This document shows positions 1 through 64,000 of a stretch of 64,000 nt of DNA, piece by piece (positions within the stretch are counted from its first letter, which is position 1; each line of letters starts with the position of its first letter). The translations under genes were made by a program, and so were the position numbers. The notes below the pieces were generated by a model. That model saw nothing but the letters and a program-made list of their open reading frames with translations, had not been told where the DNA came from and made no database searches. Origin of the DNA: Planctomonas sp. JC2975 (GTDB taxonomy: Bacteria; Actinomycetota; Actinomycetes; Actinomycetales; Microbacteriaceae); assembly GCF_012985205.1 (NCBI RefSeq), contig NZ_JABEKS010000003.1:186001-250000 (forward strand). The letters run 5' to 3'.

Positions 1-813
1 GTGTTCATAGCCGGTCCCTTCGTCGTCGCGATCGCACTCGCATTCTTCAAATGGGACCTGCTCACGCCTGCGCAACCCGCAGGGCTGTCGAACTTCGCAC
101 GGCTCTTCACCGATCCGCTGCTCGGGCGAACGCTCCTCACCACATTCGCATTCGCATTGGCATCCGTCTTCACTCACGTCATCGGCGGACTTCTCCTGGC
201 ACTTGCGGTGAACAGGGTGGCGAACCGGGCGGTGTCGTACTTCGCCAGAGCGTCGGTGTTCTTCCCGTTCCTCATCTCCTGGGCGGCCGTCGCCCTGCTG
301 TGGAAATACGTTCTCGACCCGAGCTTCGGCTACATCGCCTTCTACCTCGGGCAGCTCGGCATTCCATCGCCGCAGTGGTTCACCGATCCTGCGTGGTCGC
401 TACCGGCGATCATCGGCATCGACTTCTGGCACACCATCGGCTACACGTTCATCATCATGCTGGCCGGTTTGCAGACCGTGCCCAACGAGTTGATCGAAGC
501 GGCTAAGACCGACGGGGCGTCGAATCGGCAGGTCTTCTTCAACGTCACGATCCCGCTGATGTCACCCACCATCTTCTTCGCCACCGTGATCACCTTCATC
601 GGCGCCTTCCAGATCTTCGACCCCATGCAGATCATCACGCAGGGCGGGCCGGACAACTCGACGATGTCGATCGTCATGTACCTGTACCAGACCGGAATCC
701 AGGCCTTCGACATCGGGTACGCCTCGGCGATCGCGCTGCTCGTGTTCGTCATCATCATGGGCGTCACCGCCCTTCAGTTCTGGGGATCACGAAAGTGGGT
801 GTACGAGCAATGA
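1..813 (+). CDS. Carbohydrate ABC transporter permease, MalF type (5'-truncated by window edge)
   Basis: Inner-membrane permease subunit of a CUT1 sugar ABC importer. The visible 270 residues begin inside the first membrane segment (IAGPFVVAIALAFFKW), so the usual N-terminal 20-30 residues lie upstream of base 1; the GTG at base 1 is probably not the true start. About six hydrophobic segments are visible, and the cytoplasmic EAA loop that contacts the ATPase is present near residue 165 (ELIEAAKTDGAS, followed by IPLMSP). The stop TGA overlaps the ATG of the next permease (ATGA), indicating translational coupling. The solute-binding protein of this system is expected upstream, outside the window. 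The substrate cannot be read from the sequence. Confidence 0.93.
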   Translation: MFIAGPFVVAIALAFFKWDLLTPAQPAGLSNFARLFTDPLLGRTLLTTFAFALASVFTHVIGGLLLALAVNRVANRAVSYFARASVFFPFLISWAAVALLWKYVLDPSFGYIAFYLGQLGIPSPQWFTDPAWSLPAIIGIDFWHTIGYTFIIMLAGLQTVPNELIEAAKTDGASNRQVFFNVTIPLMSPTIFFATVITFIGAFQIFDPMQIITQGGPDNSTMSIVMYLYQTGIQAFDIGYASAIALLVFVIIMGVTALQFWGSRKWVYEQ

Positions 814-1697
814 CGGCTCCCATCGCGACGATGGACGTCACGCCAGGGAAAAGCGGCCGGGCGCGGCGCCGACGGCGCTTCAGCACGGGCTCGATCGTTC
901 TCGACATCGTGCTCGTCGTCATCGGCATCCTTATGGTGTCGCCGCTCGTCTGGCTGATCTCGACCAGCCTCACGGATGCATCGCAGGCGTTCGCACTTCC
1001 GCCGACGTGGATACCCATCCCATTCAGCGTCGACAACTTCGCTCAGGTGTTCGGACTGATCCCGTTCGGGCAGATGTTCCTCAACAGCATCATCGTGGCG
1101 ACATTGAGCACCGCCGGATCGCTGCTCACGAGCATCCTGGCCGCTTACGCATTCTCCCGGCTGCAGTTCCGGGGCCGGCAGACCATTTTCGTCGGCATCC
1201 TGAGCGCGCTGATGGTGCCCGTGCAGCTCACGATCATCCCGGTGTTCATCCTGATGCGCACATTGCACCTGGTCGACACGCTGACCGCGCTGTGGTTGCC
1301 TGCGTTCATCAACGTGTTCGCCATCTTCTTCCTGCGGCAGTACTTCAACACGATTCCGCGGGAGCTCGACGAAGCGGCACGCATCGATGGCGCCGGGCAT
1401 CTGTGGATCCTCTTCCGAATGCTGGTGCCGCTGTCCGGTCCCGCGATCTCGGCGCTGATCATTCTGAACTTCCAGGCCGCGTGGAACGACTACTTCGGCC
1501 CGCTGATCTTCCTGAGCAGTCCACAGAACATGACGCTCCCGATCGGACTCGTGACTCTTCAGAGTGGGCAAGGAGGCGGCCCCGCCGTTATCGTGTTCGC
1601 CGCCATCACGATGGTCGTCGTTCCTGTGCTCGTTCTGTTCCTGGTCTTTCAGCGCAGTTTCGTCTCGAGCATCGCATCCAGCGGGATCCGCGGATGA
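810..1697 (+). CDS. Carbohydrate ABC transporter permease, MalG type
   Basis: Second permease of the same CUT1 importer, 295 residues. I chose the ATG at 810 because it overlaps the preceding stop as ATGA, the usual arrangement for MalF/MalG pairs; a GTG five codons upstream is possible. An Arg-rich N-terminus (residues 12-25) precedes six transmembrane segments, with an EAA loop around residue 186 (ELDEAARIDGAG, then VPLSGP). Its own stop overlaps the next gene's ATG in the same way, so the three genes are one transcript. The cognate ATPase is not encoded here; actinobacterial CUT1 systems often share a common MsiK-like ATPase encoded elsewhere. Confidence 0.95.
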   Translation: MTAPIATMDVTPGKSGRARRRRRFSTGSIVLDIVLVVIGILMVSPLVWLISTSLTDASQAFALPPTWIPIPFSVDNFAQVFGLIPFGQMFLNSIIVATLSTAGSLLTSILAAYAFSRLQFRGRQTIFVGILSALMVPVQLTIIPVFILMRTLHLVDTLTALWLPAFINVFAIFFLRQYFNTIPRELDEAARIDGAGHLWILFRMLVPLSGPAISALIILNFQAAWNDYFGPLIFLSSPQNMTLPIGLVTLQSGQGGGPAVIVFAAITMVVVPVLVLFLVFQRSFVSSIASSGIRG

Positions 1698-2380
1698 CCG
1701 CGCCCGCGTCCTCGCGTCCGAGCGCGCGCGACGAGACTCGGTTCACCGGTGCCGGCAGACTGCTCTGGGATGCTCTCCCCGCATTTCTCGTGTCGGGAAC
1801 GGCGATCTGCGTGGTCACCGGTCTCGTGCTGTGGATGGCGCCGGGACTAACGCCATTCTCGGTGGTGCTCTACGCCCTCTTGCTGGCGCCTCTGTACGGC
1901 GCGCTGGTGGCCCAGGCGCACCGCGCCCTGGAGGGCGAAACGCCCGGCGCGTTCTCCCTGGGGCGCGAGCTGCGCACATCCTGGCGGCTCTCGATCGGTT
2001 TGTTCGCGCCGGCCGCCGCGTCCATCGCCCTGACTCTTGTGGCCGAGTTGGTATGGGCGCGCACAGGCGCGATCATCGCTGCCGTTCCCGCAGCCGTCGG
2101 CACGGCAGTCTCGGTTCTTCTCCTCGTGTCGGCAGTGGTCGGGCTGCCGCTCGGTGTCTCGATGCCGCGACTTCGTGGCATCCGCCTTGCGCTGACGGCA
2201 CTCGTACTCACCGCTCGTCGTCCTGTCCCTGTCATCGGGTTCATCGCCGTCATCGTGCTGGTGGCGTGGGGTGCGGCCCAGTTCAGCGGAACCTTGCTGT
2301 TCCTGCTTCCCGCGCCGCTCGCCGTCGTCTCGGTGCTCGCCCTCCGGCACATGGTGACGGTCATCGACCCCCGCGACTGA
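1694..2380 (+). CDS. Hypothetical multi-pass membrane protein at end of sugar-ABC operon
   Basis: A 228-residue membrane protein with about five or six hydrophobic segments (for example residues 31-55, 58-75, 100-120, 130-155, 175-195 and 200-220). It starts at an ATG that overlaps the stop of the MalG-type permease (ATGA), so it is co-translated with the transporter. It lacks an EAA loop and is not a third permease. The layout resembles DUF624/YesL-like proteins that accompany carbohydrate ABC systems in Gram-positive bacteria, but the similarity is only in size and context, so I leave function open. Confidence 0.8.
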   Translation: MTAPASSRPSARDETRFTGAGRLLWDALPAFLVSGTAICVVTGLVLWMAPGLTPFSVVLYALLLAPLYGALVAQAHRALEGETPGAFSLGRELRTSWRLSIGLFAPAAASIALTLVAELVWARTGAIIAAVPAAVGTAVSVLLLVSAVVGLPLGVSMPRLRGIRLALTALVLTARRPVPVIGFIAVIVLVAWGAAQFSGTLLFLLPAPLAVVSVLALRHMVTVIDPRD

Positions 2381-2401
2381 CCTCACCGCGGACGACGTCT
2401 T

Positions 2402-2437
2402 GGCGCCCGTCTCGGCCGGCTCGGCGGGACGGGCGCC
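2402..2437. terminator. Bidirectional hairpin between convergent operons
   Basis: Inverted repeat GGCGCCCGTC (2402-2411) and GACGGGCGCC (2428-2437) around a 16-nt loop, lying in the 70-bp gap between two convergent ABC permease operons. There is no T tract, as is common for actinobacterial terminators. Confidence 0.7.
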
Positions 2438-2450
2438 GATCCGGAACGGC

Positions 2451-3356
2451 TCACTTGAAGCCGGAGGTCTTGATCGACTCCGTGATCTGGCGCTGGAAGA
2501 AGAAGAACAGCAGCAGGGTGGGAATCGCTGCCACCGTCGACGCCGCGACGATGTAGCTCTCTGACGATGCGTACTGCTGATGGAACGTGGAGATGCCTAC
2601 CTGCACGACACGGAGGTCCGGATTCGAGGTGATGGTCAGCGGCCAGACGAACGAGTTCCAGTTCGCCAGGAAGAAGAAGACGGCGAGCGCGGCCAGGACC
2701 GGACGGAACAAGGGCAGGATGACATTCCAGTAGATCCGCCAGTACCCGGCGCCATCGATCAGTGCGGCCTCTTCGAGCTCGTCCGGAAGCGAGATGTAGA
2801 ACTGCCGGAGCAGGAAGATGCCGAACGCGCTGAACAGTGACGGGACGATCAGACCCCAGTAGCTGTCGAGCATACCGAGCAGGCGCACGACCTCGAACTC
2901 GGGAATGAGCACGACGGGGAGGCTGACCAGGAGGGTCGAGAACATGATGAGGAAGACGGTCTCACGGCCCTTGAACCGCAGGCGAGCGAGCGCATAAGCG
3001 GCCATCGAATGGAACAGCAACGCGACGACGGTCACGAACGCCGATACGAAGAAGCTGTTGAACATGTATCGGGCGAACGGCACCTGCGTGAAGACGTAAA
3101 CGTAGTTCTCGAAGGTCCAATGCGGCGGAAGAAGTGACGTGCCGTAGATGTCGGCCTCGGTCTTGAAGGAGCTCAGCACCATGTAGGCAAGCGGAAAGAT
3201 CGTCACGATGGCGATCACGACGCCCACGACGAAGAGGGTCGTGCTCTTCTTCGTCCACTTCTTCTCGCGCCCCGGCTTGCGGCGCGGAGCGGCAGGCCGG
3301 GCTCCGTCGTGCAGGGTCGAGCCCGTTGTTGTACGGGTGGCGATGTCACTCGTCAT
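2451..3356 (-). CDS. Carbohydrate ABC transporter permease, MalG type (second system)
   Basis: MalG-type CUT1 permease of 301 residues. The N-terminus is basic and cytoplasmic (residues 20-35, RRKPGREKKWTKK), followed by six membrane segments and an EAA loop near residue 192 (ELEEAALIDGAG, then ILPLFRP). The start ATG at 3356 lies 11 bp inside the end of the upstream MalF gene, so the two are translationally coupled. It is the last gene of the SBP-MalF-MalG operon, which has LacI-type operators at its head and probably imports oligosaccharides made by the neighbouring GH183/GH172 enzymes (inference). Confidence 0.95.
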   Translation of the reverse strand: MTSDIATRTTTGSTLHDGARPAAPRRKPGREKKWTKKSTTLFVVGVVIAIVTIFPLAYMVLSSFKTEADIYGTSLLPPHWTFENYVYVFTQVPFARYMFNSFFVSAFVTVVALLFHSMAAYALARLRFKGRETVFLIMFSTLLVSLPVVLIPEFEVVRLLGMLDSYWGLIVPSLFSAFGIFLLRQFYISLPDELEEAALIDGAGYWRIYWNVILPLFRPVLAALAVFFFLANWNSFVWPLTITSNPDLRVVQVGISTFHQQYASSESYIVAASTVAAIPTLLLFFFFQRQITESIKTSGFK

Positions 3357-4311
3357 CGATCCGCCCTCCTTTCGTGATGCGGAACATGAACGCCGACCAG
3401 ATGAGCAGCACCAGCACCAGCACCGAGCCGATGGCAGCGGCGTAGCCGTACTCGCCGTAAAGGAAGGCCTGTTGGTAGATGTAGAAGATAAGGAGCGACG
3501 TCGTTCCTGCCGGTCCACCCCCGGTGAGGATGTAGATCAGGTCGAAGCCACCGGTGATCACAGCGATCGTCGCGGTGACGAACACGAAGAGAGACGTCGG
3601 CCGGAGCATCGGCCAGGTGATGTTCCAGAACCGCTGCCACGCGCCGGCGCCGTCGATGCGAGCGGACTCGTACAGCTCGGCGGGAATGTCCTGCAGCCCC
3701 GACAGGAAGATGATCATGTAGTAGCCCATCTGGAACCAGATGCTGATCACCACAACGGTCCCCAAGGTGTAGTGCGGGTCGCCGAGCCAGGAGATCCCGT
3801 GCACGCCGAACGCGGACAGGAACTGGTTCACTACTCCGACCTTGTCCGCCAGCATGAACTGCCACATCAGTCCGACGACGACAAGGCTGATCACGTACGG
3901 AGCGAACAGGGCACTCCTGATCACCCCGATGAAGGGGATGCGCTGCTGCACCAGCAGGGCGAGCAGGAGGCCGACGACGAAGATCGCCGGCACCAGGATC
4001 ACGAGGTAGAGCGCGGTGATTCCTGCGCTCTGGAGGAACTGCGGATCCTGCGCCATACGGATGTAGTTCCCGAACCCGACGAACGAGATGTTGCCGAAAC
4101 CGTCGAGCCGGAAGAAGCCGAGCACGATGGCGATCACCATCGGGATGAACACGAAGATCAGCAGGCCGAGCGAGTCAGGCAGGAGGAACAGCAATGCCGC
4201 GAGGCCTTCGCGCCGTGCGCGAGCCGATCGTCGCCTCTCCTTGGATGAGTCGGTGGCGGAACGCCGTGACCCGTTCGTCTCGATCGTGCCCGCCCGTACT
4301 GTGGCGGTCAT
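3346..4311 (-). CDS. Carbohydrate ABC transporter permease, MalF type (second system)
   Basis: MalF-type CUT1 permease of 321 residues. A basic N-terminus (KERRRSARARREG, residues 22-34) precedes a first membrane segment LAALLFLLPDSLGLLIFVF, then five more segments and an EAA loop around residue 213 (ELYESARIDGAGAW, then WPMLRP). The ATG at 4311 overlaps the stop of the solute-binding protein gene as ATGA and has a strong AAGGAGG ribosome-binding site inside the end of that gene. Expression therefore normally depends on translation of the binding-protein gene, which is frameshifted here; polar effects are possible. Confidence 0.95.
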   Translation of the reverse strand: MTATVRAGTIETNGSRRSATDSSKERRRSARARREGLAALLFLLPDSLGLLIFVFIPMVIAIVLGFFRLDGFGNISFVGFGNYIRMAQDPQFLQSAGITALYLVILVPAIFVVGLLLALLVQQRIPFIGVIRSALFAPYVISLVVVGLMWQFMLADKVGVVNQFLSAFGVHGISWLGDPHYTLGTVVVISIWFQMGYYMIIFLSGLQDIPAELYESARIDGAGAWQRFWNITWPMLRPTSLFVFVTATIAVITGGFDLIYILTGGGPAGTTSLLIFYIYQQAFLYGEYGYAAAIGSVLVLVLLIWSAFMFRITKGGRIDDE

Positions 4312-5688
4312 AGCAGCGTCCCTCCTTGGTAGGTCTGCATGAATGCTGTGATGGCCGTCTGGGCTCGGTCGGCCTGTGCGCGCGCATCGCCGCCGGCCGC
4401 CTGTACCTGCCCGATCGCGTCGGAGATGGCCTTGTAGACGACAGGTGGATAGCGCGGCTCGCCGCGACCGGTGGGCAGGATCACGTCGTGGAAGTACTTG
4501 AGCTTGTCGTTCTCGAGAGCGCCGCGCTCGACCATGAGCTTGTCGACGGACTTGCGAGGGGGCATGTCCGACTTCGCGACGGTGCACCAGTCGTAGATGC
4601 GCTGGATGCTCGACTCGCTCATGCTGCCGACGGTGTCGACGACGAACTTCGCGGCCGCCTCGGGATTGCGCCCTCGCGCGTTGACGCACCAGGCCCAGCC
4701 GCCCATGACCGTCTTCGTCTCACCACCGGGCGGAGTGGGGAGCGGAAACAATCCGTAGTCGAACTTGGGGTGACTTCCGCGGAATCCCGCCACCTGCCAG
4801 ATTCCGGACTGCCACATCGCGGCGTATCCCTCGGCGAATGCCCTCGGCGAATGCCCCCGGCAAATCTCCTGCGGCAGGGTCCGTTCGCGGCGCGACGCCG
4901 GATCGTACCGAACGGCCGAAGAGGTCCAGTGCCTGCACGACCGCGTCACTGTCGAACGACGGCCTCTGGCGGGCATCCACCACGTCGCCGTTCCCCTGCC
5001 ACATCCACGGGTACCAGGTGAAGTTCTGGAAGTACCCCGGCACCGTTTCGAAGACCAGGCCCGACTGCGAGTCCGTTGTGAGCTTGCGCGCGACGTCGAG
5101 CATCTGATCCCATGTCGTCGGAATGTCGCCCTCGCTGAGATGGGCCTTCTCCCACGCCGGGATGCTGTAGTACATCGCGAGCGGCTCAACCTCCATCGGC
5201 AGCCCGTAGACGCCCTTGCCGACTCGGCGAGTGGCGAGGATGTTCGGGTTGAAGTCGTCGATCGCCTCCTGCGTCATGTACGGCGCCAGATCGAGGAGAG
5301 CGCCGCCGTTGTAATAGCGGAGGAAGTCACCCGGACTGATCAGGAAGATGTCGGGACCGTCACCGGAGGCGAAGGCCGTTGCTAGACGCGTGTTGCTCGG
5401 ATCCGTGAAGCTCGGAATGAAGACGTTCTCGACCTTCTGGTCGTTCTTCGCGTTCCAGTCAGAGACGGCCTTCTGGAACCAGTCGTTCTGCGCCTTGAGG
5501 TCCGCCGCGGTCTGCGTCTGCGGCGCATAGAACTGCCAGAACTGCAAAGGTTCGCTGGAACGGGATGCCTTGGTCGAGCAACCGGCGAGCGATAGACCGG
5601 CCGCAGCCGCCGTCGTCATTGCCGCCGCCTTGAACAGCGTGCGCCTCGAGAACGCTTCGGTGTGCACCATTGCTCCGTTCGTCGCCAT
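4308..5688 (-). pseudogene. Extracellular sugar-binding lipoprotein, frameshifted by a 13-bp tandem duplication
   Basis: CUT1 solute-binding protein gene. The N-terminal half (from ATG 5688, GGAG 10 nt upstream) has a twin-arginine-like lipoprotein signal: SRRTLFKAAA, a hydrophobic run, then lipobox SLAGC near residue 34. The C-terminal half lies in another frame and reads through to the stop at 4308. The break is at 4828-4855, where the 13-mer CCCTCGGCGAATG is present twice in tandem. Removing one copy restores a single 455-residue frame reading ...LPGAFAEGYAAMWQSGIW..., a normal length and sequence for the family. As sequenced, the product would be truncated after about 300 residues plus an out-of-frame tail. 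This may be a real loss-of-function, a reversible slippage switch, or an assembly error. The stop overlaps the MalF ATG. Confidence 0.9.
4828..4855. repeat. 13-bp tandem duplication inside the sugar-binding protein gene
   Basis: CCCTCGGCGAATG occurs at 4828-4840 and again at 4841-4853, followed by CC that extends the repeat. The extra 13 bases shift the frame by one; one copy deleted gives an open gene. Confidence 0.95.
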
Positions 5689-5703
5689 TGTCGATCGCTC
5701 CGT

Positions 5704-5719
5704 TCGCAATCGATTTCGC
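5704..5719 (-). promoter_or_regulatory. LacI-type operator upstream of the sugar-binding protein
   Basis: TCGCAATCGATTTCGC, on the minus strand GCGAAATCGATTGCGA. It lies just upstream of the ribosome-binding site of the binding-protein gene (start 5688) and matches the 16-bp operator found at 7173 in 12 or more positions, including the core AATCGATT. Confidence 0.8.
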
Positions 5720-5880
5720 TCCCAGGCTTGTCGCAAGGCAAGCGCGCGCTTCCGCCGGGCAGGGCCGGCGAGGCCATGCTCTTCCGCACATGACTAGGAA
5801 GTCACGGCTTGGATGCCCACATAGTCCGCCGAGGACATCGTGCTTTCGTACCGCTACAGGTCAAACATTGCGCCGAACGG

Positions 5881-5896
5881 ATGTAATCGATTTCGT
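5881..5896 (-). promoter_or_regulatory. Second LacI-type operator upstream of the transporter operon
   Basis: ATGTAATCGATTTCGT shares the AATCGATTTC core with the sites at 5704 and 7173 (reverse orientation). It is 177 bp upstream of the first site, in the gap between the LacI gene end and the transporter start; the pair could support looping repression. No convincing -10/-35 pair was seen in this 354-bp gap, and no real gene lies in it. Confidence 0.7.
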
Positions 5897-6042
5897 TGAT
5901 CGTACACACCCCCCGAATGGGTGTCAATCGTTGAAATCCGAGTGCTGCGGTCTCTGCCCGTCCCTGTCGTTCGGATTCGGACACAGCCGCGCGGCCGACC
6001 CATGCTGCGGTTCGGCCAGGACGTGACCCGAGCGCCTTCCGG

Positions 6043-7068
6043 TCAGGAAGCGAAGGTGAGGCCGCCCGACGCGTCGTCCGGCGAGGCGGAAGCGCCGGGT
6101 GCGGACAGAGTGTTGCGGAGCACGACTGTTCGCGCCGGCTGCTTGTCGCCCTTGATGCGCTCGAGCAGCATGGTCGCGGCCGTCACCCCTAGGTGCCGCG
6201 ACGGAAGATGCACGACAGTGATGCCCGCCGGCGCCAGCGCCGCGAACGGAAGGTCTCCGAAGCTCGCCATGCCCACGGCGGGAGGCATCTGTCTGCGCTC
6301 GATCAGCACCTGGAGCGCGCCGACGCTCATCAGGTTGTTCGCCACGAACACGCTGTCCGGGGGGTTCTTGCCGTCGAGCAGAGACCGCATCGCATCGCGT
6401 CCTCCGTCGACGCGGAAGTCGGCATGGATGAGATAGTCCCCCGGGTCGAAGTCCGCTCCCGCCTCGGCGAGCGCTATGCGCCATCCGTCCGCTCGCTGAA
6501 TGGCGGTCTCCACGTCTGCCGGTCCTGTGATGCACGCCACCCGGGAGTAGCCCTGCTCGAAGAGCGCCTGCGTTGCCGCGCGTCCACCGGCCCGGTTGTC
6601 CACGGTGACCGCGTCAATGTCGGCACCGTGCGGGCTCCTGTCGACGGCGACCACGGGTCTGCCGCGCTTGAGCAGGCTTCCGATGTCGCTGTGCTCATCC
6701 GCGGCCGCTATGATCACGCCGCCCATGTCCTCGCTGATCGCGATATCGAGATACTTCGCCTCCTTGTCGCGGTCGCCGTCCGAATTGCAGAGCACGACCG
6801 AGTAGCCGGCTTCGTGCGCCACGTCCTCCACACCGCGTGCGAGCGAGGTGAAGAACGGGTTCTCGATGTCCGGAATGACCAGTGCGAGAACTTCGGAGTT
6901 GCGCTTGCGGAGTGTTCTGGCCGTGCGATTCGGTGTGAAGTCCAGCTCGTCCGCGGCCTTGCGCACCAGGCGGGACTTCTCTGCCGAGACATTCATCCCG
7001 TTGAACACGCGTGAGACCGTCGCCGCGGAAACACCGGCGCGCGCAGCGACTTCGTAGATCGTGGCCAT
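6043..7068 (-). CDS. LacI-family transcriptional regulator of the carbohydrate locus
   Basis: 341-residue LacI/GalR repressor. An N-terminal helix-turn-helix (MATIYEVAARAGVSAATVSR, residues 1-20) and hinge region (to about residue 58, FTPNRTARTLRKRN) precede a periplasmic-binding-like sugar-sensing domain (residues 60-330; LALVIPDIENPFF, VAVDRSP). Start at ATG 7068 was chosen because the HTH begins there, with GGGAAG upstream; an in-frame start four codons earlier exists. It sits between the transporter operon and the GH172 gene. Five copies of one palindromic LacI-type operator flank the neighbouring genes, so it is the obvious candidate for their local repressor. The effector is unknown; a D-arabinose-containing sugar is my guess. 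Confidence 0.93.
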   Translation of the reverse strand: MATIYEVAARAGVSAATVSRVFNGMNVSAEKSRLVRKAADELDFTPNRTARTLRKRNSEVLALVIPDIENPFFTSLARGVEDVAHEAGYSVVLCNSDGDRDKEAKYLDIAISEDMGGVIIAAADEHSDIGSLLKRGRPVVAVDRSPHGADIDAVTVDNRAGGRAATQALFEQGYSRVACITGPADVETAIQRADGWRIALAEAGADFDPGDYLIHADFRVDGGRDAMRSLLDGKNPPDSVFVANNLMSVGALQVLIERRQMPPAVGMASFGDLPFAALAPAGITVVHLPSRHLGVTAATMLLERIKGDKQPARTVVLRNTLSAPGASASPDDASGGLTFAS

Positions 7069-7140
7069 TCGTCTTCCCACTCATGAATCGACACCGCCGT
7101 CGCGCGGATATCCGTACCGTAGCGCCGTTGCGGTGCTCGG

Positions 7141-7170
7141 TTGACACTTCCCGAAGGCGAGCCATAGATT
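7141..7170 (+). promoter_or_regulatory. Predicted sigma-70-type promoter for the GH172 gene
   Basis: TTGACA at 7141-7146 and TAGATT at 7165-7170 with an 18-bp spacer. Transcription should start near 7176-7178, inside the LacI operator at 7173-7188, which is the classical layout for repression by blocking initiation. Confidence 0.7.
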
Positions 7171-7172
7171 GA

Positions 7173-7188
7173 TTGAAATCGATTGCAA
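7173..7188 (+). promoter_or_regulatory. LacI-type operator overlapping the GH172 transcription start
   Basis: TTGAAATCGATTGCAA, a 16-bp palindrome with a single mismatched pair. It is the best copy of the motif also present at 5704, 5881, 9674 and 9742, and sits 3 bp downstream of the predicted -10 element. Confidence 0.85.
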
Positions 7189-7250
7189 GCTTATGGCTTC
7201 CATCCCTTTCGACCAACCCGCCAGGGTACGACGACGTACAGGAGACCCAC

Positions 7251-8369
7251 TTGACTATCGGCGACCTCGCCTCGCTCGCCCGTCTGCACCAGGTGCAGAC
7301 CCGCTCCATCAGCCCGGAGAACTTCGACGGTTCGGTCGCCGGCGGTGGCCGTGCCATCGAGGGAACGGGCGCCGAGTGCGCCCGCGACCTCGGGCCCGGA
7401 TGGAAGATCTCACCGAGCATCGACATCGACGCGGGCGAGACCTTCGAGCTGGCGGCCATCGCAGGCCCGGGAAAGATCCAGCACATCTGGATCACGACCC
7501 ACACAGACAACTGGCGCACCCTTCTCTTCCGTGCGTACTGGGACGGTGCCGATGAACCGGCCATCGAAGTTCCCTACGGCGACTTCTTCTGCAACGGGTG
7601 GGGCAGGTTCGCGCAGGTGAACTCGCAGGTCATCGCCGCCAACCCGCACGGCGGTTTCAACTCGTACTGGCCGATGCCGTTCCGCGATGGCGCTCGCCTC
7701 TCCCTGGAGAACCTCTCGGACGCCCCCGTTCGCGTCTACTACCAGGTCACCTACGAGATCGGCGGGGACTATTCGAGCGACGGATACCTGCACGCACAGT
7801 GGCGACGCAGCAATCCCCTCGAGTACCTGAAGTCGCACGTGCTGCTCGACGGCATCGAGGGCGCCGGTCAGTACGTTGGCACCTACATCGCGTGGGGCGT
7901 GAACAGCGCGGGTTGGTGGGGCGAGGGCGAGATCAAGTTCTACCTCGACTCGGACGAGGAGTATCCGACCATCTGCGGCACCGGAACAGAGGACTACTTC
8001 GGCGGAGCCTGGAACTTCGACATTCCCGGCAAGGGCTACACCGAGTTCTCCACTCCCTATCTGGGCATGCCGCAGGTCATCCGGCCGGACGGACTGTATG
8101 ACAGCCAGCAACGATTCGGCATGTACCGGTGGCATCTGAACGACCCGATCCGCTTCTCCGAACGCCTGCGGGTGGATATCCAGGCGCTCGGTTGGCGAAG
8201 CGGATGGCGCTACCTGCCGCTCCGCGACGACATCGCGTCGACCTCGCTGTTCTACCTCGACCGCCCGACTGCGCGACGTCCGAAGACGCCGTCTGCCGAC
8301 GACCTGGAGGTTCACTTGGGCCGCGAGGCCGTCCCGGACCTCGGGGCCACCCCACCGCGGACTCCGTAG
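7251..8369 (+). CDS. GH172 (DUF2961) family glycoside hydrolase, cytoplasmic
   Basis: 372-residue DUF2961 protein. This family is now GH172, whose characterised members include difructose-dianhydride-forming alpha-fructofuranosidase and exo-alpha-D-arabinofuranosidases. Family features visible: an N-terminal beta-strand region with GPGKIQHIWIT (about residues 75-85), YWDG.. and FFCNGWGRF (residues 100-122), and the conserved block GTGTEDYFGGAWNF (about residues 242-255) followed by YTEFSTPYLGMP. E246 and E264 are candidate catalytic acids by analogy with the family. The start is TTG 7251, supported by AGGAG at 7240-7244; the longer frame from 7173 would start inside the operator. No signal peptide, so it should act in the cytoplasm on imported oligosaccharides. 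Single gene behind its own operator-controlled promoter. Confidence 0.9.
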   Translation: MTIGDLASLARLHQVQTRSISPENFDGSVAGGGRAIEGTGAECARDLGPGWKISPSIDIDAGETFELAAIAGPGKIQHIWITTHTDNWRTLLFRAYWDGADEPAIEVPYGDFFCNGWGRFAQVNSQVIAANPHGGFNSYWPMPFRDGARLSLENLSDAPVRVYYQVTYEIGGDYSSDGYLHAQWRRSNPLEYLKSHVLLDGIEGAGQYVGTYIAWGVNSAGWWGEGEIKFYLDSDEEYPTICGTGTEDYFGGAWNFDIPGKGYTEFSTPYLGMPQVIRPDGLYDSQQRFGMYRWHLNDPIRFSERLRVDIQALGWRSGWRYLPLRDDIASTSLFYLDRPTARRPKTPSADDLEVHLGREAVPDLGATPPRTP

Positions 8370-8449
8370 ACCCGCTGCCGGCCGAGGTTGCCGAAAACGC
8401 GCCGGTCGGGTTCATTCGGACGCCATCGGGGGCGGAGCGTCCGGCCCGA

Positions 8450-9610
8450 TCAGCCCTTCTTCACGAGGTCGGCCCGGTACCAGTACACGTTGTACGGTCC
8501 CCACACCGACAGGGTGAAGTAGACCGTCCTGCCGCCGTTCTCGGTGTACTGCGGAAGCTGGAACGGCGCATACAACCCGGGCACCGCAGACGAGGAGACC
8601 AGGGTCTTCGGAGACGACCACGGTCCCCACGGATGCGCGCTGTCACTGATCAGGGCTCCCCGACCGCCACCATCGGTGTACGTCATCAGCCATCTCTGCA
8701 GGTAATCGTTCCACGCGACGGACAGCTCGCCGACCGTCCCGTCGGCGACGATCCCCGCCTCGTCGACATCGTCGCTCCATCGCGGCGCACCGTCTGCATC
8801 CGTACCCGTGAAGTAGCGATAGGCACTCTGCTTCTCGACGTCGCGCTCTGCGACCTTCATCAGTTTCACCGGTCCGTTCCGTCCATGCGTCACGCCCCAG
8901 AAGTACAGCTCGTCGCCGACTTTCGTCACGCTCACCTGCACGAAACCGCCTTTGCCACTCCAGCGCGGCGACGGAAGCTTCCTCCAGGTCTGACCGTGGT
9001 CGGTGGACTTGGCGAGCCCGGAGTAGTTCGTCTCCCATTCACCCGCATCGCCCCAGTGCCGCACGGACATGTAGTCGAGATACATGGTTCCGTTCGCTTC
9101 GAAGCCGTAGGTCGGGATCGTCGTCATCTCGACGCCGTCCTCCTTCTTCGACGGGATGAGCTCCTTCGCCCATCCCTGCTCGTCGACGATGTAACCGTCG
9201 AGGCGGATGCCGTCGTTCGGGTCCGCGTCACTCGTGTACGCGATCGCGTTCGAGCGCCATTCGGTTCCGCCGCCGCCGGTCATGCCAGGGTCACGCTGAC
9301 CGAACGTGTCGCCGAACACGAACCAGGTCTTGCCGTCCGCCTGGAACATGGACCCGAGGTCCTGGCCGGCGATCTCGTATCGCCCGGTTCGGTTGGGCGA
9401 GTCCGGTCCGGTGATCTGGGAGACACGGTGCACATTCGCCACGCCGGCCAGGGCAGACGGACGGTCCTGGGTCGACAGCATCGTTCCGACGTCCTTCGAG
9501 CACCCGGTGAAGGCGAGCACCGCTACGACCACGAGCCCCACAGCTCCAGCGGAACGCGCGACCCGGCGCGCCTGCGCTGAGAGTCCTCCTGCATGCGGAC
9601 GATGTGCCAT
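8450..9610 (-). CDS. DUF4185 (GH183-like) lipoprotein, candidate endo-D-arabinanase
   Basis: 386-residue secreted lipoprotein. Signal peptide with Arg residues at 15-19, hydrophobic segment and lipobox LAFTGC (Cys 37). The rest is a DUF4185 five-bladed propeller-like domain with typical WFVFGDTFG (around residue 95), WRSNAIAYT and STDHGQTWRKLP (around residue 200) blocks. Characterised DUF4185 proteins founded GH183, endo-D-arabinofuranases that cut the D-arabinan of mycobacterial arabinogalactan and lipoarabinomannan; whether this protein has that activity is inference. It would act on the outer face of the membrane. Divergent from the SMP-30 gene; two LacI-type operators lie in the shared 223-bp promoter region. 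Confidence 0.85.
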   Translation of the reverse strand: MAHRPHAGGLSAQARRVARSAGAVGLVVVAVLAFTGCSKDVGTMLSTQDRPSALAGVANVHRVSQITGPDSPNRTGRYEIAGQDLGSMFQADGKTWFVFGDTFGQRDPGMTGGGGTEWRSNAIAYTSDADPNDGIRLDGYIVDEQGWAKELIPSKKEDGVEMTTIPTYGFEANGTMYLDYMSVRHWGDAGEWETNYSGLAKSTDHGQTWRKLPSPRWSGKGGFVQVSVTKVGDELYFWGVTHGRNGPVKLMKVAERDVEKQSAYRYFTGTDADGAPRWSDDVDEAGIVADGTVGELSVAWNDYLQRWLMTYTDGGGRGALISDSAHPWGPWSSPKTLVSSSAVPGLYAPFQLPQYTENGGRTVYFTLSVWGPYNVYWYRADLVKKG

Positions 9611-9673
9611 GCCTGGCCTCCTTGCCGAGCGCGTCGGCGCTACCGCCGCACCGATCGGTCAACAGTGAATCGT

Positions 9674-9689
9674 ATGAAATCGGTTTCGT
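9674..9689 (-). promoter_or_regulatory. LacI-type operator near the DUF4185 start
   Basis: ATGAAATCGGTTTCGT, matching the 7173 operator core with a G for A at the centre. It lies 64 bp upstream of the DUF4185 ATG in the divergent promoter region. Confidence 0.75.
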
Positions 9690-9741
9690 CAAGAAACGGT
9701 CTCGCCTCGATCAGCAAGTTCAATGTCAAGGCCTCGATCGA

Positions 9742-9757
9742 TCGAAACCGATTGCAG
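9742..9757 (+). promoter_or_regulatory. LacI-type operator upstream of the SMP-30 gene
   Basis: TCGAAACCGATTGCAG, differing from the 7173 site by C for T in the core. Centre-to-centre distance from the 9674 site is 68 bp; together they could control both divergent genes. Confidence 0.75.
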
Positions 9758-9833
9758 CCGCGGACCTTCGGGCCGATCGACGCATTCGCGACTCGAGTCG
9801 TCACCGACAGCTCCCATGCTGTGGAATAGACGC

Positions 9834-10751
9834 ATGGCATCCGATCGCATCCCGGCCCTCTTCGAGCGCAAGCACGCGCGGTTCGAGGGGATCCGCGGGG
9901 ACTCCGAGTTGCGCGTCCTGTTCGACGACGGGCGATGGCTCGAGGGTCCGGCGTACTCACCGCAGGGGCGGTTCGTGCTGTTCAGCGACATCCCGAACGA
10001 CAGGGTGCTCCGCTACGACGAGGTGAGCGGTCGAGTGGACGTGTGGGAGCATCCGGCCGGCTTCTACAACGGGCGCACGGTGGATCCGCAGGGCCGGTTC
10101 GTCAGCTGCCGTCAGGGGGATCGGAGCGTCGTGCGGCGCGAGCACGATGGCTCGACATCCGTCGTCGCCGACTCCTACGACGGGCATCGGCTGAACAGTC
10201 CGAACGACGTGGTGGTCCGCTCGGACGGCTCGGTGTGGTTCACCGACCCCACGTACGGCATTCAAAGCGACTACGAGGGGCACCGCGGGGACGAGGAGCT
10301 CGGCAGTCGCAACGTGTATCGCTGGTCGGCGGATGCAGGGCTCATCGCAGTCTGCACCACTCTGACCCAGCCGAACGGGCTGGCCTTCTCCCCCGACGAG
10401 TCACTGCTGTACGTGACAGACAGCGAACGCCGCACGATCACGGTCTTCGCCGTCGACGGGGTCGACGACGACCGTCTGGCTCCCGGCCGGGAGCTCGTGT
10501 CTGGCGAGGTCGCCTTCGACGGCCTGCGGATCGACACAGTGGGCCGGCTGTGGGTGGCGACCACCGAGGGCATCCACGTCTACGACCCGGACGGCACGGT
10601 GCTCGGCCTGCTCCGCCTGCCGGAGACGGCAGCGAACCTCGAGTTCGGCGGACCTCAGCGCAATCTGCTCTACATCACCGCGACGACGCGGCTGTACGTC
10701 ATCCGAGTCTCCGTCGAAGGCGCAAAGCGGCTGCAGCGGTCGCACCGATAA
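9834..10751 (+). CDS. SMP-30/gluconolactonase/LRE family lactonase
   Basis: 305-residue calcium-dependent beta-propeller lactonase. Metal-site motifs are visible: the Glu of EGPAYSPQGRF (about residue 38), NSPNDVVVRSDGSVWFTDP (about residues 122-140), QPNGLAFSPDE (about residue 180) and FDGLRIDTVGRLWVAT. SMP-30 proteins hydrolyse sugar 1,4- or 1,5-lactones such as those formed in oxidative pentose pathways; an arabinonolactone would fit this locus (inference). ATG 9834 was chosen because homology begins there; an ATG at 9816 is possible and neither has a strong ribosome-binding site. It lies behind a LacI-type operator, so it is probably induced with the hydrolases and transporter. Confidence 0.88.
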   Translation: MASDRIPALFERKHARFEGIRGDSELRVLFDDGRWLEGPAYSPQGRFVLFSDIPNDRVLRYDEVSGRVDVWEHPAGFYNGRTVDPQGRFVSCRQGDRSVVRREHDGSTSVVADSYDGHRLNSPNDVVVRSDGSVWFTDPTYGIQSDYEGHRGDEELGSRNVYRWSADAGLIAVCTTLTQPNGLAFSPDESLLYVTDSERRTITVFAVDGVDDDRLAPGRELVSGEVAFDGLRIDTVGRLWVATTEGIHVYDPDGTVLGLLRLPETAANLEFGGPQRNLLYITATTRLYVIRVSVEGAKRLQRSHR

Positions 10752-10908
10752 CGGAACGGACACGGATTCGCATGCTTGTGCATGCACCATTGCGTCGGCA
10801 TCCCGATCCTCGCTAGGTTTACCGAGGCCCATTCGGGCCGCCATCCGGCGTCTCGCTCGCGCGATCGCTTCGCGCTCGAGCCGTACAGGAACACGAAAGG
10901 GGACAGTC

Positions 10909-11010
10909 ATGATGAAGACCATCACGCACATCCAGCCTCACTCCTTCGTGCTCCGTGGCGCCGCCAACCGCACCGCCCGACGCGCACGTCGTACCGGGGC
11001 AGCCTGCTAG
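10909..11010 (+). CDS. Small basic peptide, 33 residues, possible leader ORF
   Basis: ATG 10909 (or the adjacent ATG 10912) follows a strong AAAGGGGAC ribosome-binding site. The peptide is MMKTITHIQPHS... then an Arg-rich stretch NRTARRARRTGAAC ending in Cys immediately before the stop. No family is recognised. It is followed by about 500 noncoding bases and then by a small conserved-looking gene at 11519, so it may be a leader peptide or an independent small protein. Support is the ribosome-binding site and start alone. Confidence 0.45.
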   Translation: MMKTITHIQPHSFVLRGAANRTARRARRTGAAC

Positions 11011-11518
11011 TAGCCATGCCTGCGTTCTGACGGCCTGGCCGGTGTTCTGAACAGGACACCGTTCTGAGCCCGACCGCACGCTGACGGTCTTCCTCTTCCG
11101 AGGATGCGTTGTCGCGACGCCCGCGATGTCGCTCGCCGACATCCGCTCGACGTCACCGACGATGACCCACCGTCGCACGGCTTCAGGACCAGGCAGAGTC
11201 GTCACCCGCTCAGCGCAATGGCGACTCCGCAGGCATTCCCGCCCTCCGTACGCGGTCCGCCATGCCCGGATCCGCGCGACGGAATCGACGCAGGAGAGCG
11301 CCCAGCGCGGGCTCTCTGCTCACCGCAAACCTGCCACCGGCAGAAACCGGGATCATTCCGGCGCCAGGCGGCCCATCGTCTCTTCTATTCGTTCCACGAG
11401 ATCGCGAGTCGGACATCCGTGCCATCGCGTGAACCGCGCCCCGCACCGGGGCCGGTGCCAGCACCATCACTCGTGTCGGCAGCCCTGCCGGCACCACACC
11501 TCATCTGGAGTAACCCTT
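11011..11518. other. 508-bp gap without a convincing gene
   Basis: No frame here has a credible start or composition. It holds a 20-bp near-perfect palindrome GGTGTTCTGAACAGGACACC at 11041-11060 (one T-G mismatch), a small hairpin GATGTCG/CGACATC at 11125-11143, and GGAG at 11507-11510 serving the gene at 11519. It may carry a long 5' leader or a promoter region with a palindromic operator. Confidence 0.5.
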
Positions 11519-11788
11519 ATGGATACGCAAACGCTCGACAGGCCCCGGTCGGTCACGACCGAGACCGCGGACGCGTTGACGCTCGCCGCACACCCGCCGA
11601 GCCCCGTCGACCGACTCGCGATGCGGGTCGGTCTCGCCCTGATCGTCTGGAGCCGGCACGAGAGTCGCCTGCGCCGCAGCGCCGCCGAGGACTGGGACCA
11701 GGCCTCGCTCCGCAACCAGCAGACCGAAGAGCGGGAGGCGCGCGAACAGGCGTGGCTGAACGCTCTGCACCTCATGCCTCGCCGGTGA
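11519..11788 (+). CDS. Hypothetical small protein, 89 residues
   Basis: Start ATG 11519 is backed by GGAG ending 8 nt upstream. The product has a polar, disordered-looking N-terminus (residues 1-30), a short hydrophobic amphipathic stretch (VDRLAMRVGLALIVWSRHES, residues 30-49) and a charged C-terminal half rich in Glu, Arg and Gln (RNQQTEEREAREQAW) that could form a helix. No catalytic motif. It could be a small membrane-associated protein. A hairpin that may terminate transcription follows at 11817-11854. Confidence 0.65.
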   Translation: MDTQTLDRPRSVTTETADALTLAAHPPSPVDRLAMRVGLALIVWSRHESRLRRSAAEDWDQASLRNQQTEEREAREQAWLNALHLMPRR

Positions 11789-11816
11789 GCCGATCATGAA
11801 CACGTTCACGCTGGAG

Positions 11817-11854
11817 GGCATCCTGGCCGCTGCCTACGTGGCGGCCGGGATGCC
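11817..11854. terminator. Hairpin between convergent genes
   Basis: 14-bp stem GGCATCCTGGCCGC (11817-11830) with GCGGCCGGGATGCC (11841-11854), one mismatch, 10-nt loop, located between the 89-residue gene and the 3' end of the encapsulin operon. Confidence 0.65.
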
Positions 11855-11920
11855 CCGACCCTCTTCTTCAGTTGTCTTCAGCGGATGCGCGAGCATTCGC
11901 TCCTCGGCTTCGGCGTCGCG

Positions 11921-12730
11921 TCAGGAGATGACGACCTGGATCGCGGCCTCCGGTGTGTTGACCCGGAAGCTGAACGACTCCTCGAGGTAGAGGCTCACAC
12001 TGTCGGCATCGTGCGTGCGGTAGCCGATCGCCAGATCCTGGCCGACCTCGAGCACGAAGTCACCGCCGCGCAGACTCAGCACGACGACGCCGTCGAGGCC
12101 GGGAACCCACTCCACCGGCCCGCCGAGGATGTCGCGCAGGTGCCGGATCAGCGGATATCCGCCCCCCTCGTTCGCCTCGATCACGCTCGTCCACTGACTC
12201 GGCCCGAGCGCCAGAGCGTACGGTCCGTCGACTCCGGATCGCTTCAGCGCGGCGATCGCCTGCGTCACGACGTCGTCGTAGTCCTGCGGAGCACCCTGGT
12301 GCACGAGCGGACGGTGCGGCGAGGCGGGGATGATGCCCGTGATGCCCGCCGCATCCCAGCCGTTGAAGACGGCCGAGTTCTCCACGCGCGCGATGCGCAC
12401 CGCGGCCTCGTCGAGCGGACCCAGGTCGACGTCTTCTGCACCACGGTCGGCTGCGTCGAGTTCCTCGCGCTCGAGCGCGAAGTCGGCGCGCACCTCGGTG
12501 AGCGGCAGCACCTTCCGGCTGCGCGCGATCACGGACTCCTCCGGGGCGTCCACCACGCCGCCGACGCGTCCGAGATTCGTCGCTGAATGCTCCCAGCCGT
12601 GCGGCCCAGAGAAGTCGACGAGCTTGCGCGCCCCCAGTGCGACGGGAAGGCGGGCGGATGCCTCGTCATCCAGCAGCTTCCACGCCGCGTCGGTGAGCGG
12701 AGCGCGACCGCGCAAAAGGTGATTCGTCAT
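11921..12730 (-). CDS. Encapsulin shell protein (family 1, linocin M18-like)
   Basis: 269 residues, standard length for a T=1 family 1 encapsulin with the HK97 phage-capsid fold. Recognisable family stretches: LLRGRAPLTDAAWKLLDDEA near the N-terminus, GARKLVDFSGPHGW (about residues 32-45), DLGPLDEAA (about residues 102-112), ENSAVFNGW, and DYDDVV...ALALGPSQW in the middle, and QDLAIGYRTHD...YLEESFSFRV at the end. About 60 copies are expected to assemble into a protein nanocompartment. Its ATG overlaps the stop of the DyP peroxidase gene (ATGA), and that peroxidase carries the targeting peptide, so the pair is a self-contained cargo-shell operon. Confidence 0.96.
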   Translation of the reverse strand: MTNHLLRGRAPLTDAAWKLLDDEASARLPVALGARKLVDFSGPHGWEHSATNLGRVGGVVDAPEESVIARSRKVLPLTEVRADFALEREELDAADRGAEDVDLGPLDEAAVRIARVENSAVFNGWDAAGITGIIPASPHRPLVHQGAPQDYDDVVTQAIAALKRSGVDGPYALALGPSQWTSVIEANEGGGYPLIRHLRDILGGPVEWVPGLDGVVVLSLRGGDFVLEVGQDLAIGYRTHDADSVSLYLEESFSFRVNTPEAAIQVVIS

Positions 12731-13854
12731 GATGCCGTTCCTTCTGTGTCCTGTGCCGTTTGCGTTGCCGATGGATTCCGCAGCGATCCGATGCCGAGTG
12801 AGACGTCCGCGTCGCGGTTCGTCGGCTCGCTCCGTGCGGCGGCCTCGGAGCCATCCGCATCCGAGACGTCAGCGCCGAGCATCTCCGCCAGCTCCTCCGG
12901 ATCCGCGAGCGCCTGCAGCACCGGGTTCGACGGCACGAAGAACGTCGAGCCGGTCACGGCCGTTGAGACGTCGAGGATCTTGTCGTGGAAGCCGGGTGGG
13001 TCGCCGATGAACATGCGGTCGATCATCCGCATCGTGACCCAGAGGCGCGCGGAGTATCCGATGAAGTAGGTGCCGAACTCGCCCGACCCTGGCCGCCCGA
13101 AAGGCATGTTGTCACGCAGGATGTCGACCTCGTTGCCGTCGTCATCCGTGATGGTCGTGAGCGTCTTGTGCGCCTTCTGGTCCGCCACGCTGTCGTCGAG
13201 CTCGACGTTGTCCAGTTTGGTGCGGCCGATGACCGCCTCCTGCTGCTCGGCGGTGAGGGATCCCCAGCCGTCCAAGTCGTGCAGGTACTTCTGCACGACG
13301 ACGTAGCTGCCGCCGGCGAACGCGGGATCCGCGTCCGCGATGAGCGTCGCATCTGCGAGCTCGCTGCCCTTCGGGTTGGCGGTGCCGTCGACGAAGCCGA
13401 GCAGGTCGCGTGCGTCGAAGTAGCGGAAGCCCTGCGTCTCGTCGGCGACGCGAACCGCGGATCCGAGGGCGCCCAGCAGCAGCCGCTCCAGCTCGAAGCA
13501 CAGGTCGACTCGCTCGGCACGGATGTGGAACAACAGGTCGCCAGGAGTCGACGGTGCGGTGTGCACGGCGCCGCGCACCCCGGGGAACACTTCGAGCTCG
13601 GCGGGCCGGATGCCGGGCACGAGCCTGTCCCACAGCGTGCTGCCGATGCCGACGACGCACGAGAGGTGGCCGCCGAGATCGCGGAATCCGACCGTCTTGA
13701 CGAGGTCGTCGACCCCGGAGACGACGTCGCGCACGGAGTCGAGGGATGAGTCATCCGCTCCGACGGTGACCACCAGGAACACGGCGAACCGCGAGAGCGG
13801 AGCGTCGACGCTCTGCGCGTCGATGGGTACGCGATCGCGCAACTCACTCGACAT
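12727..13854 (-). CDS. Dye-decolorizing (DyP-type) haem peroxidase, encapsulin cargo
   Basis: 375 residues. Conserved DyP features: GIGSTLWDRL (about residues 70-80), the GxxDG motif as LLGFVDGTANP (about residues 175-186) containing the catalytic Asp, and the distal segment ...GTYFIGYSARLWV. The C-terminus carries an encapsulin-targeting peptide, SLGIGSLRN, about residues 353-361, joined by a flexible acidic linker (ADVSDADGSEAAARSEP) and followed by a 14-residue tail. Start ATG 13854 chosen because homology begins with MSSELRD; upstream in-frame codons overlap the divergent promoter. Cytoplasmic, packed into the encapsulin, likely in oxidative-stress defence. Confidence 0.95.
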   Translation of the reverse strand: MSSELRDRVPIDAQSVDAPLSRFAVFLVVTVGADDSSLDSVRDVVSGVDDLVKTVGFRDLGGHLSCVVGIGSTLWDRLVPGIRPAELEVFPGVRGAVHTAPSTPGDLLFHIRAERVDLCFELERLLLGALGSAVRVADETQGFRYFDARDLLGFVDGTANPKGSELADATLIADADPAFAGGSYVVVQKYLHDLDGWGSLTAEQQEAVIGRTKLDNVELDDSVADQKAHKTLTTITDDDGNEVDILRDNMPFGRPGSGEFGTYFIGYSARLWVTMRMIDRMFIGDPPGFHDKILDVSTAVTGSTFFVPSNPVLQALADPEELAEMLGADVSDADGSEAAARSEPTNRDADVSLGIGSLRNPSATQTAQDTEGTAS

Positions 13855-13974
13855 TCGGCATCCCCTCGCCAGGCCGCGCGGTGCGAAGCAGCACCCGCGG
13901 ATCAGACTATCGCCGACATCCGGGGCGTCTCGGGCCCGAGCCGCATCGTAGAACACGAGGTAAGTTCACATCAC

Positions 13975-14505
13975 ATGGGGGAAACGGCTGCGCAGCCGAC
14001 GCCATCTCGTGGCGCCCGGGCGCTCGACTTCACGATCCGGGCCTTCAGCACGGAGGCCACGGTCTACGGGATCGTGCTGGTCAGCGCCCTGATCGCCGTC
14101 GGGTGGAAGTTCGACACCGACCTCGAGGTACTGCTCTTCATCGTCGGCACGACGCTCATCTTCTGGATCACGCACGTCTACGCCCGCACGGCAGTGGCCA
14201 GCAACGAGCACGCGGATGAGCCGGTCTCAGTCGGCCGGGCGTTCCGTGAGGCAGTCCGGCACTCCAGCGGGATGCTGCTGGCGATGCTGCTGCCGGCCGT
14301 CTTCCTGGCGCTGGCCGCCGTCGGCTGGCTCGACGAGTACGTGGCGTACTACATCGCGCTCTGGGTCAGCATCGGCATGCTGGCGGTCATCGGCTACATC
14401 GTGGCCTGGCGCAACAAGCGTCCGTGGTGGCGCAGGATCCTGAGCGCGCTGATCACCGGTGTGTTCGGTCTCATCGTGGTGGGGTTGGGGATCCTGGCGC
14501 ACTAA
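13975..14505 (+). CDS. Hypothetical four-helix membrane protein
   Basis: 176 residues. After a short polar N-terminus there are membrane segments at about residues 28-45, 50-68, 100-120 and 122-145, with a final one at 155-174; ARTAVASNEHADEPVSV forms a polar loop between the second and third. No family motif recognised. It is divergent from the DyP/encapsulin operon (121-bp gap) and is followed by a strong hairpin. Function unknown. Confidence 0.8.
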   Translation: MGETAAQPTPSRGARALDFTIRAFSTEATVYGIVLVSALIAVGWKFDTDLEVLLFIVGTTLIFWITHVYARTAVASNEHADEPVSVGRAFREAVRHSSGMLLAMLLPAVFLALAAVGWLDEYVAYYIALWVSIGMLAVIGYIVAWRNKRPWWRRILSALITGVFGLIVVGLGILAH

Positions 14506-14508
14506 GCC

Positions 14509-14584
14509 GTGCCCGACCCGACTGAATAAGCAGAGGATGACGCCCGCGATCGGGGGGAATCGCGGACGTCATCCGGTCGGGCAC
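14509..14584. terminator. Nested two-stem bidirectional terminator
   Basis: Outer arms GTGCCCGACC (14509-14518) and GGTCGGGCAC (14575-14584) enclose an inner stem GGATGACG-CCGCGAT / ATCGCGG-CGTCATCC with a G-rich loop. The structure separates a plus-strand membrane gene from the convergent NlpC/P60 gene. Confidence 0.8.
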
Positions 14585-14610
14585 CGGGATGCCGGAGCGT
14601 CGGCCCGCGA

Positions 14611-15441
14611 CTACACGCCGGAGATGTGCACGAAGATCGGGCTGCCCCAGATGGCTCGGTGCGACACGTACCGACCCCAGTCGGGCGAGTCGACGATGCC
14701 GCCGTCGCCGTCGTAGATGCCGATGTGCTGGCCGGGGTAGACGACGAGATCGCCTGCGACCGCCTGGGATTCCGACACCTGGGTGCCCATGGCGGCCTGG
14801 GAGTCGACGCCGCGCGGCAGGCTGATGCCGTTCTGGCCGTAGACCCACTGCACGAGGCCGTCGCACTCGAATCCGGCCGACGGGGAAGCGCCGGTGGAAT
14901 ACGGGACGACGCCGATGTAGGTCTCGGCGAGTGCGAGGATCGCGGCGCCGAGGCCCGATCCCGTGCTGGAGGCGGACACCGTCGACGTCGAGCTCGCGGT
15001 GGCCTGAGCTTCTGCGGCGGCTTGTGCGGCGGCCGCTTCGGCGTTCTTCTGATCCAGATCGCTCTGGCTCGTCGCGCTGAAGGTGTCTACGGCGAGGGTC
15101 GCCTGCTGCGCTCCGGCGTCGACAGCGAAGGTCTGAGCCGCCTGCTGCACCGGGATGGATGCCGTGGTCGGGTTCGTATCCGGGTCCGGCGTGAACGCGG
15201 CGGCCGGTGAGGCGGTCGTCCCGACGGAGAAGCCGACGGCGCATGCGACTGCGACGATCGCCACGCCCAGACCGGATCGTTTTCGGATCCGTGATGCGGT
15301 GCGGCCTCCGGATGTCGGCACGTGCACCGTGACGGTTCGGCCGACGCGGTCGCCCGGCACTCGGTCGATGAGTGCGACGGCGTTCCGGGGGTTTCGGGAG
15401 TTTTCGGTTGTGGGGGTTGCGCGGTGGCGTCCGTGGGGCAT
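14611..15441 (-). CDS. Secreted NlpC/P60 (C40) peptidoglycan peptidase
   Basis: 276 residues. A long basic N-terminus (about 55 residues) precedes a signal segment (GVAIVAVACAVGFSVG, then ASPAAA cleavage region), a Thr/Ala/Gln-rich linker with a short coiled-coil-like stretch (DLDQKNAEAAAAQAAAEAQA), and a C-terminal catalytic domain from about residue 160. The nucleophile is the Cys of FECDGLVQWVY and the base His is in GQHIGIYDG, the NlpC/P60 arrangement. Probably cleaves peptide cross-links in cell-wall turnover. Start ATG 15441 is the only good upstream start; the unusually long pre-signal segment may mean a later start, perhaps GTG near residue 40. Confidence 0.9.
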   Translation of the reverse strand: MPHGRHRATPTTENSRNPRNAVALIDRVPGDRVGRTVTVHVPTSGGRTASRIRKRSGLGVAIVAVACAVGFSVGTTASPAAAFTPDPDTNPTTASIPVQQAAQTFAVDAGAQQATLAVDTFSATSQSDLDQKNAEAAAAQAAAEAQATASSTSTVSASSTGSGLGAAILALAETYIGVVPYSTGASPSAGFECDGLVQWVYGQNGISLPRGVDSQAAMGTQVSESQAVAGDLVVYPGQHIGIYDGDGGIVDSPDWGRYVSHRAIWGSPIFVHISGV

Positions 15442-15682
15442 TCGTTCGACTCGATTCGGGTTTCGGGTTTCGGACGTACCTCGGACACGTTTCCATAACG
15501 AACGCGCGTGAATCTGGACATGCTGTCAGAAAACACGCTAGGAGAGCGCAGGACTTTCAGACTCTCGTTGGCGTGCCGATAGGTCTCGGAGCCCACTTTC
15601 GGCGTCGTCGAGACATCGTTTTCCGCCTTCACGTCGGCGGCGCCGAGAACCTCCCGGGCACCCGGAATCCGCGGTGGACCCG

Positions 15683-16633
15683 TCAGACCTCCGCGAGCCG
15701 GGCCGCCTCGGCGAGTACGTCGAGCTGCTCGAGATCCCGCACGTCGAGAACCTGGAGGTAGACGCGCCGGGTGCCGAGTGCACGAAGGCCGTGGAGACGC
15801 TCGGCGACATCCGCTGCTGTCCCGAAGAGACCGTTCACGCGCTCGGCGACGGGATCCTGTCCTTGGGAGCGCGCCAGCGCATCCGCCTTCTCCGTCGTCG
15901 TGCCGACGGTGGCAGTGAGGGCGACCGAGAGGCGCAGGGTCTCCGGATCACGCCCGGACGCCTGCACCGCGTCAACGGCGCGGCCGTAACGCTCCGCGAC
16001 GACGTCATTCGGCACGAATCCCGTGTTGAACTCGCGCGCGTACTGCGCGGCGAGTGCCGGCGTGCGGGTTGGCCCACCTCCGCCGATGATGATCGGGATG
16101 CTCTGACCCACCGGTCGCTCCGCCGCCGGCCGCTGACCGCCCGGTGTGCGATCGAGTCGGTAGTGCTCGCCCTCGAAGGAGAAGGTCTCGTCGGCCGGCG
16201 TGCTCCAGAGGCCGGTCACGATCGCGAGGGACTCTTCGAGCAACCCGAACCGCTTGGGCGGGAATGGGATGCCGTAGGCGTCGTGCTCCGGAGCGTTCCA
16301 GCCCGCGCCGAGGCCGAGCTCGACGCGTCCACCCGACATGGCATCCACGTTGGCGACCTGCATGGCGAGCACAGCGGGGTGCCGGAACGTGACCGGCGTC
16401 ACCAAGGTGCCGAGGCGTACGCGCTCTGTGGCCATCGCGAGGCCGGCGAGGGTGGTCCAGGCATCCGACAGGGCTGGATCACCCGTGAAGGACCGGTCGG
16501 GCTGCGTGTAGTGATCGGACCGGAAGAAGCCGTCGAAGCCGAGCCGCTCGGTGGCCCGAGTGGCGGCCAGCAGGTGATCCCAGGTCATGCCGAACTGGGG
16601 CTCGACGAAGATGCAGTACTCCACGGCGACCAT
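15683..16633 (-). CDS. LLM-class flavin-dependent oxidoreductase
   Basis: 316 residues of the luciferase-like monooxygenase TIM-barrel family (F420- or FMN-dependent). Conserved stretches: DGFFRSDHY (about residue 35), RLGTLVTPVTFRHPAVLA (about residues 72-90), SGGRVELGLGAGWN (about residues 98-112), and PIIIGGGGPTRTPALAA (about residues 180-197). ATG 16633 was chosen because the family's first strand (VEYCIFVEPQFG) starts there. In actinobacteria many relatives use F420. Substrate unknown. Divergent from the small HesB-like gene, 152 bp apart. Confidence 0.9.
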   Translation of the reverse strand: MVAVEYCIFVEPQFGMTWDHLLAATRATERLGFDGFFRSDHYTQPDRSFTGDPALSDAWTTLAGLAMATERVRLGTLVTPVTFRHPAVLAMQVANVDAMSGGRVELGLGAGWNAPEHDAYGIPFPPKRFGLLEESLAIVTGLWSTPADETFSFEGEHYRLDRTPGGQRPAAERPVGQSIPIIIGGGGPTRTPALAAQYAREFNTGFVPNDVVAERYGRAVDAVQASGRDPETLRLSVALTATVGTTTEKADALARSQGQDPVAERVNGLFGTAADVAERLHGLRALGTRRVYLQVLDVRDLEQLDVLAEAARLAEV

Positions 16634-16785
16634 CCTGTCGGATCGGTCGAAGGCTCGCCGGACCTCGGAGAAGCTGACGATCCTTCGACCTGGGCGTCCC
16701 CGCAGAATGCGCGGGCCCCGGGTTGCGGATGCCATGCGGGTGCGGAATCGTGGCCGATTCCTGTCGGCAACCGGAAGGAGAGCTC

Positions 16786-17073
16786 ATGCTCACCCTCACC
16801 GAAAACGCAAGCACCATCGTGAAGACGCTGACCGCGCAAGCCGTCGACTCGCCCGAAGCCGGACTGCGCATCAGCGGTTCCGAGACGGGCGACACGTCGT
16901 TCGCCGTGACAGTGACACCCGCTCCGGATGCTCACGACCAAGTCATCACAGACGGGGACGCCCGGGTCTTCGTCGAGGAGACCGCGTCCCAGGCGCTCAA
17001 CGACAAGGTCCTGGACGCCGAGCTCGACGAGCAGGGCGCGGTGCACTTCCAGCTGGGCCTGCAGCCGCAGTAG
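16786..17073 (+). CDS. HesB/A-type iron-sulfur carrier-like protein lacking cysteines
   Basis: 95 residues beginning MLTLTENASTIVKTL, with the A-type fold pattern (helix, GLRISG strand, VFVEETASQALNDKVLDAEL). Start ATG 16786 has AAGGAG 5 nt upstream. True A-type carriers bind clusters through three conserved cysteines near the middle and C-terminus; this protein contains no cysteine at all, so it cannot be a canonical Fe-S carrier. Cys-free relatives are known in actinobacteria with unknown role. Followed by a strong terminator hairpin. Confidence 0.82.
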   Translation: MLTLTENASTIVKTLTAQAVDSPEAGLRISGSETGDTSFAVTVTPAPDAHDQVITDGDARVFVEETASQALNDKVLDAELDEQGAVHFQLGLQPQ

Positions 17074-17133
17074 GGGTGCGGCATCCTCAGCCCGGGTTCA
17101 GTCACCCGTCACCCTGCGGATGCACACGGATGA

Positions 17134-17163
17134 AGAGGGCCCCCGCCACGGCGGGGGTCCTCT
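17134..17163. terminator. Bidirectional GC-rich hairpin
   Basis: AGAGGGCCCCCGCC (17134-17147) pairs with GGCGGGGGTCCTCT (17150-17163), one mismatch, between convergent genes. Confidence 0.85.
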
Positions 17164-17184
17164 GCGTGTCGTCGACCCGCCGAC

Positions 17185-17934
17185 TCAGACGGATTCCAGC
17201 GTTCCGACCTTCGGAACGGCCGACGCACTGCGGACGCGCCGCCTGATCGCAACGAGATCGAAGACGTGCAGGGCGATGGCCAGTGGAACGGCCGTGGTCG
17301 GGATCAACACCAGCGGCAGCTGCGTCAGCTCGGCACTCGACGGCACGACGGGGATCACCTGAGTCGCCGCACTGAGCCCGGTGAGCGCACCCAAGGCGAG
17401 CGCGACGACGAGGTCGAGGAGGCCGAAGACGTTGAACCAGACAGCTCTTCGGTAGCGGCCGCGCTCGACCGCCCGCATCACGAAGGGCGCGGCGATGCCT
17501 ACCGCGATGTCACCCAACCCGGCCGGCAGGGCGAACAGCCACGGCAGTCGGCCGATGAGCATCGCGAGCACGAAGATGATCCCGGCTACCCGCAGCACCT
17601 GCGGAGCGATGAGAGCGGATGCCGCATCCGGCGCACGCAGAGCGCTTGCCACTGCAGAAACGCGGGACCAGAGCAGCACGACGAGCAGCCAGACCGTCAC
17701 CGCTGCCGGCATGAGCAGCGTCATCCGCGAGAGCACCCCCGAAGCGGATGCCCACCAGAGCACAGACATCCAGGCCAAGGCGACGAGTGCCGAGACCACG
17801 ACGGTGGTCGTCGCCGACCGGCGACTCGTGCCGGCCGCCCGCGCGCGCCGATAGACGATCCGGAGGGTGACCGCGGGGATCCCGAGCACGGGCACCGCCA
17901 CGAGCACGAAGAAGAACCAGGGCATCGTGGTCAC
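17185..17934 (-). CDS. Hypothetical integral membrane protein, likely TetR-regulated
   Basis: 249 residues, six or seven hydrophobic segments beginning directly at the N-terminus (PWFFFVLVAVPVLGI). A polar GDIAVGIAAPFVMRAVERGR loop lies around residue 140. No family motif recognised; no catalytic residues obvious. The start is GTG 17934 (alternative ATG three codons later). It is divergent from a TetR-family gene, with a perfect inverted repeat between them, so it is probably the repressor's target. Confidence 0.8.
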   Translation of the reverse strand: MTTMPWFFFVLVAVPVLGIPAVTLRIVYRRARAAGTSRRSATTTVVVSALVALAWMSVLWWASASGVLSRMTLLMPAAVTVWLLVVLLWSRVSAVASALRAPDAASALIAPQVLRVAGIIFVLAMLIGRLPWLFALPAGLGDIAVGIAAPFVMRAVERGRYRRAVWFNVFGLLDLVVALALGALTGLSAATQVIPVVPSSAELTQLPLVLIPTTAVPLAIALHVFDLVAIRRRVRSASAVPKVGTLESV

Positions 17935-17964
17935 GATCCGCCCCGTTCTCGAACTGGAATGACG

Positions 17965-17987
17965 TTATCGAACATAGTGTTCGATAA
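17965..17987. promoter_or_regulatory. Perfect TetR-type operator palindrome
   Basis: TTATCGAACA (17965-17974), 3-bp gap, TGTTCGATAA (17978-17987): perfect 10-bp arms in the 158-bp intergenic region between the membrane gene and the TetR gene. Confidence 0.85.
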
Positions 17988-18092
17988 TTGTTCGAGGCGT
18001 TCGGCGCCGCCAGAGGCAAAACGACCCAATCGTCGGCTTGTGAACAGAAGCGGCGAATCCGTTCGGAATCCGCGCCGACGAAGGAGCTCGTC

Positions 18093-18713
18093 ATGTCGAC
18101 CACGTTCGAGGATCGTCGGGTGCGTCGGTCGAAGACCCTGATCATCGGAGCCTTCGCCGACCTCGTGCTCGAGAAGGACTACGCCCGCGTGACGGTGCAG
18201 GACATCATCGATCGGGCCGACGTCGGCCGCTCGACCTTCTACGCGCACTTCCGCGACAAGGAGGCCGTGCTGCGCGCCTGCTTCGACGAGGTGGAAGCGG
18301 AGCTGGCGACCATCGGAGGCACCCCGGCGGACGGCACGGCGGATGCCGAGCCCCATGACCCGTCCGCCGCCCCGCGTGCCGTCGGCGAAGGAGCGAGCAG
18401 CGCGGCCCGAGTGCTGATGGATCACGCGTGGGAGCACCGGCAGGTCTATCGGGCGATCTGCGCGAGCTCGGCCAGCGGCATCGTGCAGCGCCATCTGCGA
18501 CGCCTGCTGCTCCCCGGCCTCCGCGGGCTTCCGGGGCCCGCAGCGCGCACGACGGATGCCGCGATCACCCGCGAGTTCTACGTGAGCGCCCTGATCGGCG
18601 TGCTCATCTGGTGGGTGACGACCGATTTCCACGCGCTCCCGAGCGAGGTCGCGGACGACTTCCAACGGCTCGCAGCAGGCGGGATTCCAGGGATGGGCGG
18701 GTCGGCCGCGTAG
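18093..18713 (+). CDS. TetR-family transcriptional repressor
   Basis: 206 residues. N-terminal HTH: IIGAFADLVLEKDYARVTVQ then DIIDRADVGRSTFYAHFRDK (about residues 15-55), the classic TetR signature. The C-terminal ligand domain has an extended Ala/Pro-rich insert (about residues 75-105) and ends with a helix ALIGVLIWWVTTDF. Start ATG 18093 has AAGGAG 6 nt upstream. The perfect palindrome at 17965-17987 is its likely operator, controlling the divergent membrane gene and itself. The product ends 10 bp from the stop of the convergent hydrolase. Confidence 0.93.
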   Translation: MSTTFEDRRVRRSKTLIIGAFADLVLEKDYARVTVQDIIDRADVGRSTFYAHFRDKEAVLRACFDEVEAELATIGGTPADGTADAEPHDPSAAPRAVGEGASSAARVLMDHAWEHRQVYRAICASSASGIVQRHLRRLLLPGLRGLPGPAARTTDAAITREFYVSALIGVLIWWVTTDFHALPSEVADDFQRLAAGGIPGMGGSAA

Positions 18714-18723
18714 GGCGCGGGCA

Positions 18724-19413
18724 TCAGATCCGACCGTCCGGATCGAGCAGAGCAGCGACCGCATGCGGGTCCTCGCGCATCGCGTTGTGCCCTGTCGGAA
18801 GATCGTGCACGTGCCAGGCGGGGTCGGTCAGGAGCCGGGCGCGCAGTCCGGCGAAGGGCGTCCCCTCTTCCCACCCCGAGCAGTAGATGAAGTCGCGTCG
18901 CGGAACGCGATCCACGTCCCCGCCGAGGCGGATCGTCTGCAGGAGCGACGCGAGAGGGTGCGGGCGGCGGCGAGGATCACCGCCGTTCGGCTGGCGGAAC
19001 GGCGGGCGAACCGCGTAGCCGGTGTCCGCCGCACCCGCCGCGAACGCATGCCGGTAGGCATCCGTCGTCAAGGTCCAGCACGAGTCGCCGTCACGCGGTA
19101 CGTAGGCGTCGAGGTGCACCAGTCGCGAGACGCGGCCGGCTGCACGGTCCGCCGCGGCCGCAATGACCATACCGCCGTAGCTGTGGCCGACGAGGGTCGC
19201 GTCGGCGATGCGTTCGCGGTCGAGAAGCCGCAGCACGTCGTTCGCGTGCGTCTCGAGGTTCGTGCTCGCGAGTTCGGCTGCATCGTCGTCGGGCCGCAGC
19301 CCTGTCAAGGTCAGGGCATGAACGGTGTGTCCAGCACCTTCGAGAAGAGGGATGACCCCCTCGAATGCCCAGGAACCGTGCCACGCGCCCGGCACGAGAA
19401 CGAATGTCGCCAT
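18724..19413 (-). CDS. Alpha/beta hydrolase (salicylate-esterase/hydroxynitrile-lyase-like)
   Basis: 229 residues. N-terminus ATFVLVPGAWHGSWAFEGV is typical of the methylesterase/hydroxynitrile-lyase branch. Nucleophile Ser in GHSYGGM (about residue 77), acid Asp near HLDAYVPRDGDS (about residue 102), and His in LPTGHNAMREDP (about residue 208). Cytosolic, no signal. It is divergent from an AraC regulator with an 86-bp gap, so the regulator may control it. Substrate unknown. Confidence 0.88.
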   Translation of the reverse strand: MATFVLVPGAWHGSWAFEGVIPLLEGAGHTVHALTLTGLRPDDDAAELASTNLETHANDVLRLLDRERIADATLVGHSYGGMVIAAAADRAAGRVSRLVHLDAYVPRDGDSCWTLTTDAYRHAFAAGAADTGYAVRPPFRQPNGGDPRRRPHPLASLLQTIRLGGDVDRVPRRDFIYCSGWEEGTPFAGLRARLLTDPAWHVHDLPTGHNAMREDPHAVAALLDPDGRI

Positions 19414-19499
19414 CAGGTGTCTCCTTCGCAGATCGGGATGCCCTACCCCTCGATCCCAGCGCTTCCACCAATGTCGTGCTACCGCTAGATTGCCTCTTG

Positions 19500-20291
19500 A
19501 TGCCTCTTTCCAGCCAAGGTCAATCCGGCGCCGTGAAGTCGCAGGTGTGGCCCTCCGGTGGACGGCATCTGTGGCGCTCGGGCGGCGTCAGCTCCGTGCA
19601 GACGCACGACCACGGACATCTCGTCTATGCCGCGACCGGCGTTCTCACCGTTCACACGAGCGAAGGCACCTCTGTCGTACCGGCCAACAGGATCGCCTGG
19701 ACACCCGCGGGCCGCGCGCACCAGCACCGCGCGCACGGCTACACGGACATGCGGATCGTCTTCGTTCCGCTGTCGTTGGCCGCACGCATCCTTCGGCGCC
19801 CCGCCGTCTTCTTGGCCACAGACCTCGCTCGCGAGGTCGTTCTGGCACTCACGGGACCGAACGGCGACGACCCGCCCGCCTACAGCGCCTCGGCACAAGC
19901 CCGACTTCGCCGCGTTCTCGTCGACGAGCTCCGAGAAGCTCAGGAGCAGCCCCTGTATCTGCCGGTGCCCCGCGACGATCGGTTGCAGGCACTCGCTCGG
20001 ATACTGGACGAGCGACCGGGCGACAACGCGTCCATGGCCGAGCTCGGCGCCGAGGTCGGCGCCAGCTCACGCACCCTCAGCCGTCTGCTGAGCAACGAAC
20101 TCGGCATGACCTTCTACCAGTGGCGCACCCAGCTGCGCATCTACCATGCGCTCGTTCTCCTCTCCGAGGGCAACGACGTCACCCAGACTGCCCACGACTG
20201 CGGATGGTCCAACCCGAGCGCCTTCATCACAGCATTCGCGGACGTGATGGGGACGACGCCGGGGCAGTATCTGGGCAGCCGACCGCGATAG
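19500..20291 (+). CDS. AraC-family transcriptional regulator
   Basis: 263 residues. N-terminal cupin sensor (HDHGHLVYAATGVLTV about residues 33-50; IAWTPAGRAHQHRAHG about 62-77) and C-terminal double HTH: MAELGAEVGASSRTLSRLL (about residues 180-198) and the AraC signature around DVTQTAHDCGWSNPSAFI then FADVMGTTPGQYLGSR. Start ATG 19500 is chosen because the cupin fold begins shortly after. Probably activates the divergent alpha/beta hydrolase. A hairpin follows on the opposite strand that terminates the tRNA. Confidence 0.92.
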   Translation: MPLSSQGQSGAVKSQVWPSGGRHLWRSGGVSSVQTHDHGHLVYAATGVLTVHTSEGTSVVPANRIAWTPAGRAHQHRAHGYTDMRIVFVPLSLAARILRRPAVFLATDLAREVVLALTGPNGDDPPAYSASAQARLRRVLVDELREAQEQPLYLPVPRDDRLQALARILDERPGDNASMAELGAEVGASSRTLSRLLSNELGMTFYQWRTQLRIYHALVLLSEGNDVTQTAHDCGWSNPSAFITAFADVMGTTPGQYLGSRPR

Positions 20292-20321
20292 CGATCCGGT
20301 CCGTACCGGCCAGCGCCCGGA

Positions 20322-20352
20322 GAAACGAAAACGGCCCGCTTTCGCGAGCCGT
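20322..20352 (-). terminator. Terminator downstream of tRNA-Arg
   Basis: On the minus strand ACGGCTCGC, short loop, GCGGGCCGT followed by TTTCGTTTCT, a stem with a T-rich tail. Confidence 0.75.
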
Positions 20353-20374
20353 TCTCTTACTGTCTCAACCAGTG

Positions 20375-20447
20375 TGCGCCATGAGGGATTCGAACCCCCA
20401 ACCTTCTGATCCGTAGTCAGATGCTCTATCCGTTGAGCTAATGGCGC
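20375..20447 (-). tRNA. tRNA-Arg (anticodon ACG)
   Basis: 73-nt cloverleaf. Acceptor arms GCGCCAT/ATGGCGC with discriminator A, D arm GCTC..GAGC, anticodon stem TCTGA/TCAGA around CTACGGA (anticodon ACG), and T arm GGGGG-TTCGAAT-CCCTC (one G-T pair). CCA is not encoded. The A34 is expected to be edited to inosine, reading CGU, CGC and CGA. Confidence 0.95.
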
Positions 20448-20607
20448 CTGGGGTGTTGTTCCGGAGCCTGGGGCTCGCTGATCAACCTGACGACTATATC
20501 AGGCCGGGACACGCTCCCCGAAATCGGGCAGGTTGGGCACTGGCTGGCTGTTTCGACGGACTCACCCAGTGGGGCCGGCGCGGCTCGATCAGTGGGGCGG
20601 ATTCGGC

Positions 20608-21072
20608 TCAACCAGCCGCAGAGGCGAGGGCGACCCGGATGCGAGAGGCCACGGCATCCGCTTCATCGGGGGACGCGTAGGCGTGCCGCGGGCCGAGCCA
20701 GAAGCGCAGGCCGTCGCCGCGGGAGCGCGGGATGACGTGCAGGTGCAGGTGCGGCACGGACTGCGAGACGACGTTGTTCACGATGAGGAGGGAGCCGTCG
20801 GCGTCCATCGCGGATTCGACGGCGCGCTCCAGTGCCTGGGACGTGCGCACCCAGGCATCCGCGAGGTCGATCGGCAACTCGTCGTACGTCTGCACGTGCC
20901 GTGTCGGCACCATCAGCACGTGCCCGGCGAACACCGGGTGAGCGTCGAGGAAGGCCACGAAGTCGTCGCTGCGGAACACTTCGTTGGCGGAGGCGTCTCC
21001 CGCGACGATCGCGCAGAACGCGCACGTCTTCGTGGACCCGCGTTCCGTAAAGGCGGCTCGTGACTCCGCCAT
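20608..21072 (-). CDS. HIT-family nucleotide hydrolase/transferase
   Basis: 154 residues. Zinc-type N-terminal pair CAFCAIVAGDA (about residues 17-27), FLDAHPVFAGHVLMVPTRHV (about 41-60), and the histidine triad PHLHLHVIPR (about residues 107-116) that binds and cleaves nucleoside phosphoramidate or dinucleotide substrates. Cytosolic. It begins 3 nt after the stop of the dienelactone-hydrolase gene, so the two are co-transcribed; no clear functional link. Confidence 0.93.
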   Translation of the reverse strand: MAESRAAFTERGSTKTCAFCAIVAGDASANEVFRSDDFVAFLDAHPVFAGHVLMVPTRHVQTYDELPIDLADAWVRTSQALERAVESAMDADGSLLIVNNVVSQSVPHLHLHVIPRSRGDGLRFWLGPRHAYASPDEADAVASRIRVALASAAG

Positions 21073-21075
21073 GAG

Positions 21076-21834
21076 CTACGCGAGCACCTCGTCGAAGAAG
21101 TCGAGCTGCGCGCGCCAGCTGCGAGCATCCGCAACGGGACGGAAACGGTCGCCCGGCACCGTGAAGGCGTGCGGTGCCCCGCTGTACGTGTTCACCTGCC
21201 AGTCGATGCTCGGAACCGAGCGCAGCTCGTCTTGGAACGCTGACACGTCGGAATCCGGCGCCGACGGGTCGGCGCCACCGTTCAGGATGAGCACCTTGCC
21301 GCGGATGGCGGCCGCATCGCTCGGATCATGCGTGAGCAGCCTGCCGTGGAACGAGACGACGCCCCGGATGTCCGCCCCGGTTCGCGCGAACTCGAGGGCC
21401 GCTGTGCCGCCGAAGCAGTATCCGATGACGACGATGCGCGAGTCATCCACCTGCGGGAGCTCAGCGAGCGTTTCGTACGCTGCCTGCACACGGGCGCGCA
21501 TGAGGCCGAGGTCTCGGTAGAAGGCGCCCACGACGGAGGGCGCCTCGTCCGATGTCGGTCGCACGCCGGCGCCGTACACGTCGGCGACGAAGGCGACGTA
21601 TCCGAGGCGCGCCAGCATCTGGGCGCGCAGCTCGGCATTGGGTCCGACGCCGAGCCAGTCGGGCACGATGAGGATGCCGGGCAGCGGCTCGTCGGCGGCC
21701 GCGTCGTGTGCGACGTATCCCTCGAGCTCCGTGCCGTCGTGGCCGTACGTGATGGGGGACGCCTCGAGACGTGCGCCATCCGGAATCGGGATCCGGGCGA
21801 GCAGTTCCTCATGGGTGGCTGGCAGGTCGGTCAT
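21076..21834 (-). CDS. Dienelactone hydrolase family protein
   Basis: 252 residues, alpha/beta hydrolase with a cysteine nucleophile: GYCFGGTAALE (about residues 139-149), Asp in LNGGADPSAP (about residue 188), His in SGAPHAFTVPG (about residue 222). ILIVPDWLGVGPN near residue 55 is typical. Cytoplasmic; may hydrolyse dienelactones or other small esters. Upstream of the HIT gene in a two-gene operon. Confidence 0.92.
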   Translation of the reverse strand: MTDLPATHEELLARIPIPDGARLEASPITYGHDGTELEGYVAHDAAADEPLPGILIVPDWLGVGPNAELRAQMLARLGYVAFVADVYGAGVRPTSDEAPSVVGAFYRDLGLMRARVQAAYETLAELPQVDDSRIVVIGYCFGGTAALEFARTGADIRGVVSFHGRLLTHDPSDAAAIRGKVLILNGGADPSAPDSDVSAFQDELRSVPSIDWQVNTYSGAPHAFTVPGDRFRPVADARSWRAQLDFFDEVLA

Positions 21835-22027
21835 CGGCGACTCCTCCGGTCTGGTTCGGGCTCGACGCTCACGTTACGCCGGGCGCGCGGGCGCGGTCCG
21901 TGCTTGGACAAAAGGGATGCGCATCGAGCCGCGCTCTGTCGCATCGCGTCGACAGCACCGTGCCGTTCCGTGCCGGGCCTGTGCCGCTGTGCAAGCCGGG
22001 GTGCGGCATCCGTCCTACCCTGAACGC

Positions 22028-22321
22028 ATGGCCGAGGAATACGCGCACGAACCGGATGCCCATCGCTACACCCTCCGGGCCGACGGCCAGATCGCCAGCG
22101 TCGTCGAGTACAGCGTGCTCGGCGACGCCATGTCGATGACCCGCACCTTCACGAATCCGAATCAGCGGGGCAAGGGTCTCGCGGCCAAGATCGTCGAGTT
22201 CGCGGTGGACGACGTGGAGAAGAACACGGACCTGCACGTGGTTCCGATGTGCTGGTACGTGGCCAAGTGGTTCGACGAGCACCCGGAGCGTGCCGACCTG
22301 TTGAAGGCTCGCACGGCGTAG
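22028..22321 (+). CDS. Small GNAT-like N-acetyltransferase (NATD1/YjdJ type)
   Basis: 97 residues. The acetyl-CoA loop is RTFTNPNQRGKGLAAKIVEF (about residues 38-57), matching the Q/R-x-x-G-x-G/A pyrophosphate-binding motif of the short GNAT family, followed by CWYVAKWFDEHPE (about residue 75). Such mini-GNATs have unknown acceptors. The ATG at 22028 lacks a strong ribosome-binding site. Ends 9 bp before the VOC gene, so they probably share a transcript. Confidence 0.88.
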   Translation: MAEEYAHEPDAHRYTLRADGQIASVVEYSVLGDAMSMTRTFTNPNQRGKGLAAKIVEFAVDDVEKNTDLHVVPMCWYVAKWFDEHPERADLLKARTA

Positions 22322-22330
22322 CCTCGCGGA

Positions 22331-22705
22331 ATGGCCATCTCGCAGATCCTGCTGTTCTCCGTGCCCGTTTCGGATCCGGATCGCGCCCGCGATTTCTATG
22401 TCGACACCCTCGGATTCACGCTCGTCGCCGACACGATGATGGGCGAGGACCAGCGCTGGATCCAGGTGGTTCCGCCGGGTGCTGCCACGTCGATAACCCT
22501 CGTCACGTGGTTCGAGACGATGCAGTCCGGATCGCTGCGCGGCCTGGTGCTCGAGACGGATGACCTCGAGGACGACATCCACCGCCTCACCAAGCTGGGC
22601 GTGGCGTTCGACTCCGGGGTGGAGCCCGCGCCGTGGGGTCAGTACGCGCAGTTCACGGATCCGGACGGCAACGGAATCATCCTGCAGCAGTCCACGCCGC
22701 GCTGA
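22331..22705 (+). CDS. VOC (glyoxalase/bleomycin-resistance fold) family protein
   Basis: 124 residues. VOC repeat features: QILLFSVPVSDPDRARDFYV (residues 4-23), TLGFTLVADT, and the second half with LVLETDDLEDDIHRL and the C-terminal FTDPDGNGIILQQS (about residues 108-121), whose Glu-equivalent is replaced by Gln. Metal-dependent isomerase or dioxygenase of unknown substrate. The 3' end overlaps the 3' end of the convergent rhomboid-like gene by 29 bp. Confidence 0.9.
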   Translation: MAISQILLFSVPVSDPDRARDFYVDTLGFTLVADTMMGEDQRWIQVVPPGAATSITLVTWFETMQSGSLRGLVLETDDLEDDIHRLTKLGVAFDSGVEPAPWGQYAQFTDPDGNGIILQQSTPR

Positions 22706-23354
22706 TCCGGCCTGCCGCGAGGGCAGTTCCTCCGCCGAGGACGAGTCCCAGCAGCATGGCGACCCCGTGGGCATCCCACGACGCCACCAGAACAATCGCG
22801 ACGACCACCGAGACTCCCGCGTAGACGCGCACGAGCACGGTCGATCTCGGTGACGGGCGCGCGGCATCCCTGGCACCGATCAGCAGCGCCAGGGCGAACA
22901 CGCTGAACATGAGGCCATCGTTGGCGAACGAGCTGCCGCCACCGGGCCGGCTCCAGGCGACGGCGAGCAGATTCAGCACGATCGACGGCGCCAGGTACAG
23001 CGCGATCGCGATCCACGGACCCCAGATCCAGGTGCCGAAGGTGAGGGCGACAGCGACGACGAGCAGGTTGAAGACAGCGGCGACCTCGCCGCCGTCCTGG
23101 GCGACTAGCGCCGTGAGGATGCGCCACCACTGACCATCCGCGATAGTGGCGTGCGGGTCGCGGGCGAGGGCATCCGTGATGGCTGGAAAGACGGGCTGCA
23201 GCAAGGACGGCACCCCGATCACGACGACGAACACGACCGCAGGCCACGGCATGGGACGGGCGAGGGGCAGCATTCGGATGCCGACGTTCACGAACATCGC
23301 GATCACCACCAGGTGCCCGACGATGCTGACGAGGCTCTCGCCCGACGTGTCCAC
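22677..23354 (-). CDS. Rhomboid-like membrane protein with degenerate catalytic motif
   Basis: 225 residues with six predicted membrane helices. The rhomboid pattern is visible: GQWWRILTALVAQDGG (about residues 66-81), VFNLLVVAVALTFGTWIWG (Asn in helix 2), a GPWIAIALYL helix, and a last helix DAHGVAMLLGLVLGGG with the His. The nucleophile motif GxSG is not intact; the equivalent stretch reads GGGSSFANDG. It may be an inactive rhomboid or use a shifted Ser. Start is uncertain: GTG 23354 chosen, no strong ribosome-binding site. Confidence 0.7.
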   Translation of the reverse strand: MDTSGESLVSIVGHLVVIAMFVNVGIRMLPLARPMPWPAVVFVVVIGVPSLLQPVFPAITDALARDPHATIADGQWWRILTALVAQDGGEVAAVFNLLVVAVALTFGTWIWGPWIAIALYLAPSIVLNLLAVAWSRPGGGSSFANDGLMFSVFALALLIGARDAARPSPRSTVLVRVYAGVSVVVAIVLVASWDAHGVAMLLGLVLGGGTALAAGRISAAWTAAG

Positions 23355-23513
23355 GGAATCGAGGATGCCCGCCGCCGACGGTGAAGGGCAAGCGCCGGCC
23401 GGTCTCCCGCGGGCGAGTGCTCGTTGCCGGGTGGCGCGGCCCTCACCGCGGATCCCTCCAGGAACCACGCGGTTATCCTCGAATCGGCAGTCGTTGCACG
23501 AAGGAGTCCACCC

Positions 23514-24698
23514 ATGCCGACCACTTCCGGGCGTTCCGCTCTCATCGCCGGGTACGCCCGCACCCCGTTCGTCCGCTTCAACGGAAGCTTCGCTTCGATC
23601 CCCGCGCCCGCGCTCGGCGGACACGCCATCGCCGCAGCCCTGCGGCGCGCCGGCATCGCCCCCGAGCGCGTCGACATCGTGCAGGGCGGGCAGGTGGTGC
23701 AGGCAGGGGCCGGGCAGAACCCGGCACGGCAGGCTGCGGTGGCCGCCGGCGTCCCGCTCACCGTTCCCGCGATCACGTTGAACGCCGTGTGCCTCTCCGG
23801 GACCCTGGCTGTTGCGCACGCAGCACGGCTCATCGAGCATGGCGAGGCCGACATCGTCGTGGCCGTCGGTCAGGAGTCGATGTCGCTAGCACCGCATGCC
23901 TGGGTCGGATCCCGCGCCGGCCAGAAGTACGGGGCGATCGAGTTCATCGACACTCTCGAGCACGACGGCCTTTCCGACGCTTTCGAGCACATCTCGATGG
24001 GCGCCTCCACGGAGCAGTACAGCGAGGCGCTCGGCATCAGCCGCGAGGAGCAGGACGCCTTCGCGGCAGGATCCCACCAGCGTCTCGCCTCATCCGTCGA
24101 CTTCCTCGCCGGTGAGATCGAGCCCTATGAGATCGCCTCCCGCAAGGGCTCGACGACCTACTCGGTCGACGACGGATTGCGCGCAGACACGACCGCCGAA
24201 TCGCTCGCCTCCCTTCGCCCCGCGTTCGCCGGAAACGGCACGATCACGGCGGGCAACTCGTCGCAGATCACGGATGGCGCCGCCGCGCTCGTGCTCGTCG
24301 GCGACGACGTCGACCTCTCGGTCGCGCCGCTGGCGCGGGTCGTGTCGCAGGGATTCGTCGCCGGTCCGGACACGTCGCTGCACGCCCAGCCCTCGAACGC
24401 CATCGAAGCGGCGCTGAAAGCCGCTGGACTTCAGGTATCCGCTCTGGCCGGCGTGGAGATCAACGAGGCGTTCGCCGCAGTGGCCGTGCACTCGACGCGG
24501 CAGCTGGGCGTGGATCCGGCCATCGTGAACGCGCACGGCGGGGCGATCGCGATGGGACATCCGATCGGGGCGTCCGGCGCGCGCATCGTCGGCCACCTGG
24601 CGCGACGGCTGCAGGCTGCCGGATCCGGGAGCTATGGTGCGGTCGGCATCTGCGGCGGCGGCGGGCAGGGCGCATCCGTCGTGCTGCAGGCGGTGTAG
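23514..24698 (+). CDS. Thiolase (acetyl-CoA C-acetyltransferase)
   Basis: 394 residues, normal thiolase length. Acyl-accepting Cys in NAVCLSGTLAVAHAA (about residue 91), the EINEAFAAVAVH block (about residues 320-331), HGGAIAMGHPIGASGARI (about residues 343-360, catalytic His) and the C-terminal CGGGGQGASVVL with the second Cys. Condenses or cleaves acyl-CoA in the cytosol. ATG 23514 is supported by AAGGAG at 23501. Monocistronic in appearance; no other beta-oxidation genes nearby. Confidence 0.95.
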   Translation: MPTTSGRSALIAGYARTPFVRFNGSFASIPAPALGGHAIAAALRRAGIAPERVDIVQGGQVVQAGAGQNPARQAAVAAGVPLTVPAITLNAVCLSGTLAVAHAARLIEHGEADIVVAVGQESMSLAPHAWVGSRAGQKYGAIEFIDTLEHDGLSDAFEHISMGASTEQYSEALGISREEQDAFAAGSHQRLASSVDFLAGEIEPYEIASRKGSTTYSVDDGLRADTTAESLASLRPAFAGNGTITAGNSSQITDGAAALVLVGDDVDLSVAPLARVVSQGFVAGPDTSLHAQPSNAIEAALKAAGLQVSALAGVEINEAFAAVAVHSTRQLGVDPAIVNAHGGAIAMGHPIGASGARIVGHLARRLQAAGSGSYGAVGICGGGGQGASVVLQAV

Positions 24699-24803
24699 CG
24701 AGGTCACCGGCGAGGCTGCGCGGTCACGTCCTATGCGCGACGCGCCGGAACCGGCGGGACCCCCAGCCTGGACCAGCGCTGGCCGCGCCTGACCAGCGGG
24801 GAC

Positions 24804-25109
24804 TCAGAGGGTTCCGTGTGCCGCCCAGAGTTGGGCGGCACGGTCGGCGGCGTCCGCGATGAGCTGATGGAGCTCCGGCCGCTCTGGCACGCGGAACGAC
24901 ACGTAGGCGCCGCGTCCGCCGGCGACCGGACGCCCGTACGCCTTCGCCGCGAGACTGCCGTCGGGCAGAAGCCGCACGGTGATGCTCTCCAGCTCGAACT
25001 CCTCGTCGCGGCGCGTGTCCCGCCAGCGGAGCTCCTCCGGGACGACCACGTTGATCGCGAGCGCTCCGACCTGAGGGGTGTCCCCGGCTTCCGCATCCGT
25101 TCCCGTCAT
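24804..25109 (-). CDS. Hypothetical protein, about 101 residues
   Basis: Small cytosolic protein beginning MTGTDAEAGDTPQVGALAIN. The middle (EEFELESITVRLLPDGSLAAK) looks like beta strands and the C-terminus (ELHQLIADAADRAAQLWAAH) an amphipathic helix. No family recognised. ATG 25109 was chosen; an in-frame ATG at 25199 would add 30 Arg/Leu-rich residues that look like noncoding translation. Confidence 0.65.
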   Translation of the reverse strand: MTGTDAEAGDTPQVGALAINVVVPEELRWRDTRRDEEFELESITVRLLPDGSLAAKAYGRPVAGGRGAYVSFRVPERPELHQLIADAADRAAQLWAAHGTL

Positions 25110-25244
25110 GTCCTCATCGTGCCGCAGCAGCAGAGGCACCGACAGGACATCCAGTCGGAACCGTGCCAGTCGGGCGTGTTCTCGGCGGGAGTGCGCCATC
25201 CGTCATGTCGACGGATGGGTGGCGTCGGGGTCCGGCCGGATCCG

Positions 25245-26243
25245 TCAGCGGTTGAGCGCGTCGCCGACCAGGCGGCGGAGCTCGATGATGCCGCTGTCGG
25301 ACCAGCGGGTGGGGTGCACGCGATTGGTGAGCAGGGTCCACGCGCGACCGGAGCCGAAATCGATCCAGATCCCCGTGCCGGTGAAGCCGCTGTGACCGAT
25401 GGTCTGGTCGCTGCACGTCTCGCCGCCGGACCATCCCTCGTACGTGTGCTCCCATCCGTAGGTACGGCGCGGGCCGACGGCGGTGCGCATCAGGGCGATG
25501 GCCTCCGGTGTCGCGCCCGATCCGTCCAGCAGCCCGCCGGCGAAGGCGAGGAGGGATGCCGCGGTGCCGAACAGGCCGGCATGCCCGGCACCCTGCAGCG
25601 CTGCCGCGTTCTCGTCGTGCACCGTGCCGACGAGCATCCCCCTGCGCCACGGGCAGTACTCGGTGGCTGCCGCCTCGGCCGGATCGGCCGACCACGCGAA
25701 GCCCGCACCGGGGTCGAGATCGCGGATGCGGGCATCCGCGAGCCGTTCCAGCACGAAGCCCAGGAGCATGTAGTTGAGGTCGGAGTACACGGGATCGCCG
25801 TGCGGCCAGTCCCGCTGGATGACGAAGGCCCGGAGCTGGTCGGGGTCCGTGCCGTAGGTGTAGACGGGGAACGTGGCGGGCAGGCCGCTGGAATGCGTGA
25901 GGCAATCGCGCAGGGTGATGCGGCGCTGCCAGGCGTCCGGGTCGAACTGACGCAGCTCGGTCAGCACCTGCGTGACGGGGGCGTCGAGATCGAGGATGCC
26001 TGAGCTGGCGGCATCCAGGATGCGCGGCGTCGTGAACACCACCTTCGTCACCGACGCGAGGTCGAACCAGGTGTCGGTGGTCATCGGCCGCTCGCCCGGC
26101 AGCCGCTGCGCCAGGCCGAAGGCCCTGGTCGTCACGCCCGTTTCTGCATCGAGCACACCGAGCACGGCACCGGGGATGCGACCGCCATCGACCCAGTTGG
26201 CGACCAGTCGCGATGCTTCGGCGAACCGCTCGTCGCCGGTCAT
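25245..26243 (-). CDS. Serine hydrolase, beta-lactamase/class C (EstB-like)
   Basis: 332 residues. S-x-x-K motif as DLASVTKVVFTT (about residues 62-73; Ser and Lys), a YSDLNYMLLG segment in place of YxN (about residue 153), and GHSGFTGTGIW (about residues 285-295) as the third box. No signal peptide, so probably an intracellular esterase or peptidase. The ATG overlaps the stop of the DinB-like gene (ATGA), indicating a two-gene operon. Confidence 0.9.
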   Translation of the reverse strand: MTGDERFAEASRLVANWVDGGRIPGAVLGVLDAETGVTTRAFGLAQRLPGERPMTTDTWFDLASVTKVVFTTPRILDAASSGILDLDAPVTQVLTELRQFDPDAWQRRITLRDCLTHSSGLPATFPVYTYGTDPDQLRAFVIQRDWPHGDPVYSDLNYMLLGFVLERLADARIRDLDPGAGFAWSADPAEAAATEYCPWRRGMLVGTVHDENAAALQGAGHAGLFGTAASLLAFAGGLLDGSGATPEAIALMRTAVGPRRTYGWEHTYEGWSGGETCSDQTIGHSGFTGTGIWIDFGSGRAWTLLTNRVHPTRWSDSGIIELRRLVGDALNR

Positions 26244-26755
26244 TCGCCGGTCTCCCCGTCGATGAGCTCGCGCGCGATGTCGAGATGCCCGAGGTGCCGC
26301 GAGTACTCCTGCAGCACGTACGTGAGGATCCAGCGCAGCGCAGGGAGCGGTTGATCGTCGGTGTACTTGCCGCCGACGTGCGAACGCTCGTCGAGGTCGT
26401 GCTCGGCGACGATGCGACGCGTGGCCTCGCCGCCCGCGCGGAGCTCGGCAACCGCATCGGCGACGGTCAGTCCGGGCGGCACTGCCCAGGATCCGGTGCT
26501 GCTGGCGTCGGGATACGGATCTTCCAACAGCTCCCCCAGAAACGACCACCGCAGCCAGCGACGCTCCATCGCGGCGAGATGCCAGGCCAGCTCGATCATC
26601 GACCAGCCGGACGGGATGACGGAGGTGCGGGCATCCGCTTCGCTCAGCCCCTGCAGCTTGCGCTCGACGGCGCTGCGGTCGTAATCGAGGAAGCCGACGA
26701 GGATGTCACGCTCGTCGGCGAGTGCACGGTCCGGCTTGTCAACGCGATCGGCCAT
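26240..26755 (-). CDS. DinB/DUF664 family protein
   Basis: 171 residues, four-helix-bundle metal-binding family. Conserved pattern: LVGFLDYDRSAVERKLQGL (about residues 20-38), IPSGWSMIELAWHLAAMERRW (His about residue 60) and LQEYSRHLGHLDIARELIDG (about residues 147-166) with the two late His residues, giving the usual His triad. Family members act as thiol- or metal-dependent transferases, or have no known role. First gene of the operon with the serine hydrolase. A second DUF664 member is encoded at 44940. Confidence 0.9.
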   Translation of the reverse strand: MADRVDKPDRALADERDILVGFLDYDRSAVERKLQGLSEADARTSVIPSGWSMIELAWHLAAMERRWLRWSFLGELLEDPYPDASSTGSWAVPPGLTVADAVAELRAGGEATRRIVAEHDLDERSHVGGKYTDDQPLPALRWILTYVLQEYSRHLGHLDIARELIDGETGE

Positions 26756-26901
26756 ACCGGCAGAGTATGCCGCGGAGAGGGTGTTCCGCGCTTCGCACGA
26801 TGCGGACGCAGGGCGGACGGCCATCGACCTCACGTTTCCGCGACCGCGATCGTCTGCACAATGAAAGAGGAACCCACAGGGGAAGACAGAGGAAGCCGCT
26901 C

Positions 26902-27429
26902 ATGGACATCCGCCACGCAACCGTCACAGCTCCGCAGATCTCGGAGCACATCGGCGAGGTCGCCATCGTCGCCGAAGGGGATGCGGTCACGGGCATCTAC
27001 TACCCGGGGCACTGGACCAGGCCGGATCGGAGCGCGTTCGGGCCGGAGGTCGGTGCGGCATCCGATCCGGTGATCCGGGAGGCGGTCGTGCAGCTGCACG
27101 ATTACCTCGACGGCACGCGCACCACACTCGACTTCGCCATGCGCGCGAAGGGCAGCGAGTTCGAGGAGCGGGTGTGGGGCATCCTGCGCGGGATACCGTA
27201 CGGCGAGACGCTCACCTAGGGCGAGATCGCGGAACAGCTCGGCGACCGGAACCTCGCGCGCATCGTCGGACAGGCCGTCGGGCACAACCCGCTGTCCATC
27301 GCGGTGCCGTGCCACAGAGTGGTCGGCGCGACGGGCAGTCTCACCGGATACGCGGGCGGGCTGGACCGCAAGCGATTCCTGCTGGGGCTCGAGGGGGCGC
27401 TCGCGGAGGATGGGCCGACGCTGTTCTGA
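26902..27429 (+). pseudogene. ogt: Methylated-DNA-protein-cysteine methyltransferase broken by an amber codon
   Basis: Suicide repair enzyme for O6-alkylguanine. Frame starts ATG 26902 and is interrupted by TAG at 27217-27219, after 105 codons; reading continues in the same frame to TGA 27427-27429 for 175 codons in total, normal for Ogt. The junction is ...GILRGIPYGETLT-[TAG][11 protein letters not shown]..., where homologues have Tyr (TYGE), so a single TAC/TAT to TAG change explains it. The catalytic block [20 protein letters not shown] lies intact after the stop, so the truncated product lacks the acceptor Cys. No frameshift or other damage, so the change looks recent, or is a sequencing error. 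Confidence 0.92.
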
Positions 27430-27468
27430 GGGACGACGTCGCTCCCGCCCGGAGCGTCTGTCGGGAAC

Positions 27469-27732
27469 GGAAACGGGCACGCTCGCGCGGAGGAACAGGC
27501 ACGCTCGCGGTGAAGAACGGGCACCCTCGCGGAGAGCAACAGGCACGCTCGCGGGAAGGAACGGGCACCCTCGCGGGGAGGAACGGGCACCCTCGCGGGG
27601 AGGAACGCGCACCCTCGCGCGGAGGAATGCGCACCCTCGCGCGGAGGAACGCGCACCCTCGCGCGGAGGAACGGGCACCCTCGCAGGGAGGAACGGGCAC
27701 CCTCGCGGGGAGGAACGGGCACCCTGGGCGAG
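27469..27732. repeat. Minisatellite: 12 tandem copies of a 22-bp unit
   Basis: Twelve directly adjacent 22-bp units fill the space between the ogt stop and the LCP gene stop. Unit consensus is AGGAACGGGCAC followed by CCTCGCGGGG; copies start at 27469, 27491, 27513, 27535, 27557, 27579, 27601, 27623, 27645, 27667, 27689 and 27711. Copies 5, 6 and 11 are identical; 7, 8 and 9 share a G-to-C variant group; 1-4 and 12 are more diverged. There are no spacers, so it is not CRISPR. The whole array is open in several frames because 3 x 22 is a multiple of 3, which produces artefactual repetitive ORFs. Confidence 0.95.
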
Positions 27733-27735
27733 GGG

Positions 27736-29175
27736 TTAGTTGTTGCCCTTCGAGCAGGTCTGGGTGGCGGCGGTCTGTCCCTTGACGTCGTCGGGCAGGG
27801 CGACCGGAGTGCTGGACGGCTGCGCCGCAGCGGTGGACGAACCACCGGCTCCGCCGCCGGAGCCGCCGCCGGAGCCGCCGGTGGACGCGCCGGAGCCGGC
27901 CGAGGCATCCGACGGGGCGGGTGGATCCGTCGAGGTCACGGAGCCGACGCCCGTGCCGCCGGTGAGCTGCAGCGGCTGGTCGGCCTTGATGGCCGCCATG
28001 AGCGTGTCGGCCGACGAGTGATCGGCAACGACCTTGCCCGGGTAGTCCGAGTCGCTGCCCACCGGATACTGCACGAACACGATGTTGTCGTACTGCAGGT
28101 CCTTGGCCGCCATGGCGATTTGGTACAGCGTTGTGACGTTGTTGAGCGAGTCGGACCACTTGATGTTCTGCAGTGCCGCCTTCGCCAGCCCCCACACCTT
28201 CACGGGGTTGGTCAACGTGGACTTCGTCATCACTGTGCGCACCAGCGACGACAGGAAGACCTGCGTGTTGCTGATGCGACCGAGGTCTGACCCATCGCCC
28301 ACCCCGTACCGGGTGCGCAGGAACTCCGCCGCCTCCATGCCGGAGAGCACGGAGGTGCCGTCAGGCAGGTCGAGGTTCGTGTGCTCGTCGTGGATGCCGC
28401 CATCCGTGATGCATACGGGCACACCGCCGACGGCATCCGACATGGCGACGACGCCGTTGAAGTTGACGACTCCGGCGAACGGGATGTCCACTCCGGTGAG
28501 TTGCTCGATGGTCAGCACCGTGCAGGCGAGCCCGCCGTCCGAGAGCGTCGTGTTCAAGGGCTGGAACGACATCGCGCTGTTCCAGCCGCCTTGGCCGTCC
28601 GGGCACTTCGGGATGGCGAGCATGAGGTCGCGCGGAAAGCTCACGACAACGGCGTGTGTGTGGTCCTGCGACAGGTGCACGAGCATCGTCACGTCGTTCA
28701 GGCCCTCGCCTGAGCTGTCCTCTGTGGTGCCCCAGGCACCGCCCTGGTCCGTGCGGGTGTCGGTGGCGGCGAGCAGGATGTTCACGCCGCCCTCGAGCGC
28801 CCCGATGTCGGGGACGGCCCCGAGCTTCTCCTCACCGACGAGATGCACCGACGGCTTCACGTCCGCCACGAGGTTCGCGGCGGCGACACCGCTGATGCCG
28901 ACGACGCTGATCAGAGCGACTGCTGCGACGGATGCCACGGCCTTGCCCACGGTCGCCCACGGCCTGCGATGCAGCCTGCCGTGTCTGGCGATGGTGCGCA
29001 GTGGCGCGGGCTCGGATCCCCGCGACCGCGGCCCGTGCTCTGCCCGGGACGGCGCTCCGTACGAGGATCCGGACGCGGCGCTGCCGGCCCCGGTCCGCTG
29101 TCCGTACTCAGGGGTGTTCCCCGTCGAACGGCGCGGGCCGGGCGCCTCTCGTCGAGCGCTCCGTGATCCTGCCAC
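27736..29175 (-). CDS. LytR-CpsA-Psr (LCP) family cell-wall glycopolymer ligase
   Basis: 479 residues. A 70-residue disordered cytoplasmic N-terminus, one membrane anchor (VGKAVASVAAVALISVVGIS, about residues 76-95), then the LCP domain: NILLAATDTRTD (about residue 130), VVVSFPRDLMLAIP (about 172), EAAEFLRTRYGVGDGSDLGR (about 290-309) with the catalytic Arg/Asp residues, and RISNTQVFLSSLV. A Gly/Ser-rich linker (about 430-450) leads to a C-terminal TCSKGNN. LCP enzymes transfer polyprenyl-phosphate-linked polymers to peptidoglycan. GTG start at 29175. The 22-bp minisatellite abuts its 3' end. Confidence 0.93.
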   Translation of the reverse strand: MAGSRSARREAPGPRRSTGNTPEYGQRTGAGSAASGSSYGAPSRAEHGPRSRGSEPAPLRTIARHGRLHRRPWATVGKAVASVAAVALISVVGISGVAAANLVADVKPSVHLVGEEKLGAVPDIGALEGGVNILLAATDTRTDQGGAWGTTEDSSGEGLNDVTMLVHLSQDHTHAVVVSFPRDLMLAIPKCPDGQGGWNSAMSFQPLNTTLSDGGLACTVLTIEQLTGVDIPFAGVVNFNGVVAMSDAVGGVPVCITDGGIHDEHTNLDLPDGTSVLSGMEAAEFLRTRYGVGDGSDLGRISNTQVFLSSLVRTVMTKSTLTNPVKVWGLAKAALQNIKWSDSLNNVTTLYQIAMAAKDLQYDNIVFVQYPVGSDSDYPGKVVADHSSADTLMAAIKADQPLQLTGGTGVGSVTSTDPPAPSDASAGSGASTGGSGGGSGGGAGGSSTAAAQPSSTPVALPDDVKGQTAATQTCSKGNN

Positions 29176-29260
29176 CGCACCACCCTAGGGGGTCGCGGGC
29201 GGCGCAGATAATCCGGTCGCCGTCGGCCGAACGCGTCGAAACCCGGCGTCGCCGCGAGCG

Positions 29261-30559
29261 TCACTCGTAGCGGAGCGCCTCGATCGGATCCTGGCGGGCG
29301 GCACGGCGAGCGGGCAGTGTTCCGGCGACGAAGCTGATCGCCATCACGACGATGATGATCGTCGCCACCGACGACACCGAGAACTGCAGCAGATGCAACC
29401 CCGGCAGATCCGATAGCAGCGTCGCCGACAGGCGGTTGCTGATCAGGGTGCCGAGACCGATCGCGACGAGCGCTCCGATCGCGCTGCCGAGGAATCCGAT
29501 GAAGACGGCCTCGAGGCTGAACAGCGCGAACACGCGTCCGCTGCCCATCCCCATGGCCTTCATGAGTCCGATCTCGCGGGTGCGCTCCTGCACGCTCATC
29601 AGGAGCGTGTTCACGATGCCGAATCCGGCGGCGATGAGCGCGATCACGGCGAATGCGTCGAGCACGCCCACGATCCCGTTGATCACGGTCAGCAGGCTGC
29701 CGAGCTGGTCGTCGATGGTCTGTCCGGTGAAGCCGGCGTCCTTCAGGTCGGCCTTGATCTTCGCGATCTGCTGGGGCGTGGAATCCTTCGCGAACGTGGC
29801 CGTCGCGCTGCCGTACGTCGTCGTGATCGCCGACGGCTTGCCGGTGGCCTGCGCGTCTTGCAGTGCGGTGCGCAGCGTGTCGTTCACCGAGGCGCCCGAC
29901 GTGAACAGGGAGGCGTTCTGGATGCCGACGATCGTGGCATCCACCTCGTGCATCGTGCCCAGATAGTCCTGGATGCCGATCGTGACTGGCTTGCCGACGG
30001 CCTCCTTCGCGCTGCCAAGGCCCAGGTTCTCCAGGTAGGTGGTCGGCAGCACGATCTGGCTGTCGCTCGAGCTGTTGTCGAGCTGCGCGCCGGATGCGAG
30101 ATCGGCGCTCACATTGCGCACCGGATTCATCGTGAGCACCCATTTGCCGCCGGTCGAGTAGCTGATCCACGACGGGTTGATACCCGAGTTGCCGCTGGCC
30201 GACGTGATGCCGGAGACGCCCTTGATCGTCGTGATGTCGTCTGCGGTGAGCGCCGCCGAACTGCCGCGACCGGGTCCGAGGCCACCGCCGGAGGCGGAAG
30301 TCGCCGTGTTCGGGTCGTACTTCTGCGGACCCGAACCGGTGGACGACGCAGCGCTGGCCGTCTTCGTGACGGTCAGCGAGTTCGTCGCCCCGATCGCTCC
30401 GACCTGCGTTGTGATGTAGTTCGAGATGCCCGTACCGATGGCCGACGTGAGCGTGAGGGTGAATGCGCCGATGAAGATGGCGATCACCGTGAGCGTGGTG
30501 CGCAGCTTGCTGCGGAATGTGTTCGAGACCGCGGATGCGATCAGGTCGCCGGTCTTCAT
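29261..30559 (-). CDS. MacB/FtsX-type ABC exporter permease
   Basis: 432 residues. N-terminal membrane helix after MKTGDLIASAVSNTFRSK, a large extracytoplasmic MacB-PCD-like domain (about residues 45-290, Ala/Gly/Ser/Thr-rich start), and three C-terminal FtsX helices (about residues 295-318, 345-370 and 390-412) with the typical SVQERTREIGLMKAMG loop (about residues 322-337) and a final RQDPIEALRYE. Overlaps the ATPase gene stop by ATGA; together they form an ABC exporter or mechanotransmission complex. Divergent from a two-component system. Confidence 0.93.
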   Translation of the reverse strand: MKTGDLIASAVSNTFRSKLRTTLTVIAIFIGAFTLTLTSAIGTGISNYITTQVGAIGATNSLTVTKTASAASSTGSGPQKYDPNTATSASGGGLGPGRGSSAALTADDITTIKGVSGITSASGNSGINPSWISYSTGGKWVLTMNPVRNVSADLASGAQLDNSSSDSQIVLPTTYLENLGLGSAKEAVGKPVTIGIQDYLGTMHEVDATIVGIQNASLFTSGASVNDTLRTALQDAQATGKPSAITTTYGSATATFAKDSTPQQIAKIKADLKDAGFTGQTIDDQLGSLLTVINGIVGVLDAFAVIALIAAGFGIVNTLLMSVQERTREIGLMKAMGMGSGRVFALFSLEAVFIGFLGSAIGALVAIGLGTLISNRLSATLLSDLPGLHLLQFSVSSVATIIIVVMAISFVAGTLPARRAARQDPIEALRYE

Positions 30560-31248
30560 GCCGCCACCTCCGAGACGTCGGAGATGCGGCCGTCGCGCAT
30601 CGTGATGCTGCGCTCGCAGCGGGATGCCAGATCGGCGTCGTGGGTGACGATCACGAGCGTGATGCCCTGCTCACGGTGCAGACCGAAGAGCATGCCCTCC
30701 ACCTCGGCGCCGGTCGAGGAGTCGAGGTTGCCTGTCGGCTCGTCGGCGAAGATCACCTTCGGCTCGTTCACGAGTGCGCGGGCGATGACGACGCGCTGCT
30801 TCTGCCCACCGGAGAGGTCGTTGGCACGGTTGCGTGCCTTGTCGGCGATGCCGAGCCGGTCGAGCGCCTCCATCGCGCGGCGCTTGCGCTGCGATCGGGA
30901 CACACCGGCGATCACGAGCGGCAGCGAAACGTTGTCGAGCACGCTGGCGTGCGCGTTCAGGAAGAACTGCTGGAAGACGAAGCCGAACTCCTTGTTCCGC
31001 AGGCGGCCCAGCTCACTGCCGCGCACATCCCTGGCATCCCGGCCGTCGACGAGCACGGAGCCGGAGGTCGGGCGATCCAGCAGTGCGAGCAGGTGCATGA
31101 GGGTCGATTTGCCCGATCCGCTCTTGCCGACGATGGCGAGGCTCTCCCCCGCCAGCACAGTGAGCGACACCCCGCGCAAAGCCTCGAAGCGGTCTGCGCC
31201 GCTCCCGTAGGCCCGGCGGAGGTCGCGGGCTTCCAGTACCGCTGACAT
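30556..31248 (-). CDS. MacB/LolD-type ABC exporter ATPase
   Basis: 230 residues. Walker A VGKSGSGKSTLMHLL (about residues 39-53), Q-loop near FVFQQFFLNAHASV, signature NDLSGGQKQRVVIARALV (about residues 138-155), Walker B KVIFADEPTGNLDS (about 158-171) and switch His in VIVTHDADLA. Start ATG 31248 chosen because the domain begins at VLEARDLRRAYG. First gene of the exporter operon, facing the histidine kinase gene across a 315-bp gap. Confidence 0.95.
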   Translation of the reverse strand: MSAVLEARDLRRAYGSGADRFEALRGVSLTVLAGESLAIVGKSGSGKSTLMHLLALLDRPTSGSVLVDGRDARDVRGSELGRLRNKEFGFVFQQFFLNAHASVLDNVSLPLVIAGVSRSQRKRRAMEALDRLGIADKARNRANDLSGGQKQRVVIARALVNEPKVIFADEPTGNLDSSTGAEVEGMLFGLHREQGITLVIVTHDADLASRCERSITMRDGRISDVSEVAA

Positions 31249-31563
31249 GCTGTCCGTTCTCTCTCGTGCGGGTCGGCATCCGGACGCCATCGGCGCCTTT
31301 CGGCCGGTCGACGCACGGCGCGCCGAGTCCCGCATTCCCAGTGTCGGCAGACGGCGCTTTCGGGGCGTCCCGCCGACGCGGGCTCTTCGCTACCGCATTC
31401 GCAGTAGCCGGGTGCCCTCAGAGGCGGGATGCCACCCTCCACGTACTGAGCGATGCTTGGTGTGGAAAGGTGCGGCCGCACGACCTCGCGCGAACCCGCG
31501 CGCGGCCTCCGGCAGACGACCCGTCGGAGTCACCGAGTGACGACCAAGCGGAACGGAGGATGG
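31249..31563. other. 315-bp divergent promoter region
   Basis: Lies between the ABC exporter ATPase and the histidine kinase. No credible gene. Only a short inverted repeat GCTAC-N10-GTAGC (31389-31408) and the kinase ribosome-binding site GGAGG (31555-31559) stand out; binding sites for the paired response regulator may lie here. Confidence 0.5.
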
Positions 31564-32796
31564 ATGCCGGTACCGGTCAGGCCCCGCCGTACTCGCGACA
31601 TCGTGGTGGACGTCATCGTCTTCGTTGTCGTCTGCCTCGCCTCGTTCGCGCCGGCCGGTCGCAGCGAGATGGCGGCGGGATCCGTCGCGCAGCACGGCCT
31701 GATCGCGTTGCCGTTCATGGTCGCGGCGGGACTCGTGCTGTTCGCCCGCCGCCGCTATCCCGTGGTCGTGCTCGTGATCTGCACGCTCATCGCCATGGTG
31801 GCGCCATGGTTCGACGTGCCGCACACGGCCGGATTCACGCTGCCCGTCGGCATCGCGATGTACTCGGTCGCCCGATACAGCTCCCGCGCGCTGACCGTCG
31901 GATTCGCCGTTGCCCTGGTCGTGCTGCTCCCCCTCGAGCAGCTGCTCATCGCGGGTGTCGGATTCGGCGCCGGAGACGTCACGGAGCCCGCAACGCTGCA
32001 GCCAGCGGTGTTCGTGGCGTTCACGGCTGCCCTTGGGTCGGCGATCCGGTCGTATTTCGACGCTCTGGAGTCAGCAAGGGAGCGAGCCCGGCGCGCTGAG
32101 GAGTCCCGAGAGGCGGAGGCCCGCCGCCGGGTCGCCGAGGATCGGCTGGCCATCGCGCGGGACCTCCACGACTCGGTCGCGCACCGCATCGCGGTGATCA
32201 ATCTGCAGTCCGGGGTCGCTGCGCGATCGCTGCGCAATGATCCGGGGGAGGCGGAGGCCGCCATCGCCATCGTCGGCGACGCGGCCCGCAACGTGCTGAC
32301 AGAGCTGAACGACATGCTCGGACTGCTGCGCAGCACCGCCGACCGCGACATCGTCGACGAGCCGGACTTCGAGCACATCGACGGGCTGCTCGCGCTCTTC
32401 GCACGCAGCGGGCTGAAGGTGCGGGTGCACGTCGACGGCGATCCGTATCCGTTGGACGCACGCGTCAGCCCGATCGCCTACCGGGTCGTGCAGGAGGCGC
32501 TGACGAACGCGTACAAACACGGTCAGGACCGCACGGCGGAGCTCGATCTGTCGTACTCGGGGGACGGCGTGGCCATCCGGGTCACCAATCCCCTCCCGGA
32601 TGCCGTCGTCGCGACGTCGGCCCCGGCATCCACATCCTCATCGACGGACGGCCACGGCCTGATCGGCATGCGCGAACGTCTCGCAGAGGTCGGTGGAACG
32701 CTGACGCTGGACCGCACGAGCAACACGTTCGAGCTGACCGCCGTGCTGCCGACGAGCCGGGCCGACGCCGTGACCGCCGACGGGAGTGCGCGATGA
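31564..32796 (+). CDS. Sensor histidine kinase, DesK/NarL class
   Basis: 410 residues. Four or five N-terminal membrane helices (residues 15-155), a coiled-coil (SARERARRAEESREAEARRR, about residues 168-190), HisKA_3 with the phospho-acceptor His in AIARDLHDSVAHRIAVI (about residue 203), and a short HATPase domain with N-box YRVVQEALTNAYKH (about residue 310) and G-box GHGLIGMRERLAEVGG (about residue 362). Start ATG 31564 has GGAGGA just upstream; a GTG nine codons earlier is possible. Overlaps the response-regulator ATG by ATGA. Likely senses an envelope or antimicrobial signal and controls the divergent MacB-like exporter. Confidence 0.93.
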   Translation: MPVPVRPRRTRDIVVDVIVFVVVCLASFAPAGRSEMAAGSVAQHGLIALPFMVAAGLVLFARRRYPVVVLVICTLIAMVAPWFDVPHTAGFTLPVGIAMYSVARYSSRALTVGFAVALVVLLPLEQLLIAGVGFGAGDVTEPATLQPAVFVAFTAALGSAIRSYFDALESARERARRAEESREAEARRRVAEDRLAIARDLHDSVAHRIAVINLQSGVAARSLRNDPGEAEAAIAIVGDAARNVLTELNDMLGLLRSTADRDIVDEPDFEHIDGLLALFARSGLKVRVHVDGDPYPLDARVSPIAYRVVQEALTNAYKHGQDRTAELDLSYSGDGVAIRVTNPLPDAVVATSAPASTSSSTDGHGLIGMRERLAEVGGTLTLDRTSNTFELTAVLPTSRADAVTADGSAR

Positions 32797-33455
32797 TCCG
32801 GGTGTTGATCGCTGACGACCAGGCGCTCATCCGGTCAGCAGTCGCGGCGCTGCTCAGGCACGAAGACGACCTCGAGGTGGTGGGCGAGGCATCCGACGGG
32901 GCGGAGGCGGTCGCTGCGGCGCGGCGCGAGCATCCGCACGTCGTCGTCATGGACCTGCGGATGCCCGGCACCGACGGCATCGCCGCAACCCGGGCGATCC
33001 GCGCCGACGAGACACTGAATGCCACGCGCGTGCTCGTGCTGACCACGTTCGAAGACGAGGAGAACGTGCTGGCGGCGCTGCGCGCGGGTGCCGCCGGATT
33101 CCTCGGGAAGGGTGCGGATCCGGATGACATCGTGCGCGCGATCCGCACCGTCCATGCCGGCGACGAGCTGCTGTCGCCGGTGGCGACGCGGGCCCTGATC
33201 AGGCGGTCGCTTCAGGCACCGGCATCCGGTCCCACCCGCGTGCTGCCGCACGACCTGACGGAGCGCGAGACCGAGATCCTTGCACTGGTGGGCAGAGGGC
33301 TCTCGAACGACGAGATCGCCCAGGCGCTCTTCATCTCCCCGGCGACCGCCAAGACCCACGTCAACCGTGCGATGACGAAGCTCGACGCGCACGACCGGGC
33401 GCAACTCGTGATCGCCGCGTACGAATCCGGACTGATCGCACCTGGCACGGAATGA
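32793..33455 (+). CDS. NarL/LuxR-type response regulator
   Basis: 220 residues. Receiver domain with IRVLIADDQALIRSAV (acidic pair at about residues 8-9), phospho-acceptor Asp in HVVVMDLRMPGTDGIA (about residue 54), Thr/Lys region LVLTTFEDEEN...GFLGKGA (about residue 104); LuxR HTH DLTERETEILALVGRGLSND then EIAQALFISPATAKTHVNR (about residues 150-190). Translationally coupled to the kinase by ATGA. Confidence 0.95.
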   Translation: MIRVLIADDQALIRSAVAALLRHEDDLEVVGEASDGAEAVAAARREHPHVVVMDLRMPGTDGIAATRAIRADETLNATRVLVLTTFEDEENVLAALRAGAAGFLGKGADPDDIVRAIRTVHAGDELLSPVATRALIRRSLQAPASGPTRVLPHDLTERETEILALVGRGLSNDEIAQALFISPATAKTHVNRAMTKLDAHDRAQLVIAAYESGLIAPGTE

Positions 33456-33519
33456 TGGGATGTGCTGCGCTGAGCAGTGATCGTTCATTCTTCTCGAGTC
33501 GAAGGGCGCTGGTGAGGCT

Positions 33520-33609
33520 GTGGTCGTCATCGGAGTGATCGCCGCTGTCGTCGGGGTCGCAGCAGTCGTGTACCTCGTCGTCGCGATGATCTACCCGGAT
33601 CGCCTCTGA
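33520..33609 (+). CDS. kdpF: KdpF, small subunit of the K+-ATPase
   Basis: 29-residue single-helix peptide starting GTG 33520: VVVIGVIAAVVGVAAVVYLV, then VAMIYPDRL. The conserved C-terminal Y-L-x-x-A-x-x-x-P-x-R pattern of KdpF is intact. It stabilises the KdpABC complex in the membrane. It is 14 bp upstream of kdpA. It is too short for most gene finders. Confidence 0.88.
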   Translation: MVVIGVIAAVVGVAAVVYLVVAMIYPDRL

Positions 33610-33622
33610 TGCGGCGGTGCTG

Positions 33623-35299
33623 ATGGACTGGCTGTTCGCCGCCGCGACGCTGCTGACGCTCGTCGTGCTGCTCGGCGTGCTGTACCGGCCGCTCGGTGAC
33701 TACATGGCCTGGGTCTACACGAGCAGCAAGGACTGGCGGGCCGAGCGGATGCTGTACCGCCTGGCAGGCGTCGACCCGCGCCGCGAGCAGTCCTGGCGCG
33801 GATATCTCACGAGCGTGCTCGGGTTCTCCCTGGTCGGGATCGTGCTCCTCTTCGCGATCATCGAGCTGCAACCGTTGCTGCCGTACTCCCTCGGGCTCGG
33901 ATCGATGAGTCCGGACCTCGCGTTCAACACGGCCGTGTCGTTTGTCGCGAACACCAACTGGCAGGCCTACTCCCCCGAGCAGACCGTCGGCTACACGGTG
34001 CAGATGGTGGGGCTCAGCGTGCAGATGTTCGTCTCCGCGTCGGTGGGCATGGGCGTGTCCATCGCGCTCGTGCGCGGACTCGCCGCGCGACGCACCGGCA
34101 CACTCGGCAACTTCTGGGTGGACCTCGTGCGCTGCACGTTCCGCATCCTGCTGCCGCTCAGCGTTGTCGCCGCGATCGTGTTCATCGCGGGCGGCGTGGT
34201 GCAGAACTTCAGCGGTTTCACCGACATCCACACCGTCGCGGGCGGCGTGCAGTCCATCCCCGGCGGTCCCGTCGCCTCGCAGGAGGCGATCAAGATGCTC
34301 GGCACGAACGGAGGCGGATTCTTCAACGCCAACTCGGCGCATCCATTCGAGAATCCCACCGCCTGGACGAACCTGTTCCAGGTGTTCCTGCTGCTGCTCA
34401 TCCCGTTCTCGCTGCCGCGCACGTTCGGCACGATCGTGGGCAACCAGCGCATCGCCTACGTGCTGCTGGCGACGATGGTGACCCTGTTCCTGGTGGTCTT
34501 CGTTGCGCTGACCGCCTTCGAGCTGGCGGGCCAGGGCACGGCGCCGACGCTCGCGGGCGGCGCCATGGAGGGCAAGGAGCAACGCTTCGGCATCGTCGGC
34601 TCGACGATCTTCGGATCCGCGACGACCGGCACGTCCGGCGGCGCCGCCAACTCGATGCACGGCTCGTACACCGCGCTCGGCGGCATGGTGCTCATCCTCA
34701 ACATGATGATCGGAGAGGTCTCCCCCGGTGGGGTCGGCGCCGGGCTGTATTCGATCCTCGTGTACGTCGTGCTCGCGGTCTTCCTCACCGGACTCCACCT
34801 CGGTCGCGCTCCGGTGTTCCTCGGCAAGCGCATCGGCACGCGCGAGGTCAAGATCGTGAGCGTCTTCATCCTCGTGATGCCGGCGCTCGCGCTCGGCGGC
34901 GCCACCCTCACCCTCGCGATCCCTCCGGTGCGCGACCAGGTGCTGGCGGGACTCGGCGAGAACGGTCCGCACGGCATGTCCGAGCTCATCTATGCGTTCA
35001 TCTCTGCGGCGATCAACAACGGGTCCGCGTTCGCCGGATTCGATGCGAACACGCCGTGGCTCAACCTCCTGCTCGGCAGCATCATCCTGCTCGGACGTTT
35101 CATCCCGATCGCGCTCGTGCTCGCGCTCGGCGGATCGTTCGCACTGCAGGATCGCGCCACCACGACGGCCGTGCGGCTCCCACTGGCCCGTCCCCAGTTC
35201 GTCGTGTTCCTGATCGGCGTGATCGCGCTCATCGCGCTGCCCATGTTCGTGCCGTACCTGCTCGCCGGTCCGCTCGCCGAGGGGGTGGCGAGAGCATGA
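33623..35299 (+). CDS. kdpA: KdpA, potassium-binding channel subunit of the K+-ATPase
   Basis: 558 residues, standard length, about ten membrane helices. Selectivity-filter-like loops are present: SFVANTNWQAY (about residues 110-120), MLGTNGGGFFNANSAHPFENP (about residues 225-245; broken here as the filter GTNGGG), FGSATTGTSGG (about 332-342) and AINNGSAFAGF (about 465-475). ATG 33623 chosen; GTG 33617 also possible. Takes K+ from outside and passes it to KdpB. Its stop overlaps the kdpB ATG (ATGA). Confidence 0.97.
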   Translation: MDWLFAAATLLTLVVLLGVLYRPLGDYMAWVYTSSKDWRAERMLYRLAGVDPRREQSWRGYLTSVLGFSLVGIVLLFAIIELQPLLPYSLGLGSMSPDLAFNTAVSFVANTNWQAYSPEQTVGYTVQMVGLSVQMFVSASVGMGVSIALVRGLAARRTGTLGNFWVDLVRCTFRILLPLSVVAAIVFIAGGVVQNFSGFTDIHTVAGGVQSIPGGPVASQEAIKMLGTNGGGFFNANSAHPFENPTAWTNLFQVFLLLLIPFSLPRTFGTIVGNQRIAYVLLATMVTLFLVVFVALTAFELAGQGTAPTLAGGAMEGKEQRFGIVGSTIFGSATTGTSGGAANSMHGSYTALGGMVLILNMMIGEVSPGGVGAGLYSILVYVVLAVFLTGLHLGRAPVFLGKRIGTREVKIVSVFILVMPALALGGATLTLAIPPVRDQVLAGLGENGPHGMSELIYAFISAAINNGSAFAGFDANTPWLNLLLGSIILLGRFIPIALVLALGGSFALQDRATTTAVRLPLARPQFVVFLIGVIALIALPMFVPYLLAGPLAEGVARA

Positions 35300-37440
35300 C
35301 GCAGACGGCATCCGGCACGGCCACGGGCGGTCCAACGGCAGGCGGCGAGCGCTTCGTCGATCCGTTCCGCATTGCGGTGGAGGCGTTGCGGCGTCTGGAT
35401 CCGCGCATGCTGTGGAGCAATCCCGTGCTGTTCATCACGTGGTGCGGTGCCGTGCTCACCACGTTCGTCGCGATCGCGGAGCCCTTCGTGGGCGGCCCTG
35501 CACCGTCCGGCGGAACGGTGCTGCCGGGCGGATTCACCTGGGCGATCGCGATCTGGGTGTGGCTCACGCTCTACACCGCGAACATCGCCGAGGCCATCGC
35601 GGAGGGACGCGGACGCTCGCGCACCGTGGCGCTGCGGTCGGTGCAGGGCCCTGTCACCGCCCACCGGATCGTCGACTACGAGCCGAAGCGGGATCCGGAC
35701 GCGCACGATGCCGCCATCGTCGATGTGCGTTCCGACGAGCTGCGCCCAGGCGACTTCGTGGTGCTGGGCGATGGGGATCCGGTGCCGCTCGACGGAGCGA
35801 TCGTGTGGGGCGTCGCGTCGATCGACGAGTCGGCGATCACAGGCGACTCGGGAGCCGTCATCCGCGCCGCCGGCGGCGACCGCACGGGAGTCTCCGGCGG
35901 CACGACGGTGGTCTCCGACCGGATCGTCGTGAAGGTCACGGCCCGCTACGGCGAGTCCGCCGTCGACCTGATGATCGATCTGGCGGAGGGCAGGCGCCGG
36001 CAGAAGTCGCCCAACGAACTGGCACTGAGCGCACTGATCGCTTCGCTCTCGCTGTCGTTCGTGATCGTCGCGCTGACGCTCAACACGATCGTGTCGCCGG
36101 TCGCGCCGCCGGTGTCGATCCCCATCCTGGTGGCGATCGTGGTGTGCCTCATCCCGACCGAGATCGCTGCGCTGCTGTCGGTAACGGGCATCGCCGCGAT
36201 GTCGCGGCTGCTGCAGCAGAACGTGCTGGTGTCATCCGCTCACGACCTGGAGACGGCAGGCGATCTCACCATCGTCATGCTCGACAAGACGGGCACGATC
36301 ACGCGCGGGAACCGCAGGGCCGTGCGTTTCGTTCCGCTGGACGGCGTGCCGTTCGGCGACCTCGTGCACGGTGCATGGCTGGCGTCGGTCGCAGACCCGA
36401 CGACGGAGGGCACGTCGACTGTCGAGCTCGCGGTGTCCACCGGCGTGCCGAGCGTCACGGCAGCCGAACCCGACGGGAGGCCGGTCGGCTTCAGCGCACG
36501 CACCAGGATGTCCGGCCGCGATCTCCCGGACGGCACGCGGGTTCGCAAGGGCTCGGAGACCTCGGTGCTCGCGTGGCTCAAGCACATCGGCACGCAGCAG
36601 CGGCGCGAGGTCGTCGACGAGCTCACGCGGCGCACGATGGCGATCGCCCGCACCGGAGGCACCCCGCTCGTCGTCGCCATCGAGCCGCCGGATGAACCGC
36701 CCCGAGTGCTCGGCGTGATCGATCTGCGCGACAGCGTCAAGCCCGTCGTCCCGGCGAAACTGGCGCGGCTGCGTGCACTCGGCGTGCGTACGCTGATGGT
36801 CACCGGCGACAATCCGCAGACGGCCGAAGTGATCGCGGCCGAGGCCGGGGTGGACGACTTCCTCGGGGACGCGAATCCCGAGCGCAAGCTCGACCGCATC
36901 TCCCGCGAGCAAGCCGCAGGCAACTTCGTGGCGATGACCGGTGACGGCACGAACGACGCTCCCGCCCTCGCCCAGGCGGATGTCGGGGTCTCGATGAACA
37001 CCGCGACCGCTGCGGCGAAGGCGGCAGCGAACATGATCGTGCTCGACGACGATCCGACCCGGCTCGTGGAGATCATCGAGGCCGGACGCCGTCAGATGGC
37101 GACCCGCGGTGCGCTCATCACGTTCAACATCGCGAACGACTTCGTGCGCTACTTCGCGATGTTCCCTGCACTGTTCGTCGGCACGTTCCCCGGGCTCGCG
37201 AGCCTCAACGTGCTCGGGCTGCACTCGCCGGCGTCGGCCATCCTGTCCACGCTGATCTTCAGTGTCGTCGTGATGGGCGTATTGATCCCGCTCGCTCTTG
37301 CCGGCGTTCCCTACCGGATGACGGATCTCGCCCGCGCGCTCACCCGCAACCTGCTCTACTACGGCGTCGGCGGAGTGCTCATCGCCGCCGTCGGCATCAA
37401 GCTCATCGACCTCGTGGTCGGCCTCATCCCGGGATACTGA
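35296..37440 (+). CDS. kdpB: KdpB, catalytic P-type ATPase subunit
   Basis: 714 residues. Actuator-domain TGDSG in IDESAITGDSGAV (about residues 175-187), phosphorylation motif MLDKTGTITRGN (about residues 325-336), nucleotide-binding stretch FSARTRMSGRD and RKGSE (about 400-420), and hinge MTGDGTNDAPALAQADVGVS (about residues 546-565). Couples ATP hydrolysis to K+ uptake. Part of kdpFABC. No kdpDE sensor genes are adjacent, so regulation must come from elsewhere. Confidence 0.97.
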   Translation: MTQTASGTATGGPTAGGERFVDPFRIAVEALRRLDPRMLWSNPVLFITWCGAVLTTFVAIAEPFVGGPAPSGGTVLPGGFTWAIAIWVWLTLYTANIAEAIAEGRGRSRTVALRSVQGPVTAHRIVDYEPKRDPDAHDAAIVDVRSDELRPGDFVVLGDGDPVPLDGAIVWGVASIDESAITGDSGAVIRAAGGDRTGVSGGTTVVSDRIVVKVTARYGESAVDLMIDLAEGRRRQKSPNELALSALIASLSLSFVIVALTLNTIVSPVAPPVSIPILVAIVVCLIPTEIAALLSVTGIAAMSRLLQQNVLVSSAHDLETAGDLTIVMLDKTGTITRGNRRAVRFVPLDGVPFGDLVHGAWLASVADPTTEGTSTVELAVSTGVPSVTAAEPDGRPVGFSARTRMSGRDLPDGTRVRKGSETSVLAWLKHIGTQQRREVVDELTRRTMAIARTGGTPLVVAIEPPDEPPRVLGVIDLRDSVKPVVPAKLARLRALGVRTLMVTGDNPQTAEVIAAEAGVDDFLGDANPERKLDRISREQAAGNFVAMTGDGTNDAPALAQADVGVSMNTATAAAKAAANMIVLDDDPTRLVEIIEAGRRQMATRGALITFNIANDFVRYFAMFPALFVGTFPGLASLNVLGLHSPASAILSTLIFSVVVMGVLIPLALAGVPYRMTDLARALTRNLLYYGVGGVLIAAVGIKLIDLVVGLIPGY

Positions 37441-37516
37441 CCTCCGCCCGGACCCAGACCCGTCCAACTACAGACCGTTCCACACAGAACGTCCCGACAA
37501 GGAAAGGAGCAGGCGC

Positions 37517-38155
37517 GTGAACAGCACGCTTCGCCGAACCGGCCTCATTCTGCTTGCCTCGGTCGTCATGATGGCCGCATTCACGCTCGTGCTCGGCGTG
37601 GTGTATCCGCTGGTCATCACGGGCATCGGGCAGGTCGCCTTCCCATGGCAGTCGAACGGGTCCCTGCTCCAGAAGCCGGCAGCTGAGGGCGATGCCGGCT
37701 CGAAGGCGGGCTCCACGGTCGGCTCCGCGCTGCTCGGACAGTCCTTCTCGGATGCGAAGGGCCATCCGCTCCGCCAGTACTTCCAGCCCCGCCCATCCGC
37801 TGACAGCGCTGGATACGCCGGCACGGATTCGGGCGGATCCAACCTCGGACCGGAAAGCACGGAACTGATCTCGCAGATCAAGGAGCGCAAGGCGCAGGTC
37901 GCCGCCTTCAACGGGGTGCCGGAATCCGAGGTGCCCGTGGATGCCGTCACGGCATCCGGCTCCGGCCTCGATCCCGACATCAGTCCCGCGTACGCCCAGG
38001 TCCAGGTGGCCAGAGTCGCGCGGGCGCGCGGATTGCCGGCGGCCGCCGTGGAGGCCCTGGTGGCCGAGTACACCAACGGCCCCGACCTCGGCTATCTCGG
38101 CCAGAGCACGGTCGACGTGGTCGAGCTGAACCTGGCGCTGGACGAACTGCGGTGA
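37517..38155 (+). CDS. kdpC: KdpC, accessory subunit of the K+-ATPase
   Basis: 212 residues starting GTG 37517, with AAAGGAG 7-8 nt upstream. One N-terminal membrane helix (TGLILLASVVMMAAFTLVLG, about residues 8-27), then QVAFPWQSNGSLL, GSALLGQSF and YFQPRPSADSAGY, PVDAVTASGSGLDPDISPAY (about residues 137-156) and a C-terminal YLGQSTVDVVELNLALD; all are KdpC hallmarks. A 76-bp gap separates it from kdpB. Confidence 0.96.
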   Translation: MNSTLRRTGLILLASVVMMAAFTLVLGVVYPLVITGIGQVAFPWQSNGSLLQKPAAEGDAGSKAGSTVGSALLGQSFSDAKGHPLRQYFQPRPSADSAGYAGTDSGGSNLGPESTELISQIKERKAQVAAFNGVPESEVPVDAVTASGSGLDPDISPAYAQVQVARVARARGLPAAAVEALVAEYTNGPDLGYLGQSTVDVVELNLALDELR

Positions 38156-38218
38156 TCTCGGGGGTGGCTCGCGACGCACGAGAACCCCGGCGCGCGGGCG
38201 GATCGATATGGTGTTCGG

Positions 38219-39655
38219 ATGCCTCAGAACGAGCTGCTTCCTCGATCCGTTCCGGCAGCGGAGGGAGTGTCGTCTCTCGGGCTGGAGGCGCTTCTCGACC
38301 GGCTCGGTGAGCGCTCGATCGAGTGCCACTCGATCATGGTCGTGCGTCACGGCCGCGTCGTCGCTGAAGGATGGTGGGCACCGTACTCGGCGGACCGTCC
38401 GCACCTTCTCTATTCGCTGACGAAGTCGTTCACATCCATCGCCGTCGGTCTGGCCATCTCCGACGGTGCGCTGCAACTCGACAGCAGGATCGTCGATGTA
38501 CTGCCCGACCACGTTCCGAGCGACGTGTCGGAACAGGGACGACGCCTGACCGTTCACCATCTGCTGTCCATGACGACAGGTCACGTCGGCGACAGCCTCG
38601 AGGATGCATGGACCCAGGAGCCGGGCGACCTCGTGAAGGGCTTCCTCCGGCTACCGCTGACGGAGATCGAGGGAACGCAGCACTACTACGACAACTCGAC
38701 CACCTTCATCCTCGCCAGGATGGTGGAGCGGGCGACCGGCCAGGGACTGCCGGAATTGCTCGACGAGCGGCTGTTCCGTCCGATGGGCATCGATCATGCC
38801 GAGTGGGATCGCGTGGCAAGCGGCGCGGCATTCGGTTTCCACGGACTGCACCTGACGACCGAGGCGATCGCGGCATTCGGTGAGTTGCTGCTGCGCGGTG
38901 GCCTCTGGCACGGTCGGCAACTGGTTCCGCGCGAGTATGTGGAACTCGCAACGACGCGCCAGATCGACAGCAGGCACTACGCAGAGGGCGCGGAAGGGGC
39001 CGATTACCTCAGCGGCTACGGATACCAGTTCTGGATGTCGCGCCACGGCTTCCACGGCAACGGCGCGTTCGGCCAGCACTGCATCGTCGTGCCATCGCAC
39101 GACCTCGTGGTCGTCGTGACCTCCGCCCAGCAGACGGTCGAGCAGGCCCAGAACGTGCTGGATGCGGTCTGGGACTGCCTGCTGCCCGGAGTCGGGTACG
39201 GCGATACGGCGGATGACGACGAGGGGGCCCGCGAGAGGCTCGCCGGGCTGTCTCTGCCGCTGGTGCCTGGAACGGCGGATCCGGAGCGTTCGATGGTCGC
39301 CACCCTCGACTCATCTCTCGAGGGCTCAGCGCTGCCGGACGACATCCCTGTGTCGCTGGATCCCGTCGACGGCGGCTGGAGAATCCGATTCGGGTCGGTT
39401 CTCACGATCGACGTCGGGTATCGCCGCTGGTGGGAGAGTTCCGCGCTGGGCCGTCCGATCTGCGCGAATGGCGCCTGGCGAGGCGACCGATTCGTGGCGG
39501 ATCTCTACGTGATCACCAGTCCGCACCACGTGCGACTCACGGTCGACGCGGCCACACGGACGGCGTCGGCGATCTGGACCACGATCCCGCTGACCAGTTC
39601 GGATCTGCTTCTGCACGTGCGCTCGCCGCTGGTCACACGGCCGGACGTCGCATAG
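38219..39655 (+). CDS. Serine hydrolase (beta-lactamase/penicillin-binding-protein-like)
   Basis: 478 residues without signal peptide. S-x-x-K motif LLYSLTKSFTSIAVG (about residues 63-77; Ser and Lys), Y-x-N as HYYDNSTTF (about residues 159-167), and a C-terminal beta domain (about 330-478) that could be a lipocalin-like accessory module. LTVHHLLSMTTGH (about residues 109-121) is typical of this esterase/6-aminohexanoate-hydrolase branch. ATG 38219 lacks a clear ribosome-binding site. Stands alone between kdpC and a convergent acidic protein. Confidence 0.88.
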   Translation: MPQNELLPRSVPAAEGVSSLGLEALLDRLGERSIECHSIMVVRHGRVVAEGWWAPYSADRPHLLYSLTKSFTSIAVGLAISDGALQLDSRIVDVLPDHVPSDVSEQGRRLTVHHLLSMTTGHVGDSLEDAWTQEPGDLVKGFLRLPLTEIEGTQHYYDNSTTFILARMVERATGQGLPELLDERLFRPMGIDHAEWDRVASGAAFGFHGLHLTTEAIAAFGELLLRGGLWHGRQLVPREYVELATTRQIDSRHYAEGAEGADYLSGYGYQFWMSRHGFHGNGAFGQHCIVVPSHDLVVVVTSAQQTVEQAQNVLDAVWDCLLPGVGYGDTADDDEGARERLAGLSLPLVPGTADPERSMVATLDSSLEGSALPDDIPVSLDPVDGGWRIRFGSVLTIDVGYRRWWESSALGRPICANGAWRGDRFVADLYVITSPHHVRLTVDAATRTASAIWTTIPLTSSDLLLHVRSPLVTRPDVA

Positions 39656-39733
39656 CGCGGTGACGTCGATGCCGGCGTGGTCCTCGTGGCCGTGGTACAC
39701 GTCGTGTCACTGCGCACGCGCCCGCGCGGCGAA

Positions 39734-40210
39734 CTACCGCTCGTCGTCCTCGTCGTCCTGCTCGAGGTCGGCGATGTCGACGAGCCCGCCGAACTCGTAG
39801 TGCACGGTGGCTCCCGGCCCGGGCTCCCCGGACCGCGCGCGATAGAGCGAGTTGAACATCGGGTCGGAGCGTGCACGGTGCTTCCCCGACATCGCTGCAG
39901 CGGATGCCTGCTGCACGGCAGCGCAGACCAGGTCGCGTTCGAAGTCCCCCGGGTCGAGCTCCATGACCTGGCCGTCGAAGGCGCCGCCGTGCAGCACAGC
40001 ATGGAACGTGGGCCCGGAATCGAGGATATCGGCGAGCTCGCTGCGGAACTCGTCGAGGCTGATCGACCGGTTCGCACCGACCAGGAGCGCCACGCGCTCC
40101 AGGAGGTCGCTGCGCTGGGTCTCGGCGAGTCCGGTGACGGACTCGACCAGCTCGCCGGCATCCAGTGCAGCCAGCAGCTGCTCCGGAGTGGGTTCGATGT
40201 CGTCGTCCAT
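39734..40210 (-). CDS. Hypothetical acidic protein
   Basis: 158 residues, very acidic (MDDDIEPTPEQLLAALD at the start and ADLEQDDEDDER at the end). The first 75 residues look helical; the middle FHAVLHGGAFDGQVMELDPG (about residues 68-87) could be a small beta domain. No family recognised. ATG 40210 was chosen because upstream codons are Arg/Ser-rich and overlap the MarR gene. Confidence 0.75.
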   Translation of the reverse strand: MDDDIEPTPEQLLAALDAGELVESVTGLAETQRSDLLERVALLVGANRSISLDEFRSELADILDSGPTFHAVLHGGAFDGQVMELDPGDFERDLVCAAVQQASAAAMSGKHRARSDPMFNSLYRARSGEPGPGATVHYEFGGLVDIADLEQDDEDDER

Positions 40211-40265
40211 GGCCTCACGGTAAGTCGGGTTGCCGAAGACCGGAGGCGTCGCGCGGCGAGTCGCG

Positions 40266-40709
40266 TCAGTCCGCGGAAGTCTGCGGATGTCCGGCGAGCA
40301 GGCGCCGCAGGCTCTCCTCCACATCGGCGACCCTGCCCGCGCCGACGAGCGACTCCCACTCGGCGCGAAGGTCATCGAACACCGCCTCGCCGTCGCGCAT
40401 CAGGGAACGCCCGCGATCGGTGACGGTCAGGCTCATGCTGCGCCCCTCGCCAGGGATGCGCCGGCGCAGAACGTATCCGCCGTCCTCGAGGAATGCGACG
40501 GTCTTCGCCGCAGCCTGCTTCGACACCGAGGTGCGCCTCCCGACCTCGGAGACCGTGCCAGCGCCCGCCTCCACTGCACGCAGGGCGAAGTCGTGGGCGG
40601 GGCGCACATCCGGATATCCCTTGGCCGTCAGCCGTTCTCCGGCCTCGTCGGCCAGGTACCGGAATCCGCTCAGGAGCAGCACGGCCAGATCGGCGCCTTC
40701 ACGGGACAT
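40266..40709 (-). CDS. MarR-family transcriptional regulator
   Basis: 147 residues. Winged helix: GAGTVSEVGRRTSVSKQAAA (about residues 49-68) then KTVAFLEDGGYVLRRRIPGE (recognition helix and wing) and LTVTDRGRSLMRD (about residues 93-105). Two perfect 15-bp palindromes at 40764-40778 and 40795-40809 lie between it and the divergent alpha/beta hydrolase, so it almost certainly represses itself and that gene. Ligand unknown. Confidence 0.93.
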   Translation of the reverse strand: MSREGADLAVLLLSGFRYLADEAGERLTAKGYPDVRPAHDFALRAVEAGAGTVSEVGRRTSVSKQAAAKTVAFLEDGGYVLRRRIPGEGRSMSLTVTDRGRSLMRDGEAVFDDLRAEWESLVGAGRVADVEESLRRLLAGHPQTSAD

Positions 40710-40763
40710 GCCTCGATCGTAAGACGCCCATCGAGGGGGGATGCGGCCGAGGCGGCGCGACGA

Positions 40764-40778
40764 GACAACCAGGTTGTC
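40764..40778. promoter_or_regulatory. MarR operator 1
   Basis: GACAACCAGGTTGTC, perfect 7-bp arms around one base, extended by A/T to 17 bp. 54 bp upstream of the MarR start. Confidence 0.88.
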
Positions 40779-40794
40779 TTAATGTGGACAGTGT

Positions 40795-40809
40795 GACAAC
40801 CTGGTTGTC
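40795..40809. promoter_or_regulatory. MarR operator 2
   Basis: GACAACCTGGTTGTC, identical to operator 1 except the centre base. Centres are 31 bp apart, about three helical turns, so two dimers could bind on the same DNA face. Confidence 0.88.
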
Positions 40810-40833
40810 TTGACCGGATCCCTGGAGGCGTCC

Positions 40834-41724
40834 ATGAACAGCGACCAAGCGGCCGTCGACCGCATCCGTCACGACACAGCGACGGTGAACGGGACCCGAT
40901 TGCACTACGTCACGGCAGGCGATCACGGATCCCCTGTGCTCCTCGTGCACGGCTTCCCCGAATCCTGGTGGGCATTCCGCAGACTCATCCCGTTGCTCGC
41001 CGCACGGCACCGCGTCCACGCGGTCGACCTCCGCGGATTCGGCGACTCGGACACCGCCGGCGACGACCACTCCAGCTCGGTCGCCGCCGACGATCTCCAC
41101 GCGCTCATCCAGCACCTGGCGGTCGGACCGATGCACGTGGTGGGACAGGACGTCAGCGGGGGCACCGTCTACCGGCTCGCCGCCAGGCATCCCGATGACG
41201 TCGCCAGCCTCACCGCGATCGAATCGGGCATCGCCGGGTTCGGAGCGGAACGCCTTGCGGATGTCACGCACGGCGGAGCCTGGTACATCGGCGCACTCGC
41301 TGCGCCCGGAGTCGCCGGCCTGCTGTTCGAGAAGGAGGCAAGTGCGTTCATCGGCGACTATCTCTATCCGCTGTACAAGGTCTCGTCCGCCTCCGTCGGC
41401 CCGGCGGATGTCGCAGAGTACGCCCGTGGCTACGGACGACCGAACGGATTCTCGGGCGCCGCAGGCCTGTATCGCAGCATGATCACGGAGGGCGACGAGT
41501 TCCGGGCGCTGGCAGCTGCGCATCCGCTGCGGATGCCCGTCACCGCGATCGGATCCCGGGGCGGTGACTTCACGTATCGCGCGTTCAGCGGCGTGGCGGC
41601 GCATGGCGTGACATCCGTGAGACTCGACGGGGTCGGCCACTATGTCGCGCAAGAAGCCCCCGAACTGCTGGCGGAGGTGCTGCTCGAGGCGTTCGCGAGG
41701 ACGAAGGCAGGCGCCGCACGCTGA
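40834..41724 (+). CDS. Alpha/beta hydrolase, epoxide-hydrolase-like
   Basis: 296 residues. LLVHGFPESWWAFRRLIP (about residues 36-53; HGFPE oxyanion motif), VDLRGFGDSD (about 68-77), nucleophile Asp in VVGQDVSGGTVYRLA (about residue 104), and His in LDGVGHYVAQEAPELL (about residue 270). An Asp nucleophile marks the epoxide-hydrolase/dehalogenase branch. ATG 40834 chosen, GGAGG 5 nt upstream. Under the double MarR operator, so likely induced by a toxic or aromatic ligand. Confidence 0.9.
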   Translation: MNSDQAAVDRIRHDTATVNGTRLHYVTAGDHGSPVLLVHGFPESWWAFRRLIPLLAARHRVHAVDLRGFGDSDTAGDDHSSSVAADDLHALIQHLAVGPMHVVGQDVSGGTVYRLAARHPDDVASLTAIESGIAGFGAERLADVTHGGAWYIGALAAPGVAGLLFEKEASAFIGDYLYPLYKVSSASVGPADVAEYARGYGRPNGFSGAAGLYRSMITEGDEFRALAAAHPLRMPVTAIGSRGGDFTYRAFSGVAAHGVTSVRLDGVGHYVAQEAPELLAEVLLEAFARTKAGAAR

Positions 41725-41763
41725 TGAGCGGCGGCGCGCGCCGCGGCCGACGAAGATGGGTCT

Positions 41764-43071
41764 ATGGGCAAGGCCTCGCGCGGGGCACGCTCGCGGCATC
41801 CAGGGCGGATGCTGCGAGCGGGGACCGCTGCTGCCGTCGCTCTCGTGGCCCTCGTCGGCTGCACGGCGTCCGAACCAGGGCCGAGCCCGACCCGGTCGAC
41901 GAGCGAAGTCGTTTCGCAGGGGTGGACCGAAATCCCCGTGCCGACGGCCGGTGCGCGAGTCCTCGTCTTCCTGATCGTCGGCAACCGGACGCTCGCCCTC
42001 GGATCCGTGTGGCACGGCTCGACCCGCGCACCAGCGGCCTGGTCGACGACGGACTTCGCGCGCTGGACCGCCCTCACCGTGCATCCGGTCACCGGATACG
42101 GCCGCCTCGCCGAGTTCACGATGGGAGCGGTCGACACGACCGACCGGCATACTCCTGGGCGGATCGTCGCCTGGGGGCAGGCGTTCGGCGGAGCACACAG
42201 CAACCCACGGCCGACGACATGGACGGGGAGTCCCGGCGCTCCACACACATCGGGCATGCTGACCGAACACGAGCAACCGTTCACGATGTTCGGCGGCGAG
42301 GATGCCATCGCGACCGACGCCGAGGCCGCATACGGCGGCACCATGCTGCTGGCCGGATCCTGGGACAGTCGGACCACGCTGGACGGCCCCGGACGTTACG
42401 GCGCGGCCGTGTGGCTGTCCGGCTCTGGGACGACCTGGACACGGCACACGGACCTGGCCGGCCTCTCCTCGAGCAACGGCGAGCAGACGAGCGCAGTGGG
42501 TGCGGCGGCGGGACCGACGGGATTCGTGCTGGTGGGGGCATCCGCTCGCTATGGTCAGTCGGGCCCGCCGAGCACGGCGCTGGCCTGGTTCTCGAATGAC
42601 GGGCTCGCGTGGCAGCGCGTCGCCCTTCCGAATGCCGAGAGCGCGGTGGCGAGCCGGGTAGCGTGCGGATCACGCGCGTGCACGATGATCGGCAGCACGT
42701 TCGCCTCCGAACAGCACCTGATCTGCTGGCGGACGGATGCCGCAGGCAGGGTCACCGAGACCTCCGACGGCCCCGGCCGCGGGCTCGTCGACGTGACGGG
42801 AGTCGTCGCCGAGCAGGCATCCGTTGCCGACGCCCCCACCACGAGCGGCGCCGACGCGGCCAACGCCGCAACGGATCGAATCTGGACCGTGGCCGACTTC
42901 GATCACGTCGCGCGGCTCTTCACTCTGAGCTCCGACTGCTCCGGCTGGACCCCGATGCCGATGCCGACGAAGGCGGAAACCGCCGTCGTCACCGTGCTCC
43001 ACGACCGCGTCGTTATGGCGACGTCCAACAGCGACGCGTCACGCCTCTGGGTGCGGAGCGTGAAGGGTTGA
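41764..43071 (+). CDS. Hypothetical secreted lipoprotein
   Basis: 435 residues. Basic start (MGKASRGARSRHPGRMLRAG), hydrophobic AAAVALVALV and lipobox LVGC (Cys about 33), then a Ser/Thr/Pro linker. The body contains repeated Trp-containing stretches (AAWSTTDFARWTAL, AAVWLSGSGTTWTRH, ALAWFSNDGLAWQRV) spaced like the blades of a beta-propeller, and a Cys pair in ACGSRACTM (about residues 299-307). Probably a surface-attached beta-propeller; function unknown. Confidence 0.8.
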   Translation: MGKASRGARSRHPGRMLRAGTAAAVALVALVGCTASEPGPSPTRSTSEVVSQGWTEIPVPTAGARVLVFLIVGNRTLALGSVWHGSTRAPAAWSTTDFARWTALTVHPVTGYGRLAEFTMGAVDTTDRHTPGRIVAWGQAFGGAHSNPRPTTWTGSPGAPHTSGMLTEHEQPFTMFGGEDAIATDAEAAYGGTMLLAGSWDSRTTLDGPGRYGAAVWLSGSGTTWTRHTDLAGLSSSNGEQTSAVGAAAGPTGFVLVGASARYGQSGPPSTALAWFSNDGLAWQRVALPNAESAVASRVACGSRACTMIGSTFASEQHLICWRTDAAGRVTETSDGPGRGLVDVTGVVAEQASVADAPTTSGADAANAATDRIWTVADFDHVARLFTLSSDCSGWTPMPMPTKAETAVVTVLHDRVVMATSNSDASRLWVRSVKG

Positions 43072-43103
43072 GCGTTGTCATCCGTCCCGCTTAGGGTGCC
43101 GGT

Positions 43104-44033
43104 GTGGCGGAACCGGTGGATCAGTGGTGGGCGAGACGGCAGTTCTCGCGCGGCACCGACGTGCCGTATCCGGTCGGCACGTACCGCGAAGCCTGGGCGT
43201 CGTTCCCAGCTCTCATCAGGCAATATCATCCCGACTTGAATCGCGGTTTCACGCTGTCGCAGATCCCGCCCGCCGCAGAGGTGCTGCTGCAGTGGCAGTG
43301 CGACGCCGGCCATGTCTTCGTGGCGACGCCGTCCGAGCAACGCGACCGTCCTGGGCAGCGTCGGCGGCGCTCGGCGTGGTGTCCGGAGTGCACGAGGCTG
43401 GCGTTGGGTCGCCCGAACCCGCGGGTCAGCGTCGAGCTCGACCAGGGCATCCTGCCGCAGCCGCCGGGCAACCCGTCGGGCCAGCGGTCCATCGTCCCGA
43501 GCCGTGCGGCACCTGTTCCGACCGGCGTGGCTGCGCGCCCGCCCACCCGAAGGCCTCGCCCGCCGCGACGCCTGTGCGACAAGACGCCGGAGCTGCCAGC
43601 CGGCACCCCCTTCCTCAGCGAATGCGCACCCAAGCCGGCGTCCGCCGTCGAGGCCGAGCTTCGTGCGGGCCTCGAGGCGCGACTGACGCTGACGAGCGGA
43701 TGCAACGCCATCCGCATCGCACGCCCTTTCTTCGATCACCTCGAGGTGTGGCCCGACATCCTGCTGCCGGAGCTGCGCGTGGCGATCGAGTACGACAGCA
43801 CGGGGCGCCACGGCTTGGAGCACGTCGGCAAACGTCAGCACACGGACGAGCGCAAGGACCGCGCGGTCCGCGCATCCGGATGGGAAGTGGTGCGGATCCG
43901 CACCGGCCGCCTCCCCGCGCTCGGTCCGCACGACATTCTCGCCTCGGGCGTCACGAAGAAGACGTTCGAGCGGATCATCGACGAGCTGCGCGACATCCGC
44001 GGTCCGCTGTTCGTCGACGCGTACCTGCTGTGA
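43104..44033 (+). CDS. Zinc-ribbon plus PD-(D/E)XK nuclease-like protein
   Basis: 309 residues. The N-terminal third holds a treble-clef zinc ribbon (QWQCDAGHVFVATP about residue 63 and WCPECTRLAL about residue 92) resembling zinc-ribbon repeats of DUF4379-type proteins. A Pro/Arg-rich linker leads to a C-terminal Vsr/DUF559-like endonuclease: LEVWPDILLPELRVAIEYDS (about residues 212-231; Asp and Glu of the catalytic site) then KDRAVRASGWEVVRIRTG (about 252-269). GTG start at 43104. Convergent with a GIY-YIG protein 14 bp away. DNA processing or defence role possible. Confidence 0.75.
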   Translation: MAEPVDQWWARRQFSRGTDVPYPVGTYREAWASFPALIRQYHPDLNRGFTLSQIPPAAEVLLQWQCDAGHVFVATPSEQRDRPGQRRRRSAWCPECTRLALGRPNPRVSVELDQGILPQPPGNPSGQRSIVPSRAAPVPTGVAARPPTRRPRPPRRLCDKTPELPAGTPFLSECAPKPASAVEAELRAGLEARLTLTSGCNAIRIARPFFDHLEVWPDILLPELRVAIEYDSTGRHGLEHVGKRQHTDERKDRAVRASGWEVVRIRTGRLPALGPHDILASGVTKKTFERIIDELRDIRGPLFVDAYLL

Positions 44034-44046
44034 TGCGGGCCGGCGG

Positions 44047-44646
44047 TCACCCCCGCAGAGCGATCGCCTCGCTCACCCACCGCGCGTAGAGCTCCCACGG
44101 ATCGTCGACGCCGGCGCGCAGGGCATCCGCGTGCTCGGCGAGCTCCGGAGCCAGCTGGAACCATTCGCTCGTGCCCAGCCGCCACGGCGCGAACTGCTCG
44201 TGACGCGCATGCTCGCGGGAACGTCCGCCTCGCTCGAGAGCGACGAGCTCGTGGTGCCAGAGCTGCGACAGCCGCTGCCGGAGGTTGCTCGATGTGCCGA
44301 TCTTCATGCGGTCGTCGAAGCGGATGTAGTACACCACGTCCACGCGGGGCAGCGGCAGGTCGCCGTCGGGGCTCGTGCCGTACACCCACTCGCACACCGA
44401 GCAGACCCATCCGGACGGATACCGGATGCCCACTCGCGCCCCGCACGCCGGGCACGGCGTCGGCAGCATGTCGTGCACGCCGTACTCCCGGGCCACCCAG
44501 TCGGCGCCGAGCGCCAGGTGGTGGAGGCAGAGCGGGACGGGTGCGCCGGCCGCGGCGGCGTCGGCGCAGCCCGGGATGACGCAGCTGGATGTCGCGCCGC
44601 CGAGCGCGCCCTCGCTCCGCGCTTCAGCCGTGCCGCCGCCTGTCAT
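44047..44646 (-). CDS. GIY-YIG nuclease-like zinc-finger protein
   Basis: 199 residues. Two Cys clusters suggest zinc binding: CVIPGC..PLCLHHL (about residues 22-43) and CPACGA...CSVCEW (about residues 65-85). Then a T5orf172-type GIY-YIG domain: VVYYIRFDDRMKIGTSSNLR (about residues 104-123) and RLSQLWHHELVA, with EHARHEQFAPWRLGTSEWF (about 144-162) supplying the later Glu/His residues. Convergent with the previous zinc-ribbon nuclease. Function unknown. Confidence 0.8.
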   Translation of the reverse strand: MTGGGTAEARSEGALGGATSSCVIPGCADAAAAGAPVPLCLHHLALGADWVAREYGVHDMLPTPCPACGARVGIRYPSGWVCSVCEWVYGTSPDGDLPLPRVDVVYYIRFDDRMKIGTSSNLRQRLSQLWHHELVALERGGRSREHARHEQFAPWRLGTSEWFQLAPELAEHADALRAGVDDPWELYARWVSEAIALRG

Positions 44647-44718
44647 CTGGTCTCGTTCCTCCCGGTTCCGTCCAGCATCGCAGCGACCGCCGACGTGGCC
44701 GTCGCCCCCGCCCAGCCT

Positions 44719-44789
44719 TGCCGTTTTCAGGACATGCTGCGAGATAGCCGCACTACTGGGACATCCCGGCGCATGTCCTGAAAACGGCA
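44719..44789. repeat. Large perfect inverted repeat with internal hairpins (cloverleaf-like)
   Basis: 19-bp perfect arms TGCCGTTTTCAGGACATGC (44719-44737) and GCATGTCCTGAAAACGGCA (44771-44789). The 33-nt loop contains two small hairpins, TGCG-N7-CGCA (44738-44752) and GGGA-CA-TCCC (44758-44767). Located in the 293-bp gap between two minus-strand genes; the rest of the gap (44790-44939) contains degenerate direct repeats such as GACGCCACCGACG and GACGTCACGGAC but no gene. Confidence 0.92.
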
Positions 44790-44939
44790 GGTGATCGGCG
44801 ACGGACCGGGCGGGATACGGGTACCGACGCCACCGACGTCACGGACGTCCGGGCCGCCAGGAACGCCACCGACGCCAGGCAGGGACGTCACGGACAACGG
44901 GCACGGACGGCACGACGCGACTCAGGGACGCCGGCGGCA

Positions 44940-45461
44940 TCATCGACGCCGATACGGATCGGTCAGCAGCTCCAGGTGGCCGACATGGCACGCCGTTTCC
45001 TCGATCATGTGCACCATGACCCATCGGAGCGTGACAGTCCCTCTGCCGAAGGACGGTTGCGTCGCCCGCGACTCGAGATCCGGGAGGTCGGCGAACACTG
45101 AGCGGCTGCGCTCGCAGGCTTCCCGGTAGAGCGCGATGATCCCCTCGACCGAGTCGTCATCGGCCGACTCGAAGTCCCAGTCCGGCCGGTCGTCGAACGG
45201 CGCCGATGCCCACGGCTCGGGAAGCTCTCGCGATCCGACCCGTGCGGTGAACCAGTGGTCCTCCATGTGGGCGAGATGCTTGACGATTCCCCCGGGCGTC
45301 AGGTTCGTCGCTGGCAGACTCCGGGTTCGCGCCTGTTCATCGGTCAGCGTGCCGAAGCGGCGCAGTGCTCGTTCGCGGTAGAGATCCAGGAACTGGGCGA
45401 GCGTGGTTCGCTCGCCCGCGTCGAGGTCGGGATAGGCCAGAGCGGCGTCCGATTCACTCAC
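44940..45461 (-). CDS. DinB/DUF664 family protein (second copy)
   Basis: 173 residues starting GTG 45461. Pattern matches the family: LAQFLDLYRERALRRFGTL (about residues 21-39), NLTPGGIVKHLAHMEDHWF (first His, about residues 53-71), and the C-terminal LRWVMVHMIEETACHVGHLE (about residues 145-164) with two more His. Longer than, and clearly diverged from, the paralogue at 26240. Possible mycothiol-dependent transferase (inference from family). Confidence 0.88.
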   Translation of the reverse strand: MSESDAALAYPDLDAGERTTLAQFLDLYRERALRRFGTLTDEQARTRSLPATNLTPGGIVKHLAHMEDHWFTARVGSRELPEPWASAPFDDRPDWDFESADDDSVEGIIALYREACERSRSVFADLPDLESRATQPSFGRGTVTLRWVMVHMIEETACHVGHLELLTDPYRRR

Positions 45462-45537
45462 GCTCCGAATCCTGCCACTGGCTCGCGGTCGGATTGACCG
45501 CACAAACGGCTCGGATTGGCCGCACAGACAGCCCAGA

Positions 45538-46326
45538 TCAGCAGACCACCGTCGCCTCACCGAGATGGCGCGCGAAGAACCGGACGGCGCTGTCGATCTC
45601 GAACATCGGGATTCCGAAGTGGCTGCCCGGGTTGGCGTGCAGCGTCTTCTCGGCCGATCCGAGCGCACCGAACAGACGCATCACGTCGTCTCGCGGGTTG
45701 CCGTCGTCGTTCCACTGCAGGAGGTACTCGACAGGGACGGTGATGCGCGATGCAGGCTCGAGGAGCCACTCGCTGCCCACCAGGCCGAGCACGGCGGCAC
45801 CGATCCGCGGTTCGTCGGCGACGAGACGGATGCCCAGCTCACCGCCCTGAGACAAGCCGTAGTACCCGATCGGCCGGCTCCGGTCGACGAACTCCGTTTG
45901 CTGGAGTGCGTCCAGCGTCTTCTGCCAGTCGGGGATGAGCTCTGCCACGACCGTTTCGTACATCGCGAGCTTCTCGGCCTCGAACGATTGCCCGGCGTCC
46001 TTCAGCCCGTCGATCACCGCGACCAGCCGCATGACCTCGGGGTGGAAGGGGCGATCCCCGGTGCCCGGCGCGTCGATGGCGGCGACGGCGAATCCGCAGG
46101 TCGTCACAAAGGGAAAGGCGCGAGACGTGACCTCCCATCCCTTTTTGCTCGATCCGCCGCCGTGCCCGATGAGCACGAGCGGGCGCGGGGTCGTCGCATC
46201 CGCAGGCGTCCAGAGCACACCGGGGATCTCCCCCAGAGTGAAGAGCTGCTCGCGGATGCCGTCGGTCACCGTCTCGGATGTGAAGCGCACCAGTGGATTC
46301 CAGCAGAACGGCTGGAGCCGAGACAA
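45538..46326 (-). CDS. Alpha/beta hydrolase (dienelactone-hydrolase/DUF1100-like)
   Basis: 262 residues. LVLIGHGGGSSKKGWEV (about residues 50-66; oxyanion region), Ser nucleophile in YYGLSQGGELGIRL (about residue 159), Asp around WNDDGNPRDD, and His in ANPGSHFGIPMFE (about residue 236). No signal peptide. Start TTG 46326 is a best guess; the ribosome-binding site is weak. Separate from neighbours; substrate unknown. Confidence 0.83.
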   Translation of the reverse strand: MSRLQPFCWNPLVRFTSETVTDGIREQLFTLGEIPGVLWTPADATTPRPLVLIGHGGGSSKKGWEVTSRAFPFVTTCGFAVAAIDAPGTGDRPFHPEVMRLVAVIDGLKDAGQSFEAEKLAMYETVVAELIPDWQKTLDALQQTEFVDRSRPIGYYGLSQGGELGIRLVADEPRIGAAVLGLVGSEWLLEPASRITVPVEYLLQWNDDGNPRDDVMRLFGALGSAEKTLHANPGSHFGIPMFEIDSAVRFFARHLGEATVVC

Positions 46327-46544
46327 GGGGAATCCTCGAGCGCCGCCGTGCGTCGACGCAACAGCCGCGCCGCAGAGACAGTCGCTCTCGTGAGGCCGGG
46401 ATCGACCCGGCGTTAACGGTCACAACCGTCCACTCCGCGCTGCGAACCCGGTCGGTCCGACGGCTCAGAGCCGCGCCTCAGAGCTGTGCCTCGGCCCGTG
46501 CCCCGGGCCGGTCGCCAGCCGGATACGCCCCGTATGCTCGAACC

Positions 46545-47117
46545 ATGGACGAGGGCGCCCTCATCGAGCACATCGACGCGCTGCGTCGGGCGAGCGTAAG
46601 ACCCGTCGTCGTCGGGATCTCCGGATACTGCGGTTCCGGCAAGTCCACTCTCGCCAGGTCCGTGGTGGCTGCGCTGCCCGGAGCCGTGCGGATGCGCGGC
46701 GACGACTTTCTCGATCCGGTCCGCTCCCACCGACGCTCGACCGATTGGGATGGTGTGGAACGCACGCGCCTGGTGGACGAGGTGCTCGCTCCGCTCCGCA
46801 CGGGAATCCAGAGCACGTTCCGCCGCTTCGACTGGGCGCGCGGGGAGCTCTCCGCTCCAGAGCCGGTGCCGGCCACCGATCTCCTGGTTGTGGACTTGAT
46901 CGGCTTGTTCCACCCCGAATCCCTCCCCGCGCTCGACCTCACCGTCTGGTGCGACGTCGACCTCGAGACCGCCGCCGAGCGCGGAATGGCCAGGGACAGA
47001 CGACTCGTCCGATCCCACGACGAGCCCTGGCGCCAGGTCTGGGTGCCCAACGAACGCGACTTCGAGCACGCCTATGCACCGAAGGAGCACAGTGCAGTGA
47101 TGTACAGCACCCGGTAG
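46545..47117 (+). CDS. Uridine-kinase-like P-loop NTPase
   Basis: 190 residues. Walker A VVVGISGYCGSGKSTLARS (about residues 21-39) and a following MRGDDFLDPVRSHRRSTDWD segment typical of the uridine/pantothenate kinase branch, where DD marks the substrate-binding acidic pair. Later LTVWCDVDLETAAERGMARD RR (about residues 139-160) forms the lid with Arg residues. Likely phosphorylates a small nucleoside, sugar or vitamin. A terminator hairpin follows. Confidence 0.85.
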   Translation: MDEGALIEHIDALRRASVRPVVVGISGYCGSGKSTLARSVVAALPGAVRMRGDDFLDPVRSHRRSTDWDGVERTRLVDEVLAPLRTGIQSTFRRFDWARGELSAPEPVPATDLLVVDLIGLFHPESLPALDLTVWCDVDLETAAERGMARDRRLVRSHDEPWRQVWVPNERDFEHAYAPKEHSAVMYSTR

Positions 47118-47148
47118 ACCACCGCCCAGTAGTTCACAGCCCGGCGGC

Positions 47149-47172
47149 CGGCAGGAGCCGAGGCTCCTGCCG
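47149..47172. terminator. Perfect 11-bp hairpin after the kinase gene
   Basis: CGGCAGGAGCC (47149-47159), GA loop, GGCTCCTGCCG (47162-47172), without a T tract. Confidence 0.7.
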
Positions 47173-47241
47173 ATGCTTCACAGCGACGTGTCCGCGGTAC
47201 GTGCGATCATTCGTAGATACGTTCGATTGATCGGAGTGCGG

Positions 47242-48438
47242 ATGCGTGGCGAAGCGACCGTGCTGCACGCCGACCTCGACGCGTTCTACGCCTCGGTGGA
47301 GCAGCGGGATGCGCCCCAGTTGCGCGGTCGCCCGGTCATCGTCGGCGGCGGAGTCGTGCTGGCCGCGAGCTACGAGGCGAAGGCCCGTGGCGTGCGCACC
47401 GCGATGGGCGGGCGACAGGCGCGCGAGCTGTGTCCTGATGCCGTGGTCGTCCCGCCGCGCATGGAGGTCTACTCGGCGGCCAGCAAAGACGTGTTCGCGA
47501 TCTTCCGCGACACCACGCCGCTCGTCGAAGGTCTGTCCATCGACGAAGCGTTTCTGGAGGTCGGCGGCCTGCGGCGCATCGCCGGCACACCGGAGGAGAT
47601 CGCCGCGCGGCTAAGGGAGCGGGTCCGCGCCGAGGTGGGCCTGGCCATCTCGGTCGGCGTCGCCCGCACGAAGTTCCTCGCCAAGGTCGCCAGCGCGGTC
47701 AGCAAACCCGACGGGCTGCTCGTGGTCGAGCCGGATCGCGAGCGGGAGTTCCTGCTCCCGCTCCCGGTCGAACGGCTCTGGGGAGTCGGGGCCGTCACGG
47801 CCGAGAAGCTGCACCGGCTCGGCATCCGCACCGTCGGGCAGCTCGCCGAGCTGGAGGAATCCAGCGCCGAGCGGCTCCTGGGCAAGGCGGCAGGCGCGCA
47901 CCTCCACGCGCTGGCAAGGCTGCGGGATCCGCGACCGGTGGACACCACACGACGACGCGGATCCATCGGCTCGCAGCGCGCCCTGGGATCCCGTCCCCGT
48001 CAGCCTGCGGAGCTCGACCTCATCCTCACCCAGATCGTCGACCGACTCGCCCGCCGGCTCCGCGACAAGGACCGGGTGTGCCGAACGATCGTGCTGCGCC
48101 TGCGCTTCGGCGACTACGCGAAGGCGACCAGGTCGCGCACCTTCCGCTCCCCGACCGACCGCACAGGCATGCTGCTCACCGTTGCGCAGGGACTGCTCGC
48201 CGCCGCTCTGCCCGAGATCGCGGAACGCGGCATCACGTTGATCGGCATCTCGTTGTCGCAGCTCGGTCTCGCGGACAGCATCCAGCCGGAGCTGCCGATC
48301 GACTGGGGCGACGGAGCACGCCTCGACTCGGTGCTCGATGCCGTTCGGGAGCGGTTCGGCGCGACATCCGTCTCCCGTGCCGCGCAGCTCGGGCGAGACC
48401 CTGGCCTGTCGGCGCCGTTGCTGCCGGAGCACGAGTGA
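47242..48438 (+). CDS. dinB: DNA polymerase IV (Y-family translesion polymerase)
   Basis: 398 residues. Catalytic palm: VLHADLDAFYASVEQ (about residues 7-21), GLSIDEAFLEVGGL (about residues 98-111, the SIDE motif with two acidic residues), VGVARTKFLAKVAS (about 139-152), and thumb/little finger regions (WGVGAVTAEKLHRLGI about 183-198). Error-prone bypass of damaged bases. ATG 47242 has GGAG 5 nt upstream. No LexA (GAAC-N4-GTTC) box was found upstream. There is no C-terminal clamp-binding QxxL motif obvious except the region SQLGLAD. Confidence 0.95.
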   Translation: MRGEATVLHADLDAFYASVEQRDAPQLRGRPVIVGGGVVLAASYEAKARGVRTAMGGRQARELCPDAVVVPPRMEVYSAASKDVFAIFRDTTPLVEGLSIDEAFLEVGGLRRIAGTPEEIAARLRERVRAEVGLAISVGVARTKFLAKVASAVSKPDGLLVVEPDREREFLLPLPVERLWGVGAVTAEKLHRLGIRTVGQLAELEESSAERLLGKAAGAHLHALARLRDPRPVDTTRRRGSIGSQRALGSRPRQPAELDLILTQIVDRLARRLRDKDRVCRTIVLRLRFGDYAKATRSRTFRSPTDRTGMLLTVAQGLLAAALPEIAERGITLIGISLSQLGLADSIQPELPIDWGDGARLDSVLDAVRERFGATSVSRAAQLGRDPGLSAPLLPEHE

Positions 48439-48466
48439 GCGGATCGCGGCGCACCGACACCACCCG

Positions 48467-50119
48467 TCACCGACCGTATGCGGTCAGGAAGCGGTCGCGG
48501 AAGGCATCCATGCGCCACAGCGGCGACGCGCTGGTCGGCTGGATCCCGGACGACCAGTGCCACGCGGCGATCGAGCGGAACACCGCGGGATCCTTCGCGA
48601 TGATGCTGATCGGCACCTCGTGGTTCGCGCCCTTGCCGCTGACGATCGTCGCCGGTTGGTGGTCACCGAGCTCGATGACCACCAGGTTGGGATCGTCGAC
48701 GTTCTTCAGGAACGAGTACATCGACTGCAGCGTGTACTGCACCGACTTGCCGTAGAACTGCTGCACGGTCTTCGGGTTCTGCCACACCGTTCCGGAGGAT
48801 TCGCTCTGCGCGGGCTGAGGAGCGTAGATCGACCCGTCGCCGATCTGCGACCACGGCACGATCTGCGGCAGAGGCGCCCACGGCGTGTGCGAGGAGACGA
48901 GGTCGATCTCCGCCATGACCGGCTTGTGAGGTCCGGTCAGCTCGTGATCGGCGAAGTACTTCCACGTGTACTGGTCGGGGATCCTGGCATATCCGAAGTG
49001 CGGACCCTCATAACCGACGTTCTGCGCGTTCAAGAGCGAGTCGTAGTGGTAGAACGACCTGCCGAACGACCACGGCTGCGCGTCGGACGGCACATCGCTC
49101 ACGGTGCGCCAGCCTGCCTTGCGGAACGCGTCACTCAGCGTGAAGCGGTCGCTGCGGACCACCTTGCTGTAGATCGGCTGCTCGTCCACCCACAGACCGG
49201 TCTGCAGCGTGGAGTGGGCGAGCCAGCTGAGCCCGCCGAACGTGGGCGAGGTGAGCCACGCACTCTGCGCGGTGTAGCCCTCCGCTTTCAGTTGCGCATT
49301 GCCGTTCCGCAGCACCGCATCCACCCCTGGTGAGAAGTCCGTGCCCTGAACGGCGACCTGACCATAGCTCTCGACGAAGGCGAACACGACGTCCTTGCCG
49401 CGCAAAGCGGTGAGCAGATCGGATGCGGGTTCCCCTGCGAACGAATCATCCGCGATCTGTCGAGGCAGTCCCGCCTGAGCCGACAACGTGGTGGACACCT
49501 GAGACACGGCCGTGCCGATCGCGTCGACGGATGCCGCGGCCGCCGTCGGCTGACCCGCGACGAGCTGGGATCCCACGAGTGCGGCGACGATCCAGGCCGC
49601 GGTCACGGCGCTGATCACGGCGGTGCCCACTTTCAGGTGCCGCCGGATACCGGCACTCACCCGCAGCGCCGCCCAGGTGAGCGCGACGACCAGAGCCACG
49701 GCGAGCACGATCGCCAGCACGACGAGGGCCGTCGTCGCGGTGGTCCCGATCGAGTCGGAGACGACGCCGAGGGCGTCGTCGAGCTGCTGCCAGTCGGCCG
49801 GATCGAAGTGGATGTCGAGCACCTGCTCGTATCCGTAGTCGATGCCCGCGAGCGCGATCGCGACCACGACGACAGTGCCGAAGACGGCGGCGAGCACGAT
49901 CCGCACCCACCGCCACGGCACCACCATCAGCACCAGCAGGATCACGAGCGACTCCACCGGCACGCGGACGAGCGCGAGCGCGGATCCGGTCGAGAGGATC
50001 CCCGGCACGAGGGGCGCAACGATGAGCAGTGCGATCGCGATGCCCAGCGCGATCGGGCTCCACCAGTGCCGGGCCGAGCGCGCGGTCCGTGCGGATGCCG
50101 TCGGTGCGGGGGCGGTCAT
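48467..50119 (-). CDS. LtaS-like membrane sulfatase/phosphoglycerol transferase
   Basis: 550 residues. Five membrane helices in the first 180 residues, then an extracytoplasmic sulfatase-fold domain. Metal-site candidates matching lipoteichoic-acid synthase: Glu in VFAFVESYGQ (about residue 252), Thr nucleophile in TSPTFGGLSW (about residue 297), and Asp-His in VVIELGDHQPA (about residues 497-507). It would move a phosphoglycerol or similar group on the outer membrane face. Last gene of the pterin-like/glycosyltransferase operon; ATG overlaps the preceding stop (ATGA). Confidence 0.88.
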   Translation of the reverse strand: MTAPAPTASARTARSARHWWSPIALGIAIALLIVAPLVPGILSTGSALALVRVPVESLVILLVLMVVPWRWVRIVLAAVFGTVVVVAIALAGIDYGYEQVLDIHFDPADWQQLDDALGVVSDSIGTTATTALVVLAIVLAVALVVALTWAALRVSAGIRRHLKVGTAVISAVTAAWIVAALVGSQLVAGQPTAAAASVDAIGTAVSQVSTTLSAQAGLPRQIADDSFAGEPASDLLTALRGKDVVFAFVESYGQVAVQGTDFSPGVDAVLRNGNAQLKAEGYTAQSAWLTSPTFGGLSWLAHSTLQTGLWVDEQPIYSKVVRSDRFTLSDAFRKAGWRTVSDVPSDAQPWSFGRSFYHYDSLLNAQNVGYEGPHFGYARIPDQYTWKYFADHELTGPHKPVMAEIDLVSSHTPWAPLPQIVPWSQIGDGSIYAPQPAQSESSGTVWQNPKTVQQFYGKSVQYTLQSMYSFLKNVDDPNLVVIELGDHQPATIVSGKGANHEVPISIIAKDPAVFRSIAAWHWSSGIQPTSASPLWRMDAFRDRFLTAYGR

Positions 50120-50805
50120 GACATCCGCTCCGACAGCGCGTACCGCAGCAGCACGAGGTCCCCGATCTGCCTGGTCTCCGCCAGGCGTGCTCGACGCGAC
50201 GGCGTGAACGGGAATCGCCCGGAGCCGACCGCGCGCGGCGCCCGTGCCTCTCCCACGAAGAAGGGCGCTATCACCAGCTGCAGCTCGTCGACGAGGTCAG
50301 CTGCGAGGAACTGCGTCAGCACGGTGCCGCCGCCCTCGACCATGAGGCGCCGCACATCGCGACAACTCCCGAGATCGTCCAGCAGCGCTTCCATGGTCAC
50401 GTGTGCACCGAGCCCGACGACCGTCGCCCGATCGCCGAGCTGCTCGCTCAGGCGACGCTCCGCCGAGCCGGTGCAGTACACGATCCGCTGCGAGTCCCCA
50501 GCCGTGAAGAACGCGGCCTCCGCCGACAGCTCCCCGCTCGAGGTGACCGTCACCTTCGCCGGAGAGCACGCGAGCCCTTCGGCGACCCTGCGCTCGCGCC
50601 GCGCATCATCGCGGACGAGGAGGCGCGGATCGTCGCGTCGCACCGTCGACGCTCCGACCATGATCGCGTCGCTCGCCGCCCGCACCTCGTCGACGCGGTC
50701 CAGGTCGGCGGCGTTCGACATCCTGAGCCGGCGCGGTCCCGTGCCGTCCAGATACCCGTCGATGGACATCGCGCAGCTCAGCGTGACGTATGGACGCCCT
50801 GTCAT
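50116..50805 (-). CDS. RibD C-terminal/dihydrofolate-reductase-fold reductase
   Basis: 229 residues. RibD-C fold: YVTLSCAMSIDGYLDGTGPR (residues 6-25), ASDAIMVGASTVRRDDPRLL (about 50-69), LMVEGGGTVLTQFLAADLVD (about 151-170) and LVIAPFFVGEA. This is the NADPH-dependent pyrimidine reductase fold of riboflavin synthesis, often reused for pterin-like or small-molecule reductions; the deaminase half of RibD is absent. ATGA overlaps on both sides, so it is part of the seven-gene operon. Confidence 0.92.
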   Translation of the reverse strand: MTGRPYVTLSCAMSIDGYLDGTGPRRLRMSNAADLDRVDEVRAASDAIMVGASTVRRDDPRLLVRDDARRERRVAEGLACSPAKVTVTSSGELSAEAAFFTAGDSQRIVYCTGSAERRLSEQLGDRATVVGLGAHVTMEALLDDLGSCRDVRRLMVEGGGTVLTQFLAADLVDELQLVIAPFFVGEARAPRAVGSGRFPFTPSRRARLAETRQIGDLVLLRYALSERMS

Positions 50806-51785
50806 GCTCTGCCTCCCTGCTCCAGCACTCGTGTTCCGTCGCCGTCGCCGTCGCCGTGGGCGGCGCGTCGCTGCGCACGGATGCCATCCCCTAGCAGCAC
50901 CACAGCACCCGGCACCACTGCCAGCATCGTCAGCACACCGAACGCCGCCGACACCACCACCCCTGCGCCCGCGCCCAGCCCGATCAGGGCGAACGCCGAT
51001 GCGCTGGCCGCCTCCCTGGGACCCCATCCGCCCACGTTGATGGGGATCGCGGATGCGCACAGCACCACGAGCGCGACCGCACCGAGACCAGCAGGCTCGG
51101 CGTCAACGCCCGCGGCGAGTCCGGCCACGATGAAGGTCGTCGCGTGCGCGGCGACGACCACAACGGAGGATGCCACGATGGCGACGAGGGTGACCGGACG
51201 CGTGATGAGGGGGCGGAGCATCCGCGCTTCCCGCGCGAGCGCCGCGCGGCCGCGTCGTGTCGCGGCCACCGCACCGATGGTGATGGCGACGAGCGCCGCC
51301 AGGGCAGCGCCCACCCACGACAGTGGTCCCAGTGCGGAGGAGAGCCCGAGCGGGACGAGCACGGCAAGCGTCACGCTGGTCTGCACGATCTGCCCTGCCA
51401 CGCGTTCGGCGACGACGGATCGCGCGGCGACGGCGATGCGCTGCTCGCGGCGTCCTTGCGCGTAGGCGCGGTGCACGTCTCCGACGACTCCACCCGGGAG
51501 CACGGTGTTCAGGAAGATGGCGCGGTAGTACGACGCGAAGGCGTCTCGCCAGGACAGTGGCATGCCGAGGCGCGAGGCGACGACCCGCCACCGCCATGCT
51601 GCGGCAGCGGTGGCGACGGCAGTGAGTCCGAAGGCGATCGCGATCGTCGTGGGCGAGACCGAGGCGATCCCGTTCAGGAACGGCCCGACACCGACCGCGA
51701 GCACCGTGGCCCCGATGATCAGGACGGCCGCGAGAACGGTGAGCGCCACCCGCGCTCTGCCCATCCTGTGCATCAGGCCGGCCAT
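50802..51785 (-). CDS. Lysylphosphatidylglycerol-synthase/flippase-like (UPF0104) membrane protein
   Basis: 327 residues, about eight membrane helices. The family signature loops RAIFLNTVLPGGVVGDVHRA (about residues 95-114) and the C-terminal ASAIPINVGGWGPREAASAS (about residues 250-269) match the AglD/MprF-N-like flippase fold. Probable lipid flippase or acceptor-binding subunit, not an aminoacyl transferase, since the cytosolic MprF domain is absent. Start ATG 51785 chosen (GAGG upstream), overlapping the previous gene; ATG 51773 is the alternative. Confidence 0.88.
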   Translation of the reverse strand: MAGLMHRMGRARVALTVLAAVLIIGATVLAVGVGPFLNGIASVSPTTIAIAFGLTAVATAAAAWRWRVVASRLGMPLSWRDAFASYYRAIFLNTVLPGGVVGDVHRAYAQGRREQRIAVAARSVVAERVAGQIVQTSVTLAVLVPLGLSSALGPLSWVGAALAALVAITIGAVAATRRGRAALAREARMLRPLITRPVTLVAIVASSVVVVAAHATTFIVAGLAAGVDAEPAGLGAVALVVLCASAIPINVGGWGPREAASASAFALIGLGAGAGVVVSAAFGVLTMLAVVPGAVVLLGDGIRAQRRAAHGDGDGDGTRVLEQGGRA

Positions 51786-52603
51786 GCGAGCACATCCTCG
51801 TGCGAGACGATCACCCTGAGGGATCCCGCGGCGACCGCCGCGCGGCGTCGACGGCGGTAGTCTTCCGCGACCCCGGTCAGGGCCGGACGCTGGTCGATCG
51901 CGGCGTCCACCCATCCGTCCAGCCACTGATGGATCAGCAGCGGGTCGTCCGGGCCGAGGCGCCACGGGGTTGGTGCCCTTCGGATGCGCCACCCGGACGC
52001 GGCGAAGAGCTCGGCCATCGCGGGAACCGCGTCGGGCCCCAGGAGCCGCAGGCCACCGGACACGCGCCGCTGATGGGCGTTGAACGCGTCGCGGATGACG
52101 GTGTCCACCGGATCAGCCGGGTACAGCCGCACCTCACCCGTCACGGTGAGGCTGAACAGCGCAGGGGCTCCCGCCGTGACGCACGCCGCCACGATCCGCT
52201 CGCCTTCGGACCAGGTGACGACATCGAGCACGGCGGATGCCGTCACCGCTGACGCGCCCTCGAGTTCCCACGGCGTCAGCTGGGCGAGCTCCTCGACGCT
52301 GAGCTCGGCCTCGACCGGTCGGCCGGCATCGTCGGCGACCGACCGGAGCTCGACGTGGGAGAGGATGCCTGCGTCGCCGTCGTGCAGCACCCACCGCTGC
52401 GGACCCGGCAGTCGCGGCGCGAGCCACCTGGTCATCGCCCCGGATCCGGAGCCGAGATCGTGGATCGTGAGGCCATCGTCGATCGTCGATCCGGCAGCGA
52501 GCAGCCGTGCCAACTCTCCCGCGAGCTCCGGTGAACGTGCTGCATCGTCCGCTGCGGCACGGAGTGCCAGCCACTGCGGCGAGACGACCGAGATCGAGGT
52601 CAT
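51773..52603 (-). CDS. Class I SAM-dependent methyltransferase
   Basis: 276 residues. SAM-binding motif I as LTIHDLGSGSGAMTRWLAPR (about residues 44-63), second strand acidic region RWVLHDGDAGILSHVE (about 67-82), and a motif IV-like ASAVLDVVTWSE (about residues 120-131). Cytosolic. The stop overlaps the flippase-like gene and the start overlaps the glycosyltransferase stop (ATGA). It probably methylates an intermediate made by the operon; the acceptor is unknown. Confidence 0.88.
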   Translation of the reverse strand: MTSISVVSPQWLALRAAADDAARSPELAGELARLLAAGSTIDDGLTIHDLGSGSGAMTRWLAPRLPGPQRWVLHDGDAGILSHVELRSVADDAGRPVEAELSVEELAQLTPWELEGASAVTASAVLDVVTWSEGERIVAACVTAGAPALFSLTVTGEVRLYPADPVDTVIRDAFNAHQRRVSGGLRLLGPDAVPAMAELFAASGWRIRRAPTPWRLGPDDPLLIHQWLDGWVDAAIDQRPALTGVAEDYRRRRRAAVAAGSLRVIVSHEDVLAWPA

Positions 52604-53670
52604 GCCGACACCAGCGCTTCCTCGACCATGCGAGCCGTGTCCTGCCATCCCGGCAGCAGAGTGCGGGCATGCCTGGCTTCCGTGCGGAGTCGGTCACGGA
52701 GTCCCGGATCCGAGAGCCATGCGTCCAGGGCATCCGCCAGCGCCGCTGCGTCGTCGGGGAGCACGAGCATCGCCCCGCCCCCTCTGTTGCCGATCGCACG
52801 GGTCCGGCCCATGCCGAGCGTGTCCGGAATACCGCCGACCGCGGCGGCCATCACGGGGATCCCGTGCGCCTGCGCCTCGGCGAGCGCCATCCCCGAGCTC
52901 TCGAGTCGGGACGGCGCGACGAGCAGCGCCGTTCGACGGTAGACCGCATCGAGCTCGCCAGGTGCGAGCGTGCCGGGCATCCACACGCGTCCGCCGAACT
53001 CGGCAGCGCTCTCGGCGATGCGGGATGCGAACTCCGGAAACACGGTCATCGAACCGATCAGCGTGCAGGTCCAGCCGGGCTCCGACACGCGGGCGAGCGC
53101 GTCGAGCAGGAGGTCCTGACCCTTGTGCGGCGCGATGACGCCCACGCAGAGGAGTTCGCCACCGGGCTCCGCGGCGGTGGCGGGTGGACTGCGGTGCGCG
53201 CCGGGGACCGCGACCGTGATGCACTGGCGATCCGCGAGTCCGCGTTCCACGAGTTGGTCGGCCGTCCACCGGCTCGTCGTCACCACCCGTCGAGCGCCGG
53301 CCAGTGACCGGCGCTCGGCGTCTGCTGTCGCGTCCGATGCATCCGGGAACGCCGCCGCGACCATGTGCGCGAGGACGACGACGCGGATGCGCGTGCTCGC
53401 AGCCTCGAGTTCGGCCGCCGCCCAGTCCCCCACCAGTCCGTCCACGAGCGCGAGACCTCCGTCAGGCACGGTGTCCACGGCAGTCGGCGCCGAGGATCCC
53501 TCCGCGTGCGGTTCGGCAGCCCCCGGATCCGCGACCCGGACCACGTTCACGCTCCAGCCCCGCTCGCGCAGCCCCGTTCGGATCTCCCTGTCGTACACAT
53601 TGCCGCCGCTGACCCGCGTCGGATCGTCGATCCCGTCCGGCACGAGGAACCACACGATCCGCCCGGGCAT
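52600..53670 (-). CDS. GT4-family glycosyltransferase
   Basis: 356 residues, GT-B fold. N-terminal domain with DGIDDPTRVSGGNVYDREIR (about residues 12-31), C-terminal sugar-nucleotide domain with LLCVGVIAPHKGQDLLLDAL (about residues 172-191), and the donor-binding ELDAVYRRTALLVAPSRLES SG region (about residues 238-260, E-x7-E pattern). Retaining glycosyltransferase acting on a lipid or small-molecule acceptor. ATGA with the methyltransferase downstream; a 78-bp gap separates it from the PTPS-like gene. Confidence 0.93.
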   Translation of the reverse strand: MPGRIVWFLVPDGIDDPTRVSGGNVYDREIRTGLRERGWSVNVVRVADPGAAEPHAEGSSAPTAVDTVPDGGLALVDGLVGDWAAAELEAASTRIRVVVLAHMVAAAFPDASDATADAERRSLAGARRVVTTSRWTADQLVERGLADRQCITVAVPGAHRSPPATAAEPGGELLCVGVIAPHKGQDLLLDALARVSEPGWTCTLIGSMTVFPEFASRIAESAAEFGGRVWMPGTLAPGELDAVYRRTALLVAPSRLESSGMALAEAQAHGIPVMAAAVGGIPDTLGMGRTRAIGNRGGGAMLVLPDDAAALADALDAWLSDPGLRDRLRTEARHARTLLPGWQDTARMVEEALVSA

Positions 53671-53748
53671 CAGAAGGCTCCGGTCGTCGCCGTCGCGGTG
53701 ATTCGCGTCACGTCCGTGCGTGTCCCGCCCATCAGCGCATCTCTTCCA

Positions 53749-54144
53749 TCACAGCGCCACCTCGTACGACGCCCATGCGACATGCGATTCGTGCAGGGTG
53801 ACGACGATCCCGCTGAGCCGTGCAGACCCGAGCGCACCGTCCCGAGCCCGAGATGCGAGTCGATCGCCGATGACCTGGCAGAGGCGCTCCGTGGTGGTGT
53901 TCACGCCGAGCAGGTCCGGATCCTCGTCCAGGTTGCGGTACGAGTACGCGGCCACGATCTCGCGCAGTTCGGCGGTGGCGCGGCCGATGTCCACCACGAT
54001 GCCGTCTGCATTCAGATCGGATGCGCGGAACGTCGCGTCCACGACGAACGTCGCGCCGTGCAGATTCTGCGCGGGCCCGAACACCTCGCCCTTCAGGCTG
54101 TGCGCGATCATCAGGTGATCGCGCACCGTGACGCTGAAGCTCAT
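53749..54144 (-). CDS. Degenerate 6-pyruvoyl-tetrahydropterin synthase/QueD-like protein
   Basis: 131 residues, standard T-fold length. The N-terminal MIAHSL supplies one zinc-type His (about 14-15), but the canonical HGH pair reads LHGATF, so the second zinc His is Ala, and the catalytic Cys that normally precedes it is absent (FGPAQN). Later conserved features remain: [18 protein letters not shown] (about 45-62), [16 protein letters not shown] (about 81-96) and [15 protein letters not shown] (about 115-129), with the late Glu. Either the chemistry differs from known PTPS/QueD or the protein only binds a pterin. ATG overlaps the dehydrogenase stop. Confidence 0.82.
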
Positions 54145-55181
54145 TCCGCACTCCAATCGATGGTGTGGCACATCTCGTCGGCGGTGCCGGCGGCCAAGGA
54201 TGCGATCACCGACGGCAGCTCGCGCCATCCGGAGGCGCCGCCGAGGAGCGCGTCGAACGCCGGATCCTCCAGAAGTCGCAGTGCCAGGGCGAGGCGCTCG
54301 CGCGTCGTCCTGCGACCCCTCCTGCTCGGCGCGACGGCGCCCACCTGGCTGGACCGGATCGTCAGCCGACGCGAGTGGAAGTCGGCGCCCAGCTCGAGTG
54401 GGACTTCGCCGCTGCCGTACCAGCTCGCGACGACCACTTCGCCGTCCGTCGGCGCGAGGCGGAGCGCGAGTCCCAGACCGGCAGCGGAGCCGCTCGCCTC
54501 GATCACGACATCCGCATCCGCATCCACATCCACATCCGGCGGAGCGTCGTGCGGTGCGGCGAACCGCGCACCGAGCGCCTGGGCGATCTCTGCTTTGGCC
54601 GCATCGATGTCGACGAGTGTGACCGCAAGTCCGGGGATGCCACGCAGCAGCGCCGCCACGGAGCATCCGATCATGCCGGCTCCGACCACGACGACGCGGT
54701 CGCCGATCAGCGGCCGGGCGTCCCAGATCACGTTGACCGCGGTCTCGACGGCACCGGCGAGCACGGCCCGCCTGGCAGGTACCGCGTCGGGCACGGGAAC
54801 GAGCGCATCGATGGACGCCACGAATCGCGACTGATGCGGATGCAGCGAGAACACCGTGCGTCCGCGCCACTGGGGCGGGCCGTCCTCGACGACTCCGACG
54901 TTGAGGTAGCCGTACTTGACGGGGAACGGGAAGTCGCCTTCCTGGAAGGGGGCGCGCATCCGCTCCTGCTCCGTCTGCGGCACGTCGCCGCGCGCGACGA
55001 TCATCTCCGTGCCCCGGCTCACGCCGGTCCACATGGTGCGGACGGACGCCTCACCCGCTCCGGCCTGCCGTTGCGGCTCATGACGCAACTCGGCCATGCC
55101 AGGGCCGGTGGTCCAGAGCGCGATCGCGTGATCCGCCTCTTGCGGATGAACCGCGGAGCCCTCGGGCAGCGTGTTCCTCAT
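54141..55181 (-). CDS. Zinc-type alcohol dehydrogenase-like (MDR) protein
   Basis: 346 residues of the medium-chain dehydrogenase fold. Substrate domain with [20 protein letters not shown] (about residues 48-67) and [16 protein letters not shown]; Rossmann domain with [20 protein letters not shown] (about residues 159-178; GAGMIG dinucleotide motif) and [19 protein letters not shown]. The cysteine cluster of the structural zinc is absent, as in bacteriochlorophyllide/threonine-type relatives. First gene of the operon. Start uncertain: ATG 55181 chosen; ATG 55190 and GTG 55199 also in frame, none with a good ribosome-binding site. Confidence 0.87.
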
Positions 55182-55217
55182 CACGACCATGATGAACACA
55201 CGAAAGGTCGCAGGGGA

Positions 55218-55988
55218 ATGGTTCAGGTCACGCCGTGGGGGTGGGCGCTCGGCGGTTTCGCCGCGCTCTTCGTCGTGGGACTCCTCATGCCGCTGTCGCT
55301 CACGGGGTGGGCTCTCGGCGTGGCCTACCTGATCGTGTCGTCGCTGCTGGTCTCGCTCGGGCTCGGGCGCCGGAGCGCGACCCGCTTCGGGCCGGCGAAC
55401 GTCGTGACGGCCACGCGGTCCATGCTGGTCGGAGTCGCGACCGCCATGGTCGTCGCGTCGTTCACGATGCCGCTTCCGACGGCGCTGTTCGTCACGATCG
55501 TCGCCGTCGCGCTCGCGCTCGACGCCGTCGACGGCTTCGTCGCGCGTCGCACAGGCACCACGAGCGAGCTCGGAGCCCGATTCGACATGGAGGTCGACGC
55601 GTTCCTGCTGCTGGTGCTGTGCGTCTACGACGCCCGATACGTCGGATGGTTGGTGCTCGCGATCGGCCTGATGCGCTACGCCTTCGTCGCGGTCGGATGG
55701 CTGCTGCCGTGGATGCGCGCGACCCTCCCGCCGCGCTACTGGCGCAAGGTGGTGACGGCCTTCTGCGGGATTGCACTCACGATCGTCGCCGCGCGCATCC
55801 TGCCGCCGCTCTTCGACGGCATCATCGCCGCAGCAGCACTCCTGCTGCTCATCGAGTCGTTCGGCAGGGATGTCGTGTGGCTGATCCGCGCGAACGTGTC
55901 AGCGCGCAGTGTCGATGAACCGCGGCGGGCGTTGCCTCGTGTCACGGGAAAGGGCCTCCGCACAGGGGGCGAGACAGAAAGCGAGTAA
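55218..55988 (+). CDS. CDP-alcohol phosphatidyltransferase family protein
   Basis: 256 residues, about six membrane helices. The CDP-alcohol phosphatidyltransferase signature is perfect: ALDAVDGFVARR (about residues 98-109) then GTTSELGARFDMEVD (D-x2-D-G-x2-A-R-x8-G-x3-D-x3-D, about residues 98-122). It joins a diacylglycerol or similar CDP-lipid to an alcohol. Divergent from the dehydrogenase gene with a 36-bp gap, so probably co-regulated with that operon; its product could be the lipid acceptor for the pathway. Confidence 0.95.
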   Translation: MVQVTPWGWALGGFAALFVVGLLMPLSLTGWALGVAYLIVSSLLVSLGLGRRSATRFGPANVVTATRSMLVGVATAMVVASFTMPLPTALFVTIVAVALALDAVDGFVARRTGTTSELGARFDMEVDAFLLLVLCVYDARYVGWLVLAIGLMRYAFVAVGWLLPWMRATLPPRYWRKVVTAFCGIALTIVAARILPPLFDGIIAAAALLLLIESFGRDVVWLIRANVSARSVDEPRRALPRVTGKGLRTGGETESE

Positions 55989-55992
55989 GCAC

Positions 55993-56400
55993 ATGGCCGG
56001 AACCAGCCAGCCGATGCGCTGGGTGATGCGCATCCTCAGCGCGATCATCCTCGTCATCGTGGGCGGCATACACCTCTTCCTCGTCTTCGACGGCGTCGGA
56101 GGTGTGCTGGGAGTGCTGTTCGTGCTCAACGCGATAGCCGCGTTCGTGCTGGCGATCACGATGCTCACCCTCCGCGGCAGGCTGCTGCAGTTGGCCACGG
56201 TGTTGAGCCTGCTGTTCCTCGTCGCAACGCTCGTCTCGCTCCTCCTCGCTCTCACGGTCGGCCTCTTCGGCATCCGCGAGGTGTGGACGTTCACGCTCGT
56301 GCCGCAGACCATCGTCATCGAGTCGATCGGGATCATCGTGCTCGCCATCGCGACGGGCGTCATGTTCCGCAGTGCCCCGGCGGTGGCGGCGTCGCGGTGA
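55993..56400 (+). CDS. Hypothetical four-helix membrane protein
   Basis: 135 residues, four membrane helices (about residues 8-28, 33-55, 60-80 and 95-125). It starts 4 nt after the CDP-alcohol phosphatidyltransferase gene and is likely co-transcribed. No family motif. May be an accessory of that enzyme. Tail ends ...SAPAVAASR. Confidence 0.82.
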   Translation: MAGTSQPMRWVMRILSAIILVIVGGIHLFLVFDGVGGVLGVLFVLNAIAAFVLAITMLTLRGRLLQLATVLSLLFLVATLVSLLLALTVGLFGIREVWTFTLVPQTIVIESIGIIVLAIATGVMFRSAPAVAASR

Positions 56401-56459
56401 GCGCGCCGGCACGCCCGGAGCGTTGGGTCGCGGCAGCGATGGAACTCTGACCCAGGGCT

Positions 56460-57239
56460 CTAGACCGCGCGCAGCAGCTCGACCGAGCCGCGCACCTCTG
56501 CCTCGAAGTCCTCGCCCCAGTTGCACTCCAGCGACACGCTGCCGTCGTAGCCCGCTTGCTGCAGCATCGCGAGGAAATCCCGCCATGGCCAGTCGCCCGT
56601 TCCGAGGTAACGGCGACCGCTGTCGGCGATGTGAGCGTGGCCGATCCGCGATGCGTGCTGAAGGATGGCACCCAGCGGCTCGCCGTGCAGCATGATGTGG
56701 AACAGGTCGGCGACGATCGGCACGTCGTCGATCCCGTACGCGTCGAGGAACTCCGCGGCTTCGCCGATCGAGTTGATCAGGTTGGTCTCGCCCGTGTGCA
56801 GCGGCTCCAGCATGATGCGCAGACCGGATGCCGCCGCCGCGTCGCGCGCGATCCTCACGATCGTCGCGAGCTGGTCCCGTGCTGCCTCCCGGCCCACGCC
56901 GTCCGGCACCGTCCGGGATCGTCCGGATCCGAAGACGACCTTCGCTCCGGGCTCGGCGACCTCGCCGAGAATCGGGAAGACGGCCTCGAAGTAGGCTCGC
57001 GCGGCATCCGCTCGGCCGTCGGCACTGCCCTCGGTGCCGATCAGCTGCAGGGAGCCGGGCACGAGCACGGCGAACGACGGATGCCGCCGGCCGCGATAGG
57101 CGTCCGCGAGTCGCCACCGGGTGGCATCCGGCACCACGACGTTGTCCACGATGAACGGCTCGACGTAATCGACACCGGCCGCGAAGGCTGCGTCGAGGCG
57201 GGCTGCGTCGGTGATGACGCCGAAGGCGGAGAACGGCAT
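56460..57239 (-). CDS. Xylose-isomerase-like TIM-barrel sugar epimerase/isomerase
   Basis: 259 residues. GVDYVEPFIVDN near the N-terminus, metal-binding Glu in RIMLEPLHTGETNLIN (about residues 144-159), Asp in VPIVADLFHIML (about 175-186), GHAHIADSGRR (about 200-210) and final Glu in GSVSLECNWGED (about 235-246) are the family's metal ligands. Candidate hydroxypyruvate isomerase or D-psicose-epimerase-like. A LacI-type palindrome at 57331 lies about 92 bp upstream. Convergent with nothing; downstream of the MFS gene on the same strand. Confidence 0.9.
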   Translation of the reverse strand: MPFSAFGVITDAARLDAAFAAGVDYVEPFIVDNVVVPDATRWRLADAYRGRRHPSFAVLVPGSLQLIGTEGSADGRADAARAYFEAVFPILGEVAEPGAKVVFGSGRSRTVPDGVGREAARDQLATIVRIARDAAAASGLRIMLEPLHTGETNLINSIGEAAEFLDAYGIDDVPIVADLFHIMLHGEPLGAILQHASRIGHAHIADSGRRYLGTGDWPWRDFLAMLQQAGYDGSVSLECNWGEDFEAEVRGSVELLRAV

Positions 57240-57330
57240 GGGGTTCCTTTCCGAGGTGACGGACGGTGTGCGTGATCGCGAAGCATGGGAGTCGGCCCCG
57301 TGGCGACATCGGGCACGCTAGCACCTTGAA

Positions 57331-57342
57331 TGAATCGATTCA
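57331..57342. promoter_or_regulatory. Palindromic LacI-type operator before the isomerase gene
   Basis: TGAATCGATTCA, a perfect 12-bp palindrome, in the 135-bp gap between the MFS stop and the isomerase start. It shares the AATCGATT core with the GH172-locus operators but has different flanks. Confidence 0.75.
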
Positions 57343-57374
57343 GCTCGATTATGCGGCGTGGTCCGCCGGTCCGA

Positions 57375-58598
57375 TCACGCGCTTTGGCCGCCGCGTGTCG
57401 ACGCACGCCGGGTCAGACCCGCCGCAATGCCGATCACGACGAGTGCGAACACCGCAAGCGCCGCGCACACCAGGAACATGTTGTGGTATCCGCCGATCAC
57501 CGCGGCGAGCGCGATGATCCCGCCGGAGATGATGGCGCCGATGCGGCGGATGTTCGTGAACAGTCCAGACGCGAGCCCCGGCCGCGGAATGATCTCCAGG
57601 AAGAACGTGAGGCCGACACCTGCGACGATCGCGAAGAACACGGCGTTGAGGAGCTGCGCAACCAGGAGCAGCACGGGACCGTTCACGACGGCCATGAGCA
57701 CGTAGAACGCCGTGCCGACGACGCATCCGGCTGCGATCAGCGTGAGGCTGGAGAAGCGCCGCGAGAGACGCCCGATGATCATGAGCGCCGGGATCTCCGC
57801 GCCCGCCGCGACGGCGAGAGCGATTCCGGCCCAGAACACCGGCAGTTGCAGCGTGTTCACCACGAACAGTGCCATCACGGTCGTCACGACGTAGTTGGTG
57901 GCCTGCAGCGCGACGAACGCCACCGCTATGGCCACAACGGCGACGATCGGATACGCGACCTCGTCTCTCGAGGCGTCGACCGTCTTGCGGACGGCATGCT
58001 CGGGCGACCGCTGGCGCATCCGCAGCATGACCGTCGTCGCCAGACCGACGAGCGACACCGCGGCGATCGCGACGAGCACGGATCGGTCGCCGAACCATCC
58101 CACCAGCAGCGTCGCGATCGGTGGGCCGGCCACCCACGCGAACGACACGACGGCACGCGTGTTGATGACGGTCCGCGGCGACGCCCCGCTCGCGCGCAGG
58201 TGCGCGAACAGCAGCGAGGATCCGACGCTTGCCGGGCCGCCCAGCAGCACGAGCGCGACCATGGCAACGGGCAGCAGGCTGGAGAATCCGAGCACTGCGG
58301 TCAGCGGCAGGGTGGCGATCCCGCACCAGATGATCGCGGTGAGGTAGCTGCCCCTTCTGTCGGCGATCATCGGGATCACCAGCGAGCAGACGAATCCACT
58401 CACGTTGTACAGCGCGAGGGCCAGGCCGATCTGCGCATCCGTCGCCCCGAACGGGCCCGCCAGCACGAGCGCCAACGCCGGATTGAAGAACGCGAACTGC
58501 AGACCCCACGTCAGCGCAGCCGTCGGAACCAGCAGAGTGCCGGACCGGCGACGAGCCGGCTGAGTGAGTGGCTGGCTGTCGTCGGTCACGTGCGTCAT
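57375..58598 (-). CDS. MFS transporter (SotB/sugar-efflux-like)
   Basis: 407 residues with twelve membrane helices. After a 20-residue polar N-terminus, ALVLAGPFGATDAQIGLALA (about residues 45-64) and the loop-2 motif PMIADRRGSYLTAII (about 78-92, RxGRR-like) appear; the sixth and seventh helices are split by an RQRSPEHAVRKTVDASRDEV loop. The set-type sequence (no strong MFS loop motif) resembles sugar-efflux transporters. ATG 58598 chosen; ATG three codons upstream is possible. Probably works with the adjacent isomerase. Confidence 0.87.
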   Translation of the reverse strand: MTHVTDDSQPLTQPARRRSGTLLVPTAALTWGLQFAFFNPALALVLAGPFGATDAQIGLALALYNVSGFVCSLVIPMIADRRGSYLTAIIWCGIATLPLTAVLGFSSLLPVAMVALVLLGGPASVGSSLLFAHLRASGASPRTVINTRAVVSFAWVAGPPIATLLVGWFGDRSVLVAIAAVSLVGLATTVMLRMRQRSPEHAVRKTVDASRDEVAYPIVAVVAIAVAFVALQATNYVVTTVMALFVVNTLQLPVFWAGIALAVAAGAEIPALMIIGRLSRRFSSLTLIAAGCVVGTAFYVLMAVVNGPVLLLVAQLLNAVFFAIVAGVGLTFFLEIIPRPGLASGLFTNIRRIGAIISGGIIALAAVIGGYHNMFLVCAALAVFALVVIGIAAGLTRRASTRGGQSA

Positions 58599-58790
58599 CC
58601 GCTCCATTCTGAAGCACCGCCCGGCATCGGATCGACGCGTGCCGAGCTGCGGCCCGCGTGACAACATGCCGACCTCAGCGACGGATGCGCGAGGTATCGC
58701 GGCGAGCCGCCCGAGCACGCGGCGGCACAGCTGCCCCACCTGTGGAAACGTTCAGAATGTGCGGCGATCCTCCGGCGCTAGCTTTTCCCC

Positions 58791-59810
58791 GTGCCCGATG
58801 CGAGTGTCCCGTCTCCCCTTGTTCTGCAGGATGCCGCCCCTGCGTTGCTGCCTGGTCGATCCGCGGCGTCGCTGCGCAAACGGCTGGTCGGCCTGACGGT
58901 GGCGGCGCTGTACCTGAGCATGGGAGCCCTCCTCGCCTGCGCATTCATTCCGTGGCAGCCCCCGGTGCTCTGGGCGCTCGTCGGATGGGTCGTTCCGCTG
59001 GGCGCGATCGCAATCATCGTGGGACAGTCGCGCGCGATCGGGGCGCGCACAAGACTCGAACGCGAGGCCGGATACACCACGACCGGAGACGACTGGAACC
59101 TGCCGCAACTCGATCCCCGCACCGGATCTGTGCTGCGCCCGAGCGCCGTCATCGCGGGAAGCACCGATCCCGTCGGTTCTTCCAACGACAAGCCCAAACC
59201 GCCTGTCAACCGCGGAGCCGTCACCGCTGTCTACGTCTACACGACGCTGGTGTCCTTGGGCCTGGTGGCCCTTTCGTTCTTCGTCGGGTCCATGGCGGGA
59301 GATGCCTTCGAGGTCGCTCCCGGTAATCCCGGTATGCGTATCTACCTCATAGCGATCAGTCTCGTCGGTCCCTTCTTGCTCTACCTTCTCTATGTGCCGC
59401 AGTTCAGGCTGCGGCATGCGCTTCGGCGCCTGCACGAAGTGGATGACTCGCCGCTCTTGTTCGTGAGTTCGATGACGCCGTCGATGATCACGTTCTTCGG
59501 CCGTCGGGGGCAGACCGTCACCGCGCGCACACTGATGGGGACTGCGGTCGGCCCGGACGGCATCCGCTTCTATTCGCTCCCGGACGGTGCGCGGCTCGCC
59601 GCGATCTCATGGTCGCAGGTGGACGAGATTCGCGGACGGCGTGTCACACAGAGCCGCTCGACGGCATGGCAGACGCTGTCGACGATGCGGAACTCGAACG
59701 GCCTCCGTGAAGTCCTCGACTGGCGCGGTGCCCAGGTGGCGGCGTTCGCCTCCGGTCGGGAGAGCATGGGACGGTGGATCGCCGAACGGATGATCGCGCT
59801 GCGGCCCTAG
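58791..59810 (+). CDS. Hypothetical membrane protein with C-terminal PH-like domain
   Basis: 339 residues. Two helices in residues 33-80, two more around residues 148-205, then a cytosolic C-terminal domain (about residues 225-339) with GTAVGPDGIRFYSLPDG, ISWSQVDEIRGRR and WIAERMIALRP, which resembles bacterial PH-like (bPH) folds. No catalytic motif. GTG start 58791 chosen; an ATG two codons on is not in frame. Followed by a strong terminator hairpin. Confidence 0.8.
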   Translation: MPDASVPSPLVLQDAAPALLPGRSAASLRKRLVGLTVAALYLSMGALLACAFIPWQPPVLWALVGWVVPLGAIAIIVGQSRAIGARTRLEREAGYTTTGDDWNLPQLDPRTGSVLRPSAVIAGSTDPVGSSNDKPKPPVNRGAVTAVYVYTTLVSLGLVALSFFVGSMAGDAFEVAPGNPGMRIYLIAISLVGPFLLYLLYVPQFRLRHALRRLHEVDDSPLLFVSSMTPSMITFFGRRGQTVTARTLMGTAVGPDGIRFYSLPDGARLAAISWSQVDEIRGRRVTQSRSTAWQTLSTMRNSNGLREVLDWRGAQVAAFASGRESMGRWIAERMIALRP

Positions 59811-59835
59811 GATCCGCTCGGACCGGACACACCAT

Positions 59836-59865
59836 GAGGGGCCCGTACCTGAGCGCGGGCCCCTC
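59836..59865. terminator. Bidirectional hairpin
   Basis: GAGGGGCCCG (59836-59845) and CGGGCCCCTC (59856-59865), 10-nt loop, between convergent genes. Confidence 0.88.
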
Positions 59866-59910
59866 GTGCGATCCGACGGTGCGGATCCGATCCTCGCGGA
59901 CCGTTCGCCG

Positions 59911-62148
59911 CTACCCGACCACCTTTCCACTCCACGTGCCGATCGCCTCGACGTAGCCTGCGGCATCCGTCGCCGTCACCGTCACCGTGTGCGACCCCTT
60001 GCCGAGAGTGAGCGGACCGGAGACGGCAACAGACGCGCCTCCGTCGATGCTCGCGGACAGCAGGGCTGCCGTGTCACCAGTGGTCGACACGGCCAACGAG
60101 ACCGAGCCGCCCTTGTAGAAGCCGGCCCCGTTGACGGGTGCGCCCGGCGTCGCGAAGCGCACGGTCGTCACCGGGGTTCCGGCCGCCGGGTAGTCGACGA
60201 TGTATGCCGTCGATCCCGTCGCCGAGGTCGCAGAGACCGTGTTGCCCGTGCCGTTGACGCCGTGCGTGATGCCGCCGCCTCCGCTGAGGAACTGCGTCAC
60301 CACGTGGTGGAACGCCACGTTCGGGTTCACCGGAGTCTGGATCGCGGATGCCGCGAACACGTTCTGATCCACGCCGCCGGCTTCGCGGGTCGGGTCGAAG
60401 AACGAGTAGATGCCGAGTCCGTAGGCGTGATGGCTGGTGACCGAATCGGAGACCTGGTACGACGCGTATCCGTCGCGCGTGCCATCCATCCAGTCGGCCT
60501 GGGTGGGCGGGTCGTACGGCAGCTCGCTCTGGTAGAAGATCGTGGTGCCGCCATTGCCGTTCCACACGGTCTGCGCCTGCTGGTAGTGCTCGACGAACAG
60601 CCCGTTGGCCTCGACGTCATCGCCGTTGACCACGAGGCCGTGTTGACCGGTGTTCTGCGTCCAGCCCACGTCGCTGCCGTGGTCGGCGCGCCACGACCAG
60701 ATGTCGTCGAGCAGCACGTTGCTGCTGTTCACGACGATCGCGGTGTTCACGCTGCCCTGACGGGCCCCGCCGATCCGCACGAAGACGTCGCTCAGTGTGG
60801 TCGGGTCGGCCGGGTCACTGACGTGTGCTCCCGACGGCCCGACCTGCACGAGCACGTCGCTCTTCACGGCGCCCGCATCGATCGTCAGCCCGGAGATCTT
60901 CACGCCCTTGACGTCTCCGACCTCGATTGCTGCGTTGCCGCGCGTCGGCGTCAGCGTCGCCTCGCCCTGGCCGAGGATCACCGTGTCCGCTCGCTTCACC
61001 CGCAACGCCTGGTCGAGCGTGTAGACGCCCGGCGTCACGATGAGGTTCTTCCCGGATGCAAGCTGCGCGTTGATCGTCGACGCCGAGTCCCCGGGGTGCG
61101 CGATGTAGAAGGCACTCATCGGCAGCGACGTGCCGTCAGTGGAATCCGTCGACCAGCTCACTCCTGACGCATTCCGCTTGGCGTTCGGCACGAACACCTT
61201 GTACCGGCCGCCGTCAACGTAGAGGAACGGTGCCTCGCGGCTCAGCGGCGTCGAGTCCAGCGTCGTGTACGGCGGGCTCGGATACGTGGCATCGGCAGGA
61301 GCCCCCGTCACGCCGGAGAACACCTGGTTCCAGACGCCGTTCGACCACGATCCGACGGAGCTGTTCTCCGTGTACCACTGCTGTTGGGATCCGTTGGTCA
61401 CCAGCCCGTCGATGTTCGAGTCGGCGAGGAAGCCGCCGCTCGCGTAGGCGCCGAAGCGTCCCATCAGCGTGAGGTTGCCTGCGATGTCCACACGGCGAAG
61501 CGGTGCCGCCTGCGACACGGACCAGCGCATGGTGTTCGGATCGGTGATGCCCTCCGGGAACTGGCGGGTGGCGTCCTCGCCGAGCGGTTCCTGGATCGGG
61601 TTGACCTTCACGTTGCTCAAGCTTCGCCAGAAGTTGTCCAGCGACCCGGGACTCTGCCCCTCCCATGGAGCGGACGGATTCGACTGCACGGGCTCCACGT
61701 GAAGAGCGCCGTTGATGGTCACGTCGTCCGGCGAGCCGCCGAGGCCGGCCACGGATTCGTAGAATCCGACGTTCGCGTTCACGATGCCGGTCGCCGCATT
61801 CGGGCCGGAGTTGGTGGTGTCCGTGCCGCATCCGTACGTGCCGGGCAGGAAGTACACCTGGTGCCGGTTCGAGGAGAACTCCTCCTCGTTCGACACGGCC
61901 GCGAGCTTGGCGTTGATCTGATCCGTCGTCATGCTCGGGTCGAGGATGACCACGTTCGGACCGAAGTCGGGGGCGGCCGGGGCCACGTACGAGGCATCGG
62001 GCTGGCATCCTGCAGTCGGATCGCCTGCCGGTGTCGCAGCGGATGCCGGCGCGGCGGACAACAGGCCGATTCCGGTCAGCGCGAGAGCCGAGGACGCGAG
62101 GATGCTCACCCCCTTGAACGCGCGACGCGATGGCACGGTGCGACTCAT
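59911..62148 (-). CDS. Large secreted right-handed beta-helix protein (GH55-like)
   Basis: 745 residues. Sec signal peptide (RRAFKGVSILASSALALTG then ASAATP cleavage site, about residues 8-40). Two beta-helix halves follow: a first from about residue 65 (FLPGTYG near 100) and a second around ASGKNLIVTPGVYTLDQALR (about residue 365) with KGVKISGLTIDAGA and repeated short strands typical of polysaccharide-degrading helices such as GH55. A C-terminal Ig/Big-like domain (about 660-745) ends the protein. Possibly an extracellular glucanase; a substrate cannot be read off. A TetR-type palindrome overlaps its promoter region. Confidence 0.82.
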   Translation of the reverse strand: MSRTVPSRRAFKGVSILASSALALTGIGLLSAAPASAATPAGDPTAGCQPDASYVAPAAPDFGPNVVILDPSMTTDQINAKLAAVSNEEEFSSNRHQVYFLPGTYGCGTDTTNSGPNAATGIVNANVGFYESVAGLGGSPDDVTINGALHVEPVQSNPSAPWEGQSPGSLDNFWRSLSNVKVNPIQEPLGEDATRQFPEGITDPNTMRWSVSQAAPLRRVDIAGNLTLMGRFGAYASGGFLADSNIDGLVTNGSQQQWYTENSSVGSWSNGVWNQVFSGVTGAPADATYPSPPYTTLDSTPLSREAPFLYVDGGRYKVFVPNAKRNASGVSWSTDSTDGTSLPMSAFYIAHPGDSASTINAQLASGKNLIVTPGVYTLDQALRVKRADTVILGQGEATLTPTRGNAAIEVGDVKGVKISGLTIDAGAVKSDVLVQVGPSGAHVSDPADPTTLSDVFVRIGGARQGSVNTAIVVNSSNVLLDDIWSWRADHGSDVGWTQNTGQHGLVVNGDDVEANGLFVEHYQQAQTVWNGNGGTTIFYQSELPYDPPTQADWMDGTRDGYASYQVSDSVTSHHAYGLGIYSFFDPTREAGGVDQNVFAASAIQTPVNPNVAFHHVVTQFLSGGGGITHGVNGTGNTVSATSATGSTAYIVDYPAAGTPVTTVRFATPGAPVNGAGFYKGGSVSLAVSTTGDTAALLSASIDGGASVAVSGPLTLGKGSHTVTVTATDAAGYVEAIGTWSGKVVG

Positions 62149-62187
62149 GCTGGTTCTCCTTTGAACATTCGCCGACGTCAGCAGAAG

Positions 62188-62211
62188 CTGTTACTGACTT
62201 GTCAGTAACAG
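62188..62211. promoter_or_regulatory. Perfect 11-bp inverted repeat, TetR-type operator
   Basis: CTGTTACTGAC (62188-62198), TT, GTCAGTAACAG (62201-62211). It lies 40 bp upstream of the beta-helix protein ATG, spanning where the promoter should be. No TetR gene is adjacent. Confidence 0.85.
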
Positions 62212-62269
62212 TGGCACGGAGTCGCGGTGCGCGCCACTCTTGTGCGCGACCCTTGCGCGCGACCGACGG

Positions 62270-62304
62270 CGGATCCCCCGAGGCCGCAGCCGTCGGGGGA
62301 TCCG
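62270..62304. terminator. Hairpin downstream of the epoxide-hydrolase-like gene
   Basis: CGGATCCCCCGA (62270-62281) pairs perfectly with TCGGGGGATCCG (62293-62304), 11-nt loop. It separates the epoxide-hydrolase stop from the beta-helix protein promoter. Confidence 0.8.
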
Positions 62305-62324
62305 GTTCTGCGCAGCGCTCGCTG

Positions 62325-63467
62325 TCAGCCCTCCCGCGGCGCGCCGAAGAACGCCCGGATGTCGTCCGCCAGAAGCGCAGGACGCTCCAGCGCCGCGAAG
62401 TGGCCGCCCTCCTCCACACGACTCCAGTGCACGATGTTGTCGTTGTCGCGCTCGGCGAACACCCGGATCGTCTGGAAGTCGTCCTTGAAGACCGCGACGC
62501 CGGTGCGAGCGTGGTTGATCTGCGGTTCCGTCTGGGCCTGCGCATTGTCGAAGTAGCTGCGGCTCATGCCGCTCGCGGCGTTGGCGAACCAGTTCACGCT
62601 GACCTCGAGCAGGATCTTCTCCAGCGGTACGAGAGACGTGCCGTTGCCGAAGCTGTTGAACAGCTCGCTGTAGGCGAGGAGGCCGATCGGGGAATCGCTG
62701 AGCCCGACCGAGACGGTCTGCGGACGTGAGGCGTTCATCGTGTTGTATCCACCGACGGACTGGAACCACTGCATGTGCTCGAGGCCGGCGTAGTCGGCCG
62801 GTTCGAGCCGCTCGAACTCCGAGGGGTCACCGGAGGGGAACGAGAACAGCTGCAGCACGTGCAGGCCGAGGAATCCGTCGGGGCTCAGGAGTCCCAGCTC
62901 CCTGGCGACCATGGCACCGTTGTCCGACCCGTGGATGCCGTAGCTGTCGTATCCGAGTCCGCGCATGAGTGCGTCGTACACCTTCGCGACCCTGGCCGTC
63001 GTCCAGCCGCCCTCGACGACCGGCTGCGAGAAGCCGTAGCCGGGCGCATCGGGGATGACGACGTCGAAGGCATCCTCGGCTCGGCCGCCGTGCGCCTCCG
63101 GGTCGACGAGCAGGTCGATCAGGTCGAGGTAGTCGACGGACGATCCCGGATACGTGTGCGCCAGCAGCAGCGGCGTCGCGCCCTGGTGAGCTGAGCGCAC
63201 GTGAATGAAGTGGATGTCCTGGCCGTCGACCTCCGCGACGAAGTGCGGGAAGGCGTTGATCCGAGCCTCCGCCGCCCGCCAGTCGAACGCACGCCACACC
63301 TCGGTCGCCTCCCGGAGATACGAGTTCGGGGTTCCGGCGCTCCAGTCGTCGGCTGGTGCCGGCTGCGGAAGTCGGGTGCGGGCGAGGCGCTCCTGCAGAT
63401 CGGTGAGCTCCGCATCGCTGACGGAGACGGTGAAGGGACGGATCTCGAGACGTGTCGTGGTGGTCAT
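62325..63467 (-). CDS. Epoxide-hydrolase family protein (EHN-type N-terminus)
   Basis: 380 residues. EHN domain at the N-terminus (IRPFTVSVSDAELTDLQERL about residues 9-28; RLPQPAPADDWSAG, about 32-45), hydrolase core with LLLAHTYPGSSVDYLDLI (about 98-115), Asp nucleophile in GIHGSDNGAMVARE (about residue 180), and His in VEEGGHFAALERP (about residue 360). The GSDNG in place of the usual GGDWG is a divergence. Start ATG 63467. Divergent from a WYL regulator, with an inverted repeat between them, so probably under its control. Confidence 0.92.
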   Translation of the reverse strand: MTTTTRLEIRPFTVSVSDAELTDLQERLARTRLPQPAPADDWSAGTPNSYLREATEVWRAFDWRAAEARINAFPHFVAEVDGQDIHFIHVRSAHQGATPLLLAHTYPGSSVDYLDLIDLLVDPEAHGGRAEDAFDVVIPDAPGYGFSQPVVEGGWTTARVAKVYDALMRGLGYDSYGIHGSDNGAMVARELGLLSPDGFLGLHVLQLFSFPSGDPSEFERLEPADYAGLEHMQWFQSVGGYNTMNASRPQTVSVGLSDSPIGLLAYSELFNSFGNGTSLVPLEKILLEVSVNWFANAASGMSRSYFDNAQAQTEPQINHARTGVAVFKDDFQTIRVFAERDNDNIVHWSRVEEGGHFAALERPALLADDIRAFFGAPREG

Positions 63468-63486
63468 GTCTTCAACGTTACGAACG

Positions 63487-63511
63487 TATTAGGTTGATTT
63501 CGTTCCTAATA
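63487..63511. promoter_or_regulatory. Inverted repeat between epoxide hydrolase and WYL regulator
   Basis: TATTAGG (63487-63493), 11-bp spacer, CCTAATA (63505-63511). Perfect 7-bp arms in a 66-bp divergent intergenic region; likely operator of the adjacent regulator. Confidence 0.75.
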
Positions 63512-63533
63512 ATCACGCCTCTGAAAGGTGGCC

Positions 63534-64000
63534 ATGTCCAGTCCCTCCGCCCGCCTTCTCGCGCTTCTCTCGCTTCTGCAGACCGGCTCGGCGCGAACGG
63601 GCACCGAGCTGGCCGCGCGCCTGGGGGTCAGTGGACGGACGGTGCGCACAGACATCGAGCGCCTGCGCGAACTCGGGTACCCCGTTGATGCCACCCGTGG
63701 CCCTGTCGGCGGGTACCGGCTCGGAGCCGGCGGGCGTCTGCCCCCGCTGCTGCTGGACGACGAAGAGGCGGTCGCCGTCACCGTCGGACTGCAGGTCGCG
63801 GCGGGAGTGACGGGGATCGCGGAGGCCGGCGCCCGTGCCCGCGCCAAGATCGAGCAGGTGCTGCCGACTCGACTGCGGCCGATGGTCCAGGCGCTCGGTT
63901 CCACCATCGACCGGGGCCAGGAGAACATCGACACCGATGCGCCGGATCCCGAAGTCGACGCGGCCGTCCTCGGAGCCGTCGCGGCGGCGATCCGCGATGT
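63534..64000 (+). CDS. YafY/WYL-type transcriptional regulator (3'-truncated by window edge)
   Basis: The first 155 residues are visible. HTH-11/DeoR-like N-terminus: RLLALLSLLQTGSARTG (about residues 7-23), ELAARLGVSGRTVRTDIERL (about residues 25-44), LGYPVDATRGPVGGYRLG (about 47-64, wing). A connecting domain (about residues 70-155) leads to the expected WYL domain beyond the window. ATG 63534 follows AAAGG. Probably regulates the divergent epoxide hydrolase. Confidence 0.9.
   Translation, partial: MSSPSARLLALLSLLQTGSARTGTELAARLGVSGRTVRTDIERLRELGYPVDATRGPVGGYRLGAGGRLPPLLLDDEEAVAVTVGLQVAAGVTGIAEAGARARAKIEQVLPTRLRPMVQALGSTIDRGQENIDTDAPDPEVDAAVLGAVAAAIRD

Follow-up and report, generated by a model that had tools for sequence, protein, structure and literature searches.

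In archaea and fungi, the early riboflavin route comprises a GTP cyclohydrolase, a formamide hydrolase (ArfB or BrbF) and Rib7/ArfC, the reductase acting on 2,5-diamino-6-ribosylamino-4(3H)-pyrimidinone 5'-phosphate (DARP). Lipoteichoic acid assembly combines PgsA, a glycolipid synthase, the flippase LtaA and LtaS, and osmoregulated periplasmic glucan synthesis involves MdoH/OpgH, MdoG and OpgB. The block of genes described here lies at 48467-55988 of the window, i.e. the whole analysed stretch of 64,000 nucleotides from Planctomonas sp. JC2975, and resembles each of these systems in part. The GTP cyclohydrolase II (GCHII), creatininase-family protein and Rib7-like RibD_C of its relatives suggest the same three activities as the riboflavin route; however, a dehydrogenase, a T-fold protein, a methyltransferase, a GT4 glycosyltransferase and membrane genes come next, and no lumazine or riboflavin synthase was noticed in the annotation of the four regions inspected. 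In parallel to lipoteichoic acid assembly, the block encodes a CDP-alcohol transferase, a glycosyltransferase, a flippase-like protein and an LtaS fold. It differs from that system in that ring-building enzymes share the operon, Proteobacteria also carry the cluster, and the LtaS-like protein has no Pfam match and only 11-14% identity to LtaS, LtaP and GacH.

The block consists of seven minus-strand genes and one divergent plus-strand gene. The operon's first gene (54141..55199), mentioned by coordinate without a name in the preliminary description, encodes a BchC/HpnZ-like dehydrogenase of the MDR family (MDR; PF00107, 4.4e-9), whose true start may be an ATG shortly downstream of the GTG. It is followed on the minus strand by a SCO6650-type T-fold protein (PTPS; 53749..54144; PF01242, 8e-24; elsewhere annotated as 6-carboxytetrahydropterin synthase), the GT4 glycosyltransferase (52600..53670; PF00534, 3e-23), a divergent class I SAM-dependent methyltransferase (MT; 51773..52603; PF13649, 0.0015, under the Pfam cut-off), an LPG_synthase_TM/flippase-like integral membrane protein (50802..51773; PF03706, 1.6e-32; TIGR00374, 54.9 against a cut-off of 43.2), a RibD_C reductase (50116..50805; PF01872, 4e-42) and an LtaS-like extracytoplasmic phosphotransferase with N-terminal helices (48467..50119), assigned by fold and showing no Pfam or NCBIfam match at 0.01. 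The plus-strand gene (55218..55988) encodes the CDP-alcohol phosphatidyltransferase (PF01066, 1.8e-11; 45.1 against a cut-off of 22). This layout bears out the preliminary description of a mostly ATGA-joined run with a divergent transferase: five of the six junctions overlap, four through ATGA (MDR/PTPS, GT4/MT, flippase/RibD_C and RibD_C/LtaS-like) and one through TGATG (MT/flippase), the sole gap being the 78 bases between PTPS and GT4.

A genome-neighbourhood survey, which the preliminary description had named as a possible refutation, came out in its favour: relatives keep the genes together as a unit, the gene order recurs in distant bacteria, and the block is found in both Actinomycetota and Proteobacteria. 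At 74 named loci, all found via the window's MDR and hence containing it by construction, PTPS is always present (less than 1 kb from MDR in 73, 1.7 kb in one) and MT is present at 73, so that the near-invariant core is MDR-PTPS-MT; GT4 was found in 63 of these stretches. Together with 20 regions hand-picked for spread from 43 Actinomycetes genomes, some of these regions being cut by contig ends, they form a set of 94 loci; since one metagenome-assembled genome labelled Marinimicrobia (L055) may be misbinned, no third phylum was counted. A gene was counted as present when a profile matched within the sequence fetched around a locus, which reached 10 kb or less to either side; a gene missing from such a stretch may still lie elsewhere in the genome. 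The gene calls behind the counts were longest ORFs, including spurious ones. By this search, RibD_C was not found in 32, the flippase in 41 and GCHII in 51 of the 94 stretches, while one locus (L204) contained all ten genes. At another locus (L155) we observed an IMPase-like match of 129 bits, which had no Pfam confirmation and was left out of the argument.

Co-inheritance was also apparent genome-wide. Among 296 Actinomycetes genomes, the window's own included, PTPS and MDR are common to the same 43, with MDR in one extra genome (p 3.6e-51, uncorrected for kinship). PTPS and the CDP-alcohol transferase occur together in 41 genomes (exceptions: two with PTPS and no transferase, and three the other way round), PTPS and the LtaS-like protein in 30 (exceptions: 13 with PTPS and no LtaS-like protein, and two the other way round). 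Mantel r between the families ranged from 0.81 to 0.93, and 0 of 300 permutations were as high in each of the 21 pairs. The cluster is thus found in about one seventh of the sampled Actinomycetes genomes (43/296) as well as in many Proteobacteria. Its distribution is patchy: an MDR of at least 47% identity is present in 8 of 40 near relatives, and PTPS is absent from the 13 other genomes of the same family that were listed. The same gene order in distant bacteria and the genome-wide co-occurrence indicate that the block is more than a chance arrangement, and an eight-gene co-inherited block without a known product looks like a candidate new pathway. The earlier statement that its author knew of no characterised pathway with such a composition agrees with our searches of the open-access literature (CC-licensed PubMed Central), where no title or beginning of an abstract among the matches listed describes the cluster; papers elsewhere may do so.

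Based on sequence and structural models, the window PTPS is assigned as an orthologue of Streptomyces SCO6650 (3d7j), a single-protein structure termed "uncharacterized" in the PDB, with 67% identity, a profile match of E 3e-62, Z 23.3 and an rmsd of 0.6 over 131 residues. SCO6650 is reportedly without zinc and without PTPS activity; in Streptomyces, SCO6652 is induced in aerial mycelium. The AF2 model (pLDDT 97) confirmed the T-fold, with PTPS and QueD structures following 3d7j at Z of about 15. For this and the other families, alignments comprised the window sequence and a subset of loci, namely 27 of the 74 named loci (A1), 17 of the 18 LtaS loci (A2, L039 left out), 24 of 73 (A3), 17 each (A4 and A5, L172 left out), 11, all actinobacterial (A6), and 17 (A7). 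The window-type protein shares with QueD and 6-pyruvoyl tetrahydropterin synthase the T-fold and the pterin-pocket residues T84, T85, E86 and E119 (28/28 sequences). However, the catalytic Cys is replaced by Ala in all 28 sequences, the zinc motif HGH by HGA in 27 and HGV in one (the other two zinc His being kept in 28/28), and the Asp-His pair retains its His in none and its Asp in one; the zinc-binding, catalytic (three His, Cys, Asp-His) and pterin-binding (Thr-Thr, Glu) roles of these positions are those we assume from PTPS. These residues rule out an ordinary PTPS or QueD. Synthesis of queuosine or biopterin in the ordinary way was accordingly rejected, the QueD score of 41.9 also lying under the cut-off of 89.25, and the queuosine term attached to the T-fold protein in the four annotated records opened is not supported by its residues.

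The pterin/riboflavin-type reading proposed at the outset gained weight from two genes of the relatives. GCHII belongs to the cluster at 43 of the 94 loci, in both Actinomycetota and Proteobacteria and in two forms; the window cluster is without one, and the window's genome, when searched for another GCHII, yielded only one in total. The residue matching the key Tyr, which we take to be Tyr105 in E. coli numbering, is replaced in 10/10 GCHII sequences beside a strong creatininase match and in 1/34 others, and conversely the creatininase-family protein is present in 10 of the 11 cases with a replaced Tyr, although these 44 GCHII sequences are related and hence represent few independent events. 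A creatininase-annotated protein of S. meliloti has been shown to deformylate the formylated intermediate of GCHII (PMC9478397), and the creatininase-family protein of the relatives is likely a deformylase. Its match is loose: the best NCBIfam scores, under cut-off, were with the mycofactocin MftE and creatininase models and ArfB was weak, as illustrated by the protein of locus L157 (MftE 133.7 vs 172, ArfB 36.6 vs 180 bits, which fails; Pfam Creatininase well over cut-off). Nine Actinomycetes loci had suggested that RibD_C and creatininase replace each other, an idea that was dropped in view of L204, which has both, and of four other loci combining RibD_C with a weaker creatininase match.

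As to the reductase, a profile of 12 actinobacterial RibD_C sequences matched 5xux at E 2e-46 and 6p8c at 4e-36, compared with 3e-17 for the bacterial RibD 2b3z. The entry 5xux is named "Conserved protein" and presumably represents archaeal Rib7. By these profiles the actinobacterial RibD_C is closer to Rib7-type DARP reductases than to bacterial RibD, and DARP activity is predicted; the window protein scores 134.8 with TIGR01508 and does not reach the equivalog cut-off of 186.45 bits. The proteobacterial type is not clearly Rib7-like, the protein of locus L096 matching bacterial RibD (1.1e-31) and TIGR01508 (1.3e-31) equally and ribD_Cterm at 1.4e-38. GCHII, the creatininase-family protein of the relatives and the Rib7-like reductase together make a GTP-derived ribitylaminopyrimidine front end likely; the proteobacterial RibD_C and the loose creatininase match keep us from rating this front end, or the explanation as a whole, any higher. 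A plain riboflavin duplicate was judged unlikely because the dehydrogenase, T-fold protein, MT and GT4 travel along.

The sequences of MDR, MT and GT4 do not reveal the substrates. MDR matched HpnZ (7e-13) and BchC (2e-7), both far under the model cut-offs, and had no solved structural relative at 1e-12. MT matched profiles of SAM methyltransferases at about 2e-4 and has 17 invariant columns in 25 sequences. The E-x7-E motif of GT4 is invariant in 18 aligned sequences; its nearest solved chains are 6kih (Tll1590), followed by 3c4q/7qsg (inositol-phosphate glycosyltransferase) and 3oka (PimB-type).

The LtaS-like label was borne out by fold and not by sequence. The AF2 model (pLDDT 84) shows an alkaline-phosphatase-superfamily fold after the N-terminal helices and matches LtaP (Z 21.9), LtaS (21.5) and GacH (21.1) from about residue 216 on, phosphoglycerol and phosphoethanolamine enzymes falling within about 2 Z units of each other; LtaP is also the best sequence-profile match, at E 0.73, and no Pfam family, sulfatase domains included, was found at 0.01. 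The presumed metal-site residues are conserved: Glu in 18/18, Thr in 17/18 (one Ile), and Asp and His each in 17/17 sequences with letters at these positions. In the CDP-alcohol transferase the motif DxxDGxxARx8GxxxDxxxD is invariant (18/18 aligned), and its profile matches show weak ties to several subfamilies distinguished by alcohol. In four Paracoccus genomes the CDP-alcohol transferase, LtaS-like protein, flippase and GT4 stand in a second locus (two operons complete, two cut by contig ends), and this second operon delimits the four as a membrane module.

We infer, tentatively and with chances close to balanced, that the eight genes form one pathway of two modules in which a GTP-derived, methylated and glycosylated heterocycle is put on an envelope lipid or glycan. 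Module A, in the cytoplasm, would start from DARP, the GCHII product, which in the window genome would come from its single GCHII found. In many relatives, the cluster GCHII would supply it, helped by the creatininase-family protein, the likely deformylase, where GCHII probably goes no further than the formylated intermediate. The Rib7-like RibD_C would then reduce the ribose of DARP to a ribityl chain, and the T-fold protein, MDR and MT would turn the product, by changes to its ring or side chain, into a unit resembling a pterin or a pyrimidine. In module B, at the membrane, GT4 would add a sugar, the CDP-alcohol transferase would either link a lipid with an alcohol or phospho-alcohol or make a donor phospholipid, the flippase-like protein would move the conjugate outward, and the LtaS-like enzyme would pass a phospho-group to an acceptor outside. 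One co-inherited pathway would thereby tie together the orphan structure SCO6650, the cluster-borne GCHII, the creatininase-family protein and the LtaS-like transferase, and, if the mechanism is right, GTP would give rise to an envelope component not yet described, and these orphan proteins could be tested as a set. A more specific and distinctly unlikely version is a teichoic-acid-like conjugate, whose polyol would be the ribityl chain of the GTP-derived ring: the CDP-alcohol transferase would form a phosphatidyl-ribityl-heterocycle and the LtaS-like enzyme would hand it on to an outside glycan. If true, two large bacterial groups would display a redox- or light-active relative of flavins or pterins on their surface; a redox role would fit the cytochrome b561-type gene that adjoins the cluster in 14 of the 94 loci.

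One possible alternative, which we regard as somewhat unlikely, is that the product, derived from GTP, is a natural product or cofactor glycoside (a pterin or pyrimidine glycoside) that stays soluble or is secreted, and that the membrane genes serve a separate envelope function and merely travel along. The core is near-universal in the loci and the CDP-alcohol transferase and LtaS-like protein are not; two Actinomycetes genomes (G094, G279) carry both of the latter without PTPS and a third (G253) the transferase alone, and the GT4 matches include, well behind the best, a tetrahydrobiopterin glucosyltransferase. However, the transferase accompanies PTPS in 41 of 43 genomes, and in Paracoccus it is GT4, elsewhere inside the core operon, that sits with the membrane genes.

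The preliminary description proposed an exported glycolipid, but an envelope conjugate need not be a lipid. At 19 of the 74 named loci, MdoH is encoded no more than 2.3 kb from MDR; at 12 Marinobacter loci the distance is about 9 kb and MdoH follows an MdoG-type gene (by Pfam at one locus). In Methylosinus OB3b, mdoH heads a row of MDR, PTPS, GT4 and RibD in which a hypothetical protein takes the place of MT between GT4 and RibD, and one of four Marinobacter genomes examined has an operon of MdoH, an MdoG-family protein and the LtaS-like protein. Where MdoH stands beside the cluster, the CDP-alcohol transferase was absent genome-wide from 8/8 and the LtaS-like protein from 7/8 genomes sampled, which excludes a glycerophospholipid as the universal product; the latter protein is also absent from 13 of the 43 cluster-bearing Actinomycetes genomes. 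Lipid or envelope attachment may be one of several fates of the product. The MdoH loci would fit a group attached to a periplasmic or surface glucan (of the osmoregulated periplasmic type) rather than a lipid headgroup, with a backbone made by MdoH in some lineages or, in Actinomycetota, another glycan; the actinobacterial loci examined gave no MdoH match. We consider this reading unlikely, as the LtaS-like and MdoH-adjacent states hardly overlap, the Marinobacter operon is confined to that one genome of the four, and Actinomycetota are not known to make osmoregulated periplasmic glucans.

Finally, it is quite improbable that pterin/riboflavin-type folds were recruited for unrelated chemistry (e.g. 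on a nucleotide-sugar or lipid alcohol) with GTP not the precursor: the lost PTPS catalytic residues, a fold that does not fix the substrate, the window cluster without GCHII and the loose creatininase match would allow it, but GCHII is clustered in two forms in both Actinomycetota and Proteobacteria, and the pterin pocket keeps its Thr-Thr-Glu and Glu in all 28 sequences.

The block in the window comprises seven minus-strand genes (48467-55199) and a divergent gene for a CDP-alcohol phosphatidyltransferase on the plus strand (55218-55988). The minus-strand genes encode a BchC-like MDR dehydrogenase, a PTPS-like T-fold protein (PTPS), a GT4 glycosyltransferase, a weakly matching methyltransferase, an LPG_synthase_TM flippase-like protein, a RibD_C protein and an LtaS-like protein with no match in Pfam or NCBIfam; five of the six junctions overlap, and PTPS and GT4 are separated by 78 bases. 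By scanning named genomes with the window's MDR, we collected 74 related loci (Microbacterium, Kineosporia, Paeniglutamicibacter, Serinicoccus, Marinobacter, Paracoccus, Bosea, Stappia, Roseibium, Aurantimonas and others), whose gene content was scored by profiles built from those same loci. PTPS was present in all 74, at less than 1 kb from MDR in 73, the methyltransferase in 73 and GT4 in 63, with Paracoccus loci among the 11 without GT4 in the stretch. Four flanking genes of the window block were checked against these loci: the MFS transporter and the DinB-like polymerase had no match, the isomerase-like TIM barrel had a single weak one, and the small protein encoded downstream of the CDP-alcohol transferase (55909-56400, plus strand) matched in ten Microbacterium loci and in none of the others.

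A search of 296 Actinomycetes genomes provided a test free of this MDR-based choice of loci. PTPS was present in 43 of them, MDR in 44 (43 with PTPS, one alone; p 3.6e-51), the CDP-alcohol transferase in 44 (41 with PTPS, three alone; p 3.4e-44) and the LtaS-like protein in 32 (30 with PTPS, two alone; p 1.5e-28), all p values being uncorrected for kinship. Moreover, inter-locus distances agreed across seven families (r 0.81-0.93; 0/300 permutations as high for each of 21 pairs), as joint inheritance predicts. Co-inheritance of the cluster parts is close to certain, and the unity that the preliminary description had ascribed to the block is borne out by the 74-locus survey and the 296-genome co-occurrence. 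The distribution is patchy, with MDR at ≥47% identity in 8/40 near relatives, and PTPS had no match in the 13 other same-family genomes within the Actinomycetes search.

Two Actinomycetes genomes (G279, G094) carry the CDP-alcohol transferase and the LtaS-like protein with no PTPS match, and a third (G253) has the transferase but neither of the other two. In genome G013, the MDR orthologue lies in two pieces, owing to decay or sequencing errors. The Paracoccus PTPS also found matches in 20 plasmid or chromid records, including Methylosinus, Rhizobium, Palleronia and Streptomyces; all four records examined showed MDR and PTPS adjacent, with other cluster genes.

The PTPS protein closely resembles SCO6650 of S. 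coelicolor (3e-62 in a profile search of the PDB), onto which its AF2 model superimposes at 0.6 A over 131 residues with 67% identity. Among 28 PTPS sequences, compared at the positions of the catalytic, zinc and pterin-pocket residues, the HGH zinc motif is replaced (HGA in 27, HGV in one), the catalytic Cys is Ala in all, and the Asp-His pair has lost its His in all and kept its Asp in one; Thr-Thr-Glu and the anchor Glu are unchanged throughout. Judged by these residues, we expect the protein to accommodate a ring of the pterin or pyrimidine type, but it cannot perform the known PTPS reaction, a reading that the SCO6650 structure paper reportedly shares.

Two genes absent from the window recur next to the MDR-PTPS-methyltransferase core in relatives. 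Across 94 stretches (the 74 loci and 20 Actinomycetes regions), GTP cyclohydrolase II (GCHII; PF00925) was found in 43, and a creatininase-family protein (PF02633) matched strongly in nine and weakly in four more. The GCHII position equivalent to E. coli Tyr105 is Tyr in 33/43 loci; the ten others are the nine with a strong creatininase match and L091. A locus found later, L204, has Met at this position and a creatininase-family gene. In SCO6655, a change from Tyr to Met reportedly leaves a formylated intermediate. An S. meliloti protein annotated as a creatininase removes the formyl group from this GCHII intermediate (PMC9478397). We infer a deformylase role for the cluster's creatininase-family proteins only tentatively, because their best scores, to MftE and creatininase models, are below cut-off and ArfB matches weakly. 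The actinobacterial RibD_C matches reductases acting on the GCHII product (DARP) far better than bacterial RibD; for the proteobacterial type, the comparison does not separate the two. Since clustered GCHII, the Tyr/creatininase link, the Rib7-like reductase and the pterin-pocket protein agree, a GTP-derived pyrimidine front end is likely, and the preliminary description is probably right about the ring.

Three loci (L157-L159) encode PTPS 89-93% identical to SCO6650, and the L204 genome, of the same genus, is taken to be Streptomyces. Within ~10 kb, L204 holds LtaS-like, CDP-alcohol transferase, MDR, PTPS, GT4, methyltransferase, flippase, RibD_C, creatininase and GCHII genes. A Streptomyces fungicidicus plasmid is annotated in the order CDP-alcohol transferase, MDR, PTPS, GT4, methyltransferase, creatininase, ribA, which in S. 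coelicolor numbering would run from SCO6650 to SCO6655. By this order SCO6652 would be the methyltransferase; Table 3 of PMC3610822 gives it as up 4.3 and 4.1 log2 units in stages named aerial and spores, and an entry in PMC2853524 lists SCO6655 as GTP cyclohydrolase II.

Structural comparison of the modelled LtaS-like protein gave Z 21-22 against LtaP, LtaS and GacH, with 254-277 residues aligned, and about two Z units less against phosphoethanolamine transferases; its metal-site residues are kept with one exception. The Paracoccus core stretch lacks the CDP-alcohol transferase, LtaS-like, flippase and GT4 genes. Whole-genome searches located the first two elsewhere; in two genomes a second locus carries the four genes as a single operon, and another two genomes have parts of it at contig ends. 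This split defines a membrane module. Eight of the genomes sampled, two each of Bosea and Stappia plus Aurantimonas, Jiella, Acuticoccus and one Burkholderiales MAG, have MdoH near the core. Whole-genome searches found the CDP-alcohol transferase (E 1e-25 or better) in none of these eight, and the LtaS-like protein was not found in seven and was represented by two partial pieces in the eighth; the other twelve sampled genomes had the transferase in 11 and LtaS-like in 10. One of four Marinobacter genomes (Marinobacter confluentis, L197:4208-9539) combines MdoH, MdoG-family and LtaS-like genes in an apparent operon. Envelope export or attachment is reasonably likely in lineages with the membrane module, and the MdoH lineages suggest that the acceptor may differ between lineages; the lipid product proposed in the preliminary description is unproven. 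In a second Marinobacter locus (L196), LtaS-like sits between similar flanking genes with no room for the two glucan genes, and in Marinobacter salarius (G040, L080) LtaS-like and CDP-alcohol transferase are read in two frames, through decay or sequencing errors.

Our best guess for the product is a ribitylamino-pyrimidine or pterin carrying methyl and sugar groups. Among the papers listed in searches of the open-access literature, we found no characterised pathway of this composition. We regard the pathway as new because, to our knowledge, a GTP-derived ring and an LtaS-type membrane module are combined in no other system. Every enzyme comes from a known superfamily, and single members are already in print (SCO6650 as a PDB structure, SCO6655 in a metabolic model).

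A cytochrome b561-type gene occurs near the methyltransferase in 14/94 loci (L055, L065, L069, L070, L072, L076, L079, L083, L088, L091, L092, L097, L100, L101; PF01292 checked for the L076 member), and in Thiodictyon a cytochrome b gene lies between methyltransferase and RibD; these neighbours may hint at a redox role. Rhodobacterales loci (L067, L073, L074, L075, L083, L086, L094, L095, L098, L099, L104, L209) carry an inositol-monophosphatase-family gene near the cluster and, except for L098, an FkbM-type methyltransferase, possibly providing phosphatase and second methylation steps.
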